Made by a program: the position numbers and the translations under genes
Origin: an uncultured Prevotellaceae bacterium
GTDB lineage: Bacteria > Bacteroidota > Bacteroidia > Bacteroidales > Muribaculaceae
Direction of reading: 5' to 3'
NCBI GenBank assembly: GCA_947167995.1
Contig: CAMVKS010000017.1
Span: 1 to 53,338 of the forward strand
Length of the DNA stretch: 53,338 bases
Shown: piece by piece, positions 1-53,338 of the stretch
Layout of the letters: the number at the start of each line of letters is the position of its first letter
Position numbering within the stretch: the first letter of the stretch is position 1
Notes under the pieces: model-generated
Seen by the model: the letters and a program-made list of their open reading frames with translations, nothing else
Told to the model about the DNA's origin: nothing
Databases searched by the model: none

Positions 1-46
1 AACTCAGTTTATTTGATGATTTATAAAATTTAATGCATCAGTAGTA

Positions 47-77
47 ATTCTGCATCCTGAATTCTGCATTCTGAATA
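47..77. repeat. Degenerate intergenic word repeat
   Basis: Two 14-base units lie in tandem at 47-60 (attctgcatcctga) and 61-74 (attctgcattctga), differing at one base. They sit in the AT-rich spacer after the last gene of the sugar operon. Similar arrays occur at 5401, 7618, 41405 and 51725. Confidence 0.7.
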
Positions 78-79
78 GT

Positions 80-1135
80 TTATCTATAATAAGGATTCCT
101 GATGCCCATAGTTGCCATATCGTGATAGGCACTGTCGAGCAGCATTTTGCATTTCGCCGAAATCAGGTGAGCTGCGTGGTCGTAGTACACTCGTTCGTTG
201 TTCACGAGCTCTGGAACACCACTAAAGTCATGCACCCTTTCCTCGCCGAAGATACTCCTCATCATCCACAGGTCATGCCACGTGAGCCGTGGATTTGTGC
301 CGCATGGAGGCACAATAATCATGTAATGGGTGTGGTTGCGGTTTAGAATGTCCTTGATGGTCCTGAGCTGCGCTTCGACGTCCTCGTCAATGGCCGGCGG
401 GGTAACCGAAGGCAGAACAATGCGCCTGAGCCGCTTCAGCCGCTCGGGGGTGTAGTACTCATCGGGGTTATGTGCAATGATTGAGTCAAACTCGGCATAA
501 TACATCTCGTTGAGATGCCCTATCCTGTTGGGGGCTATACCACTTATTATTCCTTCGTTTTGCACCTGCTTCTCACACAGGCTTGGCATCAAAGCATATT
601 TCACTTGATTCAGGTCACGGAAGGCATTGAGAAACAAGCCATTGACCTTCACCCAATTCAATGCCCCGGTTGCCCGCGGGTGCTGGACAAAAAGAATGTC
701 ATCCTCGCAAGGCTGCCGGTCAAGCATCATTACTTCTATAACAATAAGGGCATTCTTGATGGTGCTGCCGTGATTGTTGAGAAAGCGCATCTTGTTGATG
801 ATGCCTGCGAGCGTCTCGTTCGAGGCATCGAAGTGCAGAATCGAGGCACTGTCGCCCAAATAGGGTTTCCAATAGCTCGCCTTGTAGTTCTGCGACATCG
901 ACGAGCCAAAGATGAAGGAGTCGTAACGATACTGGTCGTTGTAGTGAAGATAAGTCTCTATCGAAGTGAATCCCGCATTGACACCCACTATCACCGAGTC
1001 ACAACCGTGCCCGTCGGACATGACGGGGTCAATGACGTGGAAAGGGTCGACAGTTGCGTAGAATGCCATGAAAAGAAAGACCGGCAAGGCAGCCAGCAGA
1101 GTGCGCAGAACGAATTTTTTTATCGAATCTTTCAT
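80..1135 (-). CDS. SGNH-hydrolase-like membrane-anchored protein, partner of MBOAT acyltransferase
   Basis: 351 aa. A single hydrophobic segment at about residues 9-27 follows a short basic N-terminus, so the rest is probably periplasmic and anchored in the inner membrane. The motif FIFGSSMS near residue 75 resembles the nucleophile block of SGNH/GDSL or AlgJ/DltD-like proteins, and YYDHAAHL near the C-terminus resembles the Asp-x-x-His block. The gene starts 6 bases after the MBOAT gene ends, which is the usual pairing in which the MBOAT protein moves an acyl group across the membrane and the SGNH-like partner transfers it to a glycan. It is the last gene of the dTDP-sugar operon. The acceptor is unknown; assignment to the SGNH fold rests on two short motifs. 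Confidence 0.6.
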   Translation of the reverse strand: MKDSIKKFVLRTLLAALPVFLFMAFYATVDPFHVIDPVMSDGHGCDSVIVGVNAGFTSIETYLHYNDQYRYDSFIFGSSMSQNYKASYWKPYLGDSASILHFDASNETLAGIINKMRFLNNHGSTIKNALIVIEVMMLDRQPCEDDILFVQHPRATGALNWVKVNGLFLNAFRDLNQVKYALMPSLCEKQVQNEGIISGIAPNRIGHLNEMYYAEFDSIIAHNPDEYYTPERLKRLRRIVLPSVTPPAIDEDVEAQLRTIKDILNRNHTHYMIIVPPCGTNPRLTWHDLWMMRSIFGEERVHDFSGVPELVNNERVYYDHAAHLISAKCKMLLDSAYHDMATMGIRNPYYR

Positions 1136-1141
1136 AGCGTT

Positions 1142-2539
1142 CTAAAATTGAAAATAAATATATTGTATGTCGGCTTTCGCTCCATAGAAAGCGATGAGGA
1201 ACAACAGTCCCCAGTATATCGTCCATCTTAAAATGGTGGGCATTTTCAGGGTCATGATGGGGAATTCCTGACGGCGTCCAAGCCACTCCACAACCACCAG
1301 AGGCAAGATATAGTACAGTGCCGTGATTCCCATGGGAACCGAGAGATAAGACCCATGAGCAAGCACGCCAAGGCACTCGTTCAAATGAGAAATATTAGGA
1401 GAGCGGAAAGACAGGAATATAAGGGCAAAAATCAAGAATGTGAGCACACACCGTGGGATGTCACGAAGCCGAGCATGAGGAGTATAGCTTTTCTTCTTGA
1501 GGAAGACAAACGGCAACAGCATGAGTCCATTGACGGTACCCCAAATCACAAACGTCCAGTCGGCACCGTGCCACAAGCCTGAGATGGCGAAAACTATCAT
1601 GATGTTGATGCAGGTGCGCCACTTGCCACGCTTCGAGCCTCCCAAGGGGAAATAAACATACTCCCTGAGCCATGTCATGAGCGAGATGTGCCATCGCTGC
1701 CACAGCTCCTTCATGTTGCGAGAGAAGAAAGGATAGTTGAAGTTGGCAATAAGCCTGATGTTGAAAAGACGCGCCGAACCGATGGCGATGTCGCTATAGC
1801 CCGAGAAATCGGTATAGATTTGAAATGCGAAGATTATCGCCGCCATGACGATAGAGCCAGAGCTCATCACCGAGGGGTGATAGAGCAGGTTGTCTACATA
1901 GCCCGCAAGATTGTCGGCGATGACGAGCTTCTTCACCAGTCCCCACAATATCTGCCGCATGCCAATCACAGCGTTGTAGTAGTCAAACGACTTCTTCTTC
2001 AGGAATTGGGGCAGCAGGTTTTTAGCTCTTTCGATGGGACCTGCCACCAGCTGGGGAAAGAATGCTATGTAGACAAAGAATGCCACAATGTTGCGCGTGG
2101 GCTGCACTTTGCCTTTGTAAACGTCAAGACTGTAGCTTATCGCCTGTAGGGTGTAGAACGATATTCCCACAGGGAGCAGGATGTTGAGGGTGGGCCAGTC
2201 GGGATTGGTGCCAAATAATCGTAAGATGTCGGCACAAGAGTCTCTGAAGAAGTTGAAATACTTAAATGTCGCAAGAATGCCCAAGTTGACAACAAGATTT
2301 AACGCGAGCCACGCCTTGGAACGCCTTGAATGGTCGTTCTTTATCACCAAACCTGTGAGGAAGGTGGTTGCCGAGGTTATGAGAATCAGCGCTAAAAATC
2401 TCCAATCCCACCATCCATAGAAGATGTAGCTTGCCACAAGAAGAAACAGATTCTGCCACAACAATTTGTTGCGCAGAATCCAATATCCGGCAAACACTAA
2501 AGGTAAGAACAGGGCGTATATGTAGCTGTCAAATTGCAT
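1142..2539 (-). CDS. MBOAT family membrane-bound O-acyltransferase (AlgI/DltB-like)
   Basis: 465 aa, very hydrophobic, with about ten predicted membrane segments. It carries the MBOAT hallmark LWHGADW with the catalytic-type histidine at about residue 324, and the upstream WQRWHISLMTWLREYVYFPL-type block seen in AlgI and related O-acyltransferases. Members pass acetyl groups from cytoplasmic acetyl-CoA to exported polysaccharides or teichoic acids. The gene lies 18 bases after the aminotransferase gene and 6 bases before the SGNH-like gene, so all three are probably co-transcribed with the dTDP-sugar genes. I infer that it acylates a surface glycan containing the amino sugar made by this operon. 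Alginate itself is unlikely, since no alginate genes are visible. Confidence 0.85.
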   Translation of the reverse strand: MQFDSYIYALFLPLVFAGYWILRNKLLWQNLFLLVASYIFYGWWDWRFLALILITSATTFLTGLVIKNDHSRRSKAWLALNLVVNLGILATFKYFNFFRDSCADILRLFGTNPDWPTLNILLPVGISFYTLQAISYSLDVYKGKVQPTRNIVAFFVYIAFFPQLVAGPIERAKNLLPQFLKKKSFDYYNAVIGMRQILWGLVKKLVIADNLAGYVDNLLYHPSVMSSGSIVMAAIIFAFQIYTDFSGYSDIAIGSARLFNIRLIANFNYPFFSRNMKELWQRWHISLMTWLREYVYFPLGGSKRGKWRTCINIMIVFAISGLWHGADWTFVIWGTVNGLMLLPFVFLKKKSYTPHARLRDIPRCVLTFLIFALIFLSFRSPNISHLNECLGVLAHGSYLSVPMGITALYYILPLVVVEWLGRRQEFPIMTLKMPTILRWTIYWGLLFLIAFYGAKADIQYIYFQF

Positions 2540-2557
2540 TGACTTGTGAAGCGCTGC

Positions 2558-3682
2558 TTAACCTTTAAAGTTGTTGATTATCTGAGCAATCTGCTTCGCA
2601 TCGTCGGCTGTGATGGGATAGCCTATGGGCAGGCTGATAGCCTGGTCGGCAATTTCGTTGGTCACGGGCAGCTTATAGGACTGGAAACGTCGGTAGCAGG
2701 GCTGACGGTGAGGTGGTGTGGCATAGTGAATGTCGGTCATGACACCATTTTTCTCAAGATAGGCACGCATTTCGTCACGTTTCTCAACCCTGATAACATA
2801 CTGATGCCAAATTTGTATCATGTCGTCGAAGATGTCGGGCTTCCTCACCAATGGATTGGTGATGTTTTGGTCATAGGCCAAGGCTGCATCGTGGCGACGC
2901 ATATTCTCCACATTGAGGTAGCGCAACTTCACGCGAAGCATGGCGGCCTGAATCTCGTCGATGCGGCAGTTGAGACCCATATAGATGTTGTGATAGCGTG
3001 TGTCGCTGCCATAGTTGGCGATAGCTCTGATAGCCTTGGCGAGGTCTTCATCGTTGGTCACCACAGCACCCGCATCGCCCAGAGCCCCAAGGTTCTTGGT
3101 GGGATAAAAGCTGATTGCACTGGCATGGCCCAATCCTCCTGTTGTAGAGGTTCCGTTGATACCTGGTATGTGAGCCTTGGCGCCTATTCCTTGCGCGTTG
3201 TCCTCTATAATCTTGAGGTCATAGCGTTTTGCCACTTCCATGAGCTGCTCATCCCAGCATGGAGTGCCGTAGAGATGAACAGGCATGATAGCCGTCACCG
3301 CAGGGGTGATTAGGTTTTCAAGAAGCGAAGAGTCGAGATTCATGGTGTCGGGGCGTGCATCGCACAAGCATGGTGTCATTCCATTATCGCTAATTGCGAG
3401 TACCGAGGCTATATAGGTGTTGGCGGGCACTATCACATGGTCCTCGTTGTGTAACACTCCGAGTTCAATGTAAGCTCTAAATATGAGTCTTAGTGCGTCA
3501 AGTCCATTGCTCACGGCGATGCAGTATTTAGCCTCACACAATCCTGCTATTTCCTGCTCAAGCAGGTTGGTCTGCTCACCACGCAGGTACCGTCCCGATT
3601 TAATCACATCGCAGGCTGCCTCTTGCAGCTGCTCCATATATGGCTCGTTGGCCTTTGCCAGGTCAAGGAATTGATATTTCAT
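2558..3682 (-). CDS. DegT/DnrJ/EryC1/StrS-family dTDP-3-keto-sugar aminotransferase (FdtB/QdtB-like)
   Basis: 374 aa, full length for the family. The PLP-binding lysine is in SFYPTKNLGALGDAGA at residue 196, and IEDNAQGIGAK and MGLNCRIDEIQAA are classic DegT/StrS motifs. The order RmlA, RmlB, FdtA-type ketoisomerase, aminotransferase matches the routes to dTDP-3-amino-3,6-dideoxy hexoses such as dTDP-Fuc3N or dTDP-Qui3N, in which this enzyme would aminate C3 of the keto sugar using glutamate. The start codon overlaps the stop of the upstream cupin gene by 4 bases, indicating translational coupling. Which epimer is made cannot be told from sequence alone. No obvious FdtC/QdtC N-acetyltransferase is present in the window. 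Confidence 0.85.
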   Translation of the reverse strand: MKYQFLDLAKANEPYMEQLQEAACDVIKSGRYLRGEQTNLLEQEIAGLCEAKYCIAVSNGLDALRLIFRAYIELGVLHNEDHVIVPANTYIASVLAISDNGMTPCLCDARPDTMNLDSSLLENLITPAVTAIMPVHLYGTPCWDEQLMEVAKRYDLKIIEDNAQGIGAKAHIPGINGTSTTGGLGHASAISFYPTKNLGALGDAGAVVTNDEDLAKAIRAIANYGSDTRYHNIYMGLNCRIDEIQAAMLRVKLRYLNVENMRRHDAALAYDQNITNPLVRKPDIFDDMIQIWHQYVIRVEKRDEMRAYLEKNGVMTDIHYATPPHRQPCYRRFQSYKLPVTNEIADQAISLPIGYPITADDAKQIAQIINNFKG

Positions 3683-4125
3683 TTTTCTCTTTTAATAGAT
3701 GTTAGTGTAAGGAATTCATCATAGTCGCGCACATAGTCGGCTTCATCATAATGCTCCGAAGCCATCACAAAGCACACTGCTCCTGATGAGAAATTATTAA
3801 TAACCCTCCAGATGCCAGGCACAATTAACAGTCCTTTATATGGTCGATTGAGGGTGACTGTGCGCTGATTAACTCCATCATCAATGATGACATCAAAAGA
3901 ACCGCTTATGGCCAAAATAAATTGCTTGAGTTGCTTGTGCGAATGCCCACCTCGCTCTTCGCCACCAGGCACATCATAGAGGTAATACACACGCTTAATG
4001 TCGAACGGAATCTGCACGCCACTTTCCACAACCGAGAGATTGCCATTTTCATGGTGATGCTTATCAAGTTCAATCACTTGGCATTGGTTAATGTTTGAGC
4101 TCTTATGTAGATTTGTTTCAACCAT
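3679..4125 (-). CDS. FdtA/QdtA-like sugar 3,4-ketoisomerase (WxcM-like cupin)
   Basis: 148 aa, a single cupin domain of the WxcM/FdtA family. The signature VYYLYDVPGGEERGGHSHK keeps the paired histidines (GHSH) that the characterised dTDP-4-keto-6-deoxyglucose 3,4-ketoisomerases use, followed by SGSFDVIIDDG. The expected reaction moves the keto group from C4 to C3, giving the substrate for the following aminotransferase. It overlaps the upstream cupin gene by 8 bases and the downstream aminotransferase gene by 4. Of the two tandem cupins, this is the one with the canonical motif, so it is the better candidate for the active ketoisomerase. Whether it gives the galacto (FdtA) or gluco (QdtA) product cannot be read from the sequence. 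Confidence 0.82.
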   Translation of the reverse strand: MVETNLHKSSNINQCQVIELDKHHHENGNLSVVESGVQIPFDIKRVYYLYDVPGGEERGGHSHKQLKQFILAISGSFDVIIDDGVNQRTVTLNRPYKGLLIVPGIWRVINNFSSGAVCFVMASEHYDEADYVRDYDEFLTLTSIKREK

Positions 4126-4519
4126 TTTTTATTTTCTTGAACTCGTTAAAATCTTCGATATAATCTTTGGGGTCGTAAGCAGTATTACTCAGCACCATGG
4201 CCACCGAGTTGGTCGAAAAATTGTCTATTGCTCGCCAAGTCATGTGCGGCACATACAGCCCATAGTAGGAACGAGCCATGTGATAACGTTTTTCTCCGCT
4301 TCCGTCGTTGAGTACCACATCAAAACTACCTGATAAAGCCACAATAAATTCGTCTTGCTCGTGAAATGCATGTCCTTCGCGATACATTCCGCCTGGCACA
4401 TCATAAATCCAGTAGCAACGTTTCACCTCAAACGGCACATGACTCTCGCTCTCGATGAACGATAAATTGCCACGCGGGTCGCATATCTTGGGCAGGTTTA
4501 TTAACTTTGGTTTTATCAT
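4118..4519 (-). CDS. Second WxcM/FdtA-like cupin, diverged active-site motif
   Basis: 133 aa, clearly homologous to the next gene: both share the [11 protein letters not shown]-type start region, YxxYDVPGG and SGSFDV. Here the metal-free active-site stretch reads [10 protein letters not shown] instead of RGGHSHKQ, so the second histidine of the family pair is replaced by Phe with a His one residue later. That may mean altered specificity, a structural partner role, or loss of activity. It overlaps rmlA by 4 bases upstream and the other cupin by 8 bases downstream, so the pair arose or was assembled inside a tight operon. FdtA-family identity is secure; the reaction is not. Confidence 0.75.
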
Positions 4520-5394
4520 ATTTTACCTATCAGGTTAATTAGATATTTACCGTAATCATTCTTTGCCAATGGCTTAGCGAGCTTGCGCAGTTGCCTGTCG
4601 TCAATCCAGTGCTTGCGGTAGGCAATCTCTTCGAGGGCAGCCACCTGCACTCCCTGGCAAGTTTCAACAGTAGCAATGAAATTGCTCGCATCGAGCATCG
4701 ATGCCGGGGTGCCGGTGTCGAGCCAGGCAAAGCCACGACCAAGGGTCTTAACCCTCACTCGCTCTTGGGCGAGATAATGCTGGTTGACGGTAGTTATTTC
4801 GAGCTCGCCACGAGACGAGGGCTTTATGCTCTTTGCCACCTGCACCACATCGTTGGGATAGAAATACAGCCCTGTGACAGCATATTTTGACTTGGGCTGC
4901 GCAGGCTTCTCCTCGATATCGATGGCCTTACCGCTCTCGTCGAATGCTACCACTCCATAGCGCTCAGGGTCTTTTACTGCATAAGCGAACAATGTGGCGC
5001 AACCTGACTGGCTGGTGGTGGCGAGAGCGTCTTTGAGCATGCCGGTGAAGCCCTGCCCGTAGAAGATGTTGTCGCCCAGAACCAGGCACACCGAGTCGTC
5101 GCCTATGAACTCCTCACCTATGATGAACGCCTGAGCGAGGCCATCGGGTGATGGCTGCTCGGCATAGCTGAACTTCACTCCTATATCTTCGCCTGTTCCC
5201 AGCAGTCGCTCAAACTGTGGCAGGTCGTGAGGTGTGGAGATGATGAGAATCTCCTTTATGCCTGCCAGCATAAGCACCGAGACAGGATAATATATCATTG
5301 GCTTGTCGTAGATGGGTACCAATTGCTTTGATATCCCTTTTGTGACAGGATAGAGCCGAGTGCCCGATCCTCCTGCAAGTACTATACCCTTCAT
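4516..5394 (-). CDS. rmlA: Glucose-1-phosphate thymidylyltransferase
   Basis: 292 aa, the normal length. The nucleotide-binding signature [18 protein letters not shown] is at residues 8-25, followed by YDKPMIYYP, and LGDNIFYGQ and [18 protein letters not shown] match the active-site blocks. It joins dTTP and glucose-1-phosphate to give dTDP-glucose and pyrophosphate, the entry step of all dTDP-deoxysugar pathways. It lies 67 bases downstream of rmlB; the spacer carries a degenerate word repeat that ends 6 bases before this start codon. Downstream genes overlap it by 4 bases. Identification is firm. Confidence 0.96.
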
Positions 5395-5400
5395 TGAGTT

Positions 5401-5432
5401 GTAAGTGTTAAGTAGTAAGTTTTAAGTTTTAA
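5401..5432. repeat. Degenerate word repeat upstream of rmlA
   Basis: The stretch reads gtaagtgttaagtagtaagt and then ttttaagttttaa, i.e. repeated AAGTTTT/AAGTGTT/AAGTAGT words of about 7 bases. On the coding strand of rmlA it reads as AAAACTT words and ends 6 bases before the start codon. It has no hairpin and no promoter match. Confidence 0.55.
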
Positions 5433-5461
5433 ACAATAAGTGTATTGAACCGTGCATTAAT

Positions 5462-6664
5462 TTAACGGTTGCCGTACATCTGCTGGTAATACTTTTGATA
5501 ATCACCGCTTGTCACGTCGTCGATCCACTGCTGGTGGTCGAGGTTCCAGCGAATTGTCTTCTCGATACCCACGGAGAACGGAGTCTCGGGATACCATCCG
5601 AGCTGGGTGGCTATCTTGGTGGGATCGATGGCATAGCGCATATCGTGACCTGGACGGTCGGTGACATAGGTGATGAGATCGTAGTTGATGTCCTCGAGCC
5701 GGCACTTGAGTAGAGCTTGATATTTGGGCTCCTCGCGCATGATGCGCGCGATGGTGTCGATAATGAGCTTGACGATGTTGATGTTGCTCTCCTCGTTGAA
5801 GCCGCCTATGTTGTAGACCTCGCCCGTCTTGCCCTCTCGCAGCACTAAGTCGATGGCCTTGCAATGGTCTTCCACATATAGCCAGTCGCGCACGTTCAGC
5901 CCCTTGCCGTAGACTGGCAGCTTCTTGCCTTCAAGGATGTTGTGGATCATGAGCGGAATGAGCTTCTCGGGGAAGTGATAGGGGCCGTAGTTGTTGCTGC
6001 AGCGGGTGATATTGATGGGGAAGTTGTAGGTGTGGTAGTAGGCCATGACAATCATGTCGGCGCTGGTCTTTGATGCCGAATAAGGCGAACGTGGCGACAT
6101 GGGAGTCTGCTCGGTGAAAAACTCACGGCCGAAGGTCTTGATTTCGTCGTTGCGACCTTCTATAACCTTCTTGAGGTCGTCGCTCACGTGCAGTGGTTGT
6201 GCCTCATCAAAGTCCTTCTCAAGCGAGCCGTAGACCTCGTCGGTCGAGATTTGGAGATATTTCTTGCCGGGCTTGTAGGCAGGTCGTCCATTCTCGTCCT
6301 TGCCGTTGCTCCACGCTTCGCGAGCGCAGTTTAACATGTTCTGAGTACCCAATATGTTGGTTTCGAGGAAAAGCCTCGGATTCTCTATGCTTCGGTCCAC
6401 ATGGCTCTCGGCGGCAAAGTTCACCACGAAGTCGATGTCGTTTTCGTCAAATATCGCCTTCACCACATCATGGTCTTTAATGTCACCCTTCACAAAGGAC
6501 ACATTGGGCATTTCCAGCTCTTCTCTGATGGAGTTGATATTCCCGGCATAGGTGAGTGCGTCAAGGACGATGACCTTGATGTCGCTGCCATGCTTGGATG
6601 TAATATATTTCACATAATTAGCGCCTATGAAACCAGCGGCACCAGTAACAAGATATGTTGTCAT
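5462..6664 (-). CDS. rmlB: dTDP-glucose 4,6-dehydratase
   Basis: 400 aa from the ATG at 6664, which starts MTTYLVTGAAGFIGANYVK with the Rossmann GxxGxxG motif. An upstream in-frame start at 6691 would put the promoter -7 element inside the gene, so I reject it. The catalytic TDEVYG and YSASK motifs are present and the YGPYHFPEKLIP block is intact. Between TDEVYG and FFTEQTP lies an insertion of roughly 30 residues relative to the shortest RmlB proteins. The enzyme uses NAD+ to make dTDP-4-keto-6-deoxyglucose from the RmlA product. It is the first gene of a seven-gene leftward operon. Confidence 0.95.
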   Translation of the reverse strand: MTTYLVTGAAGFIGANYVKYITSKHGSDIKVIVLDALTYAGNINSIREELEMPNVSFVKGDIKDHDVVKAIFDENDIDFVVNFAAESHVDRSIENPRLFLETNILGTQNMLNCAREAWSNGKDENGRPAYKPGKKYLQISTDEVYGSLEKDFDEAQPLHVSDDLKKVIEGRNDEIKTFGREFFTEQTPMSPRSPYSASKTSADMIVMAYYHTYNFPINITRCSNNYGPYHFPEKLIPLMIHNILEGKKLPVYGKGLNVRDWLYVEDHCKAIDLVLREGKTGEVYNIGGFNEESNINIVKLIIDTIARIMREEPKYQALLKCRLEDINYDLITYVTDRPGHDMRYAIDPTKIATQLGWYPETPFSVGIEKTIRWNLDHQQWIDDVTSGDYQKYYQQMYGNR

Positions 6665-6688
6665 AAAAAATACTTTTGTTTTAACCCA

Positions 6689-6719
6689 CAAAAATAACTC
6701 AACTATTTAGAATATCAAA
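6689..6719 (-). promoter_or_regulatory. Bacteroidetes-type promoter for the dTDP-sugar operon
   Basis: On the minus strand TTTG (6719-6716), 19 bases, then TATTTTTG (6696-6689) matches the -33/-7 consensus of the primary Bacteroidetes sigma factor. Transcription would start near 6683, about 20 bases before the rmlB ATG. Confidence 0.7.
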
Positions 6720-6810
6720 ATTCAAATCTGATTTTTAGATTTTATTATTATTTTGATTAATTCCTCTTATATATTTCACAATGAGTGGTCAAGCAATAGC
6801 AGCTTGTCAA

Positions 6811-7611
6811 TCATTTTAATGTATTTACTATAACATCAATCTCACTTGGCATGGCAGGGACATCGATGATTCTATAGGTCGAGTAGTGCCGATGCAGCAC
6901 AACAAGGTGCATGGCACTGATTTTTAATCCATAGCACTTTTCAACAATATATTTATAAAGATTCTGCTGTAAAGCATAGTGCCAGAAACTGCAATCGTAA
7001 ATATGTTCCAAACCATTTATGCCACAAGTTTCAAACTTGTTGCTCTTACACACATGACCGGTTTCGTCAATGAGCGATTTACTGCGCTTCCAGTCGTAGA
7101 ATTCATAGGTGCCGTCGTCGCATCGCGCTATCAGGTCGATGGTTCCGGCCATGCCATGCTCCTCGTCAAAGATTCTCCACTCGGTGCGGAACGGAGTGAA
7201 TCTAACATCGCGAACAAATTTTTTGAAGTATTCTATCTCGGTGCTAATGTCGATAATCTTTTCTTCCTGTATATACTCGCCTTTAAAGGAGAACCGGCAC
7301 ATGGGAGCCATGTATTCATCTCCGTTTAGATACTCCTCGATTTGCTTGTGAAGATGTGTGCCCGCAAAGCTGGCCCTCTGCCCGTCACACGCCCACTGTT
7401 CCTTGAGCTGCTGGGCAGTGATGGGCATGGAGCTTGCCTTGCGCTCGGCCCAGTAGTCGCTGTCGAACGGAACGAAAAAACGCCCGTAGACACTGCTCAC
7501 AGGAGTGAGCTCTCGCACGCCATCAAGAAGATATACATGGCCTTCCTCCTGGAAACTGATGCGCTCGTCCTGGGGGAAAACAATGCTTGAATTATCAAGA
7601 TTTTTTATCAT
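6811..7611 (-). CDS. Orphan PD-(D/E)XK (RecB/Cas4-like) nuclease-fold protein
   Basis: 266 aa. The central region carries GTHLHKQIEEYLNG (the conserved Gly/His helix of RecB- and Cas4-like nucleases), then GMAGTIDLIA and EFYDWK, which together give the D...(D/E)xK pattern of the PD-(D/E)XK superfamily. The N-terminal segment with EGHVYLLDG and LTPVSSV resembles phage and chromosomal exonuclease-like proteins of this fold. No helicase, cas gene or recombinase lies beside it, and both flanks are intergenic spacers. It is probably a single-strand or end-processing nuclease, but the substrate is unknown. It has no signal peptide, so it acts in the cytoplasm. Superfamily call is good; a specific family is not claimed. 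Confidence 0.65.
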   Translation of the reverse strand: MIKNLDNSSIVFPQDERISFQEEGHVYLLDGVRELTPVSSVYGRFFVPFDSDYWAERKASSMPITAQQLKEQWACDGQRASFAGTHLHKQIEEYLNGDEYMAPMCRFSFKGEYIQEEKIIDISTEIEYFKKFVRDVRFTPFRTEWRIFDEEHGMAGTIDLIARCDDGTYEFYDWKRSKSLIDETGHVCKSNKFETCGINGLEHIYDCSFWHYALQQNLYKYIVEKCYGLKISAMHLVVLHRHYSTYRIIDVPAMPSEIDVIVNTLK

Positions 7612-7617
7612 TGCAGT

Positions 7618-7690
7618 AGAGTAGTAAAGTATTTAGAGTAGTAAAAAATTAAGCGCATTCTGAACTCTGCATTCTGCATTCAGCATTCAG
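7618..7690. repeat. Degenerate word repeats upstream of the orphan nuclease
   Basis: Two word arrays are joined here. At 7618-7650 the 11-mer agagtagtaaa occurs twice (followed by gtattt, then by aaat). At 7657-7690 five degenerate heptamers follow each other: attctga, actctgc, attctgc, attcagc, attcagc. The second array is of the same kind as that at 47-77. Confidence 0.6.
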
Positions 7691-8749
7691 CTAAGCATGA
7701 AGAATTTTGTAAACCAACTCACGCAGCAGGGCATTAGAATCCTGCCTCGAGCCCATGCCTTTGCTTTTCACATCACACTCCCTAATCCACGAGATGATAT
7801 TGACACAAGCCGCTGTAGAATAATCACGTGCTGCCTCGCCAATCTTTCTCACACGGTAGGAAGATTTGGTGCCCATAGCTGCCATTATCTCTGCCTCCGA
7901 TTTGCGGGACACAGTGTGATAGACAAGCAGCAGTGAAAAGAAAGAGAATAGCATGCTCACGGTCATCACTGTGGGATTAGCTTTGGGATTCTTCTCGAAA
8001 TAACTTATAATCTCGAAGGCTTTCTTCGCATTGCGCTTAGAAAGTGCCTGCTCAAGCTCAAAATTGTTGTAGTCCTTGCTGATTCCTATGTTGCGCTCTA
8101 TGAGCTCGGGAGTGATGCGGTGATCGTCTTTAACAAGTATCTTGAGTTTGTCGATCTCGGTGTAGAGGCGAGAAATGTCATTGCCCACATTGGAAGCTAT
8201 CATCGACAATGCCTTATCGTCGATAGAGCAGCCCAATGACTTCACATATTCCAGCGCGGCCATCTCAACAGCACGACCTTCACGCAACCTATCGCTGCGG
8301 AACACTACACCCACATTGTTCTTTTTAACTGTATCGACAAAGTCCTTCCCTTTTATCGCCTCGCCCTTGTTGCACACCACAAAGATGGTGCTTGCCAGGG
8401 GCTGAGCGGCATAGTGCTTAAGGACATTGAGTTCGTTGGCATTGCCCTTGTTGTTGAGTTTGCCCACCGTCTGCGCCTCCCTAAGCACGACCACCTGCTT
8501 GCTGGCCATCACGGGAAACTGCTTGCACATGCTAATTACGTTACGGATGTCGGCAACATCGGCGCCATAAACGATATTAAGGTTGAAATCGCGCTCATCC
8601 TCGGTGAGGGCATTGCACACTATCGCCTCCTCAAGACGGTCGATATAGTAGCCTTCCTCGCCATGCAACACATAGATGGGCTTGAAACGCTTGGCGTTGA
8701 TGTCATTGAGCAAACTCAGGAACGTGACATTATCTTTTTTTGCAGCCAT
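7691..8749 (-). CDS. holA: DNA polymerase III subunit delta
   Basis: 352 aa, the usual HolA size. The N-terminus contains KPIYVLHGEEGYYIDRLEEAI, matching the HolA start where the Walker-like region is degenerate. DISRLYTEIDKLKIL and the C-terminal helical domain with PTVMTVSMLFSFF fit the clamp-loader delta fold. HolA opens the beta sliding clamp during loading in the replisome. It is transcribed divergently from the HsdR-N-like gene across 89 bases, the spacer of which contains an 18-bp perfect palindrome. Identification is firm from the whole-length match to family features. Confidence 0.92.
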   Translation of the reverse strand: MAAKKDNVTFLSLLNDINAKRFKPIYVLHGEEGYYIDRLEEAIVCNALTEDERDFNLNIVYGADVADIRNVISMCKQFPVMASKQVVVLREAQTVGKLNNKGNANELNVLKHYAAQPLASTIFVVCNKGEAIKGKDFVDTVKKNNVGVVFRSDRLREGRAVEMAALEYVKSLGCSIDDKALSMIASNVGNDISRLYTEIDKLKILVKDDHRITPELIERNIGISKDYNNFELEQALSKRNAKKAFEIISYFEKNPKANPTVMTVSMLFSFFSLLLVYHTVSRKSEAEIMAAMGTKSSYRVRKIGEAARDYSTAACVNIISWIRECDVKSKGMGSRQDSNALLRELVYKILHA

Positions 8750-8791
8750 ATTATTCTTTTTAACAAAGCAAGATTTCTTGTTTCAAAATTT

Positions 8792-8809
8792 TGTTGTAAA
8801 TTTACAACA
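8792..8809. promoter_or_regulatory. 18-bp perfect palindrome in the holA divergent spacer
   Basis: The sequence tgttgtaaatttacaaca is its own reverse complement and lies centrally in the 89-base spacer between divergent holA and the HsdR-N-like gene. It looks like a homodimeric regulator site. A weak plus-strand promoter (TTTG at 8790-8793 and TATTTTG at 8810-8816, spacing only 16) straddles it. Confidence 0.5.
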
Positions 8810-8838
8810 TATTTTGCAGACTAACAAATCAAAAAATC

Positions 8839-9291
8839 ATGCAGCGGCTCAATTTACCTGAATATCAATTCAATATAAAGAAGAAAGAAAACACATGCCT
8901 CATCTTCGACTCTTTGAGAAGACGATGGGTGACTTTGACCCCCGAGGAATGGGTGCGTCAGAACTTTGTGCAATTCCTTACCACCGAGAGAGAGTTTCCG
9001 GCTGCATTGATGAACAATGAGATTTCCTTGACACAAAACGGCATCAAGAGGCGTTGCGACACACTGGTGGCCGACCGCACAGGAGCTCCATTAGCTATTA
9101 TAGAATATAAAGCTCCCACAGTTGAAATCACGCAGAAGACGTTTGACCAGATTGTGCGGTATAACATGGTGCTCAAAGCGAGATTCTTGATAGTCTCAAA
9201 CGGAATTAAACACTACTGCTGCAAAATTGACTATGAAAACAACAGCTATAGTTTTATCAATGATATTCCAAACTATAGCCAACTTTTGTGA
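8839..9291 (+). CDS. HsdR N-terminal-like (type I restriction R-subunit nuclease fold) protein
   Basis: 150 aa, without signal peptide. The segment LTPEEWVRQNFVQFL followed by KRRCDTLVADRTGAPLAIIEYKAP matches the stand-alone HSDR_N-type nuclease fold, with D-x(n)-ExK residues DTLV and EYK in the PD-(D/E)XK arrangement. It is not part of a restriction system here: there are no hsdM or hsdS genes and no helicase domain fused to it. It is the first gene of an operon with the UvrD/PcrA-type helicase, which starts 25 bases after its stop. A role in DNA end handling with that helicase is inference. Confidence 0.72.
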   Translation: MQRLNLPEYQFNIKKKENTCLIFDSLRRRWVTLTPEEWVRQNFVQFLTTEREFPAALMNNEISLTQNGIKRRCDTLVADRTGAPLAIIEYKAPTVEITQKTFDQIVRYNMVLKARFLIVSNGIKHYCCKIDYENNSYSFINDIPNYSQLL

Positions 9292-9316
9292 AACAAACTA
9301 CTAAGAGAATTTAATC

Positions 9317-11674
9317 GTGGAAGATTATTTAAATAAACTAAACACACAACAACGCGAGGCTGTGGTCTACTGCGATGGACCACAGCTGGTGATAGCTGGC
9401 GCAGGATCAGGTAAGACAAGGGTGCTGACCTATAAAATTGTTCATCTGCTGCATTTAGGTTACACGCCTTCTCACATCATGGCTCTCACCTTCACCAACA
9501 AAGCTGCAGGAGAGATGCGTGAACGCATTACCGCACTTGTGGGTGAGGAGGCCAAGAACCTGTGGATGGGAACATTCCATTCGATTTTTGCCAAGCTGCT
9601 TCGCATCAATGCCGACCGAATAGGCTTCGGCCACGACTTCACCATCTATGACACCAACGATTCACGCTCGCTCATCAAACTCATAGTCAAGGACATGCAG
9701 CTCGACGACAAGCTATACAGGCCCGCAACTCTACAATCACGATTCTCGATGATGAAGAATGCACTCATCACTCCTTCTTATTATGAGAAAAACAAGGCTT
9801 TTCTCGAAGAGGACAAACGTGCCAACAGGCCTCTGACCAGCGAAATCTACAAGACCTATTGCCACCGATGCAAGATTGCGGGAGCAATGGACTTTGACGA
9901 CCTGCTGGTATATACCAACATCTTGCTGCGAGACAACCCCGAAATACTCGAAAAGTATCAGCAACGATTTGAATACATTCTTGTTGACGAGTATCAAGAC
10001 ACCAATTTCGCGCAACATCTCATCATCACACAACTCGCCAAGAAGCACAACCGTGTGTGTGTGGTGGGCGACGATGCTCAGAGCATATACTCCTTCAGAG
10101 GCGCTAATATCTCCAACATCCTTGACTTGAAAAAATCGTTCCCGCTCTTGCAGACTTTCAAGCTCGAGCGCAACTATCGCTCCACTCAAAACATCATTGG
10201 TGCAGCCAACTCGCTAATCGACAAAAACAAACGACAAATCAAGAAGAACATCTACAGCGAGAACCCAGAGGGGACTAAAGTGAATGTGGTGGAATGTTTC
10301 AATGACTATGAGGAGGCCTATGTGGTGGCAAGCACCATTTCATCGCTCAAAGCAAGGGAAGGATACAGCTACGACGACTTTGCCGTGCTCTACCGCACCA
10401 ATGCCCAGTCGCGCGTGCTGGAAGAGGCTTTGGGAAGCGGAGGCTTGAAAAACAAGCATGGCGACAAGCGACGACCCATCCCCTACCGCATCTACGGTGG
10501 CCTGTCGTTCTACCAGCGCAAAGAAATCAAAGATGCACTGTGCTACTTCCGTCTCACCATCAACCCCAACGATGACGAGGCACTGCGACGCGTGATCAAC
10601 TATCCAGCAAGAGGCATTGGCAACACAACATTGTCAAAGGTGCAGCATTGCGGTATCGAAGCGGGGGTAAGCATGTGGCAGGTTCTCACCCACCCCACCG
10701 AGCACAGGCTCGAAGTAAATAATGGCATCCTGCGAAAGCTACAGGCCTTTGTGGAACTCATCAATGGCTTTGCTGCAAAGGATCAGGCTGGTGTCAACGC
10801 CTATGAGCTTGGACGCACTATCATCGAGCGTAGCGGCATCATGAGCGACCTGATGAAAGAAAAGTCGCTTGAGAATATCACCAAGCAAGAAAATATCGAC
10901 GAGCTGCTTGCTGCAATGCACGACTTTGTCGATGAACAAGAAGAACAAGGCTTCTCAGAACAGAAGATGACCGACTTTCTCGCCCAAGCGTCGCTTGCCA
11001 CCGACCAGGACACCGACAAGAGCACAGGTGAGTGTGTGACACTCATGACGGTGCACGCCGCCAAGGGCCTGGAATACAAGAACATAATCATTGTTGGCGT
11101 TGAAGAGGATTTGTTCCCTTCAATGATGAGCAAGGACTCGCTTGCAGCCATCGAGGAGGAACGACGGCTGCTCTACGTAGCGATAACGCGTGCCGAGAAA
11201 AACTGTGTCATCACCTTTGCAAAATCGCGGTTCCGCAATGGCAGCACCAACAACTGCCATCCCAGCAGATTCTTGCGAGACATTGACCCGCAGTTCCTTT
11301 CAATGGGAGCCACAAGTAGCATTAAGCCAAAGAAGGAGGACAGCTACAACAGTTACAGGACCGAAAGACCACGTCCGCTATTCGGAATGCGCCAAGAGCG
11401 TCCATCAGTGGCAACGGTTTCACCCATATCGCAACCTCGCCCGTTTGCGCCAAGCAGCACCGCCCGGGCCATGCCGCCGGCAGCTTCGGGAGATTTCACT
11501 CTACATTCCATAAGCGAAATCCATGAGGGCAGCTCTATCATGCACAACAAGTTTGGTGTTGGGACAATCTCCAAGGTTGACACCAGCGGCAGCGATCCAA
11601 AGATTGTTGTCGACTTTGAGGTAATGGGACAACGAACTCTATTGTTGAAATTTGCTAAATTTAAAATTCTATAA
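9317..11674 (+). CDS. UvrD/PcrA-type superfamily 1 DNA helicase
   Basis: 785 aa from a GTG start that gives MEDYLNKLNTQQREAV, the typical PcrA/UvrD N-terminus. Walker A AGAGSGKT is at residues 27-34, then ALTFTNKAAGEMRERI, VDEYQDTN (motif II), GDDAQSIYSFRGA (motif III), LERNYRST (motif IV), TVHAAKGLEY (motif V) and VAITRAEKN (motif VI). The C-terminal about 90 residues carry the tudor-like segment (VGTISKVD) that in PcrA contacts RNA polymerase. It unwinds DNA 3' to 5' in repair and conflict resolution. It is co-transcribed with the HsdR-N-like gene and nspC, the latter 5 bases downstream. Confidence 0.93.
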   Translation: MEDYLNKLNTQQREAVVYCDGPQLVIAGAGSGKTRVLTYKIVHLLHLGYTPSHIMALTFTNKAAGEMRERITALVGEEAKNLWMGTFHSIFAKLLRINADRIGFGHDFTIYDTNDSRSLIKLIVKDMQLDDKLYRPATLQSRFSMMKNALITPSYYEKNKAFLEEDKRANRPLTSEIYKTYCHRCKIAGAMDFDDLLVYTNILLRDNPEILEKYQQRFEYILVDEYQDTNFAQHLIITQLAKKHNRVCVVGDDAQSIYSFRGANISNILDLKKSFPLLQTFKLERNYRSTQNIIGAANSLIDKNKRQIKKNIYSENPEGTKVNVVECFNDYEEAYVVASTISSLKAREGYSYDDFAVLYRTNAQSRVLEEALGSGGLKNKHGDKRRPIPYRIYGGLSFYQRKEIKDALCYFRLTINPNDDEALRRVINYPARGIGNTTLSKVQHCGIEAGVSMWQVLTHPTEHRLEVNNGILRKLQAFVELINGFAAKDQAGVNAYELGRTIIERSGIMSDLMKEKSLENITKQENIDELLAAMHDFVDEQEEQGFSEQKMTDFLAQASLATDQDTDKSTGECVTLMTVHAAKGLEYKNIIIVGVEEDLFPSMMSKDSLAAIEEERRLLYVAITRAEKNCVITFAKSRFRNGSTNNCHPSRFLRDIDPQFLSMGATSSIKPKKEDSYNSYRTERPRPLFGMRQERPSVATVSPISQPRPFAPSSTARAMPPAASGDFTLHSISEIHEGSSIMHNKFGVGTISKVDTSGSDPKIVVDFEVMGQRTLLLKFAKFKIL

Positions 11675-11679
11675 TCACT

Positions 11680-12816
11680 ATGAACACACCTTACTATATC
11701 GTCTATGAAGAAAAATTGAGGCACAATCTCGACCTCATAACACAAGTGAGCCGTGAGAGTGGAGCCAAGATCATTATGGCTTTCAAGGCCAATGCCCTGT
11801 GGCGCACTTTTCCCATTTTCAGGGAATATGGCATCTGTTCCACTGCAAGCTCGGTCAATGAAATGCTGCTTGCCAACGATGAGCTGCACTGCAAGGCACA
11901 CACCTACTGCCCTGCATATACCGAGCAAACTATCAAACAATATATCGCTGGCAGCAGCCACATCACATTCAATTCGGTAGACCAGTTCTTGCGGTTCAAA
12001 CCATTTATTGACGCTCACAATACCACAAATCCCGAGGAGCGCATCAGCTGCGGCCTGCGCATCAATCCCATGTGCTCGGTGATAGAGACCGACATCTACA
12101 ATCCCTGCTGCCCAGGGTCACGGTTCGGCATTTTGGAACAAGATCTCAACACCTTGCCTGAGGGTGTGGAGGGTTTTCATTTTCACGCCTTGTGTGAATC
12201 CACTTCCTATGACCTTGCCAGGGTACTCCACGCTATGGAAGAGCAGTTCGGACAATGGCTGCCCAAGCTCAAATGGGTCAACATGGGAGGCGGACACCTG
12301 ATGACACGCAAGGGATATGACGTGAAGCATCTTGTCCAGCTTATTCAAGATTTCAGGCAACGACATCCCAATCTCGAGGTAATCCTTGAGCCTGGCAGTG
12401 CCTTCTGCTGGCAAACGGGCGACTTGGAGGCTACAGTGGTCGATGTGGTGGAGAATAGCGGCATCAAAACCGCTATCGTCGATGTGTCTTTTGCCTGCCA
12501 CATGCCCGACTGCCTCGAAATGCCCTACAAACCAGTGATTTCTCAAGCTCTTCCAAAAGTAGACATGAACTTTCCCACCTACCGCATTGGAGGCAACTCC
12601 TGTCTCAGTGGCGACTACGTGGGAGATTGGAGTTTTGAGCACGAACTCAAGGCTGGCGACCGATTGACATTTGAAGACATGAATCATTACACGACCGTCA
12701 AGACCAATATGTTCAACGGCATCGACCATCCGGCAATCGTGTTACAACACACCGATGGTACTATCGAGATTTTAAGGGAGTTCTCCTATCAGGACTATAA
12801 ATCGAGAATGAGCTAA
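11680..12816 (+). CDS. nspC: Carboxynorspermidine/carboxyspermidine decarboxylase
   Basis: 378 aa. MAFKANALWRTFPIFREYG contains the PLP lysine at residue 36, and the LRINPMCS, PGSRFGI, FHALCES and GGGHLMTRKGYD blocks are those of NspC, a fold-III decarboxylase. It turns carboxynorspermidine or carboxyspermidine into norspermidine or spermidine, the last step of the alternative polyamine route common in Bacteroidetes. Its usual partner, carboxy(nor)spermidine dehydrogenase, is not in the window. It follows the helicase gene by 5 bases and its stop overlaps the convergent ABC-F gene by 4 bases. Confidence 0.92.
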   Translation: MNTPYYIVYEEKLRHNLDLITQVSRESGAKIIMAFKANALWRTFPIFREYGICSTASSVNEMLLANDELHCKAHTYCPAYTEQTIKQYIAGSSHITFNSVDQFLRFKPFIDAHNTTNPEERISCGLRINPMCSVIETDIYNPCCPGSRFGILEQDLNTLPEGVEGFHFHALCESTSYDLARVLHAMEEQFGQWLPKLKWVNMGGGHLMTRKGYDVKHLVQLIQDFRQRHPNLEVILEPGSAFCWQTGDLEATVVDVVENSGIKTAIVDVSFACHMPDCLEMPYKPVISQALPKVDMNFPTYRIGGNSCLSGDYVGDWSFEHELKAGDRLTFEDMNHYTTVKTNMFNGIDHPAIVLQHTDGTIEILREFSYQDYKSRMS

Positions 12817-14738
12817 GCTTCAAATTTCTCAAGCTCCTCGCTGGCAGCTTCCCACTGTGCCATCACGTCCTCCAACCTGTGGTTGAGCGCTTCATGGCGA
12901 GTGTATATGTCGGGGTCGCTAACATTGCCGCGCGACAGCTGTTCCTCTAAATCGGCAATAGCAGCCTCGGTGTCGGCAATCTGCTGCTCGAGTGTTTTCA
13001 CACGCTTCTCGGCACGACGTTTCTCACGCTCATGCTCTTTCTGCTCCTCATAGCTCAACTTCGAGGCTTTCACCTCTTTGACTTGCTGTGGAGCTATCGC
13101 CTTTTCTTTCAGCTCAAGTTCTTGTAGTGATTGAATCTTCTTGGTTTGAAGGAATTCATATATGCCACACAGGTGTTCTCTTACACGATGGTTGCCAAAC
13201 TCATAAACCTTGCTCACCAGGCCATCGAGGAAGTCACGGTCGTGCGATACCACTATCACTGTGCCGTCAAAGTCGCGGATGGCATCTTTCAGGATGTCCT
13301 TGGTGCGCATGTCAAGATGGTTGGTGGGCTCGTCAAGGATCAAAAGGTTGACTGGCTGGAGCAACAGGCGAAGCATTGCCAGGCGGCTCTTCTCACCGCC
13401 CGAGAGCACTTTCACCTTCTTCTCACTCGCTTCACCACCAAACATGAACGCCCCGAGCAGGTCGTTGATGCGAGAGCGTATCTCGCCCACAGCCTCATAG
13501 TCGATGGTGTCAAAGACGGTTATCTCTTGATTGAGCAGTTGCGCCTGATTTTGGGCGAAATAGCCTATCTTCACATTGTGACCTATCTTGAGACTGCCGT
13601 CAAAGGGTATCTCGTTCATGATGCATTTCACAAGCGTTGACTTGCCGGCACCGTTTTTACCTACAAACGCCACTTTCTCGCCGCGCTTGATGGTGAAAGT
13701 GACATCGTGGAACACGTTGAGTGAGCCATAGTTCTTTGACACATCCTCGGCTATCACAGGGTAGTCGCCCGAACGAGGCGCTGGAGGAAATTTCAATCGC
13801 AAACGCGAATTGTCGACCTCGTCAATCTCGATGAGCTCTATCTTCGACAACTGCTTGATGCGGCTCTGTACCTGAACAGCCTTGGTGGCTTTGTAACGGA
13901 ACTTCTCGATGAAATCCTCGGTGTCCTGAATCATCTTCTGCTGGTTGTCGTAGGCACGACGTTGTTGCTCAAGGCGCTCTTTGCGAAGTTCCACAAAATG
14001 AGAATAATTGACCTGATAATCATAAATCTTGCCAAGTGAAATCTCGATAGTGCGAGTGGTGACATTGTCGATAAAGGCACGGTCGTGGCTCACCAGCAGC
14101 AAGGCACCGCGACGCATCTTGAGGAATTCCTCGAGCCATTGTATCGACTCGATGTCGAGGTGGTTGGTTGGCTCATCGAGCAACAGCACGTCGGGACGCT
14201 GAAGCAACAATTTCGCTATCTCGACACGCATGCGCCAACCGCCGCTGAACTCACTCGTGGGACGGCCGAAATCGCTGCGCTCAAAGCCCAGGCCCATTAG
14301 CGTCTTCTCAAGTTCGGCCTCATAATTCTCGCTCTGCATCATCGCGCGCACGTCGGTCTTCTCCGACAGTCGCTCAAGCAATGCTTGGTAGTCATCGCTC
14401 TCATAATCGGTGCGAGAGGCAATCTCCTGGTTGATGGCATCTATCTCGCGGTCCAGCTCTTTAACATGGTCGAATGCCTTGGCGGCCTCCTCACGCAGCG
14501 TGCAGTTGTCCACAAGTTGCATCTGTTGAGGCAAGTACCCTATGGTGACATCGCTCGGCTTCGACACCGTGCCGCCGGTGGGACTTTGCAGACCAGCGAT
14601 AATCTTCAGCATGGTCGACTTGCCCGCACCATTCTTGCCAACAAGAGCGATGCGGTCGTTCTTGTTGATTACATAGTTTATATTGTCAAACAGCGGCCGA
14701 GCGCTGAACTCAACTTTTAGATTCTGGACTGAAATCAT
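12813..14738 (-). CDS. ABC-F family ribosome-associated ATPase
   Basis: 641 aa with two nucleotide-binding domains and no membrane segment, the ABC-F layout. Domain 1 has GKNGAGKST, FSGGWRMR and LLLDEPTNHLD; domain 2 has GKNGAGKST, LSGGEKSRL and LILDEPTNHLD. The inter-domain linker (about residues 240-310) is charged and helical as in P-site tRNA interaction motifs, and the C-terminal 90 residues form a Lys/Glu-rich coiled coil as in Uup. These proteins act on stalled or idle ribosomes, and some give resistance to ribosome antibiotics. The length and C-terminal coil favour a Uup/YdiF-like housekeeping member. It converges with nspC with a 4-base overlap. Confidence 0.9.
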   Translation of the reverse strand: MISVQNLKVEFSARPLFDNINYVINKNDRIALVGKNGAGKSTMLKIIAGLQSPTGGTVSKPSDVTIGYLPQQMQLVDNCTLREEAAKAFDHVKELDREIDAINQEIASRTDYESDDYQALLERLSEKTDVRAMMQSENYEAELEKTLMGLGFERSDFGRPTSEFSGGWRMRVEIAKLLLQRPDVLLLDEPTNHLDIESIQWLEEFLKMRRGALLLVSHDRAFIDNVTTRTIEISLGKIYDYQVNYSHFVELRKERLEQQRRAYDNQQKMIQDTEDFIEKFRYKATKAVQVQSRIKQLSKIELIEIDEVDNSRLRLKFPPAPRSGDYPVIAEDVSKNYGSLNVFHDVTFTIKRGEKVAFVGKNGAGKSTLVKCIMNEIPFDGSLKIGHNVKIGYFAQNQAQLLNQEITVFDTIDYEAVGEIRSRINDLLGAFMFGGEASEKKVKVLSGGEKSRLAMLRLLLQPVNLLILDEPTNHLDMRTKDILKDAIRDFDGTVIVVSHDRDFLDGLVSKVYEFGNHRVREHLCGIYEFLQTKKIQSLQELELKEKAIAPQQVKEVKASKLSYEEQKEHEREKRRAEKRVKTLEQQIADTEAAIADLEEQLSRGNVSDPDIYTRHEALNHRLEDVMAQWEAASEELEKFEA

Positions 14739-15133
14739 CGTTGTTTATTAAAATTGGAGCAAAATTACAAACATTCTGCGACATAAGAAAATAATTACTC
14801 AAAACAACTGCTATTATTAATGAAAGGACGTTTTTCTTGACTGTCAAATATCGAGCAGCAACTCATAAAGACATGACTTAACGAGAAGAAAAACAAAATG
14901 TTGTAATTGTTGTTTTCTGGAGTTGTGCCAGTTGTTTGATATAAATCAATCATAAAAACATGACATTTCATCATCAAACTCCTGCAAGATATCATATTTA
15001 AATTTTGAACATTGCATAATCGCATCTTTTTTTATATTTTTGTGACGATTTATCTACTGTGACGATTACCTTCTAACATATAGCTTGATATATAAGTGAG
15101 AAACTCTTTTTATCAACGAAAAAACAAAGAATC
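14739..15133. other. Divergent AT-rich intergenic region
   Basis: 395 bases between the divergent ABC-F and LRR-TPR-CHAT genes. It holds a minus-strand -7 match TAATTTTG (14767-14760) 22 bases before the ABC-F start, and the plus-strand promoter at 15012-15042. A reading frame at 14795-15025 (minus) has no recognisable features and I regard it as chance. I see no RNA gene or repeat. Confidence 0.6.
15012..15042 (+). promoter_or_regulatory. Promoter of the LRR-TPR-CHAT gene
   Basis: TTG (15012-15014), 20 bases, TATTTTTG (15035-15042) matches the Bacteroidetes promoter consensus. Transcription would start near 15048, leaving a leader of about 85 bases before the ATG. Confidence 0.6.
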
Positions 15134-18100
15134 ATGAAGAAAGTACTGTCAATTCTCCTCCTTTTTATATCATTCTCGACAAGCGTTTCGGCCTACGACT
15201 TTATGGTTGACGGATTGTGTTATGATATTAACAGAGACAGCATTAGTGTGAGCGTTACATATGAGCGTTACAGCAGAAATAATTATAAAAACTTAAGGAG
15301 TGAAATAGTTATTCCTGAGAGAATTGAGCACAATGGAAAAACATATACTGTGACATCGATTGACTACGGTGCCTTCGGTGGTTGCACTGGTTTGACTTCG
15401 GTGATAATGCCTAATACTGTGGACTTTATTGGTTACCAGGCATTCTATGGTTGCACTGGTTTGACCTCAGTTGAAATCCCCAACTCGGTGAAAACGATTG
15501 GAATACGGGCCTTTGCTGGTTGCACCGGCTTGACCTCGGTGACCATCCCCAATACTGTGACCGAAATTGGCAGTTCGGCCTTCAGTGGTTGCATTAGTTT
15601 GACCTCGGTAAAGATTCCAAACTCGTTTACATCAATTGGCGGAGATGCCTTCTCTGGTACTGCTTGGTTCAACAATCAACCTGATGGTTTGATTTATATA
15701 GGAAACGTGGCATATAAATATAAAGGAGAAATGCCTGATGGCACATCAATTGTGTTAAAAGACGGATGCACAAGAATAACAGATTTTGCTTTTGATGGTT
15801 GCACTGGATTGACATCGGTAACAATACCAAATTCGGTGACCGAGATTGGCTGGTCAGCCTTCGACGGCTGCACTGGTTTGACCTCGGTAACCATTCCCAA
15901 CACAATAACGAAGATATACAGTTATGCCTTCCAGGGCTGCACAGCCTTGTCCTCGGTGGAAATCCCCGATTCGTTGACAACAATAAGTAGTTCGGTCTTC
16001 AGTGGCTGCTCCAGTTTGACCTCGGTGGAAATCCCGAACTCAGTGACCGAGATTGGTAGTTCGGCCTTCAGTGGCTGTACCGGTTTGACCTCGGTAACCA
16101 TTCCCAATACAGTGACTTGGATTGACAGAGAGGCTTTCGAAGGTTGCACCGGCTTGACCTCGGTGACCATCCCCAACTCGGTGAAAACGATTGGGACACG
16201 GGCCTTTGCTGGTTGCACAGGATTGGAATCGATTGTTTCTGAAATCAGAGAGCCTCAGCTTGTAGTTGTCGGGGAAAAGGGCAATAGTGATGCTGCAGCT
16301 ACTGTGTATAAAGGAGTTGACTTGTCGCATTGTGTTCTAAGTGTTCCCCAAGGCACGAAAGACTTATACGACAACACGTTTCCCTGGTACGCTTTTGAAA
16401 GAATTTCAGAACATGGCGACTGTGTCCCTTTAGATAATCAAATCTCCGACGAACAAAAAATTTATAGCTACTATGAGAATCAACATTATAACAGTGTTAT
16501 TCAACTTGGCGAGCAATTACTTCAAAATCCAGGTTTCGCCTCTAATCCTGATAACATAGATGTAATAATAGAACTCGCTGATAGCTATTATTATATGAAT
16601 CGATATAGTAAAGCTATGGATTGTTATGAAAAAGCCATTAATATTTATTCAAGCTCAATAGATAAAAACAGACTAAAGATAGCAGGAATGCATAAGAAAA
16701 TTGGTCTTTACTATTTTAATATGCAAGAATATGATAAGGCTATTGAGCATTTTATAAGTGCATTGAGCATGTGTGAAAATGATGAATATTATATTGTTCC
16801 ATATATGCAGGAGATGATAGGTAAATGTTATCTGTTTAAAAACAACTTCGATAAAGCCAAAGAGTATTATATAAAAGCCATTAATAGTTATGAAAAAGAC
16901 TCTGATTACTCTGCTATTTGCCGATGCCATTTAGCAATTGAGCAATTCAATGAAGCAGAAGATTGTTTTTTTGAGTTGAAGATAAGAGATGATATAGTAT
17001 TAACAATTAGTATATCAGAGATTAAACCGCTAATACAAAAGCGTTATGATTATTATTGTGTCCACAAAAGGTATGATGACGCAATATATTTGTGTACAAA
17101 GGCAATTGATTTTTATCAATTATTAAGTAATTCTGATGAGTTTGTTTTAAGTTATTATTCTGAAATTGTTGATTTGTATGAAAAGGTTGGCAGATGCTAT
17201 TATGCTAAAAATGATATTGACAGTGCATTAAATAATTACCAACAAGCACTACAGACAGGCTTTTATCAAAGACTTCAATCGCAACTAAATGAAGATATAG
17301 CGTTGTGCTATATCTCCCAGGGCGACTATGCAACGGCATATAGTTATATAAAAGAATCGGTTGAGCTAAGGCAAGAAAGAACTCTTGAATATTTCGGTGC
17401 CAACACAACTGCCGAGCGTGCCGAATACTGGGGAAACCAGTCTCACCTGTTCCAGAACACTTATCCTGCTGTGGCATTCGAGGTTTATAATCCTGAAGAC
17501 ACAACCGGTCAAAGAGAGATGTTATGTGACCTTTATGACAAGTCGGCATTGTTTGCGAAAGGATTACTGCTTACGTCCGAAAACGAATTCAAGAATATAA
17601 TCCTTGACAGCCCTAATGAAAACGTGAAAAGAATGTTCTCTAAACTTCAAGAAATCAATATCAAGTTGAAAGAACTCAAAGAACAGCCTTCTCCCGGGCA
17701 GAATGATATTGTCTTGCAGCTTGAACAGGAAGCTCAAACCATAGAAAAAGAGCTGATGGTGATTTCTAAGGAATATCGTGACTTCAGGGACAAGTTGAAG
17801 ATTACGTGGGACAACGTACAGGCGAAACTTGGCGCGGACGACATTGCAATTGAGTTTCTTACGTTCCCGAAACTTGGAACCGATAGAGTCCAGTATATAG
17901 CTCTGACGGTGCGCCAGGGATATACCCACCCTCACCTGATAGAACTGTGCGAAGAGAGTGAGTTGATAGAGGCAGCGAAGCAGCCTTACACCAGCACGGC
18001 TTTGAGTGACAGTATCTGGGGAAAGCTGTATCGAGCCGGCGAACTTGAAGGCGTGAAAAATATCTACTTCTCGCCTTGCGGTGAATTGCACAAGATAGGA

Positions 18101-19060
18101 ATCGAGTCAATGCCGCACTGGTCTAAGCAGGGTGTGATGGTGAACGATTCGGTTGAAGGCTTCAATATCTACCGCCTGTCATCGACGCGTGAGCTTGCGC
18201 TGAACCGCACTCCGATAGAATCGACCGGTGCGGCGGTATTTGGCGGAATCATGTATGATATAACCGATGAGGAGAAGCTGGGTGTGCGTTATAAAGGTCA
18301 TGAAGATATGTATGCCACCCGTGGTTCCGACTTTGGAGACGTGGACTTGCGTGGCATAAGTACTGACTATCTGTCGGCCTCACTTGATGAAGTCAAAAGT
18401 ATCAATTCTATATTAGGCAGAAAAAATATGCCAGTCGTTTACAAGACTTCAGCTGATGCCACCGAGGCTTCGTTCAAGGCGCTTTCAGGGCAGGGCAAAG
18501 GGATCATCCATATCGCAACCCACGGTTTCTTCTTGACCGACTCGGCGGCCCGTGCCGAGAAACAACAGAACAACATTCGTTTCTTGACCGATGATGCGAT
18601 GACCCACAGCGGATTGCTGTTTGCCGCCGCTGCAATTACTGTGAAATATCACAAGAAGGTCTCCGAATCTTATGAGGACGGCGTGCTCACCGCCTACGAG
18701 GTGTCACAGCTTAATCTGCGCGGCCTGGATCTGGTGGTGCTTTCGGCATGCCAGACCGGCAATGGCGAAATCAGCGGCGAGGGAGTCTTCGGAATGCAAC
18801 GTGGATTCAAGATGGCAGGCGCACAGAGCATCATCATGAGCCTGTGGAATGTAGGCGACGAAGCCACCAAGTACATGATGGAACAATTCTACAAATACTA
18901 CTTGGACCAGAACATGACCAAGCGCGAAGCCTTCCTCAAGGCGCAGCAGGATGTCAAGGCCAAGGATGATGAATATGCCAGCAAAGATTCAGACTACAGC
19001 AAAAAGCGTCTCATCCAACCCCACTGGGCGGCATTCATCCTGCTTGATGCCATGGAGTAA
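15134..19060 (+). CDS. Exported BspA-LRR / TPR / CHAT caspase-like protease fusion
   Basis: 1308 aa. Residues 1-20 are a clear signal peptide (MKKVLSILLLFISFSTSVSA). Residues about 75-370 hold about eleven 23-residue BspA/TpLRR repeats of the form AFxGCTGLTSVxIPNxVxxIG, broken by one long irregular unit near residues 175-215. Residues about 440-760 are TPR-like helical repeats with several NYDKAIEHF-type units. The C-terminal 300 residues are a CHAT domain: the caspase-type His is in HIATHGFF (residue 1130) and Cys in VVLSACQTG (residue 1206), so the dyad is intact; CGELHKIGIESMP is the usual CHAT lead-in. CHAT proteases are usually cytoplasmic; here the signal peptide points to the periplasm or surface. 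No T9SS tail is visible. Target unknown. Confidence 0.85.
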   Translation: MKKVLSILLLFISFSTSVSAYDFMVDGLCYDINRDSISVSVTYERYSRNNYKNLRSEIVIPERIEHNGKTYTVTSIDYGAFGGCTGLTSVIMPNTVDFIGYQAFYGCTGLTSVEIPNSVKTIGIRAFAGCTGLTSVTIPNTVTEIGSSAFSGCISLTSVKIPNSFTSIGGDAFSGTAWFNNQPDGLIYIGNVAYKYKGEMPDGTSIVLKDGCTRITDFAFDGCTGLTSVTIPNSVTEIGWSAFDGCTGLTSVTIPNTITKIYSYAFQGCTALSSVEIPDSLTTISSSVFSGCSSLTSVEIPNSVTEIGSSAFSGCTGLTSVTIPNTVTWIDREAFEGCTGLTSVTIPNSVKTIGTRAFAGCTGLESIVSEIREPQLVVVGEKGNSDAAATVYKGVDLSHCVLSVPQGTKDLYDNTFPWYAFERISEHGDCVPLDNQISDEQKIYSYYENQHYNSVIQLGEQLLQNPGFASNPDNIDVIIELADSYYYMNRYSKAMDCYEKAINIYSSSIDKNRLKIAGMHKKIGLYYFNMQEYDKAIEHFISALSMCENDEYYIVPYMQEMIGKCYLFKNNFDKAKEYYIKAINSYEKDSDYSAICRCHLAIEQFNEAEDCFFELKIRDDIVLTISISEIKPLIQKRYDYYCVHKRYDDAIYLCTKAIDFYQLLSNSDEFVLSYYSEIVDLYEKVGRCYYAKNDIDSALNNYQQALQTGFYQRLQSQLNEDIALCYISQGDYATAYSYIKESVELRQERTLEYFGANTTAERAEYWGNQSHLFQNTYPAVAFEVYNPEDTTGQREMLCDLYDKSALFAKGLLLTSENEFKNIILDSPNENVKRMFSKLQEINIKLKELKEQPSPGQNDIVLQLEQEAQTIEKELMVISKEYRDFRDKLKITWDNVQAKLGADDIAIEFLTFPKLGTDRVQYIALTVRQGYTHPHLIELCEESELIEAAKQPYTSTALSDSIWGKLYRAGELEGVKNIYFSPCGELHKIGIESMPHWSKQGVMVNDSVEGFNIYRLSSTRELALNRTPIESTGAAVFGGIMYDITDEEKLGVRYKGHEDMYATRGSDFGDVDLRGISTDYLSASLDEVKSINSILGRKNMPVVYKTSADATEASFKALSGQGKGIIHIATHGFFLTDSAARAEKQQNNIRFLTDDAMTHSGLLFAAAAITVKYHKKVSESYEDGVLTAYEVSQLNLRGLDLVVLSACQTGNGEISGEGVFGMQRGFKMAGAQSIIMSLWNVGDEATKYMMEQFYKYYLDQNMTKREAFLKAQQDVKAKDDEYASKDSDYSKKRLIQPHWAAFILLDAME

Positions 19061-19118
19061 TTGGCAGTTTATAATTTTTTTTAGCACTTTGCCCATGGTT
19101 ATAAAAAATAAAGATGTG

Positions 19119-19126
19119 TATCTTTG
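19119..19126 (+). promoter_or_regulatory. -7 element abutting a start codon
   Basis: TATCTTTG lies 4 bases before the ATG at 19131, so a transcript from it would be leaderless or nearly so. A TTTG at 19088-19091 is 27 bases away, longer than the usual spacing, so the promoter is only partly supported. Confidence 0.45.
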
Positions 19127-19130
19127 CCGC

Positions 19131-19964
19131 ATGAAACCACGTGCATCGTTTATAAAACTAATCACCCTCTTCATCGCATTTTTAGCAATGGGGAGCGTGG
19201 TGCGTGCACAGAACAGCACCCCCGACCGAGTGCTGGCAGCTATCGAAGCGATGCCGCGGCAGCAGTCTTTCACCGAGATGACCAAGTGGCTCGATGCCAA
19301 AGCCCAGGCTGGCAGCAAGCAATACAAAACCTTGATTGGCAGTCTTGAGGAGATGCTTTCGGAGCCCACATGGGACTATCACAACGAGGAACTTTTTGCC
19401 TTGATGATAGAACATGCCGCCGTGGCTTCGTGCCTGAGCGACAACGACCGCATGCGACCCAAACTGCTGCTCGAGGTGGTGCGCAAAAATGCACCCGGCG
19501 ACATCGCCTGCGACATTGACTACGAGACTCTTGATGGCTCTCGAGGTAAATTGAGCGATATAAGCACCCCCTATACGTTAATCTATTTCAACGACCCTGA
19601 ATGTCTCTCATGCGCCAAGGTAAAAGAACGGCTTGACACTTGCACAACTCTCCAGAACATGGTGTGCGACAGCACTTTGACTGTGATAGGCATATACCCT
19701 TACGAAAACGTCGAAGAGTGGCGCATGGAGACATTTCCGAGCTATATCATCAACGGTTGGGACTTTGAGCAGAAGGTGGATGGAGAACTTCATTACGACC
19801 TGATGACGATGCCCTTGTTCTATCTGCTCGACCGCGACAAGAGAGTTATTCTAAAGAACGAGGCAAGCATGAACAAGGTGCTTAGAGCCCTGGGCAAACT
19901 CAAAGGCATGGAAAACAGCGATATCGAAGCAAAGCTCGAAGCAGTGTTTATTCTAAATCAATGA
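19131..19964 (+). CDS. Exported thioredoxin-fold protein (possibly DUF5106-type)
   Basis: 277 aa from the ATG at 19131. The longer frame from 18951 would overlap the CHAT gene and bury the signal peptide, so I reject it. Residues 1-27 form a signal peptide ending VVRAQ. The C-terminal half is thioredoxin-like: LIYFNDPECLSCAKVKE has a CLSC redox pair, and TMPLFYLLDRDKRVILKNE is the cis-Pro block followed by the last strands of TlpA-like proteins. The N-terminal 120 residues are helical and resemble those of Bacteroidales DUF5106 proteins, by recollection. It probably acts in the periplasm on disulphides. It follows the CHAT gene by 70 bases and may depend on its own promoter. It converges with tilS across 12 bases. 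Confidence 0.7.
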   Translation: MKPRASFIKLITLFIAFLAMGSVVRAQNSTPDRVLAAIEAMPRQQSFTEMTKWLDAKAQAGSKQYKTLIGSLEEMLSEPTWDYHNEELFALMIEHAAVASCLSDNDRMRPKLLLEVVRKNAPGDIACDIDYETLDGSRGKLSDISTPYTLIYFNDPECLSCAKVKERLDTCTTLQNMVCDSTLTVIGIYPYENVEEWRMETFPSYIINGWDFEQKVDGELHYDLMTMPLFYLLDRDKRVILKNEASMNKVLRALGKLKGMENSDIEAKLEAVFILNQ

Positions 19965-19976
19965 AGTGAACTACTC

Positions 19977-21308
19977 CTAAATGGTTCTTATCAGAATATA
20001 ATTTTCGGCATCTTTAGAAACCTTGAAGGCTTGCGATGCCCGACAGCCTAACACCCACACTATCTCCCCGTCGGCTTCGAGAAGCCAGGTCTCATTCTTC
20101 TCTTTTTCGCTAAATTTAAGGTCAGTGAAAAGGTCGCTGAGCAATTTGCTGCCTCTCATCCCGAAGGGTTTGAATCTATCACCCTCACGCCAGTGACGCA
20201 GCAGCACTTCGGAGCATTGCAAAATATCGGTGCTGAAAGCCACACACTTTTTTCCGTCTACAATCTCGGACGAGAACCGCCCGCCGTGAATCTTCTTTAT
20301 TTCCAGCTTGACAGGTTCAACTATCACCTCATCATCAAGATCGATGATAAACAACTCCTGCTTGCGCTCACCCAGTGGCTCTACATCAATAGTCGTGCGG
20401 TTGATGGTCGCTTTGTGAGTAGATGTGGTGAAATGCCTGCCCACCGCACTCGTGAGCATGTCGCAGCACTGCTCGTAGTTGAACCCTACAGGCTTGAGCA
20501 TTTCATAGAGCAACATTTCGCGGCATGAAAAACTGTCAAGAATCTCGATATCGATGACCGTTGAGCCCGCATTGCTGTCGCTAACGATATTGCGCATCAC
20601 GCCCACGCTCTCACCATAAAGGTCGTTGCAACGGGCCATGTTCTCAATAGTCTTGAGCAGTGATGAACGCGCGCCCTCAAACTCGCGATATATTGCAGGC
20701 AACACTACGTTGCGCAGGCGGTTGCGACGAGCATCGTTCTCGAGGTTGGTACTGTCGGTCACAAAGTCCTGATGGACAGATTCGAGCCATTCGAGAATGT
20801 CGTCACGAGAAACACAAAGCAGCGGTCGCACCACATTGCCATTGCGAGGCTTCATCCCCGTCAATCCCGCTATGCCAGTGCCACGCAGGGCATTGAGGAA
20901 GAACGTCTCGATATTGTCGTCGCTGTGATGTGCAACGGCAATGCACTGGCAACCATGTTCACTGCGAAGGTCCTCAAACCACTCATAACGCAGTTCGCGG
21001 CAAGCCATCTCGAGCGAGACACCATGCTCTTGCATATAGGCCGGCACATCGAAGTGCTTCACTTCGAGAGGCACATCAAGGCACTGGCACAGCTCGGTGA
21101 CAAATCGCTCATCGCGGTTGCTCTCATCGCCGCGCAAGTGGAAATTGCAGTGCGCAGCACGGCAGTCGTAGCCCAAACTCAACAGCACTCGTAGCAACGC
21201 CACCGAATCGGCACCGCCGCTCAGCGCCACCAGCACCGGCCTCGATGCGTCGATGCCGCAATCGCTGTCGATAAATGACCTTATCTTATCTAAAAAACGT
21301 TCTTCCAT
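19977..21308 (-). CDS. tilS: tRNA(Ile)-lysidine synthetase
   Basis: 443 aa, the two-domain bacterial length. The PP-loop ATP motif VALSGGADSVALL is at residues 27-39, with AAHCNFHLRG and HHSDDNIETFFLNALRGTG as the catalytic blocks and RPLLCVSRDDILEWL following. The C-terminal domain contains HWREGDRFKPFGMRGSKLLSDLF, the tRNA-contacting segment. It makes lysidine at position 34 of the tRNA(Ile) with CAU anticodon, so it reads AUA. It lies 62 bases downstream of the spt gene, but a terminator separates them. Confidence 0.95.
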   Translation of the reverse strand: MEERFLDKIRSFIDSDCGIDASRPVLVALSGGADSVALLRVLLSLGYDCRAAHCNFHLRGDESNRDERFVTELCQCLDVPLEVKHFDVPAYMQEHGVSLEMACRELRYEWFEDLRSEHGCQCIAVAHHSDDNIETFFLNALRGTGIAGLTGMKPRNGNVVRPLLCVSRDDILEWLESVHQDFVTDSTNLENDARRNRLRNVVLPAIYREFEGARSSLLKTIENMARCNDLYGESVGVMRNIVSDSNAGSTVIDIEILDSFSCREMLLYEMLKPVGFNYEQCCDMLTSAVGRHFTTSTHKATINRTTIDVEPLGERKQELFIIDLDDEVIVEPVKLEIKKIHGGRFSSEIVDGKKCVAFSTDILQCSEVLLRHWREGDRFKPFGMRGSKLLSDLFTDLKFSEKEKNETWLLEADGEIVWVLGCRASQAFKVSKDAENYILIRTI

Positions 21309-21313
21309 CTATA

Positions 21314-21343
21314 AAAAAGGATGTGACAAAAGTGGCACATCCT
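21314..21343 (-). terminator. Rho-independent terminator of spt
   Basis: On the minus strand GGATGTG, a 10-base loop, CACATCC (21343-21320) is followed by six U (21319-21314). It lies between the spt stop and the tilS start, so tilS must be read through or have its own promoter. Confidence 0.75.
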
Positions 21344-21370
21344 TAATATCATGTTAAGCAGCGACTTTCA

Positions 21371-22558
21371 TCAAGGAATGAGATTGTGGCTGCGGAAAAC
21401 TTTCTGTATCTTCTCAAGGGCGGTGGTCACCTGCTCACGAGTGTGGGTTGCCATGAGGCTGAAGCGGATGAGCGTGTCGTTGGGAGCAACGGCAGGCGAC
21501 ACCACTGGGTTGACGAAGATACCCTCGTCGAGCAACTCACGGGTGATGAGGAAGGTGAGGTTGTTGTCGCGGATGAACAATGGAATGATTGGAGTCTCGG
21601 TGTGGCCAATCTCGCATCCCATCTGACGGAATCCCTCGAGGGCATAGTGGGTGTTATCCCACAACTTTTCCTGACGTTCAGGCTCGGCAATCATGATGTC
21701 GAGAGCTGCGCTCACTGCTGCTGTTGAAGCTGGAGTGATGCTTGCAGTGAAGATATAACTACGGCTGTGGTGACGCAGATAGTTGGTAATCACCTCATCG
21801 GTAGCGATGAAGCCACCAAGCGAAGCAAACGACTTGCTGAATGTGCCCATAATCAGGTCAACTTCGTCGGTCAAGCCAAAGTGGTCGCACACACCGCGTC
21901 CTCCCTTGCCAAAGACACCAATGCCATGAGCCTCATCGACCATGATGCTGGCATCATACTTGCGCGCCAGCTCAACGATGTCGGGCAGCTTGCACACGTC
22001 GCCTTCCATCGAGAACACACCGTCGGTGACGATGAGCTTCACCTTGTCGGGCTTGCACTTCTGCAACTGAGCCTCGAGCGACGCCATGTCGTTGTGCTTG
22101 TACTTGAGCGACTGAGAGAACGACAGGCGCCTGCCCTCAATAATGGAGGCGTGGTCTTGCTCGTCCCACAGGATATAATCTTCACGACCCGTGAGGCACG
22201 ACACAACACCGAGGTTCACCTCAAAACCTGTGCTGTAAATCATGGCATCTTCCTTGCCGGCATAGGCGGCAAGTTTCTTCTCAAGATCTTTGTGGATGTC
22301 GAGAGTGCCATTGAGGAAAGGCGAGCCAGCCAATCCAGTACCATATTTCATGGTAGCTTGTATGGCAGCCTCACGCACGCGTGAGTCATTAACGAGACCT
22401 GAATAGCAGTTTGAGCCAAACATCAGCACCTTCTTGCCGTTGATGATGACTTCTGTATCCTGCTCGCTCGAGATCGCGCGGAAATAAGGATAAATACCTG
22501 CTGCCTTAGCCTTTTGTGGCTCGGTGTAGCTTGCCAACTTCTGTTGTAGTAGCTTCAT
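21371..22558 (-). CDS. spt: Serine palmitoyltransferase (alpha-oxoamine synthase family)
   Basis: 395 aa, a full-length alpha-oxoamine synthase. The PLP lysine is in GTFSKSFASLGG at residue 242, with MVDEAHGIGVFG carrying the aspartate for the pyridine nitrogen, and GSNCYSGL and GTGLAGSPFLNGTL at the N-terminal substrate side. Relatives are KBL, BioF, HemA and SPT; the GTFSKSFASLGGF stretch and the Bacteroidales setting favour SPT, which condenses serine with a long acyl-CoA to 3-ketodihydrosphingosine, the first step of sphingolipid synthesis. No bioA/bioD or threonine dehydrogenase gene is nearby. Has its own -7 element upstream and a terminator downstream, so it is probably monocistronic. 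Confidence 0.8.
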   Translation of the reverse strand: MKLLQQKLASYTEPQKAKAAGIYPYFRAISSEQDTEVIINGKKVLMFGSNCYSGLVNDSRVREAAIQATMKYGTGLAGSPFLNGTLDIHKDLEKKLAAYAGKEDAMIYSTGFEVNLGVVSCLTGREDYILWDEQDHASIIEGRRLSFSQSLKYKHNDMASLEAQLQKCKPDKVKLIVTDGVFSMEGDVCKLPDIVELARKYDASIMVDEAHGIGVFGKGGRGVCDHFGLTDEVDLIMGTFSKSFASLGGFIATDEVITNYLRHHSRSYIFTASITPASTAAVSAALDIMIAEPERQEKLWDNTHYALEGFRQMGCEIGHTETPIIPLFIRDNNLTFLITRELLDEGIFVNPVVSPAVAPNDTLIRFSLMATHTREQVTTALEKIQKVFRSHNLIP

Positions 22559-22612
22559 AAAATCTTTCTATTGCGGTAGTACCTAAAAATAATTACCCAT
22601 TGTTTCAGCTTG

Positions 22613-22620
22613 CAAAATTA
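22613..22620 (-). promoter_or_regulatory. -7 element upstream of spt
   Basis: TAATTTTG on the minus strand matches TAnnTTTG and lies 54 bases before the spt start. No -33 element is seen at the expected spacing, where the sequence is A-rich. Confidence 0.45.
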
Positions 22621-22733
22621 CAAAAAAAAAATTATATCTATAAAAAATCTTAATCTTTTCATGTAAAAAAGTATTAACGAGGCTTGAACGGAGGCGTTTC
22701 TCGATACCCTTCCTCTCCCTGCAAACCGCCGGC

Positions 22734-22764
22734 TTGCATAGTATTAATAAAAACACTAACTTTG
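22734..22764 (+). promoter_or_regulatory. Promoter of uvrB
   Basis: TTG (22734-22736), 20 bases, TAACTTTG (22757-22764). The predicted start near 22770 leaves a leader of about 20 bases before the ATG at 22790 and supports that start over the in-frame TTG at 22781. Confidence 0.65.
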
Positions 22765-22789
22765 TGACCAGTTTTATCTCTTGCAAATA

Positions 22790-24877
22790 ATGGATTTCAA
22801 GTTACATTCGCAATATGAGCCCACGGGCGACCAACCGCAGGCTATCAAGGAGCTTGTGGAGGGGGTGAACAGCGGCCTTCCGTGCCAGACGCTGCTTGGC
22901 GTGACAGGTTCGGGCAAGACGTTCACGATGGCCAACGTGATAGCACAGACCAACCGCCCCACCCTCGTGCTGTCGCACAACAAGACTCTTGCCGCCCAGC
23001 TCTATGCCGAGTTCAAGTCGTTTTTCCCCGAGAACTCGGTGCAGTATTTTGTGTCCTACTACGACTACTACCAACCCGAGGCCTACCTGCCCTCGAGCGA
23101 CAAATACATTGAGAAAGACCTCGCCATCAACAAGGAGATTGACCGCCTGCGACTTGCCACCGTGACAGCTTTGCTATCAGGCCGAAGAGACGTGATAGTG
23201 GTGTCGAGTGTGTCGTGCCTCTACGGAATGGGAAACCCCGAGAACATAGAGGCGAATATCGTGCGCCTCAAAGTGGGAATGAACATTGGGCGCGACGCCT
23301 TCCTGCGTCGCCTGGTGGATGCGCTTTACTCACGCAACGAGTATGAGCTGGCGATGGGCACATTCCGTGTGAAAGGCGACACTGTAGACGTGATGATTGC
23401 CGACACCGATGCCGTGCTTCGAGTCATCTTCTGGGGCGACGAGATAGAGAGCATGGAACTGCTCGACCCACTGACTATGCTCCCCCGCGAGAGTGTGGAA
23501 GGCTTCAACATCTACCCTGCCAACATTTTCGTCACCAGCAAGGAGAGCATGGCGAGTGCCTTAGGAAAGATTGACGTAGACCTGGGCACACAGGTCGACA
23601 TGTTCTACCGCGAGAACCGCCCCGTCGAGGCCCGCCGCCTGAAAGAGCGCGTGACCTACGACCTGGAGATGATTCGCGAGGTGGGTTATTGCTCGGGCAT
23701 TGAGAACTACTCCCGCTATTTCGACGGCCGCGAACCTGGTGCACGCCCCTACTGCCTGCTCGACTACCTGCCCAAAGACTTCCTGACCATCATCGACGAG
23801 AGTCATGCCACAGTGCCGCAAGTGCGAGCCATGTATGGCGGCGACCGCTCCCGCAAAGACACGCTCGTCAACTATGGCTTCCGCCTCGATGCCGCCCGCG
23901 ACAATAGGCCCTTGACATTCAGCGAATTTGAGGCCTTGACACCACAGACCATCTATGTGAGCGCCACGCCAGCCGATTATGAGTTGGAGAGATGCGAGGG
24001 TGTTGTCACCGAGCAGATTCTGCGACCCACAGGTCTTCTCGACCCGAAAATCACAGTTCGACCTTCGTTGGGCCAAATCGACGACCTCATTCACGAGATA
24101 GAGCTGCGTGTCGAGAACCGCGAGCGAGTGCTTGTGACAACACTCACCAAGCGCATGGCCGAGGAACTGACCAACTACCTGGCGAAAATCAACGTCAAGT
24201 GCGCTTATATGCACAGCGACGTGGAAACCATGGACCGCATACAAATCATTGACGACCTGCGACTGGGTGTGATTGACGTGCTCGTGGGCGTGAACCTGCT
24301 GCGCGAGGGCCTTGACCTGCCCGAGGTGTCGCTCGTGGCCATCCTTGATGCCGACAAAGAAGGCTTTCTGCGCTCACACCGTGCCCTCACCCAGACGGCT
24401 GGCCGCGCCGCACGCAACCTCAACGGCGAGGTGATCATGTATGCCGACAAAATCACCGACTCGATGCAGCGCACCATCGACGAGACCGAGCGCCGCCGCA
24501 CTATGCAACTCAAGTATAACGAGGAGCACGGTATCACACCTCAGGCGATTGTCAAGGCACGCAATGCCATTATCGGCGTCGACACCAACATGAGCACAAG
24601 TGACGAGTCACGACAACACGCCCGCAAATATGAGAGCAACGTCAAGGATATGTCGTCGCTCAAGCAGCAAGTGGAAGCCGAGTTTGACCACACTGCAGGC
24701 ATCGCTGCCGACCCAGTAATCGCCTACATGAAGCCTCAAGACCTGGAGAAGACTATAGAGTATCTCAAGAGCCAAATGGTTGCTGCCGCCAAGAACATGG
24801 AATTCCTCGCTGCAGCGCAATATCGTGATGAAATTCTCAAACTACAAGAGAAGTTAGAAAAAAGCAGTGCCCAATAA
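22790..24877 (+). CDS. uvrB: Excinuclease ABC subunit B
   Basis: 695 aa from the ATG at 22790 (MDFKLHSQYEPTGDQPQAI). Walker A GVTGSGKT, the beta-hairpin YYDYYQPEAYLPSSDKYIEKD, SSVSCLYG, IDESHATVPQ, ATPADYE and GRAARN are all UvrB helicase-fold motifs, and the C-terminal UVR motif (AAQYRDEILKLQEKL) binds UvrC. It verifies DNA damage in nucleotide excision repair together with UvrA and UvrC, neither of which is in the window. Its 3' end overlaps ygiQ by 11 bases, so the two are co-transcribed. Confidence 0.97.
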   Translation: MDFKLHSQYEPTGDQPQAIKELVEGVNSGLPCQTLLGVTGSGKTFTMANVIAQTNRPTLVLSHNKTLAAQLYAEFKSFFPENSVQYFVSYYDYYQPEAYLPSSDKYIEKDLAINKEIDRLRLATVTALLSGRRDVIVVSSVSCLYGMGNPENIEANIVRLKVGMNIGRDAFLRRLVDALYSRNEYELAMGTFRVKGDTVDVMIADTDAVLRVIFWGDEIESMELLDPLTMLPRESVEGFNIYPANIFVTSKESMASALGKIDVDLGTQVDMFYRENRPVEARRLKERVTYDLEMIREVGYCSGIENYSRYFDGREPGARPYCLLDYLPKDFLTIIDESHATVPQVRAMYGGDRSRKDTLVNYGFRLDAARDNRPLTFSEFEALTPQTIYVSATPADYELERCEGVVTEQILRPTGLLDPKITVRPSLGQIDDLIHEIELRVENRERVLVTTLTKRMAEELTNYLAKINVKCAYMHSDVETMDRIQIIDDLRLGVIDVLVGVNLLREGLDLPEVSLVAILDADKEGFLRSHRALTQTAGRAARNLNGEVIMYADKITDSMQRTIDETERRRTMQLKYNEEHGITPQAIVKARNAIIGVDTNMSTSDESRQHARKYESNVKDMSSLKQQVEAEFDHTAGIAADPVIAYMKPQDLEKTIEYLKSQMVAAAKNMEFLAAAQYRDEILKLQEKLEKSSAQ

Positions 24878-26708
24878 CAGTCGACATATCGAGGGACAAT
24901 GGCTTCCAACCACCAAGAAAGAGATTGAGCACCTGGGGTGGAACCACATCGACGTGATTCTCTTCACTGGCGATGCCTATATCGACCATCCGTCGATGGG
25001 AACGGCTGTGATTGGGCGCACACTCGAGGCTCATGGATATAAAGTTGCTGTGGTGCCGCAGCCCAACTGGCGCGACGACCTGCGCGACTTCAAGAAATTA
25101 GGGCGACCCAGGCTGTTCTTCGGTGTCTCGGCTGGCGCGATGGACTCGATGGTGAACCACTACACCGCCAACCGACGACGTCGCAGCGATGATGCCTACA
25201 CCCCCGACGGCCGCGCCGGAGCACGCCCCGACTACCCCACCATCGTCTATAGCGAAATTCTCAAGAAACTATTCCCCGACGTGCCAGTAGTGGCTGGTGG
25301 CATCGAGGCTTCACTGCGACGCTTGTCGCATTACGACTACTGGCAGGACCGGCTGATGCCCTCAATTATGGACAGTGCGCCAGTAGATATGGTGTGCTAT
25401 GGAATGGGCGAACTTGCGACTGTGGCTATCGCCGATGCCTTGAGTTCCGGGGCAAAGATTGAGGATTTGACCTATATTCCACAGACCGTAGTGCGCCGAC
25501 CATTGAGCGAGATTCCTGCCGAGAACGACGATGAGAATATCGTGCTTCACTCGTTTGAGCTGTGCAAGCAGAGCAAGCGTTGCCAAGCCGAGAATTTCCG
25601 AAACATCGAGATAGAGAGCAACCGTTGGCATGGCCACACCTTGTGGCAAGCCACTGGCGACGTGGCGATTAAGGTCAATCCTATGAACCCACCCATGACC
25701 ACCGAGCAGGTGGACGCATCATTCGACCTGCCCTACACGCGGTTGCCACACCCTCGCTACCGTGGCAAGCGCATTCCTGCCTATGAAATGATACGCCACT
25801 CGGTGTGCATGCACCGTGGCTGCTTTGGTGGCTGCGCCTTCTGCACCATCAGTGCCCACCAGGGCAAGTTCATCGCCTCACGCAGCAAGGAGTCCATTAT
25901 GCGTGAAGTCAAGCAGGTAACTCAGATGGACGACTTCAAAGGCTACATCAGCGACCTGGGAGGTCCCAGCGCCAACATGTATGGCATGCACGGCCACGAC
26001 CTGGAGCGATGCAAGCGTTGCACCCGCCCCTCGTGCCTGCATCCCAAGCCCTGCAACAATTTGAACAACGACCACCGCCCGCTGCTCGACATCTACCACA
26101 GCGTGGATGCGTTGCCACAGGTCAAGAAGTCGTTCATTGGCAGTGGTGTGCGCTACGACCTGTCGATGCACCGCTGTGGCGACCCTGAGGTTGACAAAGC
26201 CAATGCCCAGTATAACGAGGAACTCATCCGTTTCCATGTCTCGGGAAGGCTCAAAGTGGCTCCCGAGCACACCAGCGACGAGGTGCTGGGTGTGATGCGC
26301 AAGCCCTCGTTCCAGCAGTTCATTCAGTTCAAGCGCATCTTCGACCGCATGAACGCCAAGTATCACCTCAATCAGCAACTCATCCCCTATTTCATCTCAT
26401 CTCATCCAGCTTGCCATGAGATGGACATGGCCGAGCTTGCAGCGCTCACCAAGGAGCTGAACTTCCATCTTGAGCAGGTGCAGGATTTCACGCCCACACC
26501 CATGACTGTCGCCACCGAGGCGTTCTACACCGGCCTGCACCCCTACACCCTGCAGCCCATCTACACTGCCCACAGCAAAGAGGAGAAACTGGCGCAGCGC
26601 AAATATTTCTTCTGGTACGACAAGAAATACAAAGCCGATATCATCAAGTCGCTCAAGAAAATGCATCGTCATGACCTTATCGACAAGCTATATCCCAAGA
26701 AGTTTTAA
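24867..26708 (+). CDS. ygiQ: YgiQ family radical SAM protein
   Basis: 613 aa from a GTG start inside the 3' end of uvrB. The radical SAM cluster motif is CMHRGCFGGCAFCTI, with the YgiQ-type GGCxFC spacing, at about residues 312-326. The N-terminal B12-binding-like part has FTGDAYIDHPS, and a second Cys-rich stretch CKRCTRPSCLHPKPC near residue 385 may hold another metal site. APEHTSDEVL and YFISSHPAC are family blocks. YgiQ proteins are widespread but of unknown reaction; they belong to the UPF0313 group. The overlap with uvrB shows co-expression but gives no clear functional link. Confidence 0.9.
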   Translation: MPNNSRHIEGQWLPTTKKEIEHLGWNHIDVILFTGDAYIDHPSMGTAVIGRTLEAHGYKVAVVPQPNWRDDLRDFKKLGRPRLFFGVSAGAMDSMVNHYTANRRRRSDDAYTPDGRAGARPDYPTIVYSEILKKLFPDVPVVAGGIEASLRRLSHYDYWQDRLMPSIMDSAPVDMVCYGMGELATVAIADALSSGAKIEDLTYIPQTVVRRPLSEIPAENDDENIVLHSFELCKQSKRCQAENFRNIEIESNRWHGHTLWQATGDVAIKVNPMNPPMTTEQVDASFDLPYTRLPHPRYRGKRIPAYEMIRHSVCMHRGCFGGCAFCTISAHQGKFIASRSKESIMREVKQVTQMDDFKGYISDLGGPSANMYGMHGHDLERCKRCTRPSCLHPKPCNNLNNDHRPLLDIYHSVDALPQVKKSFIGSGVRYDLSMHRCGDPEVDKANAQYNEELIRFHVSGRLKVAPEHTSDEVLGVMRKPSFQQFIQFKRIFDRMNAKYHLNQQLIPYFISSHPACHEMDMAELAALTKELNFHLEQVQDFTPTPMTVATEAFYTGLHPYTLQPIYTAHSKEEKLAQRKYFFWYDKKYKADIIKSLKKMHRHDLIDKLYPKKF

Positions 26709-26747
26709 CTGTGAGGGTCATAGAAGAAATGTGCCAATGAAAGAATC

Positions 26748-26778
26748 AAAGCACGCCCCTGCTACAGTTGCGTGCTTT
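26748..26778. terminator. Hairpin between convergent ygiQ and gldN
   Basis: AAAGCACGC (26748-26756) and GCGTGCTTT (26770-26778) form a perfect 9-bp stem with a 13-base loop. It is placed between two convergent genes and is probably a shared terminator, although U-tracts are weak on both sides. Confidence 0.6.
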
Positions 26779-26820
26779 GTATTGATAAATATCTTCAAGT
26801 AAAAATGTTTCGAGAACAAG

Positions 26821-27936
26821 CTACCTCCTGCGGTTGCGCACCGAGCGTGAAGTGCCTTGATTGCTCGCTGGTTTCTTGGGCTTGGCAGCTGGCTTGTTCT
26901 TGGGCTTTTGCTGATCGTTATTTCCTCGTTTGGTCCTGGGCTTATTGTCGTCGCCTTTCTGCTCCGAAGCCGCTGCCTGTGGTTCTTCAAGTTCCTCACC
27001 GCGCTGCTCGGCTTCCAGACGACGTCTCTGCTCGGCTTGAGCCTGGAGTTCTTCACGTGATGGAGTCCACAAGTTCTGGTCAAAACGGTGCAGACGCTCC
27101 TCGATAGAGTCTTGAGCGTGTTTCAAGGCCACTGGATCGGGGTAAAGCTGCATGAGCGAAAGGTTGCGCAGATTCTTCACCTTATAGATATCGCCTTGAT
27201 ACATATTGAGCTTGAAAAAGTCGTCAAGGTTGTAACGTGTGAGGTTGTTGTCGTCGTCGGTGAAGACATACTGCTGAGCAATGTATGGCCTGATGTCATT
27301 AAGCTTGACCCAGAACATCGGGAACTTGATGGGATCGCCACCAAATTCATCCTGACGGTGCAACACAGGACAGAGGGCGTCGACACGCGATTGCATCTTG
27401 TTGGTGCGAGTGTCGAAGGACCACTTTTCGATGATGTAGTAGCTCAAGATTTCATTGCCAGGAATATCGGCATCTTCAACGGCATATTTTGGGTTCTTCT
27501 CGGTACTGCCCTTTGCCTCGCTATAAAGGATGTGAAAACGCAAAAACATGTCTTCAACTTTAATGCGATATTCATCGGTGAACATCTCCCTTCCATCAAG
27601 ATACTCATAGGCCGAGATTTGATTGTTGGCAAGGAGGCGCATGATGATGAAGAACAAGCTCTGGCCATCCTCATTAGGTTCTTCGGGATAGTATAAAGCA
27701 GGGTTCTTGCCCTTGGTGAGGTCCAGTACTCGATACACCGTCTTGGTCCACTGCAAGTCGGCCTCGCTTGGCTCATTCTGTTCATAGAAAGCCTGCTGGC
27801 GTCCCGAGACCTGCACTCCACCATTGTCTCTATTGTCACGGCGGTCTTGACCGTCTCTCCTGACAACTTGAGCGCTCGCGCTTGAACAAGCGACAGCAAC
27901 TGTCAAAACCAAGAATAAAGCTTTTAAATATTTCAT
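26821..27936 (-). CDS. gldN: Type IX secretion system ring protein GldN/PorN
   Basis: 371 aa with a signal peptide (cleavage near SSASAQ). The conserved GldN region includes TVYRVLDLTKGKNPALYYPEEP, an IEKWSFDTRTNKMQSRVDALCPV-like block and PMFWVKLNDIRPY. The last 70 residues, from about 300, are a charged low-complexity tail ending in Arg/Lys-rich SRSVRNRRR, which is longer and more basic than the core family needs. GldN forms with lipoprotein GldK the periplasmic ring on the outer membrane side of the T9SS. It is the last gene of the gldKLMN run. Confidence 0.92.
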   Translation of the reverse strand: MKYLKALFLVLTVAVACSSASAQVVRRDGQDRRDNRDNGGVQVSGRQQAFYEQNEPSEADLQWTKTVYRVLDLTKGKNPALYYPEEPNEDGQSLFFIIMRLLANNQISAYEYLDGREMFTDEYRIKVEDMFLRFHILYSEAKGSTEKNPKYAVEDADIPGNEILSYYIIEKWSFDTRTNKMQSRVDALCPVLHRQDEFGGDPIKFPMFWVKLNDIRPYIAQQYVFTDDDNNLTRYNLDDFFKLNMYQGDIYKVKNLRNLSLMQLYPDPVALKHAQDSIEERLHRFDQNLWTPSREELQAQAEQRRRLEAEQRGEELEEPQAAASEQKGDDNKPRTKRGNNDQQKPKNKPAAKPKKPASNQGTSRSVRNRRR

Positions 27937-27982
27937 TATTATGAATTTGTGGGTGTTACAATTGTTAGTTCCTAATATATTG

Positions 27983-29566
27983 TTAATTCACGATTACCTC
28001 CATTGGTGAAATCTCGCGAGTGATACCATCGGGACCGCGGGCCTTGATGCGAGTGATGATGAAGCGCTTGCCACGTTGCAGACGGCGGAACGCATTCTTC
28101 TGGCGCTCAGAGAAGCTGCTACCCGACGAAACCTCGGGGATAGCATTTCCCATCGAGTCAAACACGATAGTCTCGAAGCTCACTACCTGGAACTCAATAT
28201 TCAGCAGACCATCATCGATGGCAGCATGTATGCCACTCGCTCCAAGCAATGTTCCCTTGGGGAATGGGCGACTGCCTTTGTAACGGGCTGTATTGCCTTC
28301 GGCATCACGATAGGCAATGTAGGGCGTTGGGTCGGGAAGTTTTCTTACTTTAAACGATGTGGAACCAACGTTGGTCCTTATTCCGTCAACCTCGGCCGTT
28401 ACTGTTACCACACACTCGGTGCCCACCTGTGTGGGATGAGCCACCCAGTGATCTCCACTCTTCACCAGCGAGCCATTGGTCATGGTTGCCGATACTGTGC
28501 CTCCACCTATGCCTGGTACCGAAATCTCTACCGGGTTGTCAATACCGGCGTAGAACACGTTCATCATCGTAGCACTAACAGTTGCGATTGGATCGATAAC
28601 GGTGTAGCTCGACTTGAAGTCGCGCTTGTAGATTTGTCCGTCGCGACCTATCACCTCGATGTGTCCTGAATAGTCAAATGTACCTGAGCGGCTGGTTCCA
28701 ACCTCATAGATACCCTCGCGGTTGTTCAATCGTGTACCGTTGACATATACTATGGGACGCTGTGTAGAGTCGATGGCGGCAAGTACGATTTGAGACTTAT
28801 ATTTCGAACCACGCATCACAACTCTTGACTGCGGGATTACAAAGGCGTTAATCCAGTTCACCTTGAGCTCGCTCAGGTCGGCATTGGTGAGTGCAAGCAA
28901 GTGGTTGAGGACTTCACCCTCGGCAAACCTCACATCGTTCTGCAATTTTGTGAGCAGTGATATCGCAGCTATTGTTGGCATATTCTCAAACAGAGACTCT
29001 TCCCACGTCTTGTTGCTGATGTCGTCTTTCACTTTGAATGGCTCGGTAGAGAGAGCCGACTCCAAGTTGCGCCGCTTGTCGGGATCGTCAAGGAAACGAG
29101 CCATGTAGTTCTTGAACTGATTGATTCGCAAGCGCAATGCTGTGCCTCGGCGGGTGTCGGGCGACAACATCACCACATTGGCTGCGTCAAGGTTGTCGCG
29201 GTTGACTATGTTGTCAACATTGCCCTTGGGACCATCGGCGGCTTGCACAATCATGGTCTTCAGTGAGTCGATATAGAAGTACAGACTGTCGGTTGCATTT
29301 CTCACCTCGTTTCCCGAGTTGAGCAATGGCAGTCCATTCTTTGGGTCTTTGTTATAGAACGCCTGGAGTTGAGCCATTATCTGCATGTTGCGCGCGGTGA
29401 TGGTGCGGTTTGATCGCTTCAAGCCTTCTTCTACCTGGCTGAAGCCGTTGAGCACATCATTCGACACATTGAGCGCAAGCATGGCCGTCAAGACGATATA
29501 CATGAGGTTTATCATCTTCTGACGTGGCGACATCTTCGCCAGTGACTGATTTTTTCCAGTTGCCAT
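27983..29566 (-). CDS. gldM: Type IX secretion system motor protein GldM/PorM
   Basis: 527 aa, close to the family length. One N-terminal membrane helix with SPRQKMINLMYIVLTAMLALNV (residues about 12-35) is the part that packs in the GldL helices; the rest is periplasmic. SGTFDYSGHIEVIGRDG, YTVIDPIATVSATMMNVFY and GIGGGTVSATMTNG lie in the D2-D4 beta domains. Together with GldL it converts the proton gradient into motion that drives cargo secretion and, in gliding relatives, adhesin movement. It follows gldL by 19 bases and precedes gldN by 46. Confidence 0.95.
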   Translation of the reverse strand: MATGKNQSLAKMSPRQKMINLMYIVLTAMLALNVSNDVLNGFSQVEEGLKRSNRTITARNMQIMAQLQAFYNKDPKNGLPLLNSGNEVRNATDSLYFYIDSLKTMIVQAADGPKGNVDNIVNRDNLDAANVVMLSPDTRRGTALRLRINQFKNYMARFLDDPDKRRNLESALSTEPFKVKDDISNKTWEESLFENMPTIAAISLLTKLQNDVRFAEGEVLNHLLALTNADLSELKVNWINAFVIPQSRVVMRGSKYKSQIVLAAIDSTQRPIVYVNGTRLNNREGIYEVGTSRSGTFDYSGHIEVIGRDGQIYKRDFKSSYTVIDPIATVSATMMNVFYAGIDNPVEISVPGIGGGTVSATMTNGSLVKSGDHWVAHPTQVGTECVVTVTAEVDGIRTNVGSTSFKVRKLPDPTPYIAYRDAEGNTARYKGSRPFPKGTLLGASGIHAAIDDGLLNIEFQVVSFETIVFDSMGNAIPEVSSGSSFSERQKNAFRRLQRGKRFIITRIKARGPDGITREISPMEVIVN

Positions 29567-29585
29567 TATTTATTTAATGTGTGAG

Positions 29586-30728
29586 TTATTCGGTGTAGTT
29601 GTTGTCGCTGTAATTGTTGTCGCTGTAGTCGTCGTAGCTATCGTCAACTTGCTGACTGGGTTGCTGGCCTTGCATTCCAGCCATCATGTTTCCTGCCATG
29701 GGATTATACATGTTGACTGTCATAGCCTTTATCATCTTCTCATAGACGCTGTTGAGCTGCTTCATGTAACGAGCCATCTTTTCGGTCTCATCACAATAAT
29801 GAGCACTCTCGGCTGCCGACTTCTCATACATGTCTCTAATGTCTTTCAAGCCACGATTCACGCGGTCGATGCTTTCAAGCTGCGACGAGATGCTCTTGAG
29901 CTGAATCTCATAGATGGTGTTCAAGCCACCCACATTGCGGTTGAGTGCCTCCATCTGCTCGATATAACCAGTAGTATTCTGAGTGATGTTCTCACTGTTG
30001 CTGGTAATAGACTCATAGCTTGAGAGGAGTGTTTGCTGAACATTATTCAGAGCGGTAGTGGTCTCGCTCAGGCGCTGCATCTGTTCGCTGATAGCAGACA
30101 TTTGCGAGAGATACTGCTGAGTGGCATCGGTGAGCTCGGCCATCTTCGACAGCTGATCGCTTGCCGAGTTCATCTTTGCAATGCTCTCGCTGAGAGATTG
30201 TGTCTCCTCCTCGCTAAGCTGCAATCCTTGTGGAAGACCCATCACGGCCTTCACATCTTGCGAACTCATCGATGCAATGGCTGCAGCCACTTCGGGACTG
30301 GCAACCACCGACGAGCCGTCGGTTGGAAGTTCTGCGCTGATAGCGGGAGGGACAGGCACCGCATTGATGGCTATCTCACCGGCAGGCTCTCCACTCAAGT
30401 CGCCATTGATGGTCACGGTGCCACCACCGCCAGTACCCGAGAATGGAGGACGGTCGTCGGGATCACCCGACTCAAGCACCGGAAAAACATCCTCCCAGTG
30501 GTATTCTTTCTCAGGACGTTCAAAGGCGGTGATGATAAACATCAGCACCTCGGTACCCATACCTATGGTCAGCAGTGTGTTACCCCAGGGTAAGTGCAGA
30601 ATTTTGAATAGAGCACCCCAGATAACGATTGCAGCACCAATACTGTAAGCAAAGTTGAAAAAGCGCTGAGTAATCATCTGCCTTTTTCTCTTGCGTTGTA
30701 TTTTAGTGGTTTTTCTTGCGTCAGCCAT
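29586..30728 (-). CDS. gldL: Type IX secretion system motor protein GldL/PorL
   Basis: 380 aa. Two N-terminal membrane helices (residues about 22-45 and 50-70) contain AYSIGAAIVIWGALFKILHLPW and GNTLLTIGMGTEVLMFIITAFE, with the conserved glutamate of the second helix used for proton flow. The cytoplasmic part is long and predicted coiled coil (ISEQMQRLSETTTALNNVQQ). It ends in an Asp/Asn/Ser/Tyr-rich tail (DDSYDDYSDNNYSDNNYTE). The protein is longer than flavobacterial GldL, in keeping with the longer PorL of Bacteroidales. It is the proton-driven motor partner of GldM. Confidence 0.93.
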   Translation of the reverse strand: MADARKTTKIQRKRKRQMITQRFFNFAYSIGAAIVIWGALFKILHLPWGNTLLTIGMGTEVLMFIITAFERPEKEYHWEDVFPVLESGDPDDRPPFSGTGGGGTVTINGDLSGEPAGEIAINAVPVPPAISAELPTDGSSVVASPEVAAAIASMSSQDVKAVMGLPQGLQLSEEETQSLSESIAKMNSASDQLSKMAELTDATQQYLSQMSAISEQMQRLSETTTALNNVQQTLLSSYESITSNSENITQNTTGYIEQMEALNRNVGGLNTIYEIQLKSISSQLESIDRVNRGLKDIRDMYEKSAAESAHYCDETEKMARYMKQLNSVYEKMIKAMTVNMYNPMAGNMMAGMQGQQPSQQVDDSYDDYSDNNYSDNNYTE

Positions 30729-30772
30729 ATCAGTTGATATATAGTTAGTGTTTCAAAAATTATGGTGTTTTT

Positions 30773-32218
30773 TTAATCACAGCAATTGTTCTTACGTTTA
30801 GATTTTGTAAAGCCCACTTTAGTGCGCACGCAGCGGAATCCAATGTAAGAACGCTGCTCGTTCTGGTATTCCCACATGCGTATGTCGCTTCGTATATTAT
30901 GAGCAACATCTTTCCATGAACCACCTCTGACAATCTTTCGTGACATCTTGTAGGGGTCTTCCCTGGCCACATAGTAGCGATATTCTGGGTTGAGGTCGTT
31001 GGTCATGCGGTCTATACTCTCGGTATAGCTTGTCGAGGTCCATTCACTCACATTACCCGCCATATCAAAGAGGCCATTGTCATTGGGTTCATAGGTGCCC
31101 ACCGGCGACGTTATGATGCTTCCATCCCGCACATAATTTCCTTCATTGGGCTTGAAGTTGGCATAGAAACATCCTTCGTCCTCGGTTAGCGGCATGTTAC
31201 CATCCCACGGATAGATATTCTCATTCCTGCCTGCACGAGCTGCAAACTCCCATTCGGCCTCGGTAGGCAGACGGAAAGGCTCGATATACACACCATCCTT
31301 GCCCAAGGACTTCTTGAGGAATTCGGTCCTCCAGTGGCAGAATGCGTTGGCTTGTTCCCAGCTAACGCCCACTACAGGGTGGTTGTTGTAGTTGCCGTTG
31401 GCAAAATAGAGTCTTACATAAGGCTCGTTATAGCTGTTCTCAAAGTCATTGACCCAGCAGGTGGTATCGGGGAAAATGTTCACGATGTAGGTGTTCACAA
31501 AGTCATATTCGCTCTGAAGCGGGCGAGTGATGGTTTGCCTGATGATTCTACCATCGTCATCAACAAAGGCAGTGTCCTTGCTGATGATGGGGTTGGTAGT
31601 GGGTACTGGATGGTCGGTATTGTAGTCGCGGTCGGCTGGGTCAAAGCGGTTGCGACGCTTGGCAGCCTCGGTGAGATTGTAAACCTCGTAGCGATAATTC
31701 ATCTGCTTGGGGTCCAGTTCCTTTACACCTGTTATTGGATTTATGCGATAAACACTCTCGATGGCACGTTCTTCATCTTCACTGGGATTCTTCCAGGGTA
31801 TGTTCCTGTTCCAGTTAAGGCGTGGGGTGATGGGATTGCCATCCTTGTCCTCCTCGATTTTAAACTCTTCGTTGCCTCCATAGGCAGGATCGGCGAGTCG
31901 CTCACGGATAATGGAGTCTCGAACCCAGTATACAAACTGCTTGTACTTGCTGTTGGTGACTTCGTTCTCATCCATCCAGAAAGCGTCGACACTCACCCCG
32001 CGGGCTGTAGAGTCAATGCCCCAGAGGGAGTCTCTCTGAGCAGGACCTTCTTTCATTGAGCCGCATTCGATGAGTACCATGCCATAGGGTGTGGGCTCGT
32101 TGTAGTAAGTTGCCCCCACTCCGGTCACTTCGCCTCCTCCGCTGTTCAGAGACTTGCGTATTCCACCGCAAGAGGCTAATGTTAATGTCACTAAAAGAAA
32201 AATCAATAACTTTTTCAT
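30773..32218 (-). CDS. gldK: Type IX secretion system lipoprotein GldK/PorK
   Basis: 481 aa. The lipobox LASCGG (Cys at about residue 18) marks an outer membrane lipoprotein. The body is an FGE/SUMF1-like fold with FWMDENEVTNSKYKQFVYW, PVVGVSWEQANAFCHW, FRLPTEAEWEFAARAG and GLFDMAGNVSEW, and the C-terminal IRSDIRMWEYQNEQRSYIGFRCV. In the T9SS it forms a large ring with GldN and is not expected to be a sulfatase modifier. It lies 44 bases before gldL and 68 bases after porP in the same direction. Confidence 0.94.
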   Translation of the reverse strand: MKKLLIFLLVTLTLASCGGIRKSLNSGGGEVTGVGATYYNEPTPYGMVLIECGSMKEGPAQRDSLWGIDSTARGVSVDAFWMDENEVTNSKYKQFVYWVRDSIIRERLADPAYGGNEEFKIEEDKDGNPITPRLNWNRNIPWKNPSEDEERAIESVYRINPITGVKELDPKQMNYRYEVYNLTEAAKRRNRFDPADRDYNTDHPVPTTNPIISKDTAFVDDDGRIIRQTITRPLQSEYDFVNTYIVNIFPDTTCWVNDFENSYNEPYVRLYFANGNYNNHPVVGVSWEQANAFCHWRTEFLKKSLGKDGVYIEPFRLPTEAEWEFAARAGRNENIYPWDGNMPLTEDEGCFYANFKPNEGNYVRDGSIITSPVGTYEPNDNGLFDMAGNVSEWTSTSYTESIDRMTNDLNPEYRYYVAREDPYKMSRKIVRGGSWKDVAHNIRSDIRMWEYQNEQRSYIGFRCVRTKVGFTKSKRKNNCCD

Positions 32219-32286
32219 TATTCTATAGAATTGTTATCTTTTTATATTCAGTCGTTGTTTAAGTTAAAAATGTGGCTACTGTCGTG

Positions 32287-33267
32287 TCACATTATCCTGA
32301 TGCTCTTGTGCTTGTTTCGGTTCACCTCACCCAAGTTGAGCTTAACGTTGTAGTTCAAAATGAGCTCATGGCTGCCATGAGTTGCTTTGTTCATTGATGA
32401 GATGGGAAAATCGTAAGCATATCCCACAAACACATTCTTGAATTCGGCACCTATCATAGCACTAACAGCATCTTTGTGTCGATAGGCAACACCTCCCGAC
32501 AGGAATTTGTTGTACCGAACACGCAACGTTGCCTCTCCTTGCCAGAACTTTGTGTCGGTCTTGACAAGAACAGAGGGCTGTATTTCAAATAACGTGTTTT
32601 TTATTGGAATATTGCTACCAGCCATTAAATAAAAAAAGCGGCCAGTGTCAAATTGATATAAATCCTCCTCGTTGTCGCCGGCTTTGAGGTTGATTGTGGG
32701 TGCTGTCACATGAGTTGCCGAGGCTGCTACCCAAAACCACTTGTGGATGAACGACACACCTGCGGCAACATCAAGGGCACGACCTGTGACAACACCGTTG
32801 GGGATTGCATCATCGGCGCTCGTGTGAGCCTGGTCGTTCTCGGGCATTATGATACTATCGCCCCTGAATGACTGATTGAGAAGTCCCACCTGGACGCCAA
32901 CGCTCAAAGTTCCTCCCAGCATCTTTTTCTTCCATGCAAGTTGTGCCGCGATTGTCTGAGTCCTGAAAAGGCCCACACTCTCATGTTGCACCAAGAGGCC
33001 TGTACCCCATCGCTTGCCAAGGAACTTGAAAGGCATGTCGGCCATGGCAAGGAAGTTCATTGGCGCATGCTTTACGCCCAGCCATTGAAGTTTGCTTCCG
33101 GCAGTGATGTGAATGTAATCGACATTGCCTATCGAGCTCGGGTTGTAGTACGATGGCACAGCCCAGTACTGAGTGAGCTGTGCATCCATTTGTGCCACAG
33201 CCTGGAATCCATGGGTTGCAGCCAGCATTGCGAGCGAGAAAAGCAATATCTTTATATATCGTTGCAT
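32287..33267 (-). CDS. porP: PorP/SprF family type IX secretion outer membrane protein
   Basis: 326 aa with a signal peptide (cleavage near FQAVAQ). The mature start DAQLTQYWAVPSYYNPSSIGN is the conserved PorP/SprF opening, and GVAYRHKDAVSAMIGAEF and VGYAYDFPISSMN are the closing strands of an outer membrane barrel of about 14 strands. In PorP/SprF proteins this barrel anchors the GldKN ring or binds specific cargo such as SprB. Position directly before gldK matches the porPKLMN order of Porphyromonas gingivalis and favours PorP over SprF. Confidence 0.9.
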   Translation of the reverse strand: MQRYIKILLFSLAMLAATHGFQAVAQMDAQLTQYWAVPSYYNPSSIGNVDYIHITAGSKLQWLGVKHAPMNFLAMADMPFKFLGKRWGTGLLVQHESVGLFRTQTIAAQLAWKKKMLGGTLSVGVQVGLLNQSFRGDSIIMPENDQAHTSADDAIPNGVVTGRALDVAAGVSFIHKWFWVAASATHVTAPTINLKAGDNEEDLYQFDTGRFFYLMAGSNIPIKNTLFEIQPSVLVKTDTKFWQGEATLRVRYNKFLSGGVAYRHKDAVSAMIGAEFKNVFVGYAYDFPISSMNKATHGSHELILNYNVKLNLGEVNRNKHKSIRIM

Positions 33268-33276
33268 AAACTACTT

Positions 33277-34038
33277 TTATTCAAAATAAAACGTCACAAC
33301 CACCATGTTGTTTTTTACCTTGCTCACGCTCTTGGTGAACACCTCCATCTCGGTATTGTCCTGAAGGTCGGGACGATTCTTCTCAAGGATATTTCTCAGG
33401 CCGAAACAGAACTTCACCTCAGGACACAACTTGAAGAACGGCAGGTAAATATCACAACCCATGCCCAAGGTGAGCATCACATCAAAATCTTTGAAACGAA
33501 GCTGCTCAGGACGTTCCTTGCTAAGGTCGAAAATCGCCATCGCACCACCGGTCAGGTATGGCCTCACATTATGGTAACGACGCGACGAGAATTTCAGGTC
33601 GATGGGGGCAACGATGTAAGTTGCCTTCACATTCTGGCTCTGCTTGAAGATGTTGGGTTCAAGGGCATCCTCAGGAGGAGTGGAATTATAGTATTTAACA
33701 ACCTTGTTGCCAAAGTACATACCAGGGGTGAAACGCAGGTTCAAATGATTCGAGAGGCGTAGGTCGGCAAGCACATTGACGCAGAATCCCGGCGAATGAT
33801 TGGGTATCGAAGCAAACCACGTTTGACCGTTATCGCCCACATAGCCGTTGTTGGTAATTAACAGGTCCTGGAAATTACAGCCCACCGAGAAACCATAATG
33901 GATGCGTTTCATGTCGGCATACTGACGGTTCAAAATCTTGTCATTATCTTGAGCCACTGCAGTTAACGACATGATAACAAGAGTAACTATTGCAATATTT
34001 CGATAGTTGAGAATATTCATCTTAACTAATAAACGCAT
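33277..34038 (-). CDS. porT: PorT family outer membrane beta-barrel protein
   Basis: 253 aa. An N-terminal signal peptide ends near LTAVAQ; the start at 34038 has an A-rich upstream stretch and a second ATG at 34020 is possible. ADMKRIHYGFSVGCNFQDL is the usual PorT opening, where the barrel begins, and MEVFTKSVSKVKNNMVVVTFYFE is a C-terminal strand ending in an aromatic residue. PorT is needed for T9SS secretion in P. gingivalis. The gene starts 10 bases before porP in transcription order and follows the acyltransferase gene by 27 bases. Placement beside porP, rather than elsewhere as in P. gingivalis, is notable. Confidence 0.82.
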   Translation of the reverse strand: MRLLVKMNILNYRNIAIVTLVIMSLTAVAQDNDKILNRQYADMKRIHYGFSVGCNFQDLLITNNGYVGDNGQTWFASIPNHSPGFCVNVLADLRLSNHLNLRFTPGMYFGNKVVKYYNSTPPEDALEPNIFKQSQNVKATYIVAPIDLKFSSRRYHNVRPYLTGGAMAIFDLSKERPEQLRFKDFDVMLTLGMGCDIYLPFFKLCPEVKFCFGLRNILEKNRPDLQDNTEMEVFTKSVSKVKNNMVVVTFYFE

Positions 34039-34065
34039 TTTTTGTGATGTTATTGCATTTTTCCT

Positions 34066-35103
34066 CTATTTGCTCTTTTTCTTAACGTGAAAGCGACTTA
34101 TCGGGACAGTGAAAAAACGGTGGACAAGATAGGATAACAACAGCAACAACACCACAGTGCCCACGAAACTGTAGTCGTAAATCAACAAGCCGAAATGTCC
34201 GGAAAACGGTGCCACCACATAGCAGAACAGGTTGTTCACAGCCTTCTGCAAAATATAAATCTCGAAGCTTATACTGCCCAACCACAACAGCGGTTGCAGC
34301 GACAGCAGCTTGCCTATAGCACCCTCACTGCCATTGAGCAAGGCGCAGACGGCTATGAGCAACAACATTGGAACCCACCACAACGCACCCACCTCAAGCT
34401 TCGATGCAACAGCGTTACCGCTGGCATGGAAGGCAATGAATGAGATAAAAACAAGCAGAGTTCCCACCTCGACCAACGTTGCCTTACCGAACGACAACGA
34501 GAGAGGCTTGCGATTGCGTAGTGATAAGCCTAACATCATTCCAAGAGAGTAGTCAAAAGCCCTGAACACTGGAAACACATAGTAATAGCTCATCATAGTG
34601 CTGTCAGCATTAACACAAAGCACCGCCACAGCTGTTCCCACCAATGCAACAACAATCCAAGAGACTTTGCGGCCAAGCTTGCTAAAAAGATAGAAGAGAA
34701 AAGGTGTAGCCAACACACAAAACAACATCGAGCTCAAAAACCATGAGTGAATGCTGTAGTTGTAATAAACATCTTCATTGGGCACCCACGATTGCAACAA
34801 CAACACATGTAGAGGCAGGTCCCAGCCATAGGTGAACTTGTGCATAAAAAAAATGTCAAGCACTATTATGGCACCAAGCGAGAGCCAGTGCAGCGGCAAC
34901 AGGCGGCGCAAGCGGCGACCATAGAATTTTTTCACGCTCTGGATTGATACTTGATTGTAACACACAAGAAAACCGCTGAGCATGAAAAAGAATGTCACAC
35001 CGGCATAAGTCATCTGGTCAAAGGCATGCATGGCAAAGTGAAAACACACGATGCTGATGGCAAAGATGCCGCGCCACGAGGCCAGAGGCTTTATTATCGA
35101 CAT
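34066..35103 (-). CDS. Acyltransferase family 3 (OafA/YrhL-like) membrane protein
   Basis: 345 aa with about ten membrane segments. It opens PLASWRGIFAISIVCFHFAMH, which holds the conserved Arg and His of the acyltransferase-3 family, and YAGVTFFFMLSGFLVCY is the second signature. SIHSWFLSSMLFCVLATP is the third block. Such proteins O-acetylate LPS O-antigen, capsule or other surface glycans using acetyl-CoA. The gene lies between a glycosyltransferase gene (62 bases upstream) and porT (27 bases downstream), all on one strand. T9SS cargo in relatives is attached to anionic LPS, so a role in modifying that LPS is a reasonable but untested inference. Confidence 0.85.
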   Translation of the reverse strand: MSIIKPLASWRGIFAISIVCFHFAMHAFDQMTYAGVTFFFMLSGFLVCYNQVSIQSVKKFYGRRLRRLLPLHWLSLGAIIVLDIFFMHKFTYGWDLPLHVLLLQSWVPNEDVYYNYSIHSWFLSSMLFCVLATPFLFYLFSKLGRKVSWIVVALVGTAVAVLCVNADSTMMSYYYVFPVFRAFDYSLGMMLGLSLRNRKPLSLSFGKATLVEVGTLLVFISFIAFHASGNAVASKLEVGALWWVPMLLLIAVCALLNGSEGAIGKLLSLQPLLWLGSISFEIYILQKAVNNLFCYVVAPFSGHFGLLIYDYSFVGTVVLLLLLSYLVHRFFTVPISRFHVKKKSK

Positions 35104-35165
35104 GACAAGAAATGATGTTTTGTACCGATTTCTAACGTTTTATTTCTCTCAATACTAAAAAACGA

Positions 35166-36350
35166 CTACATTATTGACGTGTAATTGTTCTTGCGAGTGA
35201 ACAGACCCTTGATTTTATAACCAAAATTCACAATGGGACGCACAACGGTGAGCAATGGGACTGAAAACAGAAGCATTGGAAGCCTGAGCAGGTAGCAGTT
35301 GCGGAAGGTTGTGAGCATCATGGGCAACCAGGTGAGCAAGAATATGATTGCCGCTGCAGCAACTACCACAATGTTGTTATAGGCAAAGCAGATTGCTGTA
35401 ACCAGTGCTGCCAGGCGCAAGAAATATAGAAACGACATCCATGCCTGCGTGTGGAATTGTGTCTTGTATTTCACATGCTTCGAAGTGAAATCTCGACGCG
35501 ATTTAAGAATGTTGAAAGCATGGGGCAAGTCGTCATAATAGACTGTGGCAAAACTTGCGGGTAGCATCTCTAAACGCGTGTTGCGTGAATTGGCAATCTC
35601 GCTGATAAAAATGTCGTCATCTCCCCATTTCATCTCAAGCGATTTAGAGAAGCCCTTGTTGTCGAAGAACACCTCTTTACGATAGGCGAGGTTATCGCTG
35701 ATGCCACGATATGGCTTCCCATTGACGGCACTGAGCACCCATTGCATCGAGGTTGTCATCTCGTCATAGATGCGATAGGTTCGGCCCAGACCCTTGTCTT
35801 GCTCGTGAGAGAAGTGTGAGTAGCCCAAAACCACATCAATGCCAGGTCCGAAGTTGCGCATCATAGCCATGAGCCAACGCTCGCTGTGTATCTGGCAATT
35901 GGCATTGGTGGTGAGTATAACATCATATTGCGAGCCTTTTATACCAAGCATCACCGCAAGCTTCTTGCGCGACAGCGAACGTGTCTGGTCGGGAACGGTA
36001 ACAATCTTCAAGTGGTCGAAATATACCATCATCTCGCCTATCAAGTCCTTGGTACCATCAAACGAGGCATCGTCAACAACAATAACCTCGTAGGGTACAG
36101 GATACTGCTGACGCATAATCGTGGGCAGATATTTGTTCAGCCATTTCTCGTCATTGTTGGCAAAAACAATGATAGATACCGATGGAAGGTCCTCGGGGTA
36201 CAGGTAACGACGAGTGCGCTCGTCATATTTCATGAACTTGAGCAACCGCCTGCTGCGACGGCTGTACCACACTACATAAATCAAAGAGATGAGCAATGCG
36301 ACACCCAGCAAGCACCAAATAATATAATTTATTTCAAATGAAAAGATCAT
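35166..36350 (-). CDS. Family 2 glycosyltransferase, membrane anchored
   Basis: 394 aa from the ATG at 36350 (MIFSFEINYIIWCLLG). A further-upstream frame to 36527 would include the -7 element at 36428-36421 and is rejected. One N-terminal membrane helix precedes a GT-A domain with VSIIVFANNDEKWL, YEVIVVDDASFDGT, LTTNANCQIHSERWL (in place of the common DxD, here TNAN) and MKWGDDDIFISEI, in which the Asp-rich DDD may act as base or ligand. Three C-terminal membrane helices follow, as in processive or undecaprenyl-linked transferases. Sugar and acceptor are unknown. It is the first gene of a unidirectional run that continues into the T9SS genes. Confidence 0.8.
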   Translation of the reverse strand: MIFSFEINYIIWCLLGVALLISLIYVVWYSRRSRRLLKFMKYDERTRRYLYPEDLPSVSIIVFANNDEKWLNKYLPTIMRQQYPVPYEVIVVDDASFDGTKDLIGEMMVYFDHLKIVTVPDQTRSLSRKKLAVMLGIKGSQYDVILTTNANCQIHSERWLMAMMRNFGPGIDVVLGYSHFSHEQDKGLGRTYRIYDEMTTSMQWVLSAVNGKPYRGISDNLAYRKEVFFDNKGFSKSLEMKWGDDDIFISEIANSRNTRLEMLPASFATVYYDDLPHAFNILKSRRDFTSKHVKYKTQFHTQAWMSFLYFLRLAALVTAICFAYNNIVVVAAAAIIFLLTWLPMMLTTFRNCYLLRLPMLLFSVPLLTVVRPIVNFGYKIKGLFTRKNNYTSIM

Positions 36351-36420
36351 TTCTATCAAAAAAACTCTTCGTCGATTTTGGCTAACAACCAAACGCAATA
36401 GTAAATTCTCAATTTTGCGA

Positions 36421-36428
36421 CAAAGGTA
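36421..36428 (-). promoter_or_regulatory. -7 element of the glycosyltransferase-T9SS run
   Basis: TACCTTTG on the minus strand fits TAnnTTTG, 70 bases before the ATG at 36350. I found no -33 match at the expected distance. The spacer 36351-36713 otherwise holds only the TetR-side operators and promoter. Confidence 0.45.
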
Positions 36429-36566
36429 CATAATATTTTTATATTTGTTGTTTTTATTATTAAGATTTATGTCAGAATCTGTATCTCTTTTAATCAATAG
36501 TCTGTTTGTGAGATACAAAAAAGTCACTCAAATGAATAGTTTTTTCTGATTGGCGCAAAAAATATT

Positions 36567-36580
36567 AACAATTTTGTTGG
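36567..36580. promoter_or_regulatory. Candidate TetR operator 1
   Basis: TAACAATTTTGTTG differs by one base from the perfect dyad TAACAAnnTTGTTA found at 36633. It lies just upstream of the -33 region of the TetR gene promoter. Confidence 0.5.
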
Positions 36581-36588
36581 ATTTTTCT

Positions 36589-36618
36589 TGCACAATTCAA
36601 TTTTATACCTTTAATTTG
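36589..36618 (+). promoter_or_regulatory. Promoter of the TetR-efflux operon
   Basis: TTG (36589-36591), 20 bases, TAATTTG (36612-36618), one base short of TAnnTTTG. The predicted start near 36625 lies between the two candidate operators, about 90 bases before the ATG. Confidence 0.45.
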
Positions 36619-36632
36619 CAACATGATTTTGT

Positions 36633-36646
36633 TAACAATCTTGTTA
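36633..36646. promoter_or_regulatory. Candidate TetR operator 2
   Basis: TAACAATCTTGTTA is a perfect 6+6 dyad around two bases, placed just downstream of the predicted transcription start, where bound repressor would block elongation. It matches operator 1 in 11 of 12 half-site bases. Confidence 0.55.
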
Positions 36647-36713
36647 GCTTACATTTTTAATTCAACGCAATTAAGTATTAATCAACCTCTTAAGGCAACA
36701 CACTCCAAATAAA

Positions 36714-37343
36714 ATGACAAAACATCAAAACAACAAAGAGCAGGCAATCCTTGCCGCCGCCAAGGAAGAGTTCCTTGACAAGGGTTATGACGGAGCCCGC
36801 ACCACGTCGATAGCACGTGCGGCAGGTGTGACACACGCCATGCTCCACTACTATTTCAAGACTAAAGAACAGCTCTTTGAGCACATCTTCCAAGAGACGA
36901 TGGGCATGCTCGTAGAAGGAATCTTAGAAGTGTTCACCCAAACCGACAAACCCTTCAAAGAGCGCATAGCCGAGGCGCTGGGCATTCACTTTGAAGTAAT
37001 CAGACAGAACCCACGTCTGCCACTCTTCATGATAAGAGAAGTCGCCTCACGTCCCGAGCGTTTTGCCATCATCAAGAACGTGATCAGCACCTTTGCCGGC
37101 AATCTTCTCATCGCCTTGCAGCGCGACATCGATCAAGCTGTGGCTAAAGGCGAAATAAGCCACATCGATGCCACCACCCTACTGCTCGACATGATTTCAC
37201 TCAACGTGTTTCCTTTCATTGTAAAGCCGGTATTTGAAGCTGCCACAGGGCTTGACCTGAATGCCGACAGCAAATTCTGGGAACTACGAAAGCAAGAAAA
37301 CACCCAACTAATAATGCGACGTCTAACACCCATGCAATCATGA
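36714..37343 (+). CDS. TetR/AcrR family transcriptional regulator
   Basis: 209 aa. The N-terminal DNA-binding domain reads AILAAAKEEFLDKGYDGARTTSIARAAGVTHAMLHYYFKTKEQLF (residues 11-55), with the recognition helix around THAMLHYYF; the rest is the ligand-binding helical core. It heads an efflux operon and its stop overlaps the tolC-like start as ATGA, so it is most probably an autorepressor of that operon. Two matching dyads upstream are its likely sites. The ligand is not evident. Confidence 0.92.
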   Translation: MTKHQNNKEQAILAAAKEEFLDKGYDGARTTSIARAAGVTHAMLHYYFKTKEQLFEHIFQETMGMLVEGILEVFTQTDKPFKERIAEALGIHFEVIRQNPRLPLFMIREVASRPERFAIIKNVISTFAGNLLIALQRDIDQAVAKGEISHIDATTLLLDMISLNVFPFIVKPVFEAATGLDLNADSKFWELRKQENTQLIMRRLTPMQS

Positions 37344-38620
37344 AACGAATAATCTTATTAGCCATTGGCGCAATAGCGCTGCTCGGTGCCAAGGCACAGC
37401 TAACCATTGAGCAATGCCACCAGTTAGCGCATGACAACTGGCCGCTAATAAAGCAATATGGCCTGATAGAGCAAAGCAGCAGCTACACCCTCGACAACCT
37501 CAAGCACTCGTGGCTACCCCAGGTGAACCTGAGTGCACAAGCCACCTATCAGAATGAGACCCCTTCATTTCCCGACCAGATGAATGCCATGCTTGCCTCC
37601 AGCGGCCTTGAGATGCAAGGTCTCGCCAAGGACCAATACCGTGTGCAACTTGATGTGAGCCAGAAGGTCTTTGACGGTGGCAAAGCCAGCAGTGAACGAG
37701 CTCTAACCCAGGCTCAAGACCTCGAACAGAAAGCACAGACCGACGTAGACCTCTACAGCCTTAACAAGCGAGTGAACGACCTCTTCTTCGGCGTGCTGCT
37801 CTTGGACGACCGCATCAGGCAGACCGACATGACCTTAGAGATGCTCTACGGCAATCTTGACAAGCTTCAATCGCACGTGAGAAACGGAATCGCCACCACT
37901 GCCGACGAGAGCATGCTGCGTGCCGAGATTCTCACCGTAGAGCAAAGCAAAACCACAATGGAGTGGAATCGAGAGGCTTACAAGCACATGTTAGAAATAC
38001 TCATTGGCCAGCAAGTGGGTGACAGTTATTTAGTGCGCCCTACCGCCACCGAGCCAATCAGCACCAACGTGAACCGCCCCGAGCTACAGCTCATCGATGC
38101 AAAAATAGGCACCATCAACGCCCGCGAGAAGGCTATCAACGCATCGGTGCTACCTGTCATCAGCGTCTTTGGACAGGCTTTCTACGGCTATCCTGGCTAC
38201 AACACCTTTGAAAACATGACCAGTCGCAAGTGGTCACTCAACGCCATGGTGGGAATTCGCGCCACATGGAGCCTGAGCAGCCTCTACGACCGCAAGAACA
38301 ACTTGAACCGCCTCGCCACCGCACGCCAGCAAGCTCAAGTGCAGCGCGATGTGTTCCTGCTCAACACACGCCTTGAGGCAAGTCGCGAGAACGATGAAAT
38401 CTCACGTCTGCGAGAACTCATCGATAGTGACGAGACCATCGTTGGCCTGCGCCGCGACGTGCGACTTGCCGAGGAGTCGAAACTGCGCAACGGCGTCATC
38501 GACATACACCGCCTTGTGGAGCGCATCACCGATGAGAACACTGCCGCACAGACGCAGCTCATCCACAACATCGAGTTACTGAAAACCATATATGACTTAA
38601 AAAACACTGTGAACCAATGA
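37340..38620 (+). CDS. TolC-family outer membrane efflux protein
   Basis: 426 aa with a signal peptide (IGAIALLGAKAQ). LTIEQCHQLAHDNWPLIKQYG and the long helical repeats with KVFDGGKASSERALTQAQDLEQ are the outer membrane factor pattern; the second repeat carries SLSSLYDRKNNLNRLATA. TolC proteins form trimeric channels spanning the outer membrane and periplasm. The gene is joined to the TetR gene and to the adaptor gene by ATGA overlaps, which argues for matched production of channel and adaptor. Confidence 0.9.
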   Translation: MKRIILLAIGAIALLGAKAQLTIEQCHQLAHDNWPLIKQYGLIEQSSSYTLDNLKHSWLPQVNLSAQATYQNETPSFPDQMNAMLASSGLEMQGLAKDQYRVQLDVSQKVFDGGKASSERALTQAQDLEQKAQTDVDLYSLNKRVNDLFFGVLLLDDRIRQTDMTLEMLYGNLDKLQSHVRNGIATTADESMLRAEILTVEQSKTTMEWNREAYKHMLEILIGQQVGDSYLVRPTATEPISTNVNRPELQLIDAKIGTINAREKAINASVLPVISVFGQAFYGYPGYNTFENMTSRKWSLNAMVGIRATWSLSSLYDRKNNLNRLATARQQAQVQRDVFLLNTRLEASRENDEISRLRELIDSDETIVGLRRDVRLAEESKLRNGVIDIHRLVERITDENTAAQTQLIHNIELLKTIYDLKNTVNQ

Positions 38621-39675
38621 AAAAGATATTATTCCTCATCAGCATTGCTGCAATTTCCACTGCTTGCAGCAACGACAACGACTGGGATGCCACCGGCACT
38701 TTCGAAGCCACCGAAGTGGTGGTATCGGCACAATGCTCTGGCGAGATAAAATCGTTCAACATCGAAGAGGGGCAACAGGTGGAAAGCGGCAAGCAGTTAG
38801 GATTTCTCGACATGACCCAACTTGAGCTGCAGAAGTCACAGTTCGACGCAAGCAAAGACGACCTCAACGCCTCAAAGTCGCAGCTCGATGCCAACAAGGA
38901 CCAGATGAGCAGCAGCAAGCAGCAGATTGATGCTACACAGAATGCCACGACAAGCCATGTGCTCGACCTGGAGAAGCAGCTTGCAAGCATAAAGCAGCAA
39001 ATCGCCAATCTGCAAAAGGAAAAGGCCCGCTTCACTGCGATGCTCCACGACAACGCAGCCTCACAGAAGCAAGTCGACGACATCACCTACCAGATTCTTG
39101 TCCTTGAGAAGCAACTCACAGCAACTCAAGACCAAATCAACGCCAGCAACCAGAGCCTCACCAACCAGAGTCAAGGTTACACCGCACAAAAACAAGGTGT
39201 AGACGCTCAAATCAGAGGTGTTGAAGCACAACAAAAAGGTATCGACGCCAAGAAACGAGGTATCGATGCTCAGAAATCGATTGTCGACAACCAAATCCTG
39301 AACTCCATCATCTCGTCGCCAGTGAGTGGTACCATCCTGGCAAAATATGCTCAGCAGGGAGAATACGCCACAATTGGCAAACCTCTTTTCAAAGTTGCCG
39401 ACTTGAGCACTGTGTACCTGCGAGCTTATTTCACCAGTGACCAACTCGCCGACATTAAGCTTGGCCAGCAGGTGAAAGTGGTAGCCGACTTCGGCGGTGG
39501 CAAAACACGCCAGTATACGGGCAAGATAAGTTGGATTTCGAGTGAGAGCGAGTTCACACCCAAGTCAATCCAGACCAAGGACACCCGTGCCAATCTCGTA
39601 TATGCCGTCAAAATTGCAGTTCGAAACGACGGATATCTGAAACTCGGCCTCTCGGGCAACGTGAAACTCAAGTAA
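38617..39675 (+). CDS. HlyD-family periplasmic adaptor lipoprotein
   Basis: 352 aa. The lipobox AISTACSN (Cys17) makes it a lipoprotein. The lipoyl half-motifs are at TFEATEVVVSAQCSGEIKSFNIEEGQQVESGKQL and SPVSGTILAKYAQQGEYATIGKPLFKVADL; between them, residues about 70-215 form a long coiled-coil hairpin rich in Gln, Lys, Ala and Asp, with a run of near-heptad repeats (KQGVDAQIRGVEAQQKGIDA). This is the part that should dock to the TolC tip. It links the ABC-2 permeases in the inner membrane to the outer membrane channel, like YbhG. Confidence 0.9.
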   Translation: MKKILFLISIAAISTACSNDNDWDATGTFEATEVVVSAQCSGEIKSFNIEEGQQVESGKQLGFLDMTQLELQKSQFDASKDDLNASKSQLDANKDQMSSSKQQIDATQNATTSHVLDLEKQLASIKQQIANLQKEKARFTAMLHDNAASQKQVDDITYQILVLEKQLTATQDQINASNQSLTNQSQGYTAQKQGVDAQIRGVEAQQKGIDAKKRGIDAQKSIVDNQILNSIISSPVSGTILAKYAQQGEYATIGKPLFKVADLSTVYLRAYFTSDQLADIKLGQQVKVVADFGGGKTRQYTGKISWISSESEFTPKSIQTKDTRANLVYAVKIAVRNDGYLKLGLSGNVKLK

Positions 39676-39688
39676 TTCCTTTTCACCT

Positions 39689-40609
39689 ATGGACACAAGC
39701 ACACTGGCAATAGAGGTCAACGGCATCAGCAAGAGCTATGGCACGGTCAAAGCTCTTGACAAGGTGTCGCTCGATGTGCGCCGTGGCGAAATTTTTGGTC
39801 TGATAGGCCCCGACGGTGCCGGCAAGACCACCTTATACAAAATCTTAGTGACACTGCTCAACGCCGACGAAGGCTCAGCCCGAGTCGACGGCCTCGACAT
39901 TGTCAAGGACTACCGCAACATCCGCAGCCGTGTGGGATACATGCCAGGCAAGTTCTCGCTCTATCCCGACCTCACCATCGAGGAGAACATGGAATTCTTT
40001 GCCACACTCTTTGGAGTGACTGTAGAGCAGAACTACGACCTTGTTGCTCCCATCTACAAGCAGATTGAGCCGTTCAAGAAACGCCGTGCCGGTCGTCTTT
40101 CGGGCGGCATGAAGCAGAAACTCGCCCTGAGCTGCGCACTCATCCACAAGCCATCGGTATTGTTCCTCGACGAGCCCACCACCGGTGTCGATGCCGTGTC
40201 GAGAAGCGAGTTCTGGGACATGCTGCACAACCTGCGCGAGCAAGAACTGTCGATTCTCGTATCCACCCCCTACATGGACGAGGCAAGCCGCTGCGACCGC
40301 ATCGCCTTGTGCAACACAGGGCACATCCTCGACATCGACTCACCGAAACACATGGTCGAGAAGTTTGACGGCAAGCTCTACGGAATCAAGGCGCGTGACA
40401 TGTACGGCTTGCTCAAAAATCTGCGAGAGGACAACAGCATCACCAACTGCTACACTGCAGGCGAGTTTCATCACCTGCTGGCAGGCGCAGGCTTTGATGC
40501 AGACAAGCTGAAGCAGAATCTCGTCGCACAAGGTCATAGCGATGTAGAAATAAAGCCTATAGTGCCCGACATTGAAGACGTTTTCATCAAACTCCTAAGC
40601 AATGAGTAA
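39689..40609 (+). CDS. ABC transporter ATP-binding protein (YbhF N-half-like)
   Basis: 306 aa. Walker A GPDGAGKTT, signature LSGGMKQKL and Walker B VLFLDEPTTGVD are intact. The H-loop position reads VSTPYMDEA, with Pro in place of the usual His, so hydrolysis at its own Walker site is probably weak. The C-terminal 80 residues form an extra domain after the NBD. It overlaps the next ATPase by 8 bases. In E. coli YbhF the two NBDs are fused in one chain; here they are separate genes. Confidence 0.9.
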   Translation: MDTSTLAIEVNGISKSYGTVKALDKVSLDVRRGEIFGLIGPDGAGKTTLYKILVTLLNADEGSARVDGLDIVKDYRNIRSRVGYMPGKFSLYPDLTIEENMEFFATLFGVTVEQNYDLVAPIYKQIEPFKKRRAGRLSGGMKQKLALSCALIHKPSVLFLDEPTTGVDAVSRSEFWDMLHNLREQELSILVSTPYMDEASRCDRIALCNTGHILDIDSPKHMVEKFDGKLYGIKARDMYGLLKNLREDNSITNCYTAGEFHHLLAGAGFDADKLKQNLVAQGHSDVEIKPIVPDIEDVFIKLLSNE

Positions 40610-41348
40610 CACCCACTTTATAATACAGGTGAAAAACCTCACCAAGCAGTTCGGCACCTTTACGGCAGTCGACCACATCACCTTCGAGGTGGAACGTGGC
40701 GAGATTTTCGGGTTCTTGGGGGCCAACGGAGCAGGCAAGACCACTGCCATGCGCATGTTGTGCGGACTGAGCTACCCCACCAGCGGCAGTGGCACGGTGG
40801 CAGGCTTTGACGTGGTGAAGGAAGGCGAGAAAATCAAGCGACACATCGGCTACATGAGTCAGCGGTTCTCGCTCTACGATGACCTCACTGTAATGGAGAA
40901 CATGGAACTCTTCGGGGGCATCTATGGCGTGAAGAGCCGCAAACTCAAAGAGCGTGCCACCGCCCTACTCCAGAAGCTCGATTTCTTCGAGGAACGCGAC
41001 ACGATGGTAAGTGCGCTTCCATTAGGATGGAAGCAGAAACTCGCCTTTGCCGTCGCCACCCTGCATCGTCCCGAGATAGTGTTCCTCGACGAGCCCACCG
41101 GTGGCGTCGACCCCATCACGCGTCGCCAGTTCTGGGAGATGATCTACCAGGCGGCAAACGAGGGCACAACAATCTTTGTCACCACCCACTATATGGACGA
41201 AGCCGAGTACTGCAACCGCATCTCGATGATGGTCGACGGCAAAATCAAAGCCCTCGACACCCCTACCAACCTGAAGAAATCGTTCAATGCAGCATCGATG
41301 GACGAGGTGTTCCGAATCCTCGCCCGCGACGCCCAACGAGGAGACTGA
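40602..41348 (+). CDS. ABC transporter ATP-binding protein (YbhF C-half-like)
   Basis: 248 aa. Walker A GANGAGKTT, Walker B IVFLDEPTGGVD and the H-loop VTTHYMDEAE are canonical, but the signature reads LPLGWKQKL rather than LSGGQ. The degenerate position is complementary to that of the preceding ATPase, which suggests a heterodimer with one competent ATP site. A repeat-rich spacer of 130 bases follows before the permease genes. Confidence 0.9.
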   Translation: MSNTHFIIQVKNLTKQFGTFTAVDHITFEVERGEIFGFLGANGAGKTTAMRMLCGLSYPTSGSGTVAGFDVVKEGEKIKRHIGYMSQRFSLYDDLTVMENMELFGGIYGVKSRKLKERATALLQKLDFFEERDTMVSALPLGWKQKLAFAVATLHRPEIVFLDEPTGGVDPITRRQFWEMIYQAANEGTTIFVTTHYMDEAEYCNRISMMVDGKIKALDTPTNLKKSFNAASMDEVFRILARDAQRGD

Positions 41349-41404
41349 CACAATGCATAATTCAAAATGTAAAATGTATAATTCACAATCAACTGATTAC
41401 TGAT

Positions 41405-41478
41405 AACTCACAACTCAAAAACCCACAACTCAAAAACTCAAAGCTCAAAAACCCACAACTCAAAAACTCACAACTCAC
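41405..41478. repeat. Tandem word array between ATPase and permease genes
   Basis: Units of about 16 bases, cacaactcaaaaacyca, are repeated four to five times with variation (for example aagctcaaaaaccca), ending exactly at the ATG at 41479. The core word aaaactc is the reverse complement of the gagtttt array at 51725. The 5' half of the spacer (41349-41404) is looser AT-rich sequence of the same style. Confidence 0.7.
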
Positions 41479-42573
41479 ATGATAGGTTTTTTGAAATTTG
41501 TAAAGAAAGAGACGCTTCACATCTTGCGCGATAGTCGCACGATGCTCATTGCGCTGCTCATGCCTGTGGTGCAAATACTTCTCTTCGGCTTTGCCATCTC
41601 TACCGAGGTCAACAACGTGAATGTGGCCGTTGTTGTGCCAAAATGGGACGAACAAATTAGGCAGAGCATCAACAAGTTGTCCTCAAACCCATATATCACC
41701 TATAAAGGTGCCATTGCTGAGCACGAGATTGACCGAAATCTGCGCTCTGGCAGGGTGGATGCCATTGTGGTGTTTGCCCACGATTTCGACCGTCTCATGA
41801 CCCAGTGGAAGCAAAATGGCAATGGTAATGCTGCTATGCAGTTCATCATGGATGCCTCCAATACCAACACCGCTCAGGCAGGAGCAGGATACCTAAACAA
41901 CATCCTTGCTGGCGAACTCATGCAGAGCAACAGCCTGGTGGAAACCCACATGCTCTTCAACCCACAAATGAAGAGCGCATTCAACTTCGTGCCTGGCATT
42001 ATGGGCATGATTTTCATCTTGATTTGCGCCATGCTCACCTCGGTAGCGATAGTTCGCGAAAAAGAAACTGGCACGATGGATGTGCTACTCGTCTCACCCG
42101 TGCGCCCGCTCACCATCATCCTTGCCAAGATGACGCCCTATTTCATCCTCTCGTGCATCAACCTGACGACAATACTGCTGCTGGCGCGTTTTGTGCTTGG
42201 CATCCCCATGTCGGGCAACTTGAGCAGTATCATCGTGGTGTCGCTGGTATATCTGTTGCTTTCGCTCTCATTAGGGCTCCTCATCTCCACCATCGCCAAG
42301 CAGCAGATTGTGGCTCTCCTCATCTCAGCTGCCGTGATGATTATGCCCATAGTCATGCTTTCGGGCATGATGTTCCCCGTCGAGAACATGCCTGCCGTGC
42401 TCAAGCCTGTCTCGGCTATAGTGCCGGCACGATGGTATATCGATGCCATGCGCAAACTCCTTATTCAAGGTGCCTCATTCGGTCTCATTCTCAAAGACTT
42501 CCTCATCCTTGTGGGAATGACTCTCGCTCTGCTGGCTATCGCTTTAAAGAATTTCAAAGACAAATTAGAATAA
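41479..42573 (+). CDS. ABC-2 type permease (YhhJ/YbhS-like), first
   Basis: 364 aa. One N-terminal membrane helix (SRTMLIALLMPVVQILLFGFAI), a periplasmic domain of about 140 residues, then five C-terminal helices; AIVREKETGTMDVLLVSPVRP is the coupling helix between helices 2 and 3, and LSGMMFPVENMPAVLKPVSAIVPARWYIDAMR is the family signature. It should pair with the second permease and the two NBDs as an efflux pump with the TolC and HlyD-like proteins. The start abuts the word array. Substrate unknown. Confidence 0.9.
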   Translation: MIGFLKFVKKETLHILRDSRTMLIALLMPVVQILLFGFAISTEVNNVNVAVVVPKWDEQIRQSINKLSSNPYITYKGAIAEHEIDRNLRSGRVDAIVVFAHDFDRLMTQWKQNGNGNAAMQFIMDASNTNTAQAGAGYLNNILAGELMQSNSLVETHMLFNPQMKSAFNFVPGIMGMIFILICAMLTSVAIVREKETGTMDVLLVSPVRPLTIILAKMTPYFILSCINLTTILLLARFVLGIPMSGNLSSIIVVSLVYLLLSLSLGLLISTIAKQQIVALLISAAVMIMPIVMLSGMMFPVENMPAVLKPVSAIVPARWYIDAMRKLLIQGASFGLILKDFLILVGMTLALLAIALKNFKDKLE

Positions 42574-42579
42574 ACGCCC

Positions 42580-43683
42580 ATGTCGACACTGAAAGTATTA
42601 CTGAAAAAAGAGGTGCTGCAATTTAAGCGCAACTCATTCCTTCCCAGGCTCGTGGTGGTTTTCCCCATCATGATAATGCTCATAATTCCTTGGGTGACGA
42701 CGATGGACGTGCGCCATGTGAACGTGAGTGTGGTCGATAACGACCACTCGCAGCTTTCTCAACGCATCATCAACAAAATCAATGCCAGCGAGTATCTCAC
42801 GTTGCACAGTGTGACTGGCGGCTTCGACCTCTCGTTCAAGAGCTTGGAGCACGGCGATGTGGATGCCATCCTCGAGATTCCGCAAGACTTTGAGAAAAGC
42901 TTTATTACTGGCAGCACCAAGAAGTTGAGCATCAGTGCCAACAGTGTGAATGCTACCAAAGGCAGCTTAGGTTCACAGTATCTCGCGCAGACCCTCGCCG
43001 CAAGCATCAAGGAGATGCGCGCGAGCCTCTCGCCTGCACAAGCGGGCGACCTCGTCGTGATTCAGAACCGCTACAACCCCACGTTGGAATACCGCAACTT
43101 TATGATACCCGCCATCCTGGTGATTCTCATCATCATCATCACTGGATTCTTGCCTGCCCTGAACCTTGTGGGTGAGAAAGAGGCTGGCACAATCGAGCAG
43201 ATTAACGTGACGCCCGTGAGCCGTTTCTCCTTCACCCTCGCCAAACTCATCGTCTATTGGGTAGCTGGACTCATTGTCATCACCATAGCACTGATTGTGG
43301 CCTGGTTGGTCTATGGGCAAACGGCAGTGGGCAGCCTGCTCACCATCTACACTGGCGCATTCCTCTTCATCCTTGTGATATCGGGGTTTGGATTGATAGC
43401 GTCAAATTTATCATCTACCATGCAGCAGGCAGTCTTCTTTATGTTCTTCTTCGTTATGGTATTCATGCTCATGAGCGGACTGCTCACACCCATTGAGTCG
43501 ATGCCGCAATGGGCGCAATATGTGACCTACGTGCTGCCACCGCGCTACTTCATCTCAATTATGCGATCGGTGTTCATGAAAGGCGCCACCTTCTACGATA
43601 TGCGCTTCAACTTCCTCGCTCTCGCCATCCTCGCCGTGGTCATGAACCTCGGCGCAGCCCTCACCTACCGCAAGCGCTCATAA
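42580..43683 (+). CDS. ABC-2 type permease (YhhJ/YbhR-like), second
   Basis: 367 aa, same topology as the first permease: helix near FLPRLVVVFPIMIMLIIPWV, a periplasmic domain, then ILVILIIIITGFLPALNLVGEKEAGTIEQINVTPVSR with the coupling helix, and SGLLTPIESMPQWAQYVTYVLPPRYFISIMRS. It starts 6 bases after the first permease. Two different permease chains point to a heterodimer, like YbhS/YbhR. A perfect 34-bp palindrome follows 17 bases after the stop. Confidence 0.9.
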   Translation: MSTLKVLLKKEVLQFKRNSFLPRLVVVFPIMIMLIIPWVTTMDVRHVNVSVVDNDHSQLSQRIINKINASEYLTLHSVTGGFDLSFKSLEHGDVDAILEIPQDFEKSFITGSTKKLSISANSVNATKGSLGSQYLAQTLAASIKEMRASLSPAQAGDLVVIQNRYNPTLEYRNFMIPAILVILIIIITGFLPALNLVGEKEAGTIEQINVTPVSRFSFTLAKLIVYWVAGLIVITIALIVAWLVYGQTAVGSLLTIYTGAFLFILVISGFGLIASNLSSTMQQAVFFMFFFVMVFMLMSGLLTPIESMPQWAQYVTYVLPPRYFISIMRSVFMKGATFYDMRFNFLALAILAVVMNLGAALTYRKRS

Positions 43684-43700
43684 AATCAGTAAAAGAACAA

Positions 43701-43734
43701 AAGTGCCGTGGTGGGTGCACCCACCACGGCACTT
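43701..43734. terminator. 34-bp perfect palindrome, bidirectional terminator candidate
   Basis: Each arm is 17 bases (AAGTGCCGTGGTGGGTG and its exact complement), with no spacer. It lies between the convergent permease and cohesin-like genes. On the minus strand it is followed by a U-rich stretch (TTGTTCTTTTA), so it should terminate leftward transcripts; rightward function is less clear. Confidence 0.75.
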
Positions 43735-43791
43735 CAATAATACATTTACCCCAGCTCGAGGATGTTGCAAAAGTCTCAATCTGCTACAGCT

Positions 43792-43812
43792 CCCCCTCTA
43801 AGATAGAGGGGG
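43792..43812. repeat. C-rich/G-rich hairpin
   Basis: CCCCCTCTA, loop AGA, TAGAGGGGG is a perfect 9-bp stem, followed by TTAGGGGGGAG. It lies in the 166-base convergent spacer, 21 to 57 bases from the end of the cohesin-like gene. It may be a dispersed repeat or a second terminator. Confidence 0.6.
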
Positions 43813-43849
43813 TTAGGGGGGAGTATGATAACTGCGGCATGTTTAAATT

Positions 43850-45907
43850 CTACTTTCTCGTGCCAAGGAGAATATTGTATATCACGGTGATATCAACGGT
43901 AGTGATAAAGCCATCACCGTCAACATCGCTTGTAGCAATATAAGTCTCGTCGCCGTTGAGGAGATAATTATAAAGCGCTGTGATATCGGCAGTGGTAACA
44001 TATCCGTCGCAGTTTACGTCGCCAATTAGCATATGAACCACATTAAACGAGCACTCGTTGTCGCCGCCGGCGATTTTGTCGACAAGGTCGGCGGTGCCGG
44101 CTTTAAAGTTGTCGAACGTGAGCGAATAGGTGCCCTCAGGAACGCCAGCAGTGGTGGCGAACTTCATCGTCACTACCCTACCCTCGCCTGGTGCAATCTC
44201 GCTATTTGCTAATGAGTATATGAAGCAGCGAATCACGCCGTTGCCCATGCTGCGATGTGCCATCGAGAAGCCGTTGGCGCGCTCGCCCCATGTGTACTCA
44301 TCGGTTGGCGTGAACCACTGGCTTGGATAAGTGACATCAAACTGGATGCCATTCACTGGGTCGTAGTTGCTCAGGTCAACGTGCAGAAGCAGAGCACCAT
44401 CGTTCAGCACATCCTCGGCAGTAAAATGCAGATAGTTTGGCGCAAAGCGTGAACCAGTGACAACGATGTTGTGCAGGCGGTGATCGGGGTCATTGCTGTA
44501 GAGCTGCATCATTGCCTCGAAAGGCGCCTGCTCCTGGCCGTTGAAACTCACATGGAGCGTTACGCTCTGCCAAGGTTCAATAACCAATGGGAACGACTCT
44601 GCCACAGTAAAGCCATCGGCATTAAACACCACACGGTCGATGCTCAAAGGCGCATTGCCGTAGTTATAGACATTAACCTCGCCTTGGGCGACCTCTGTAA
44701 TAGGTGTGGCACCAAGGTCAAGCTGGTCTTGAGCGTTCAACTGCGGGCTCTGAATGTCGATATAGCCCTCATACTTGTCGCTGAGCACATCCATGTCCTG
44801 ACCTTTATAGATGGCAGTTAGCACGGCCTTTGAAGCGCCCAAGTTGCAGCCATAGCGGCCATTGAGCTTCACGTCGAACGAGGCAATTACGCCGTCATTG
44901 CCGCTGAAGGTGCTGTTGCCAAGTGAATAGGCGATGGCACGGAGCTTGCCGTTGTTGTGAGTCACCACAAGTTGGTGGTCGCCTTTGCGGTCGCTCAGGG
45001 CAAACGAGCCGTCAACATATTGCAGCTGTTCGGGCAAGTCAAACTCAAACTGGAAGCCAGTGATGGCATCCATATTGTTCACTCGCAAGGGGATGGTCAC
45101 AATGCTGTCGGCGATGCCGCTGGCGTTCTCCACATGGAGCTCATTGACGGCAAAGGGGTCAGCAACAACGCGGATGGTGTTGGTACCAGCGATATTGTTG
45201 CTCAGCAGTCGCACTGTCTCCTCTATCGCGCCACGTTCCACGGGGCTGTAGGTGATGTCGACATAGTCAGTGTTGCCTGGAGCAATCTCATAGGGGAATG
45301 GCGTCTCGCTCGAGAACTCCACTGCGCTTGGCTCAATGCCACTGATAATAAGTGGTATATTGCCAACATTGGTCACCTGCAGACTCTGGTGGTAGACGCT
45401 GCGGATGGGGATATGCCCAAAGTCGATGTCACGGGTGGCGAGCTGCGCCTTGGCGGCAGCGATGGTGAGTGAGCCGCTTGTGGCGCTGCCGCTGAGCGTG
45501 GCGCCGCTGGCATCGGTGAGGGTAACCTTAGTGGCATCGAGGGCGATGGTCTGCGGCTCGTTGCCGAGAAGCACCCGGAACGAGAGCACATTGCCGCTGC
45601 CAGGCTCGATGGTGGCCATGCCATTGCTCCACACCATGATGTTGAGCATGCCGTCGCGGATTCCCACCTTGGCGCTGTGGCTGGCAGCTCGTGAGGTGAT
45701 CACCTCGCTGCCAGTGACGACGGTAATACCGTCGCCCACAGGAACTTGCAGCTGTATGGCGCTCACGGGGTCATCGTTGGCGAGGGCGACGGTGAGCGTC
45801 ACCTCCTCGCTGGGCGCACCCGAGACGCTGGGCAACAACACCACGTTCCCCGCCCGAGCCCAAACGGCCATCATCGCACATATTATAAATAATAATCTAT
45901 ATCTCAT
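43850..45907 (-). CDS. Secreted protein with three cohesin-like modules and a C-terminal dockerin
   Basis: 685 aa. Signal peptide residues 1-19. Then three cohesin-like beta modules at about 20-150, 256-388 and 490-625, each with the VxGxQF-type strand (VSAIQLQVPVG, ITGFQFEFDLP, VNGIQFDVTYP) and a closing GxVxxFxV strand. They alternate with two ASH/HYDIN-type Ig-like modules (about 150-255 and 390-490; LQVTNVGNIPLIISGI, VNVYNYGNAPLSIDRV). The C-terminus is a type I dockerin (629-685) with two calcium loops, DVNCDGYVTTAD and DVDGDGFITTVD, ending four residues later without a T9SS tail. Cohesin and dockerin are the binding partners of cellulosomes. Here they suggest a protein scaffold at the surface, possibly with the neighbouring subtilase, which also has a dockerin. 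Cohesin assignment is by pattern and needs a profile search. Confidence 0.75.
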   Translation of the reverse strand: MRYRLLFIICAMMAVWARAGNVVLLPSVSGAPSEEVTLTVALANDDPVSAIQLQVPVGDGITVVTGSEVITSRAASHSAKVGIRDGMLNIMVWSNGMATIEPGSGNVLSFRVLLGNEPQTIALDATKVTLTDASGATLSGSATSGSLTIAAAKAQLATRDIDFGHIPIRSVYHQSLQVTNVGNIPLIISGIEPSAVEFSSETPFPYEIAPGNTDYVDITYSPVERGAIEETVRLLSNNIAGTNTIRVVADPFAVNELHVENASGIADSIVTIPLRVNNMDAITGFQFEFDLPEQLQYVDGSFALSDRKGDHQLVVTHNNGKLRAIAYSLGNSTFSGNDGVIASFDVKLNGRYGCNLGASKAVLTAIYKGQDMDVLSDKYEGYIDIQSPQLNAQDQLDLGATPITEVAQGEVNVYNYGNAPLSIDRVVFNADGFTVAESFPLVIEPWQSVTLHVSFNGQEQAPFEAMMQLYSNDPDHRLHNIVVTGSRFAPNYLHFTAEDVLNDGALLLHVDLSNYDPVNGIQFDVTYPSQWFTPTDEYTWGERANGFSMAHRSMGNGVIRCFIYSLANSEIAPGEGRVVTMKFATTAGVPEGTYSLTFDNFKAGTADLVDKIAGGDNECSFNVVHMLIGDVNCDGYVTTADITALYNYLLNGDETYIATSDVDGDGFITTVDITVIYNILLGTRK

Positions 45908-45963
45908 ATTCAGTTATCAAATTTTCGTTAAGATACTGTTCTTTAGACAAACAGACATACTGA

Positions 45964-46033
45964 CAATTTCGTTAGATGATATAGTAATCTCAAAAAGTTG
46001 CCACTTCGTGGTCATAAAGCCTGCTTACGCAGG
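45964..46033 (+). repeat. Repeat element E1 (full copy)
   Basis: Matches E5 and E4 over its whole length: CAATTTCGTTAGAT, a short variable spacer, TAATCTCAAAAAG, a variable hairpin (here CCAC-TTC-GTGG), then AAAGCCTGCTTACGCAGGA. Confidence 0.75.
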
Positions 46034-46047
46034 ATTTTTATATTATT

Positions 46048-46100
46048 CCGAGCTTGCGAGGCTTTTCGACACCGAGAGGTGCAGCTTTTCGAAATAATCA
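46048..46100 (-). repeat. Repeat element E2 (partial, inverted)
   Basis: Read on the minus strand it has AAAGCTGCACCTCTCGGTGT and CGAAAAGCC of the element, with hairpin CACC-TCTC-GGTG. The CAATTGCG end is missing and the GCAGG hairpin is replaced by a different, imperfect one. It forms an inverted pair with E1. Confidence 0.6.
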
Positions 46101-46161
46101 TGTAATCATTTTATTTTTCCACTCCTGGCGGAGTGGAAATTAAAGCTTCGCTAAAATTATA

Positions 46162-46242
46162 ATGGTGCTTCGCACTAATTATTAATTAAATTTTAGAGTC
46201 GCAGACTCTCTAATTTTCATGTGCGCAGCACATGGCAAAAAG
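46162..46242 (+). repeat. Direct repeat R1 (81 bp)
   Basis: 73 of 81 bases are identical to R2 at 51907-51987 in the same orientation, with no gap. It contains three hairpins (GTGC-TTC-GCAC, GAGTC-GCA-GACTC, ATGTGC-GCA-GCACAT) and ends ATGGCAAAAAG. The two copies bracket the subtilase unit, 5.7 kb apart. Confidence 0.85.
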
Positions 46243-46294
46243 AGCATCTATCGCAATTGTGCATTATACATTGGTTAAAGTAGCGTTGTTTTCC

Positions 46295-46329
46295 TCTCAC
46301 AAAGCTGCACCTACTGGTGTCACAAAGTC
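46295..46329 (+). repeat. Repeat element E3 (partial)
   Basis: TCTCACAAAGCTGCACC, loop TACT, GGTGTC matches the middle of E5 with a changed loop. Both outer parts are lost. Confidence 0.6.
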
Positions 46330-46431
46330 TTTCAGCATCAATGGGCTTCGTCTCAGCATAAATCAAGCAAGCTTGATGTTCTGCATTCGACTTGCGCCAT
46401 TGGTCGCGCATGCGCGGAATATTTATTTTTT

Positions 46432-46505
46432 TCCTGCGTAAGCAGGCTTTTCGACGAGCTTTGCTCGCAACTTTGTGAGATTAATTTGTATCTAACGCAA
46501 TTGTG
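46432..46505 (-). repeat. Repeat element E4 (full, inverted)
   Basis: On the minus strand it reads CACAATTGCGTTAGATAC, a 5-base spacer, TAATCTCACAAAG, variable hairpin CGAGC-AAA-GCTCG, TCGAAAAGCC and TGCTTACGCAGG. Both outer parts are identical to E5, which lies in the opposite orientation on the other side of the subtilase unit. Confidence 0.8.
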
Positions 46506-46562
46506 AATGAGGTGGGAAGGTGAGAGAGAAAGGTTCTCTCCACTCTCACTCTCCCCTCTCAC

Positions 46563-49500
46563 TTATTTAACTACTTTCACTCCGTTTACGATGTAGATGC
46601 CGTGGGGCAGGCGGTTAATGTCACTCGCCTTGCTTGAAATCTTGCGGCCCATCATGTCGTAGATGCCCTGTGGCACGGCGCGCTTGCCGTCGGCGTTGAT
46701 AGTCTCCACTGCTGTTACGATACTTGGCGTTGCCATCACGTTGTGGCCATAGGCATCACTCAAGCGGATGTCGGCAATCTCGTTGTCGCCAATGTTCAGG
46801 ATTGGGTGACGGCCTGCGCTGATGGTACGGCCTGCCATGTTATAGGCGAGGAACAAGTAGTCATTGTCTGCAAGCCAAGTGCTCACCTTCTCGAAGCCAT
46901 CAAGATCCTCGGTTGGAGTGATGGAGCTGCCCTGAGGAGCATCCAGACTTACCTGAACACCAGCAAGGTCAACAGGGGTCTCAAGCCATACCACACCATC
47001 CTTCACCCAATACTCTGCCACGCTCTCGATAGAGGCGGTAGCTGGGGCAGCATCAGGATTAGTGATAATGCGGATAATGCCTATCACGTCAAGGATATCA
47101 ATCTCGGTGTCGACATTCACATCGGCAGCCTCAAAGATAAACGGCCTCGGCTCCATGCCAGCTGCATAGTTCACTGTTGTGATAACATCTGCCACATCAA
47201 CCTCACCACTGGCATTAGCGTCGCCAAGAGTAGAAGTCAACGGAGTAGCAGCCACCACATTGCTGATGTCGTACTCCTTCAAGTCGGTCGAGAGCACCTT
47301 GTAGTAATAGTAATAAGTCTCACCTGGAGTTACCTCGTAGTCGGTGAACGAAGTAGTTTCAAGGTCAAGAATCATCTGGTTGAGGCGGATGGTGTCGCTT
47401 ACCATAATGGTGTCATACTCGAAATAGTTGCCTTGGTCATCCCAATGAGGATTATAAACCTCTTTAGGATATGGCTCGCCATAGCGATAGACGTTGAATC
47501 CCATCGCATCCTCAAAGTCGTTGTTCTCATTGTTCCATTTGAGCTTCACATTACCCATACCAGCCTCGGCTTCAAAACCTGTTGCCATTGAGCCAGCAGC
47601 CTGAACAAGGACATTGAAACGGCTGCTTTCTTCTGGAATGTCGAAATGGTCATAGTCTTTGCCACCTATAACCTTGATGCGATTGAGGCCATCAGCCTGC
47701 AGTTTGCCTGTAATATTAAGGAAAGCAGTATAGACGCTAACACTATCTTTCACACTCCAAAAACCATCCTCGGCAATACCGGTTTGAGTATAGGGAGGAC
47801 GAACACCCATTGTTATGGTTGGAGTGAAGGTCGTGTCCATATCGTCACGATTGTAGTAAATCTCAAATTTGTGACGACCAACACCTAATGGTGGCAACTG
47901 GTCAAATTCATCTTGAGCGTCATAACCATCAACAACAACTTTCCAAACAATGCCGTGGGTTTCTTTAAATGGTCGATTCAACATATTAGATAAGTCAATT
48001 TTTGAATAGCCCCATCCATTCTCAATATCAAAAATTGTCTCTCTTGCTATGGATTCTTTTGTTGTACCAAGATAATTTTCTCTATAAACAAGTCCAGAAT
48101 ATTCAGAAAAATAAACATAAGTAATTGAATTATTTACAATATTAGATTCATAGATTTTCTCAAAGAAATTTGGTGTATATCCTTTCCCTGCGTTGTAAAA
48201 ACTATTATTTATAATATTTGAATTATTAAACCTAGTGTCTCTAGGGAGATAAGCATCATCAGTGGCACCTGTGCCACAACTAAAAATCCAATTACATTTA
48301 TTTAATTCACCATAAGTAGAATATAATCTTGAACTTCCACAATTATCAATTATAGAATTTTCTAAATAAATATTATATAAATAACTATAAGTCTGTTCTG
48401 AATCAGTAAAATGATTATCTGAAATTTTAACGTAATTCATGTATGTTGGGGAAGAAGCAAATATATTAAACCCACCATTAGTCCATGATAAAACATCGTC
48501 GCCAATAAATTCTATCATATTATCTTTCTCTCCATTAGCAATTAGATTTCCATCATTCTTTATACCTGACTCATTTCGAAAATATAATTTTGTTCCAGGT
48601 TTTATAGTGAGAGTTCTTCCGTTAGGAATTGCAATATTTCTTTTTACTATATAGTGTTTGTTGGGATATAAGGTTATATCTTCATTAATAACTCCACCCA
48701 ATTCCACACCATTCTCAACCTCAAAAACATGTTCTTGCTCGATATTAGCTAAAAGATTGTCACTAGTAATTACAATTTTATAAGGTAGATGCAAACCATC
48801 GTTAGCATTCTCATTGACTCTAACACGGATTGGATTCTTACTCTTGAATGAACCACGACTGTTTAGTGACCAACCGAAATCAACATTGTTATTTAAAACT
48901 TCAAGGGCATCGGTAGGAACATTGTCATCGTATGGTTCAATTGCAATCTTAATATTTTCAGCATGGCCCCATAGGCTACGGATGGTTGGCCAAATATTGA
49001 TTGTCTCTCCAGCATCGAAGCGGCCATCGCTATCACCATCACTATCATCAATCTCCAGTGCCGTTAAAGCAAGAGCAACTTGGCGGTTTGTCTCATCAAA
49101 ACTTGCAGCTTGATATGCATTGAATAAAGCAAAATCGGTAAGCCCTCCAGCTTTCGCCATAGCCATGTCACCCATCAGTCCATAGTCACGGGCGTAGTCA
49201 AAGCCCTTGACCTGAAGGATACGCGAGATGGCACCGGCCACCATGGGTGTAGCCATCGAGGTACCATTAAGCGACTTGTAGCTGCCATTCAAGTATGTGC
49301 TCATAATGCCAACACCTGGAGCCATAAGGTCATAATTCCACATCATTTCGTCATTCCAAGTGACTTCTTGTGAAAAAGCCTTATCCATATTATATTTTGA
49401 GAAGAATGGTCCATCGGGGTCATAATTGCTGAAACTAGCAAGTTGACCATCAGAATTTGATGCCATAACGCCCAAAACTATATCATAAGCACCAGGGAAT

Positions 49501-50606
49501 GAACATCCAGAAACAGAATAGATACTATATCCATTATTCCCCGCGGCACCAACAAGTACTGCATAATTGGTGAGAGTTTTGCATAGCGACTGATACATTG
49601 CTCCTGATGGTATGGGAGAGCCAAAACTCATGCTAAGCACATTGGCACCGCAAGCTGCGGCATAGTCAATTCCACGGCAGATAGTTGCCACGTCTCCAGT
49701 ACCATCGTCACCCATCACCTTGATAGGGAGGATATAGGCATCGGGATTGGCTCCTGTAATGCCAATGCCGTTGTCGCCAACTGCGGCAGCTATACCAGCG
49801 CAGTGAGTCCCATGACCGTTGCGGTCCATGCCGTTGCCAATGATTGCAGTTCCTGCAATAAAATCCCAACCGTGCACGTCATCAACATAACCGTTGTTGT
49901 CGTCGTCTTCATAATCAGCACCATTGGCTTCATTGGGATTGGTCCAGATATTGGCTTCAAGGTCGGGGTGTGTGATATCAACACCAGTATCAAGAATTGC
50001 AATAATTGGGCGAGTTTCATCTGTTTTGGGCATTTCCCATAACTGAGGCATATTGATTTCATTCAATCCCCACTGCTGACTGAACATTGGTTCGGCTTGA
50101 TAAGCAGTTGATTCCTCGGTTGACTGAATAAAGGCGAGGTAGTTTGGCTCGGCAAACTCCACTTCTTTCAGACTTTTGAGCATCTCAACTGCGCTCATGA
50201 CATTGTTTGCATCGTTTTCCTCAAACTTCAGGCAATAAAGTTTGGAGAGGTTGGGCTCGATGATGGTGCGCCCCGAAAGGCTTTTAGCCTTGCGAGGGGC
50301 ACGGTTCTTGATGTCGCCAGTGAGCGGCATGAGCTGCTCAGCCTGTGTGACACCGATTGTTGTCATCACTTTGTCGATGGCACTCACGCTTGTGGTTTTG
50401 AGCTTGCCATTCTCGCTCTTGATATTCACTGGCGAGTTCTCGTGGAACTTCACAATCACTTGCCCAGGTCGATAACGCTGAGCATAATGGTCAACCTTGT
50501 TGACACCGTCTTCGTTGTTGTTGCTCACCATCTGCGCCTGCAGCGGCACGGCCGCTAGGAGCACAGCGATAGCGAGCAAAAATGGTTTGAATAGTTTTTG
50601 TTTCAT
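46563..50606 (-). CDS. Secreted S8 subtilisin-like protease with Fn3, dockerin and T9SS C-terminal tail
   Basis: 1347 aa from the ATG at 50606, where a signal peptide starts (MKQKLFKPFLLAIAVLLAAV, cleaved near LQAQ). An inhibitor-like propeptide covers about residues 40-165 (RYRPGQVIVKF). The subtilase domain has the full triad: Asp206 in AILDTGVDITHPD, His265 in NGHGTHCAG and Ser450 in NGTSMATPM. A middle region (about 640-860) with TLTIKPGTKLYF and many Asn/Ser/Tyr-rich strands looks like a parallel beta-helix and is AT-richer than the rest. An Fn3-like domain, a dockerin-like pair (GDANASGEVDVAD, ADVNVDTEIDILD) and a T9SS type A tail (GIYDMMGRKI ... LPHGIYIVNGVKVVK) follow. It should be exported by the T9SS encoded in this window. 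The start overlaps the upstream gene as ATGA. Confidence 0.92.
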   Translation of the reverse strand: MKQKLFKPFLLAIAVLLAAVPLQAQMVSNNNEDGVNKVDHYAQRYRPGQVIVKFHENSPVNIKSENGKLKTTSVSAIDKVMTTIGVTQAEQLMPLTGDIKNRAPRKAKSLSGRTIIEPNLSKLYCLKFEENDANNVMSAVEMLKSLKEVEFAEPNYLAFIQSTEESTAYQAEPMFSQQWGLNEINMPQLWEMPKTDETRPIIAILDTGVDITHPDLEANIWTNPNEANGADYEDDDNNGYVDDVHGWDFIAGTAIIGNGMDRNGHGTHCAGIAAAVGDNGIGITGANPDAYILPIKVMGDDGTGDVATICRGIDYAAACGANVLSMSFGSPIPSGAMYQSLCKTLTNYAVLVGAAGNNGYSIYSVSGCSFPGAYDIVLGVMASNSDGQLASFSNYDPDGPFFSKYNMDKAFSQEVTWNDEMMWNYDLMAPGVGIMSTYLNGSYKSLNGTSMATPMVAGAISRILQVKGFDYARDYGLMGDMAMAKAGGLTDFALFNAYQAASFDETNRQVALALTALEIDDSDGDSDGRFDAGETINIWPTIRSLWGHAENIKIAIEPYDDNVPTDALEVLNNNVDFGWSLNSRGSFKSKNPIRVRVNENANDGLHLPYKIVITSDNLLANIEQEHVFEVENGVELGGVINEDITLYPNKHYIVKRNIAIPNGRTLTIKPGTKLYFRNESGIKNDGNLIANGEKDNMIEFIGDDVLSWTNGGFNIFASSPTYMNYVKISDNHFTDSEQTYSYLYNIYLENSIIDNCGSSRLYSTYGELNKCNWIFSCGTGATDDAYLPRDTRFNNSNIINNSFYNAGKGYTPNFFEKIYESNIVNNSITYVYFSEYSGLVYRENYLGTTKESIARETIFDIENGWGYSKIDLSNMLNRPFKETHGIVWKVVVDGYDAQDEFDQLPPLGVGRHKFEIYYNRDDMDTTFTPTITMGVRPPYTQTGIAEDGFWSVKDSVSVYTAFLNITGKLQADGLNRIKVIGGKDYDHFDIPEESSRFNVLVQAAGSMATGFEAEAGMGNVKLKWNNENNDFEDAMGFNVYRYGEPYPKEVYNPHWDDQGNYFEYDTIMVSDTIRLNQMILDLETTSFTDYEVTPGETYYYYYKVLSTDLKEYDISNVVAATPLTSTLGDANASGEVDVADVITTVNYAAGMEPRPFIFEAADVNVDTEIDILDVIGIIRIITNPDAAPATASIESVAEYWVKDGVVWLETPVDLAGVQVSLDAPQGSSITPTEDLDGFEKVSTWLADNDYLFLAYNMAGRTISAGRHPILNIGDNEIADIRLSDAYGHNVMATPSIVTAVETINADGKRAVPQGIYDMMGRKISSKASDINRLPHGIYIVNGVKVVK

Positions 50607-51319
50607 GATTGAAAAAAATTTATGATTGGTAATATTGAAAACAACAAAAAGATGGTCAAAAACATCATAAATATGCAACAACTTAAATTGGTTTTACTAC
50701 AAATTAATTTCTTAGCAGATGGCTTTACTTTAATTTTATCGTAAAATTCTCTTTCTCTTGTTTTATATTTAAAATAATAAAAAATCAAAATAGTAAAACT
50801 TAATAAAAGAGGAGTGAATAAAGACAATAATAGGCAACAATTATTTGTAATAAAGTGGGAATATACCAATAGTTTATATGATAAAAATGAAAATACCACT
50901 TGAATCATTAAACACGATACGTATATAATAAAGTAATTATTTGGCAGGAAAGTAATTATGGTTTTGCCTTTTGCTTGGAACATATCATCAAGCTTCGTTT
51001 TGGTTTTTCCTACAAAATATATTTCCCTGATAATATTAATTATGAATTGATCTCTTCTTTGAGTATAACCATAATTAATAATTATGACAGATAAAGTCAG
51101 TAATAGAATTGATACTAAAATAGTTATAGCAAAAAAAAGTAATGCCCTATCAGAAAGACAAATATAGTATTTTTCTAAAAAAATGCCATAACCACTAAAA
51201 ATAAATGTAATTGAAACTATAAAATATATAACAATATTAGTTTTTTGGCTATCAGCGATTGCATATTGCTCATGAAGCTGACTACAAAACTCATAGCTCA
51301 TTTCCTCTCTTGTCTTCAT
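50603..51319 (-). CDS. Five-helix membrane protein coupled to the subtilase
   Basis: 238 aa, not recognised. Hydrophobic helices lie at about residues 27-49, 59-82, 123-146, 154-178 and 208-234. A charged N-terminus (MKTREEMSYEFCSQLHEQYA) and the loops between helices 2 and 3 (YTQRRDQFIINIIREIYF, KTKTKLDDMFQ) and 4 and 5 (KTREREFYDKIKVK) are basic and probably cytoplasmic. The first helix hairpin with its preceding amphipathic segment is vaguely like SLATT-type effectors, but this is weak. The stop codon overlaps the protease ATG (ATGA), so the two are translated together. The gene is strikingly AT-rich compared with neighbours, suggesting recent acquisition. It could be an immunity, sensing or transport partner of the protease; none is shown. 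Confidence 0.7.
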   Translation of the reverse strand: MKTREEMSYEFCSQLHEQYAIADSQKTNIVIYFIVSITFIFSGYGIFLEKYYICLSDRALLFFAITILVSILLLTLSVIIINYGYTQRRDQFIINIIREIYFVGKTKTKLDDMFQAKGKTIITFLPNNYFIIYVSCLMIQVVFSFLSYKLLVYSHFITNNCCLLLSLFTPLLLSFTILIFYYFKYKTREREFYDKIKVKPSAKKLICSKTNLSCCIFMMFLTIFLLFSILPIINFFQS

Positions 51320-51369
51320 GTCTATTTTTTCTCGCTCTTTAGTCTCCCGAAAAAGGTTGTAGTTTTCGT

Positions 51370-51630
51370 GGTTGGTATAGAAAGATAGCGTGGAGACTTG
51401 TCTTGTTTATTGTTTACGAGGCTTCGGCATGCCTTCAACGAAATAAACAATCCACCCCACGCCGTGCCGATATATCGTCCCTTGTCACGGGTAGATATAG
51501 GCAAGCGAAGGCGTCTTGGACTGCTTCTCCTTCGTTGATGAAATTTGCCGAATTTCGTAAACAGGATAAGCAAAAACGCTTTCTTTTTATGTCATCAAGC
51601 GAGAGCTGGACTCTACCAGTTTTGCTTGAA
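51370..51630 (-). ncRNA. Candidate structured RNA or leader upstream of the membrane protein-subtilase operon
   Basis: A long rod can be drawn: TTGTTTAT+TGTTTACGA (51403-51419) with TCGTAAACA+ATAAGCAA (51555-51573); TTCGGCA (51423-51429) with TGCCGAA (51546-51552); TCAACGAA (51435-51442) with TTCGTTGA (51531-51538); TCCA/TGGA and ACGCC/GGCGT (51459-51463, 51510-51514); TGCC+TATATC (51465-51476) with GATATAGGCA (51494-51503); and a CCC/GGG tip. A second hairpin, TCAAGC/GCTTGA with inner CTGG/CCAG, is at 51595-51629. A promoter with both elements points into it from the right, giving a start near 51629. No clear terminator separates it from the membrane protein ATG at 51319, so it may be a roughly 310-base leader or be processed. 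Reading frames on both strands here look like by-products. Confidence 0.55.
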
Positions 51631-51635
51631 TGTTG

Positions 51636-51667
51636 CAAAAATAAATATATTATTAAAGAAAAACAAA
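51636..51667 (-). promoter_or_regulatory. Leftward promoter of the structured RNA and subtilase operon
   Basis: On the minus strand TTTG (51667-51664), 20 bases, TATTTTTG (51643-51636): a full consensus match. Predicted start near 51629, at the first base of the 5' hairpin. Confidence 0.7.
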
Positions 51668-51724
51668 AAATAATAACATTTTTAGCAACAATTGATAAAA
51701 AGGACCAATTTGAACCAACAAAAT

Positions 51725-51756
51725 CTGAGTTTTGAGTTTTGAGTTTTGAGTTTTTG
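51725..51756. repeat. GAGTTTT heptamer array
   Basis: Four consecutive gagtttt units. On the minus strand, toward the subtilase operon, it reads aaaactc, the word of the array at 41405. A looser array of the same style is at 51869-51905. Confidence 0.7.
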
Positions 51757-51775
51757 CCACTCCTGGTTTTCAATG

Positions 51776-51850
51776 CACAATTGCGTTAGATACTGGAATA
51801 ATCTCACAAAGCTGCACCTGTCGGTGTCGAAAAGCCTGCTTACGCAGGAA
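51776..51850 (+). repeat. Repeat element E5 (full copy)
   Basis: CACAATTGCGTTAGATAC, 5 bases, TAATCTCACAAAG, hairpin CACC-TGTC-GGTG, TCGAAAAGCC, TGCTTACGCAGGAA. It is inverted relative to E4, so the CACAATTGCG ends of both copies face the subtilase unit. Confidence 0.8.
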
Positions 51851-51906
51851 ATTTAGGCTGCGCATGGGAGTTTTGAGTTATTAGTTCAGAGTTCAAAGTT
51901 CTGAAT

Positions 51907-51987
51907 ATGGTGCTTCGTGCTAATTTTTTTATAAATTTTAGAGTCGAAGACTCTTTAATTTTCATGTGCGCAGCACATGGCAAAAAG
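51907..51987 (+). repeat. Direct repeat R2 (81 bp)
   Basis: Second copy of R1. Changes within hairpins keep pairing: GCAC becomes GTGC (G-U pairs with GTGC possible), and the GAGTC/GACTC loop changes from GCA to GAA. Its end lies 4 bases before the -33 element of the HAD gene promoter. Confidence 0.85.
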
Positions 51988-51991
51988 TAAA

Positions 51992-52023
51992 TTTGCATAT
52001 TTTGGTTAATGGTTGTATCTTTG
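51992..52023 (+). promoter_or_regulatory. Promoter of the HAD phosphatase gene
   Basis: TTTG (51992-51995), 20 bases, TATCTTTG (52016-52023): full consensus. Predicted start near 52029, about 15 bases before the ATG. Confidence 0.75.
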
Positions 52024-52043
52024 TCGTTTAATTAGCATTAGAT

Positions 52044-52685
52044 ATGACCGAGAGAGCTATAAAAGGCGTATTGTTTGACCTCGACGGGGTGTTGATTGAC
52101 ACCGAGGGGACTTACACGCAGTTCTGGGAGGCGGCAGACAGGCACTTTCCCACTGGCGTTGAGGGCTTTGCGCAGGTGATTAAAGGGTCGAACCTGCACA
52201 ACATCCTGCACACCTATTTCCCCACTAAGGAGATGCGCGCGCAAGTGACCGAGATGCTCGACAACTTCCAGCGTGACATGCAGTATAATTACTTCCCTGG
52301 AGCCATCGAGCTGCTCGATGAGCTCAAGAGTAACGGAATTGCCTGCTGCATCGTCACAAGCAGCGACCGACAGAAGATGGAATCATTATATCGCCAGCAC
52401 CCCGACTTCCCGAGTCATTTCGATGCAATCGTAACCGGCAATATGGTGAAGGAGCCAAAGCCGTCGCCCGAGTGCTTCCTGCTCGGCGCCAAGATGCTGG
52501 GCATCGACATCAAGGACTGCGTGGTGATTGAAGACTCCATCAACGGCCTGAAAGCCGGCATGGCGAGCGGTGCGCGCGTGATAGGCCTGTCGACCACATG
52601 CCCAGGCGATGCCATCTCTCCTCATTGCCACATGGTGGCACCATCAATAAGCAATATCACAGTACAATCAATTTTGGATTTTTAA
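52044..52685 (+). CDS. HAD family hydrolase, beta-phosphoglucomutase-like
   Basis: 213 aa. HAD motif I FDLDGVLIDTEG (residues 11-22) has both aspartates, motif II is CIVTSSDRQK, motif III the Lys of EPKPSPECFLLGAKMLG and motif IV VIEDSINGLKAGMASG. A helical cap of the phosphoglucomutase type lies between motifs I and II. Such proteins are sugar-phosphate phosphatases or beta-phosphoglucomutases; the substrate cannot be told. It is followed after 12 bases by the lipoprotein gene. Confidence 0.88.
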   Translation: MTERAIKGVLFDLDGVLIDTEGTYTQFWEAADRHFPTGVEGFAQVIKGSNLHNILHTYFPTKEMRAQVTEMLDNFQRDMQYNYFPGAIELLDELKSNGIACCIVTSSDRQKMESLYRQHPDFPSHFDAIVTGNMVKEPKPSPECFLLGAKMLGIDIKDCVVIEDSINGLKAGMASGARVIGLSTTCPGDAISPHCHMVAPSISNITVQSILDF

Positions 52686-52697
52686 AACCTTCAAAAA

Positions 52698-53168
52698 ATG
52701 AAAATAAAAGTATTATTAATCGTGGCATTAATTACAACAACTCTCGCAGGATGCGGCAACAAGGACAAGAGCCCCAAAATGCTGGCACAAAACAAGGCGA
52801 CTGCCACAGTAATCGACAACAAAGACGAAGAGACGTTCTTGCGCTCTTTCTTAGATAGTTATATCAAGCTCGACGACAAGCAGGCACAAGAGCTGGCGCG
52901 ACAATACCTCACGCAAGATTTCTACAGCGACTATATCGAGCACTGCAACAACCAGGACTATGCTGTCGACGTGATATGCGAAACAGCACCTGGCGACAAG
53001 GTCGAGATGGTGGAAACAATCACCAAGGGCAGCGAGGACCCCAACAGCTATATCGTGCAAGTGCAGCTCGTGGGACCCGAAAACAAACCCTTCCCCATGC
53101 AGTATGACATGACTGTTGTGAAGGAAGACGGAAAATTCAAACTCAGCGACAGCGAAGTCAACGACTGA
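52698..53168 (+). CDS. Small lipoprotein (possibly DUF3828-type)
   Basis: 156 aa. The lipobox TTTLAGCGN gives Cys19 as the lipidated residue. The mature part begins with a polar linker and has FLRSFLDSYIKLDDKQAQELARQYLTQDFYSDY, then VDVICETAPGDKVEMVETI and FKLSDSEVND, like the NTF2-type DUF3828 proteins of Bacteroidales by recollection. It is probably in the outer membrane or inner membrane facing the periplasm. It shares the HAD gene promoter and ends in a terminator. Function unknown. Confidence 0.7.
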   Translation: MKIKVLLIVALITTTLAGCGNKDKSPKMLAQNKATATVIDNKDEETFLRSFLDSYIKLDDKQAQELARQYLTQDFYSDYIEHCNNQDYAVDVICETAPGDKVEMVETITKGSEDPNSYIVQVQLVGPENKPFPMQYDMTVVKEDGKFKLSDSEVND

Positions 53169-53203
53169 TTTCTCGAGAGCAGAAATCAGGAATCATAATC
53201 AGA

Positions 53204-53250
53204 GACGTTGTCGGGACCTAATCTCCCGACATCGTCTTGTTTTATTATTA
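53204..53250 (+). terminator. Rho-independent terminator of the HAD-lipoprotein operon
   Basis: GACG-TT-GTCGGGA, loop CCTAATC, TCCCGAC-AT-CGTC (53204-53236) forms a 13-position stem with one mismatch and is followed by TTGTTTTATTATTAT. The remaining bases to 53338 show no gene. Confidence 0.85.
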
Positions 53251-53338
53251 TAGGAAATTTTGTGATTTGGCAAGAAAGTGTTATCTTTCCTGTTTTCCGC
53301 ATAGTTTGATTTGCAAAAAAACGTCGCTTGAAAATCAG

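Follow-up and report, generated by a model that had tools for sequence, protein, structure and literature searches.

A probable REP/BIME-like family of intergenic palindromic repeats in one genus of uncultured gut Bacteroidales

How can a short repeat keep its flanks nearly constant while the hairpin between them differs from copy to copy and still pairs? The question is raised by two gene spacers in the window, a stretch of 53,338 nucleotides that is contig 17 of a 2.9-Mb assembly in 121 contigs. A preliminary description had listed five copies there (E1 to E5) and had suggested that their hairpins are actively swapped or rewritten. We propose, with a probability of roughly 60%, that these copies belong to a REP/BIME-like family of intergenic palindromic repeats, known to date from a single genus of uncultured gut Bacteroidales, which would have spread within its genomes. 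The copy number, the pairing and covariation of the hairpins, the classes of arms and their hetero-pairing, and the presence or absence of blocks between relatives are observed directly. Swapping of hairpins is not needed to account for the core differences, because these consist of three arm classes plus single-pair changes with intermediates.

The unit of the family is an arm of about 60 nt, which reads AATCTC.CAAAGYTG, hairpin 1, TCRAAAAG and hairpin 2, with AATCTC(A/G)(A/C)AAAGYTG as the fuller consensus of the 5' flank and with AAAGYTG and TCRAAAAG as the feet of hairpin 1 in the aligned arms. An arm model that scores pairing, R1, was built from 24 sequences, E4 and E5 included and E1 not. 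R1 matches to all five copies (E from 1.4e-16 to 9.5e-6) bear out that they are real, those to E4 and E5 by construction, both being among its source sequences. Four of the copies lie in the spacer between a cohesin/dockerin-domain gene (43850-45907, reverse strand) and a subtilase gene (46563-50681, reverse strand), and E5 lies between a gene without Pfam match (50603-51319, reverse strand) and a HAD hydrolase gene (52044, forward strand). The hairpin cores are as first described. E1 (45983-46041, forward strand, 67.4 bits) has CCAC-TTC-GTGG as hairpin 1, of class C, and CCTGC-TTAC-GCAGG as hairpin 2, and it forms an inverted pair (about 45984-46101, by folding) with E2 (46040-46099, reverse strand, 50 bits), whose hairpin 1 is CACC-TCTC-GGTG, of class A, and whose second module is CCTCGCAAGCTCGG. 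E3 (46290-46344, forward strand, 32 bits) is a truncated arm with CACC-TACT-GGTG as hairpin 1 and no hairpin 2, fused to a separate repeat module of about 78 bp (46328-46405, forward strand) that is present too in genus genomes without R1 matches. E4 (46425-46485, reverse strand, 72.7 bits) has the class B hairpin CGAGC-AAA-GCTCG and E5 (51797-51856, forward strand, 77.6 bits) the class A hairpin CACC-TGTC-GGTG, each followed by CCTGC-TTAC-GCAGG as hairpin 2. The flanks had been described as almost exactly shared by E1, E4 and E5, which is too strong for E1, since it actually reads CAATTTCGTTAGAT and CTCAAAAAG.

Other small hairpins surround the arms. A neighbouring module (repeat D1; 46162-46242, forward strand, second copy 51907-51987) carries AGAGTC-GCA-GACTCT and CATGTGC-GCA-GCACATG. 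The window spacers hold 14 mini-hairpins, 4 of them parts of arms, against 3.1 ± 1.7 after shuffling within 40-nt blocks; those with GN(N)A loops number 8 against 0.28 in shuffles, and in 47,571 nt of coding DNA there are 102 mini-hairpins, 9 with such loops.

A collection made by the flanks from 147 sources yielded 183 distinct contexts with 58 distinct cores, nearly all of which fall into three classes of hairpin 1: class A (mostly CACC, CATC or CAAC, 11-12 nt) in 113 contexts, class B (CGAAC-like, 13 nt) in 53 and class C (CCAC, 11 nt) in 14. The other 3 flank matches are probably not arms. Hairpin 2 has a stem of at least 5 bp in 132 of the 183 contexts, most commonly CCTGC, CTGGC or CCGGC, and in about 20 arms it is replaced by CCTCGCAAGCTCGG, which is unpaired on the arm strand. 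Arms with CTGGC have the same two junction points and varying neighbours; many of this subfamily have the ends AATAATCT and AGATTATT, around which no target duplication could be defined.

The preliminary description had proposed gathering genomic copies by their flanks and asking whether their cores pair, and copies are many and most cores do. The hairpin 1 stem reaches at least 4 bp in 168 of the 183 contexts (15 are without one) and is fully Watson-Crick in 163 of the 168, in a set that is not unbiased, as part of its stretches was picked with R1 and hence with a model that scores pairing. Among stretches chosen before R1 existed, by likeness to E5 or by flanks, the figure is 75 of 84 contexts, and among the flank matches listed from outside the genus, taken as chance matches, it is 3 of 37. 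In 24 hand-picked distinct arms, selected for clean alignment and with arms bearing CCTCGCAAGCTCGG left out, standard pairs occupy 190 of 192 cells, and 26-37% of cells pair when the partners are slid by 1-3 columns. Cells in which both sides have changed number 38 in these 24 arms against 13.1 ± 2.4 in shuffles, with 0 of 500 shuffles reaching the observed value; two coarser measures show no excess in the same set, namely the number of pairs in which a double change occurs (4 against 3.8 in shuffles) and that of further pair types (7 against 7.4).

Pairing within the classes is likewise higher among distinct cores than in shuffles, at 0.94 against 0.882 ± 0.009 in class A, 0.958 against 0.909 ± 0.012 in class B and 0.929 against 0.704 ± 0.067 in 11-nt cores, where the top shuffle equals the observed value. 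Permuting distinct cores of equal length leaves stems of at least 4 bp in 30.8 ± 1.9 against 44 of 58 observed, a weak test because related copies share stems. Change within classes is concentrated: pair 3-10 of class A (12-nt cores, n=107) is CG in 73, TA in 20, AT in 7, TG in 2, CA in 3 and CT in 2, and pair 4-10 of class B (n=53) is AT in 40 and GC in 13. Since most change sits at one base pair, the number of independent events in class A may be small; the copies are related, and few events may explain much of the variation.

Single arms (E5 and E4) are predicted to fold as two small hairpins (z from -1.6 to -3.0 against shuffles, as DNA), and the E1/E2 pair as one long hairpin (z -2.4 and -2.5 as DNA). 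When two arms stand in strict inverted arrangement, with their hairpin 2 sides facing and 40-66 nt between flanks, they belong to different classes in 37 of 37 arms (A with B in 30, A with C in 7), counted from each arm so that a pair may count twice, and with the tandem arrays of contigs C108 and C11 included. A laxer pattern, applied after nine arms with insufficient sequence had been dropped, finds a downstream partner for 54 of 174 arms, and singles outnumber paired arms. Over the 22 nt outside hairpin 1, conservation of class A is 0.606 in paired arms (31) and 0.691 in single arms (76), so that paired arms are less alike than singles, which counts against the pair as the mobile unit; in class B it is 0.736 (18) against 0.686 (32; p 0.21). 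Tandem arrays advance in 149-bp steps in C108 and C11 and in 146-bp steps in contig C25 of genome G040, and contig C32 of genome G252 contains a partial tandem duplication. It is conceivable, if unlikely, that an A+B pair serves an enzyme of single-stranded DNA as its minimal left-end and right-end substrate. Such an enzyme would recognise the unvarying flanks and whether a hairpin is there, in most cases one with a GN(N)A loop, whatever the stem letters, so that stems could change sequence provided that pairing is kept.

The family is patchy among relatives. R1 matches occur in 24 of 101 genomes of the same genus, from 1 to 49 per genome, with at least 44 in the genome of the window and 49 in the richest, G252; these counts are lower bounds, at most 54 candidates per genome having been scored under strict filters. 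Among 198 genomes of the family, 6 of 16 genus members have matches, and the 182 genomes outside the genus gave a single match (G008, E 0.0013), which we rejected as an arm, as its sequence is not arm-like and is judged a chance match. Window positions 45964-46100 found no match in phage and plasmid collections, and one class A pattern had 0 exact matches in viral contigs. A loose-pattern scan of the genome collection returned mostly chance hits among the matches listed.

Gain and loss are visible at the level of blocks. G252 has the same two genes as the E1-E4 spacer and a near-identical E1/E2 pair, and it lacks 46246-46489, the 244 bp that hold E3 and E4. The 19-bp direct repeats ATCTATCGCAATTGTGCAT (46246-46264, forward strand) and ATCTAACGCAATTGTGAAT (46490-46508, forward strand, containing the reverse of the CAATTGCGTTAGAT motif) stand at the two ends of this block in the window and as a single copy in G252, in alignments and BLAST pieces, so E3 and E4 were gained or lost as one block. 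It follows too that CAATTGCGTTAGAT, initially described as a conserved part of the arm, belongs to the block-end repeat; as a separate module it stands upstream of E5 (51778-51791, forward strand) and, with up to 2 substitutions, within 60 nt upstream of 6 of the 183 arms. Two other relatives, G202 and G263, are matched by BLAST at both gene flanks, which there lie only 130 and 102 bp apart without the spacer mosaic between them, and an arm-bearing block of about 190 bp present in G135 is missing from G256. Presence and absence were seen for such larger blocks only, with no clean single-arm insertion bearing a target duplication among them; no empty site was found for the pair in contig C30 of G060, whose spacer is too diverged. 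Modules beside arms in G040 (C18) and G135 (C29) were considered as gene cassettes and rejected, since they resemble the promoter region and gene start shared by members of one gene family.

Candidate enzymes are widespread in the genus. Y1 transposases (PF01797, E up to 1e-5) are present in 87 of 101 genomes. RAYT-like genes that score below the NF047646 cut-off turned up in 16 of the 17 element carriers searched at E up to 1e-4, and in 6 of 7 searched at E up to 1. Two genomes, G122 and G156, had wrongly been taken as lacking Y1-type genes on the PF01797 search at E 1e-5; NF047646 finds RAYT-like genes below its cut-off in both. The richest carrier, G252, has only a weak NF047646 match (E 0.24) and one PF01797 match. 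Near Y1 or RAYT-like genes no R1 arm was found in 98 sources (36, 12 and 50; partly overlapping, 75 from arm-carrying genomes and a subset of such loci), apart from one match at E = 0.28 that we take as chance. The preliminary description had thought a linked recombinase or Rep-like enzyme worth looking for; for Y1 and RAYT-like enzymes no such link was seen at these loci, and because none of the 98 sources offers a convincing arm, the cognate enzyme has gone unseen, has been lost or does not exist. Of 12 RAYT-like loci examined, 8 (L420, L421, L423, L424, L425, L427, L428 and L429) are bracketed by matching hairpins that are of other kinds than the arms. In the genome of the window, AAAAGAACCGTCCCTTTT hairpins whose outer stems are specific to each gene lie on either side of the RAYT-like genes of contigs C44 and C20.

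We envisage a family whose arms, each with constant single-stranded flanks about its two small hairpins, stand singly or pair up in inverted A+B (or A+C) arrangement, the pair being able to fold into a long hairpin or cruciform. The reason why its hairpins persist might be that recognition or processing of the element takes place on single-stranded DNA in its folded form. The arms would spread as non-autonomous elements, by an enzyme most likely of the HUH/Y1 type or passively at replication forks, and the spacers would lengthen and shorten by recombination between short direct repeats. Differences between hairpins would reflect descent within arm classes and stepwise compensatory mutation.

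A repeat with no dedicated enzyme at all, moved by replication slippage, template switching and short-repeat recombination, as may be supposed for organelle mobile hairpin elements, is possible, though we doubt it. Such a repeat fits with the gain or loss of a block at direct repeats, with the tandem arrays and the partial duplication in G252, and with the chimeric hairpin 2 of copy C90, where a CTGGC left half joined to a GCAGG right half leaves mismatches; that no convincing arm lies in the 98 loci around Y1 or RAYT-like genes also speaks for it. However, dozens of dispersed copies with constant flanks need a route to new sites, and the strict pairing of A with B or C is not predicted by it.

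Do the hairpins act instead in RNA, with the arms transcribed and serving in mRNA as terminator, stabiliser or protein site? Their preservation through change suits this reading, and the E1/E2 pair folded as RNA beats its shuffles (z -3.9 and -4.0); E5 alone as RNA gives z -0.8 and -1.7. In longer loci 58 of 61 distinct arms lie outside ORFs of at least 110 aa, the other 3 being inside possibly spurious ORFs of 122-144 aa. Arms stand between same-direction genes in 35 cases, divergent genes in 8, convergent genes in 4 and at edges in 11, in a survey whose spacers number 64, 19 and 10, respectively. Convergent spacers are thus not enriched (4 of 47 arms against 10 of 93 spacers), which gives no sign of a terminator role. 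Of the 35 arms between same-direction genes, 25 are oriented against the genes and 10 with them, a weak bias among related copies; in the former the sense strand is the one that carries GNNA loops. On the reverse strand, hairpin 1 of class A has GNNA loops in 84 and GNA loops in 4 of 103 cases, class C has GNA in 13 of 14 and class B has neither in 51, and hairpin 2 has GNNA in 123 and GNA in 2 of 132. GNA and GNNA loops closed by C-G are unusually stable in DNA, and RNA favours GNRA. Hairpin 2 leans to the latter (111 of the 123 GNNA loops, or 111 of all 132), whereas class A hairpin 1 is mostly GNYA (70 of 84, against 14 GNRA), and the loops therefore do not decide between DNA and RNA. As Rfam gave no match to window positions 45500-53338 at E up to 1, and as block copies, arrays and patchy presence resemble repeat dynamics, we regard an RNA-level element as distinctly unlikely.

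Active replacement of hairpins, by template switching or at a recombination site with a variable cruciform, was the suggestion that first drew attention to the locus, and identical flanks around very different paired cores in different classes are what it would produce. According to PMC8794818, template switching can produce multi-base compensatory changes, and it may help such changes here. Yet the cores form only three classes, and the eight fully Watson-Crick stem types (CACC, CATC, CAAC, CGCC, CGAAC, CGAGC, CAAGC and CCAC with their complements) are accompanied by GU or mismatch intermediates (CATC/GGTG, CACC/GATG, CACC/GTTG, CGAAC/GTTTG and CAAAC/GTTCG), as single-pair steps within classes would leave. 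The one apparent exchange, in the hairpin 2 loop of C90, resulted in a mismatched hairpin and no newly paired one, and none of the 98 loci links a Y1 or RAYT-like gene to the arms; we consider replacement very improbable. Integron attC-like sites, with constant ends and a variable paired core, deserve hardly any credence: the arms are intergenic and GTTAGAT resembles an attC R-type box, but the module bearing it lies near only 6 of 183 arms.

The reading as a REP/BIME-like repeat family invites comparison with described systems, the arm family itself having no description that we found in open-licence papers. As presented in PMC3733652 and PMC3116915, the latter defining REPINs, REP, BIME and REPIN sequences are GTAG-tagged, extragenic and RAYT-associated. 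They share with the arms short palindromes in tens of extragenic copies, inverted pairs, hetero-pairs, tandem clusters and stem variants; TnpA-REP, according to PMC8266576, recognises REP as folded single strands. The arms match REP in being short palindromes in many copies (44 in the genome of the window), mainly extragenic (58 of 61), and their inverted doublets able to form a hairpin (37 strict-pair arms, and the folds) recall REPINs. The arms differ from all of these in having no GTAG tag, two hairpins per arm and stems of 4-5 bp, from REP in that no RAYT-like gene was found flanked by arms (98 loci), and from REPINs in being mostly single, with pairs not more conserved than singles. An unpaired GTAG-type tag is absent from the stem foot in the aligned arms, in a collection made with AAAGYTG/TCRAAAAG flanks and so with other feet outside it. 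The family behaves as REP/BIME repeats do, yet the GTAG, RAYT and doublet tests went against it, and we therefore file it as a variant of the REP/BIME kind and not as a member.

MITEs and palindromic elements derived from IS200-IS605 are, like the arms, non-coding and dispersed. The ends AATAATCT and AGATTATT of the CTGGC subfamily add to this likeness, but no parent transposase or target duplication was found. Mobile double-hairpin elements of organelles, such as the sponge RHE (PMC2800124), also place hairpin repeats in spacers and are patchy among related taxa, and the arms are set apart from them by a bacterial chromosome, constant flanks and inverted A/B pairing. PMC3733652 covers palindromes with GTAG and with CGTC tags, hetero-pairs, and CGTC repeats that have no transposase. 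CGTC repeats resemble the arms in their hetero-pairs and in that no dedicated transposase was found. A further likeness is that in one CGTC group the spacer separating the partners contains two additional stem-loops. Their stems of 8-9 bp start with A-T and mostly have a CCA tail, whereas the hairpin 1 stems of the arms are of 4-5 bp and start with C-G. The description of CGTC repeats also includes a CGTC foot (PMC3733652), and the arms do not fit it: class B arms have the letters CGTC where hairpin 1 ends, but with the CG of that string paired. For CGTC repeats the same source states that REP-like repeats without a known transposase are an open case. The arm family presents a compact system of this kind: it has many copies in clear classes, the pairs observed follow a strict hetero-pairing rule, and some relatives carry copies where others have none. 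It would lend itself to tests of whether hairpins are selected at the level of DNA, and it shows how a gene spacer in these gut bacteria became several times longer than in relatives.

The spacer of the window that lies between the cohesin/dockerin-domain gene and the subtilase gene recurs in the same genome as a near-identical copy that includes both flanking genes (L047, G000:C2:5500-9500), and this locus is a duplicate of the gene pair. The window also contains a distinct repeat, roughly 78 bp long (46328-46405, CTTTCAGCATCAATGGGCTTCG...CGCCATTGG), which is present too in genomes of the genus without matches to R1, our search model for the arm, such as those of the relatives G095 and G207.

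Several genes and modules lie near arms. Next to arms with a CTGGC stem in hairpin 2, L348 and L346 carry a repeated module of promoter-like stretch, leader and start codon (CTATCTTTGCGGATGGCAGAAAACAGATTGAATTATGGCAAG), apparently derived from a gene family. In G252, a YoeB-like toxin gene and a putative antitoxin gene adjoin a class-A arm (L349, 10373-10923), at a place occupied by a different gene in the window. A transposase-like gene with a weak rve match to the integrase core domain (L353, 6033-6989; G135:C21) has two class-C arms at a distance of about 1 kb.

Hairpins with a constant centre and a changing stem flank the Y1 transposase genes of L254 (G000:C44) and L255 (G000:C20) on either side, the centre being AAAAGAACCGTCCCTTTT and the outer stems specific to each gene (GACCG.., ATCGAAC..). 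Hairpins related to these also adjoin the L427 gene, and others lie around 238.6 kb of G135:C29. Within the same genus, matching hairpins (for example TCGGCGATACCATCGCCGA) flank RAYT-like genes, which resemble the transposase genes linked to REP repeats, on both sides at L420, L421, L423, L424, L425, L427, L428 and L429; on a single side of one of these RAYT-like genes, the CGGCGACAAAGTCGCCG hairpin occurs five times.
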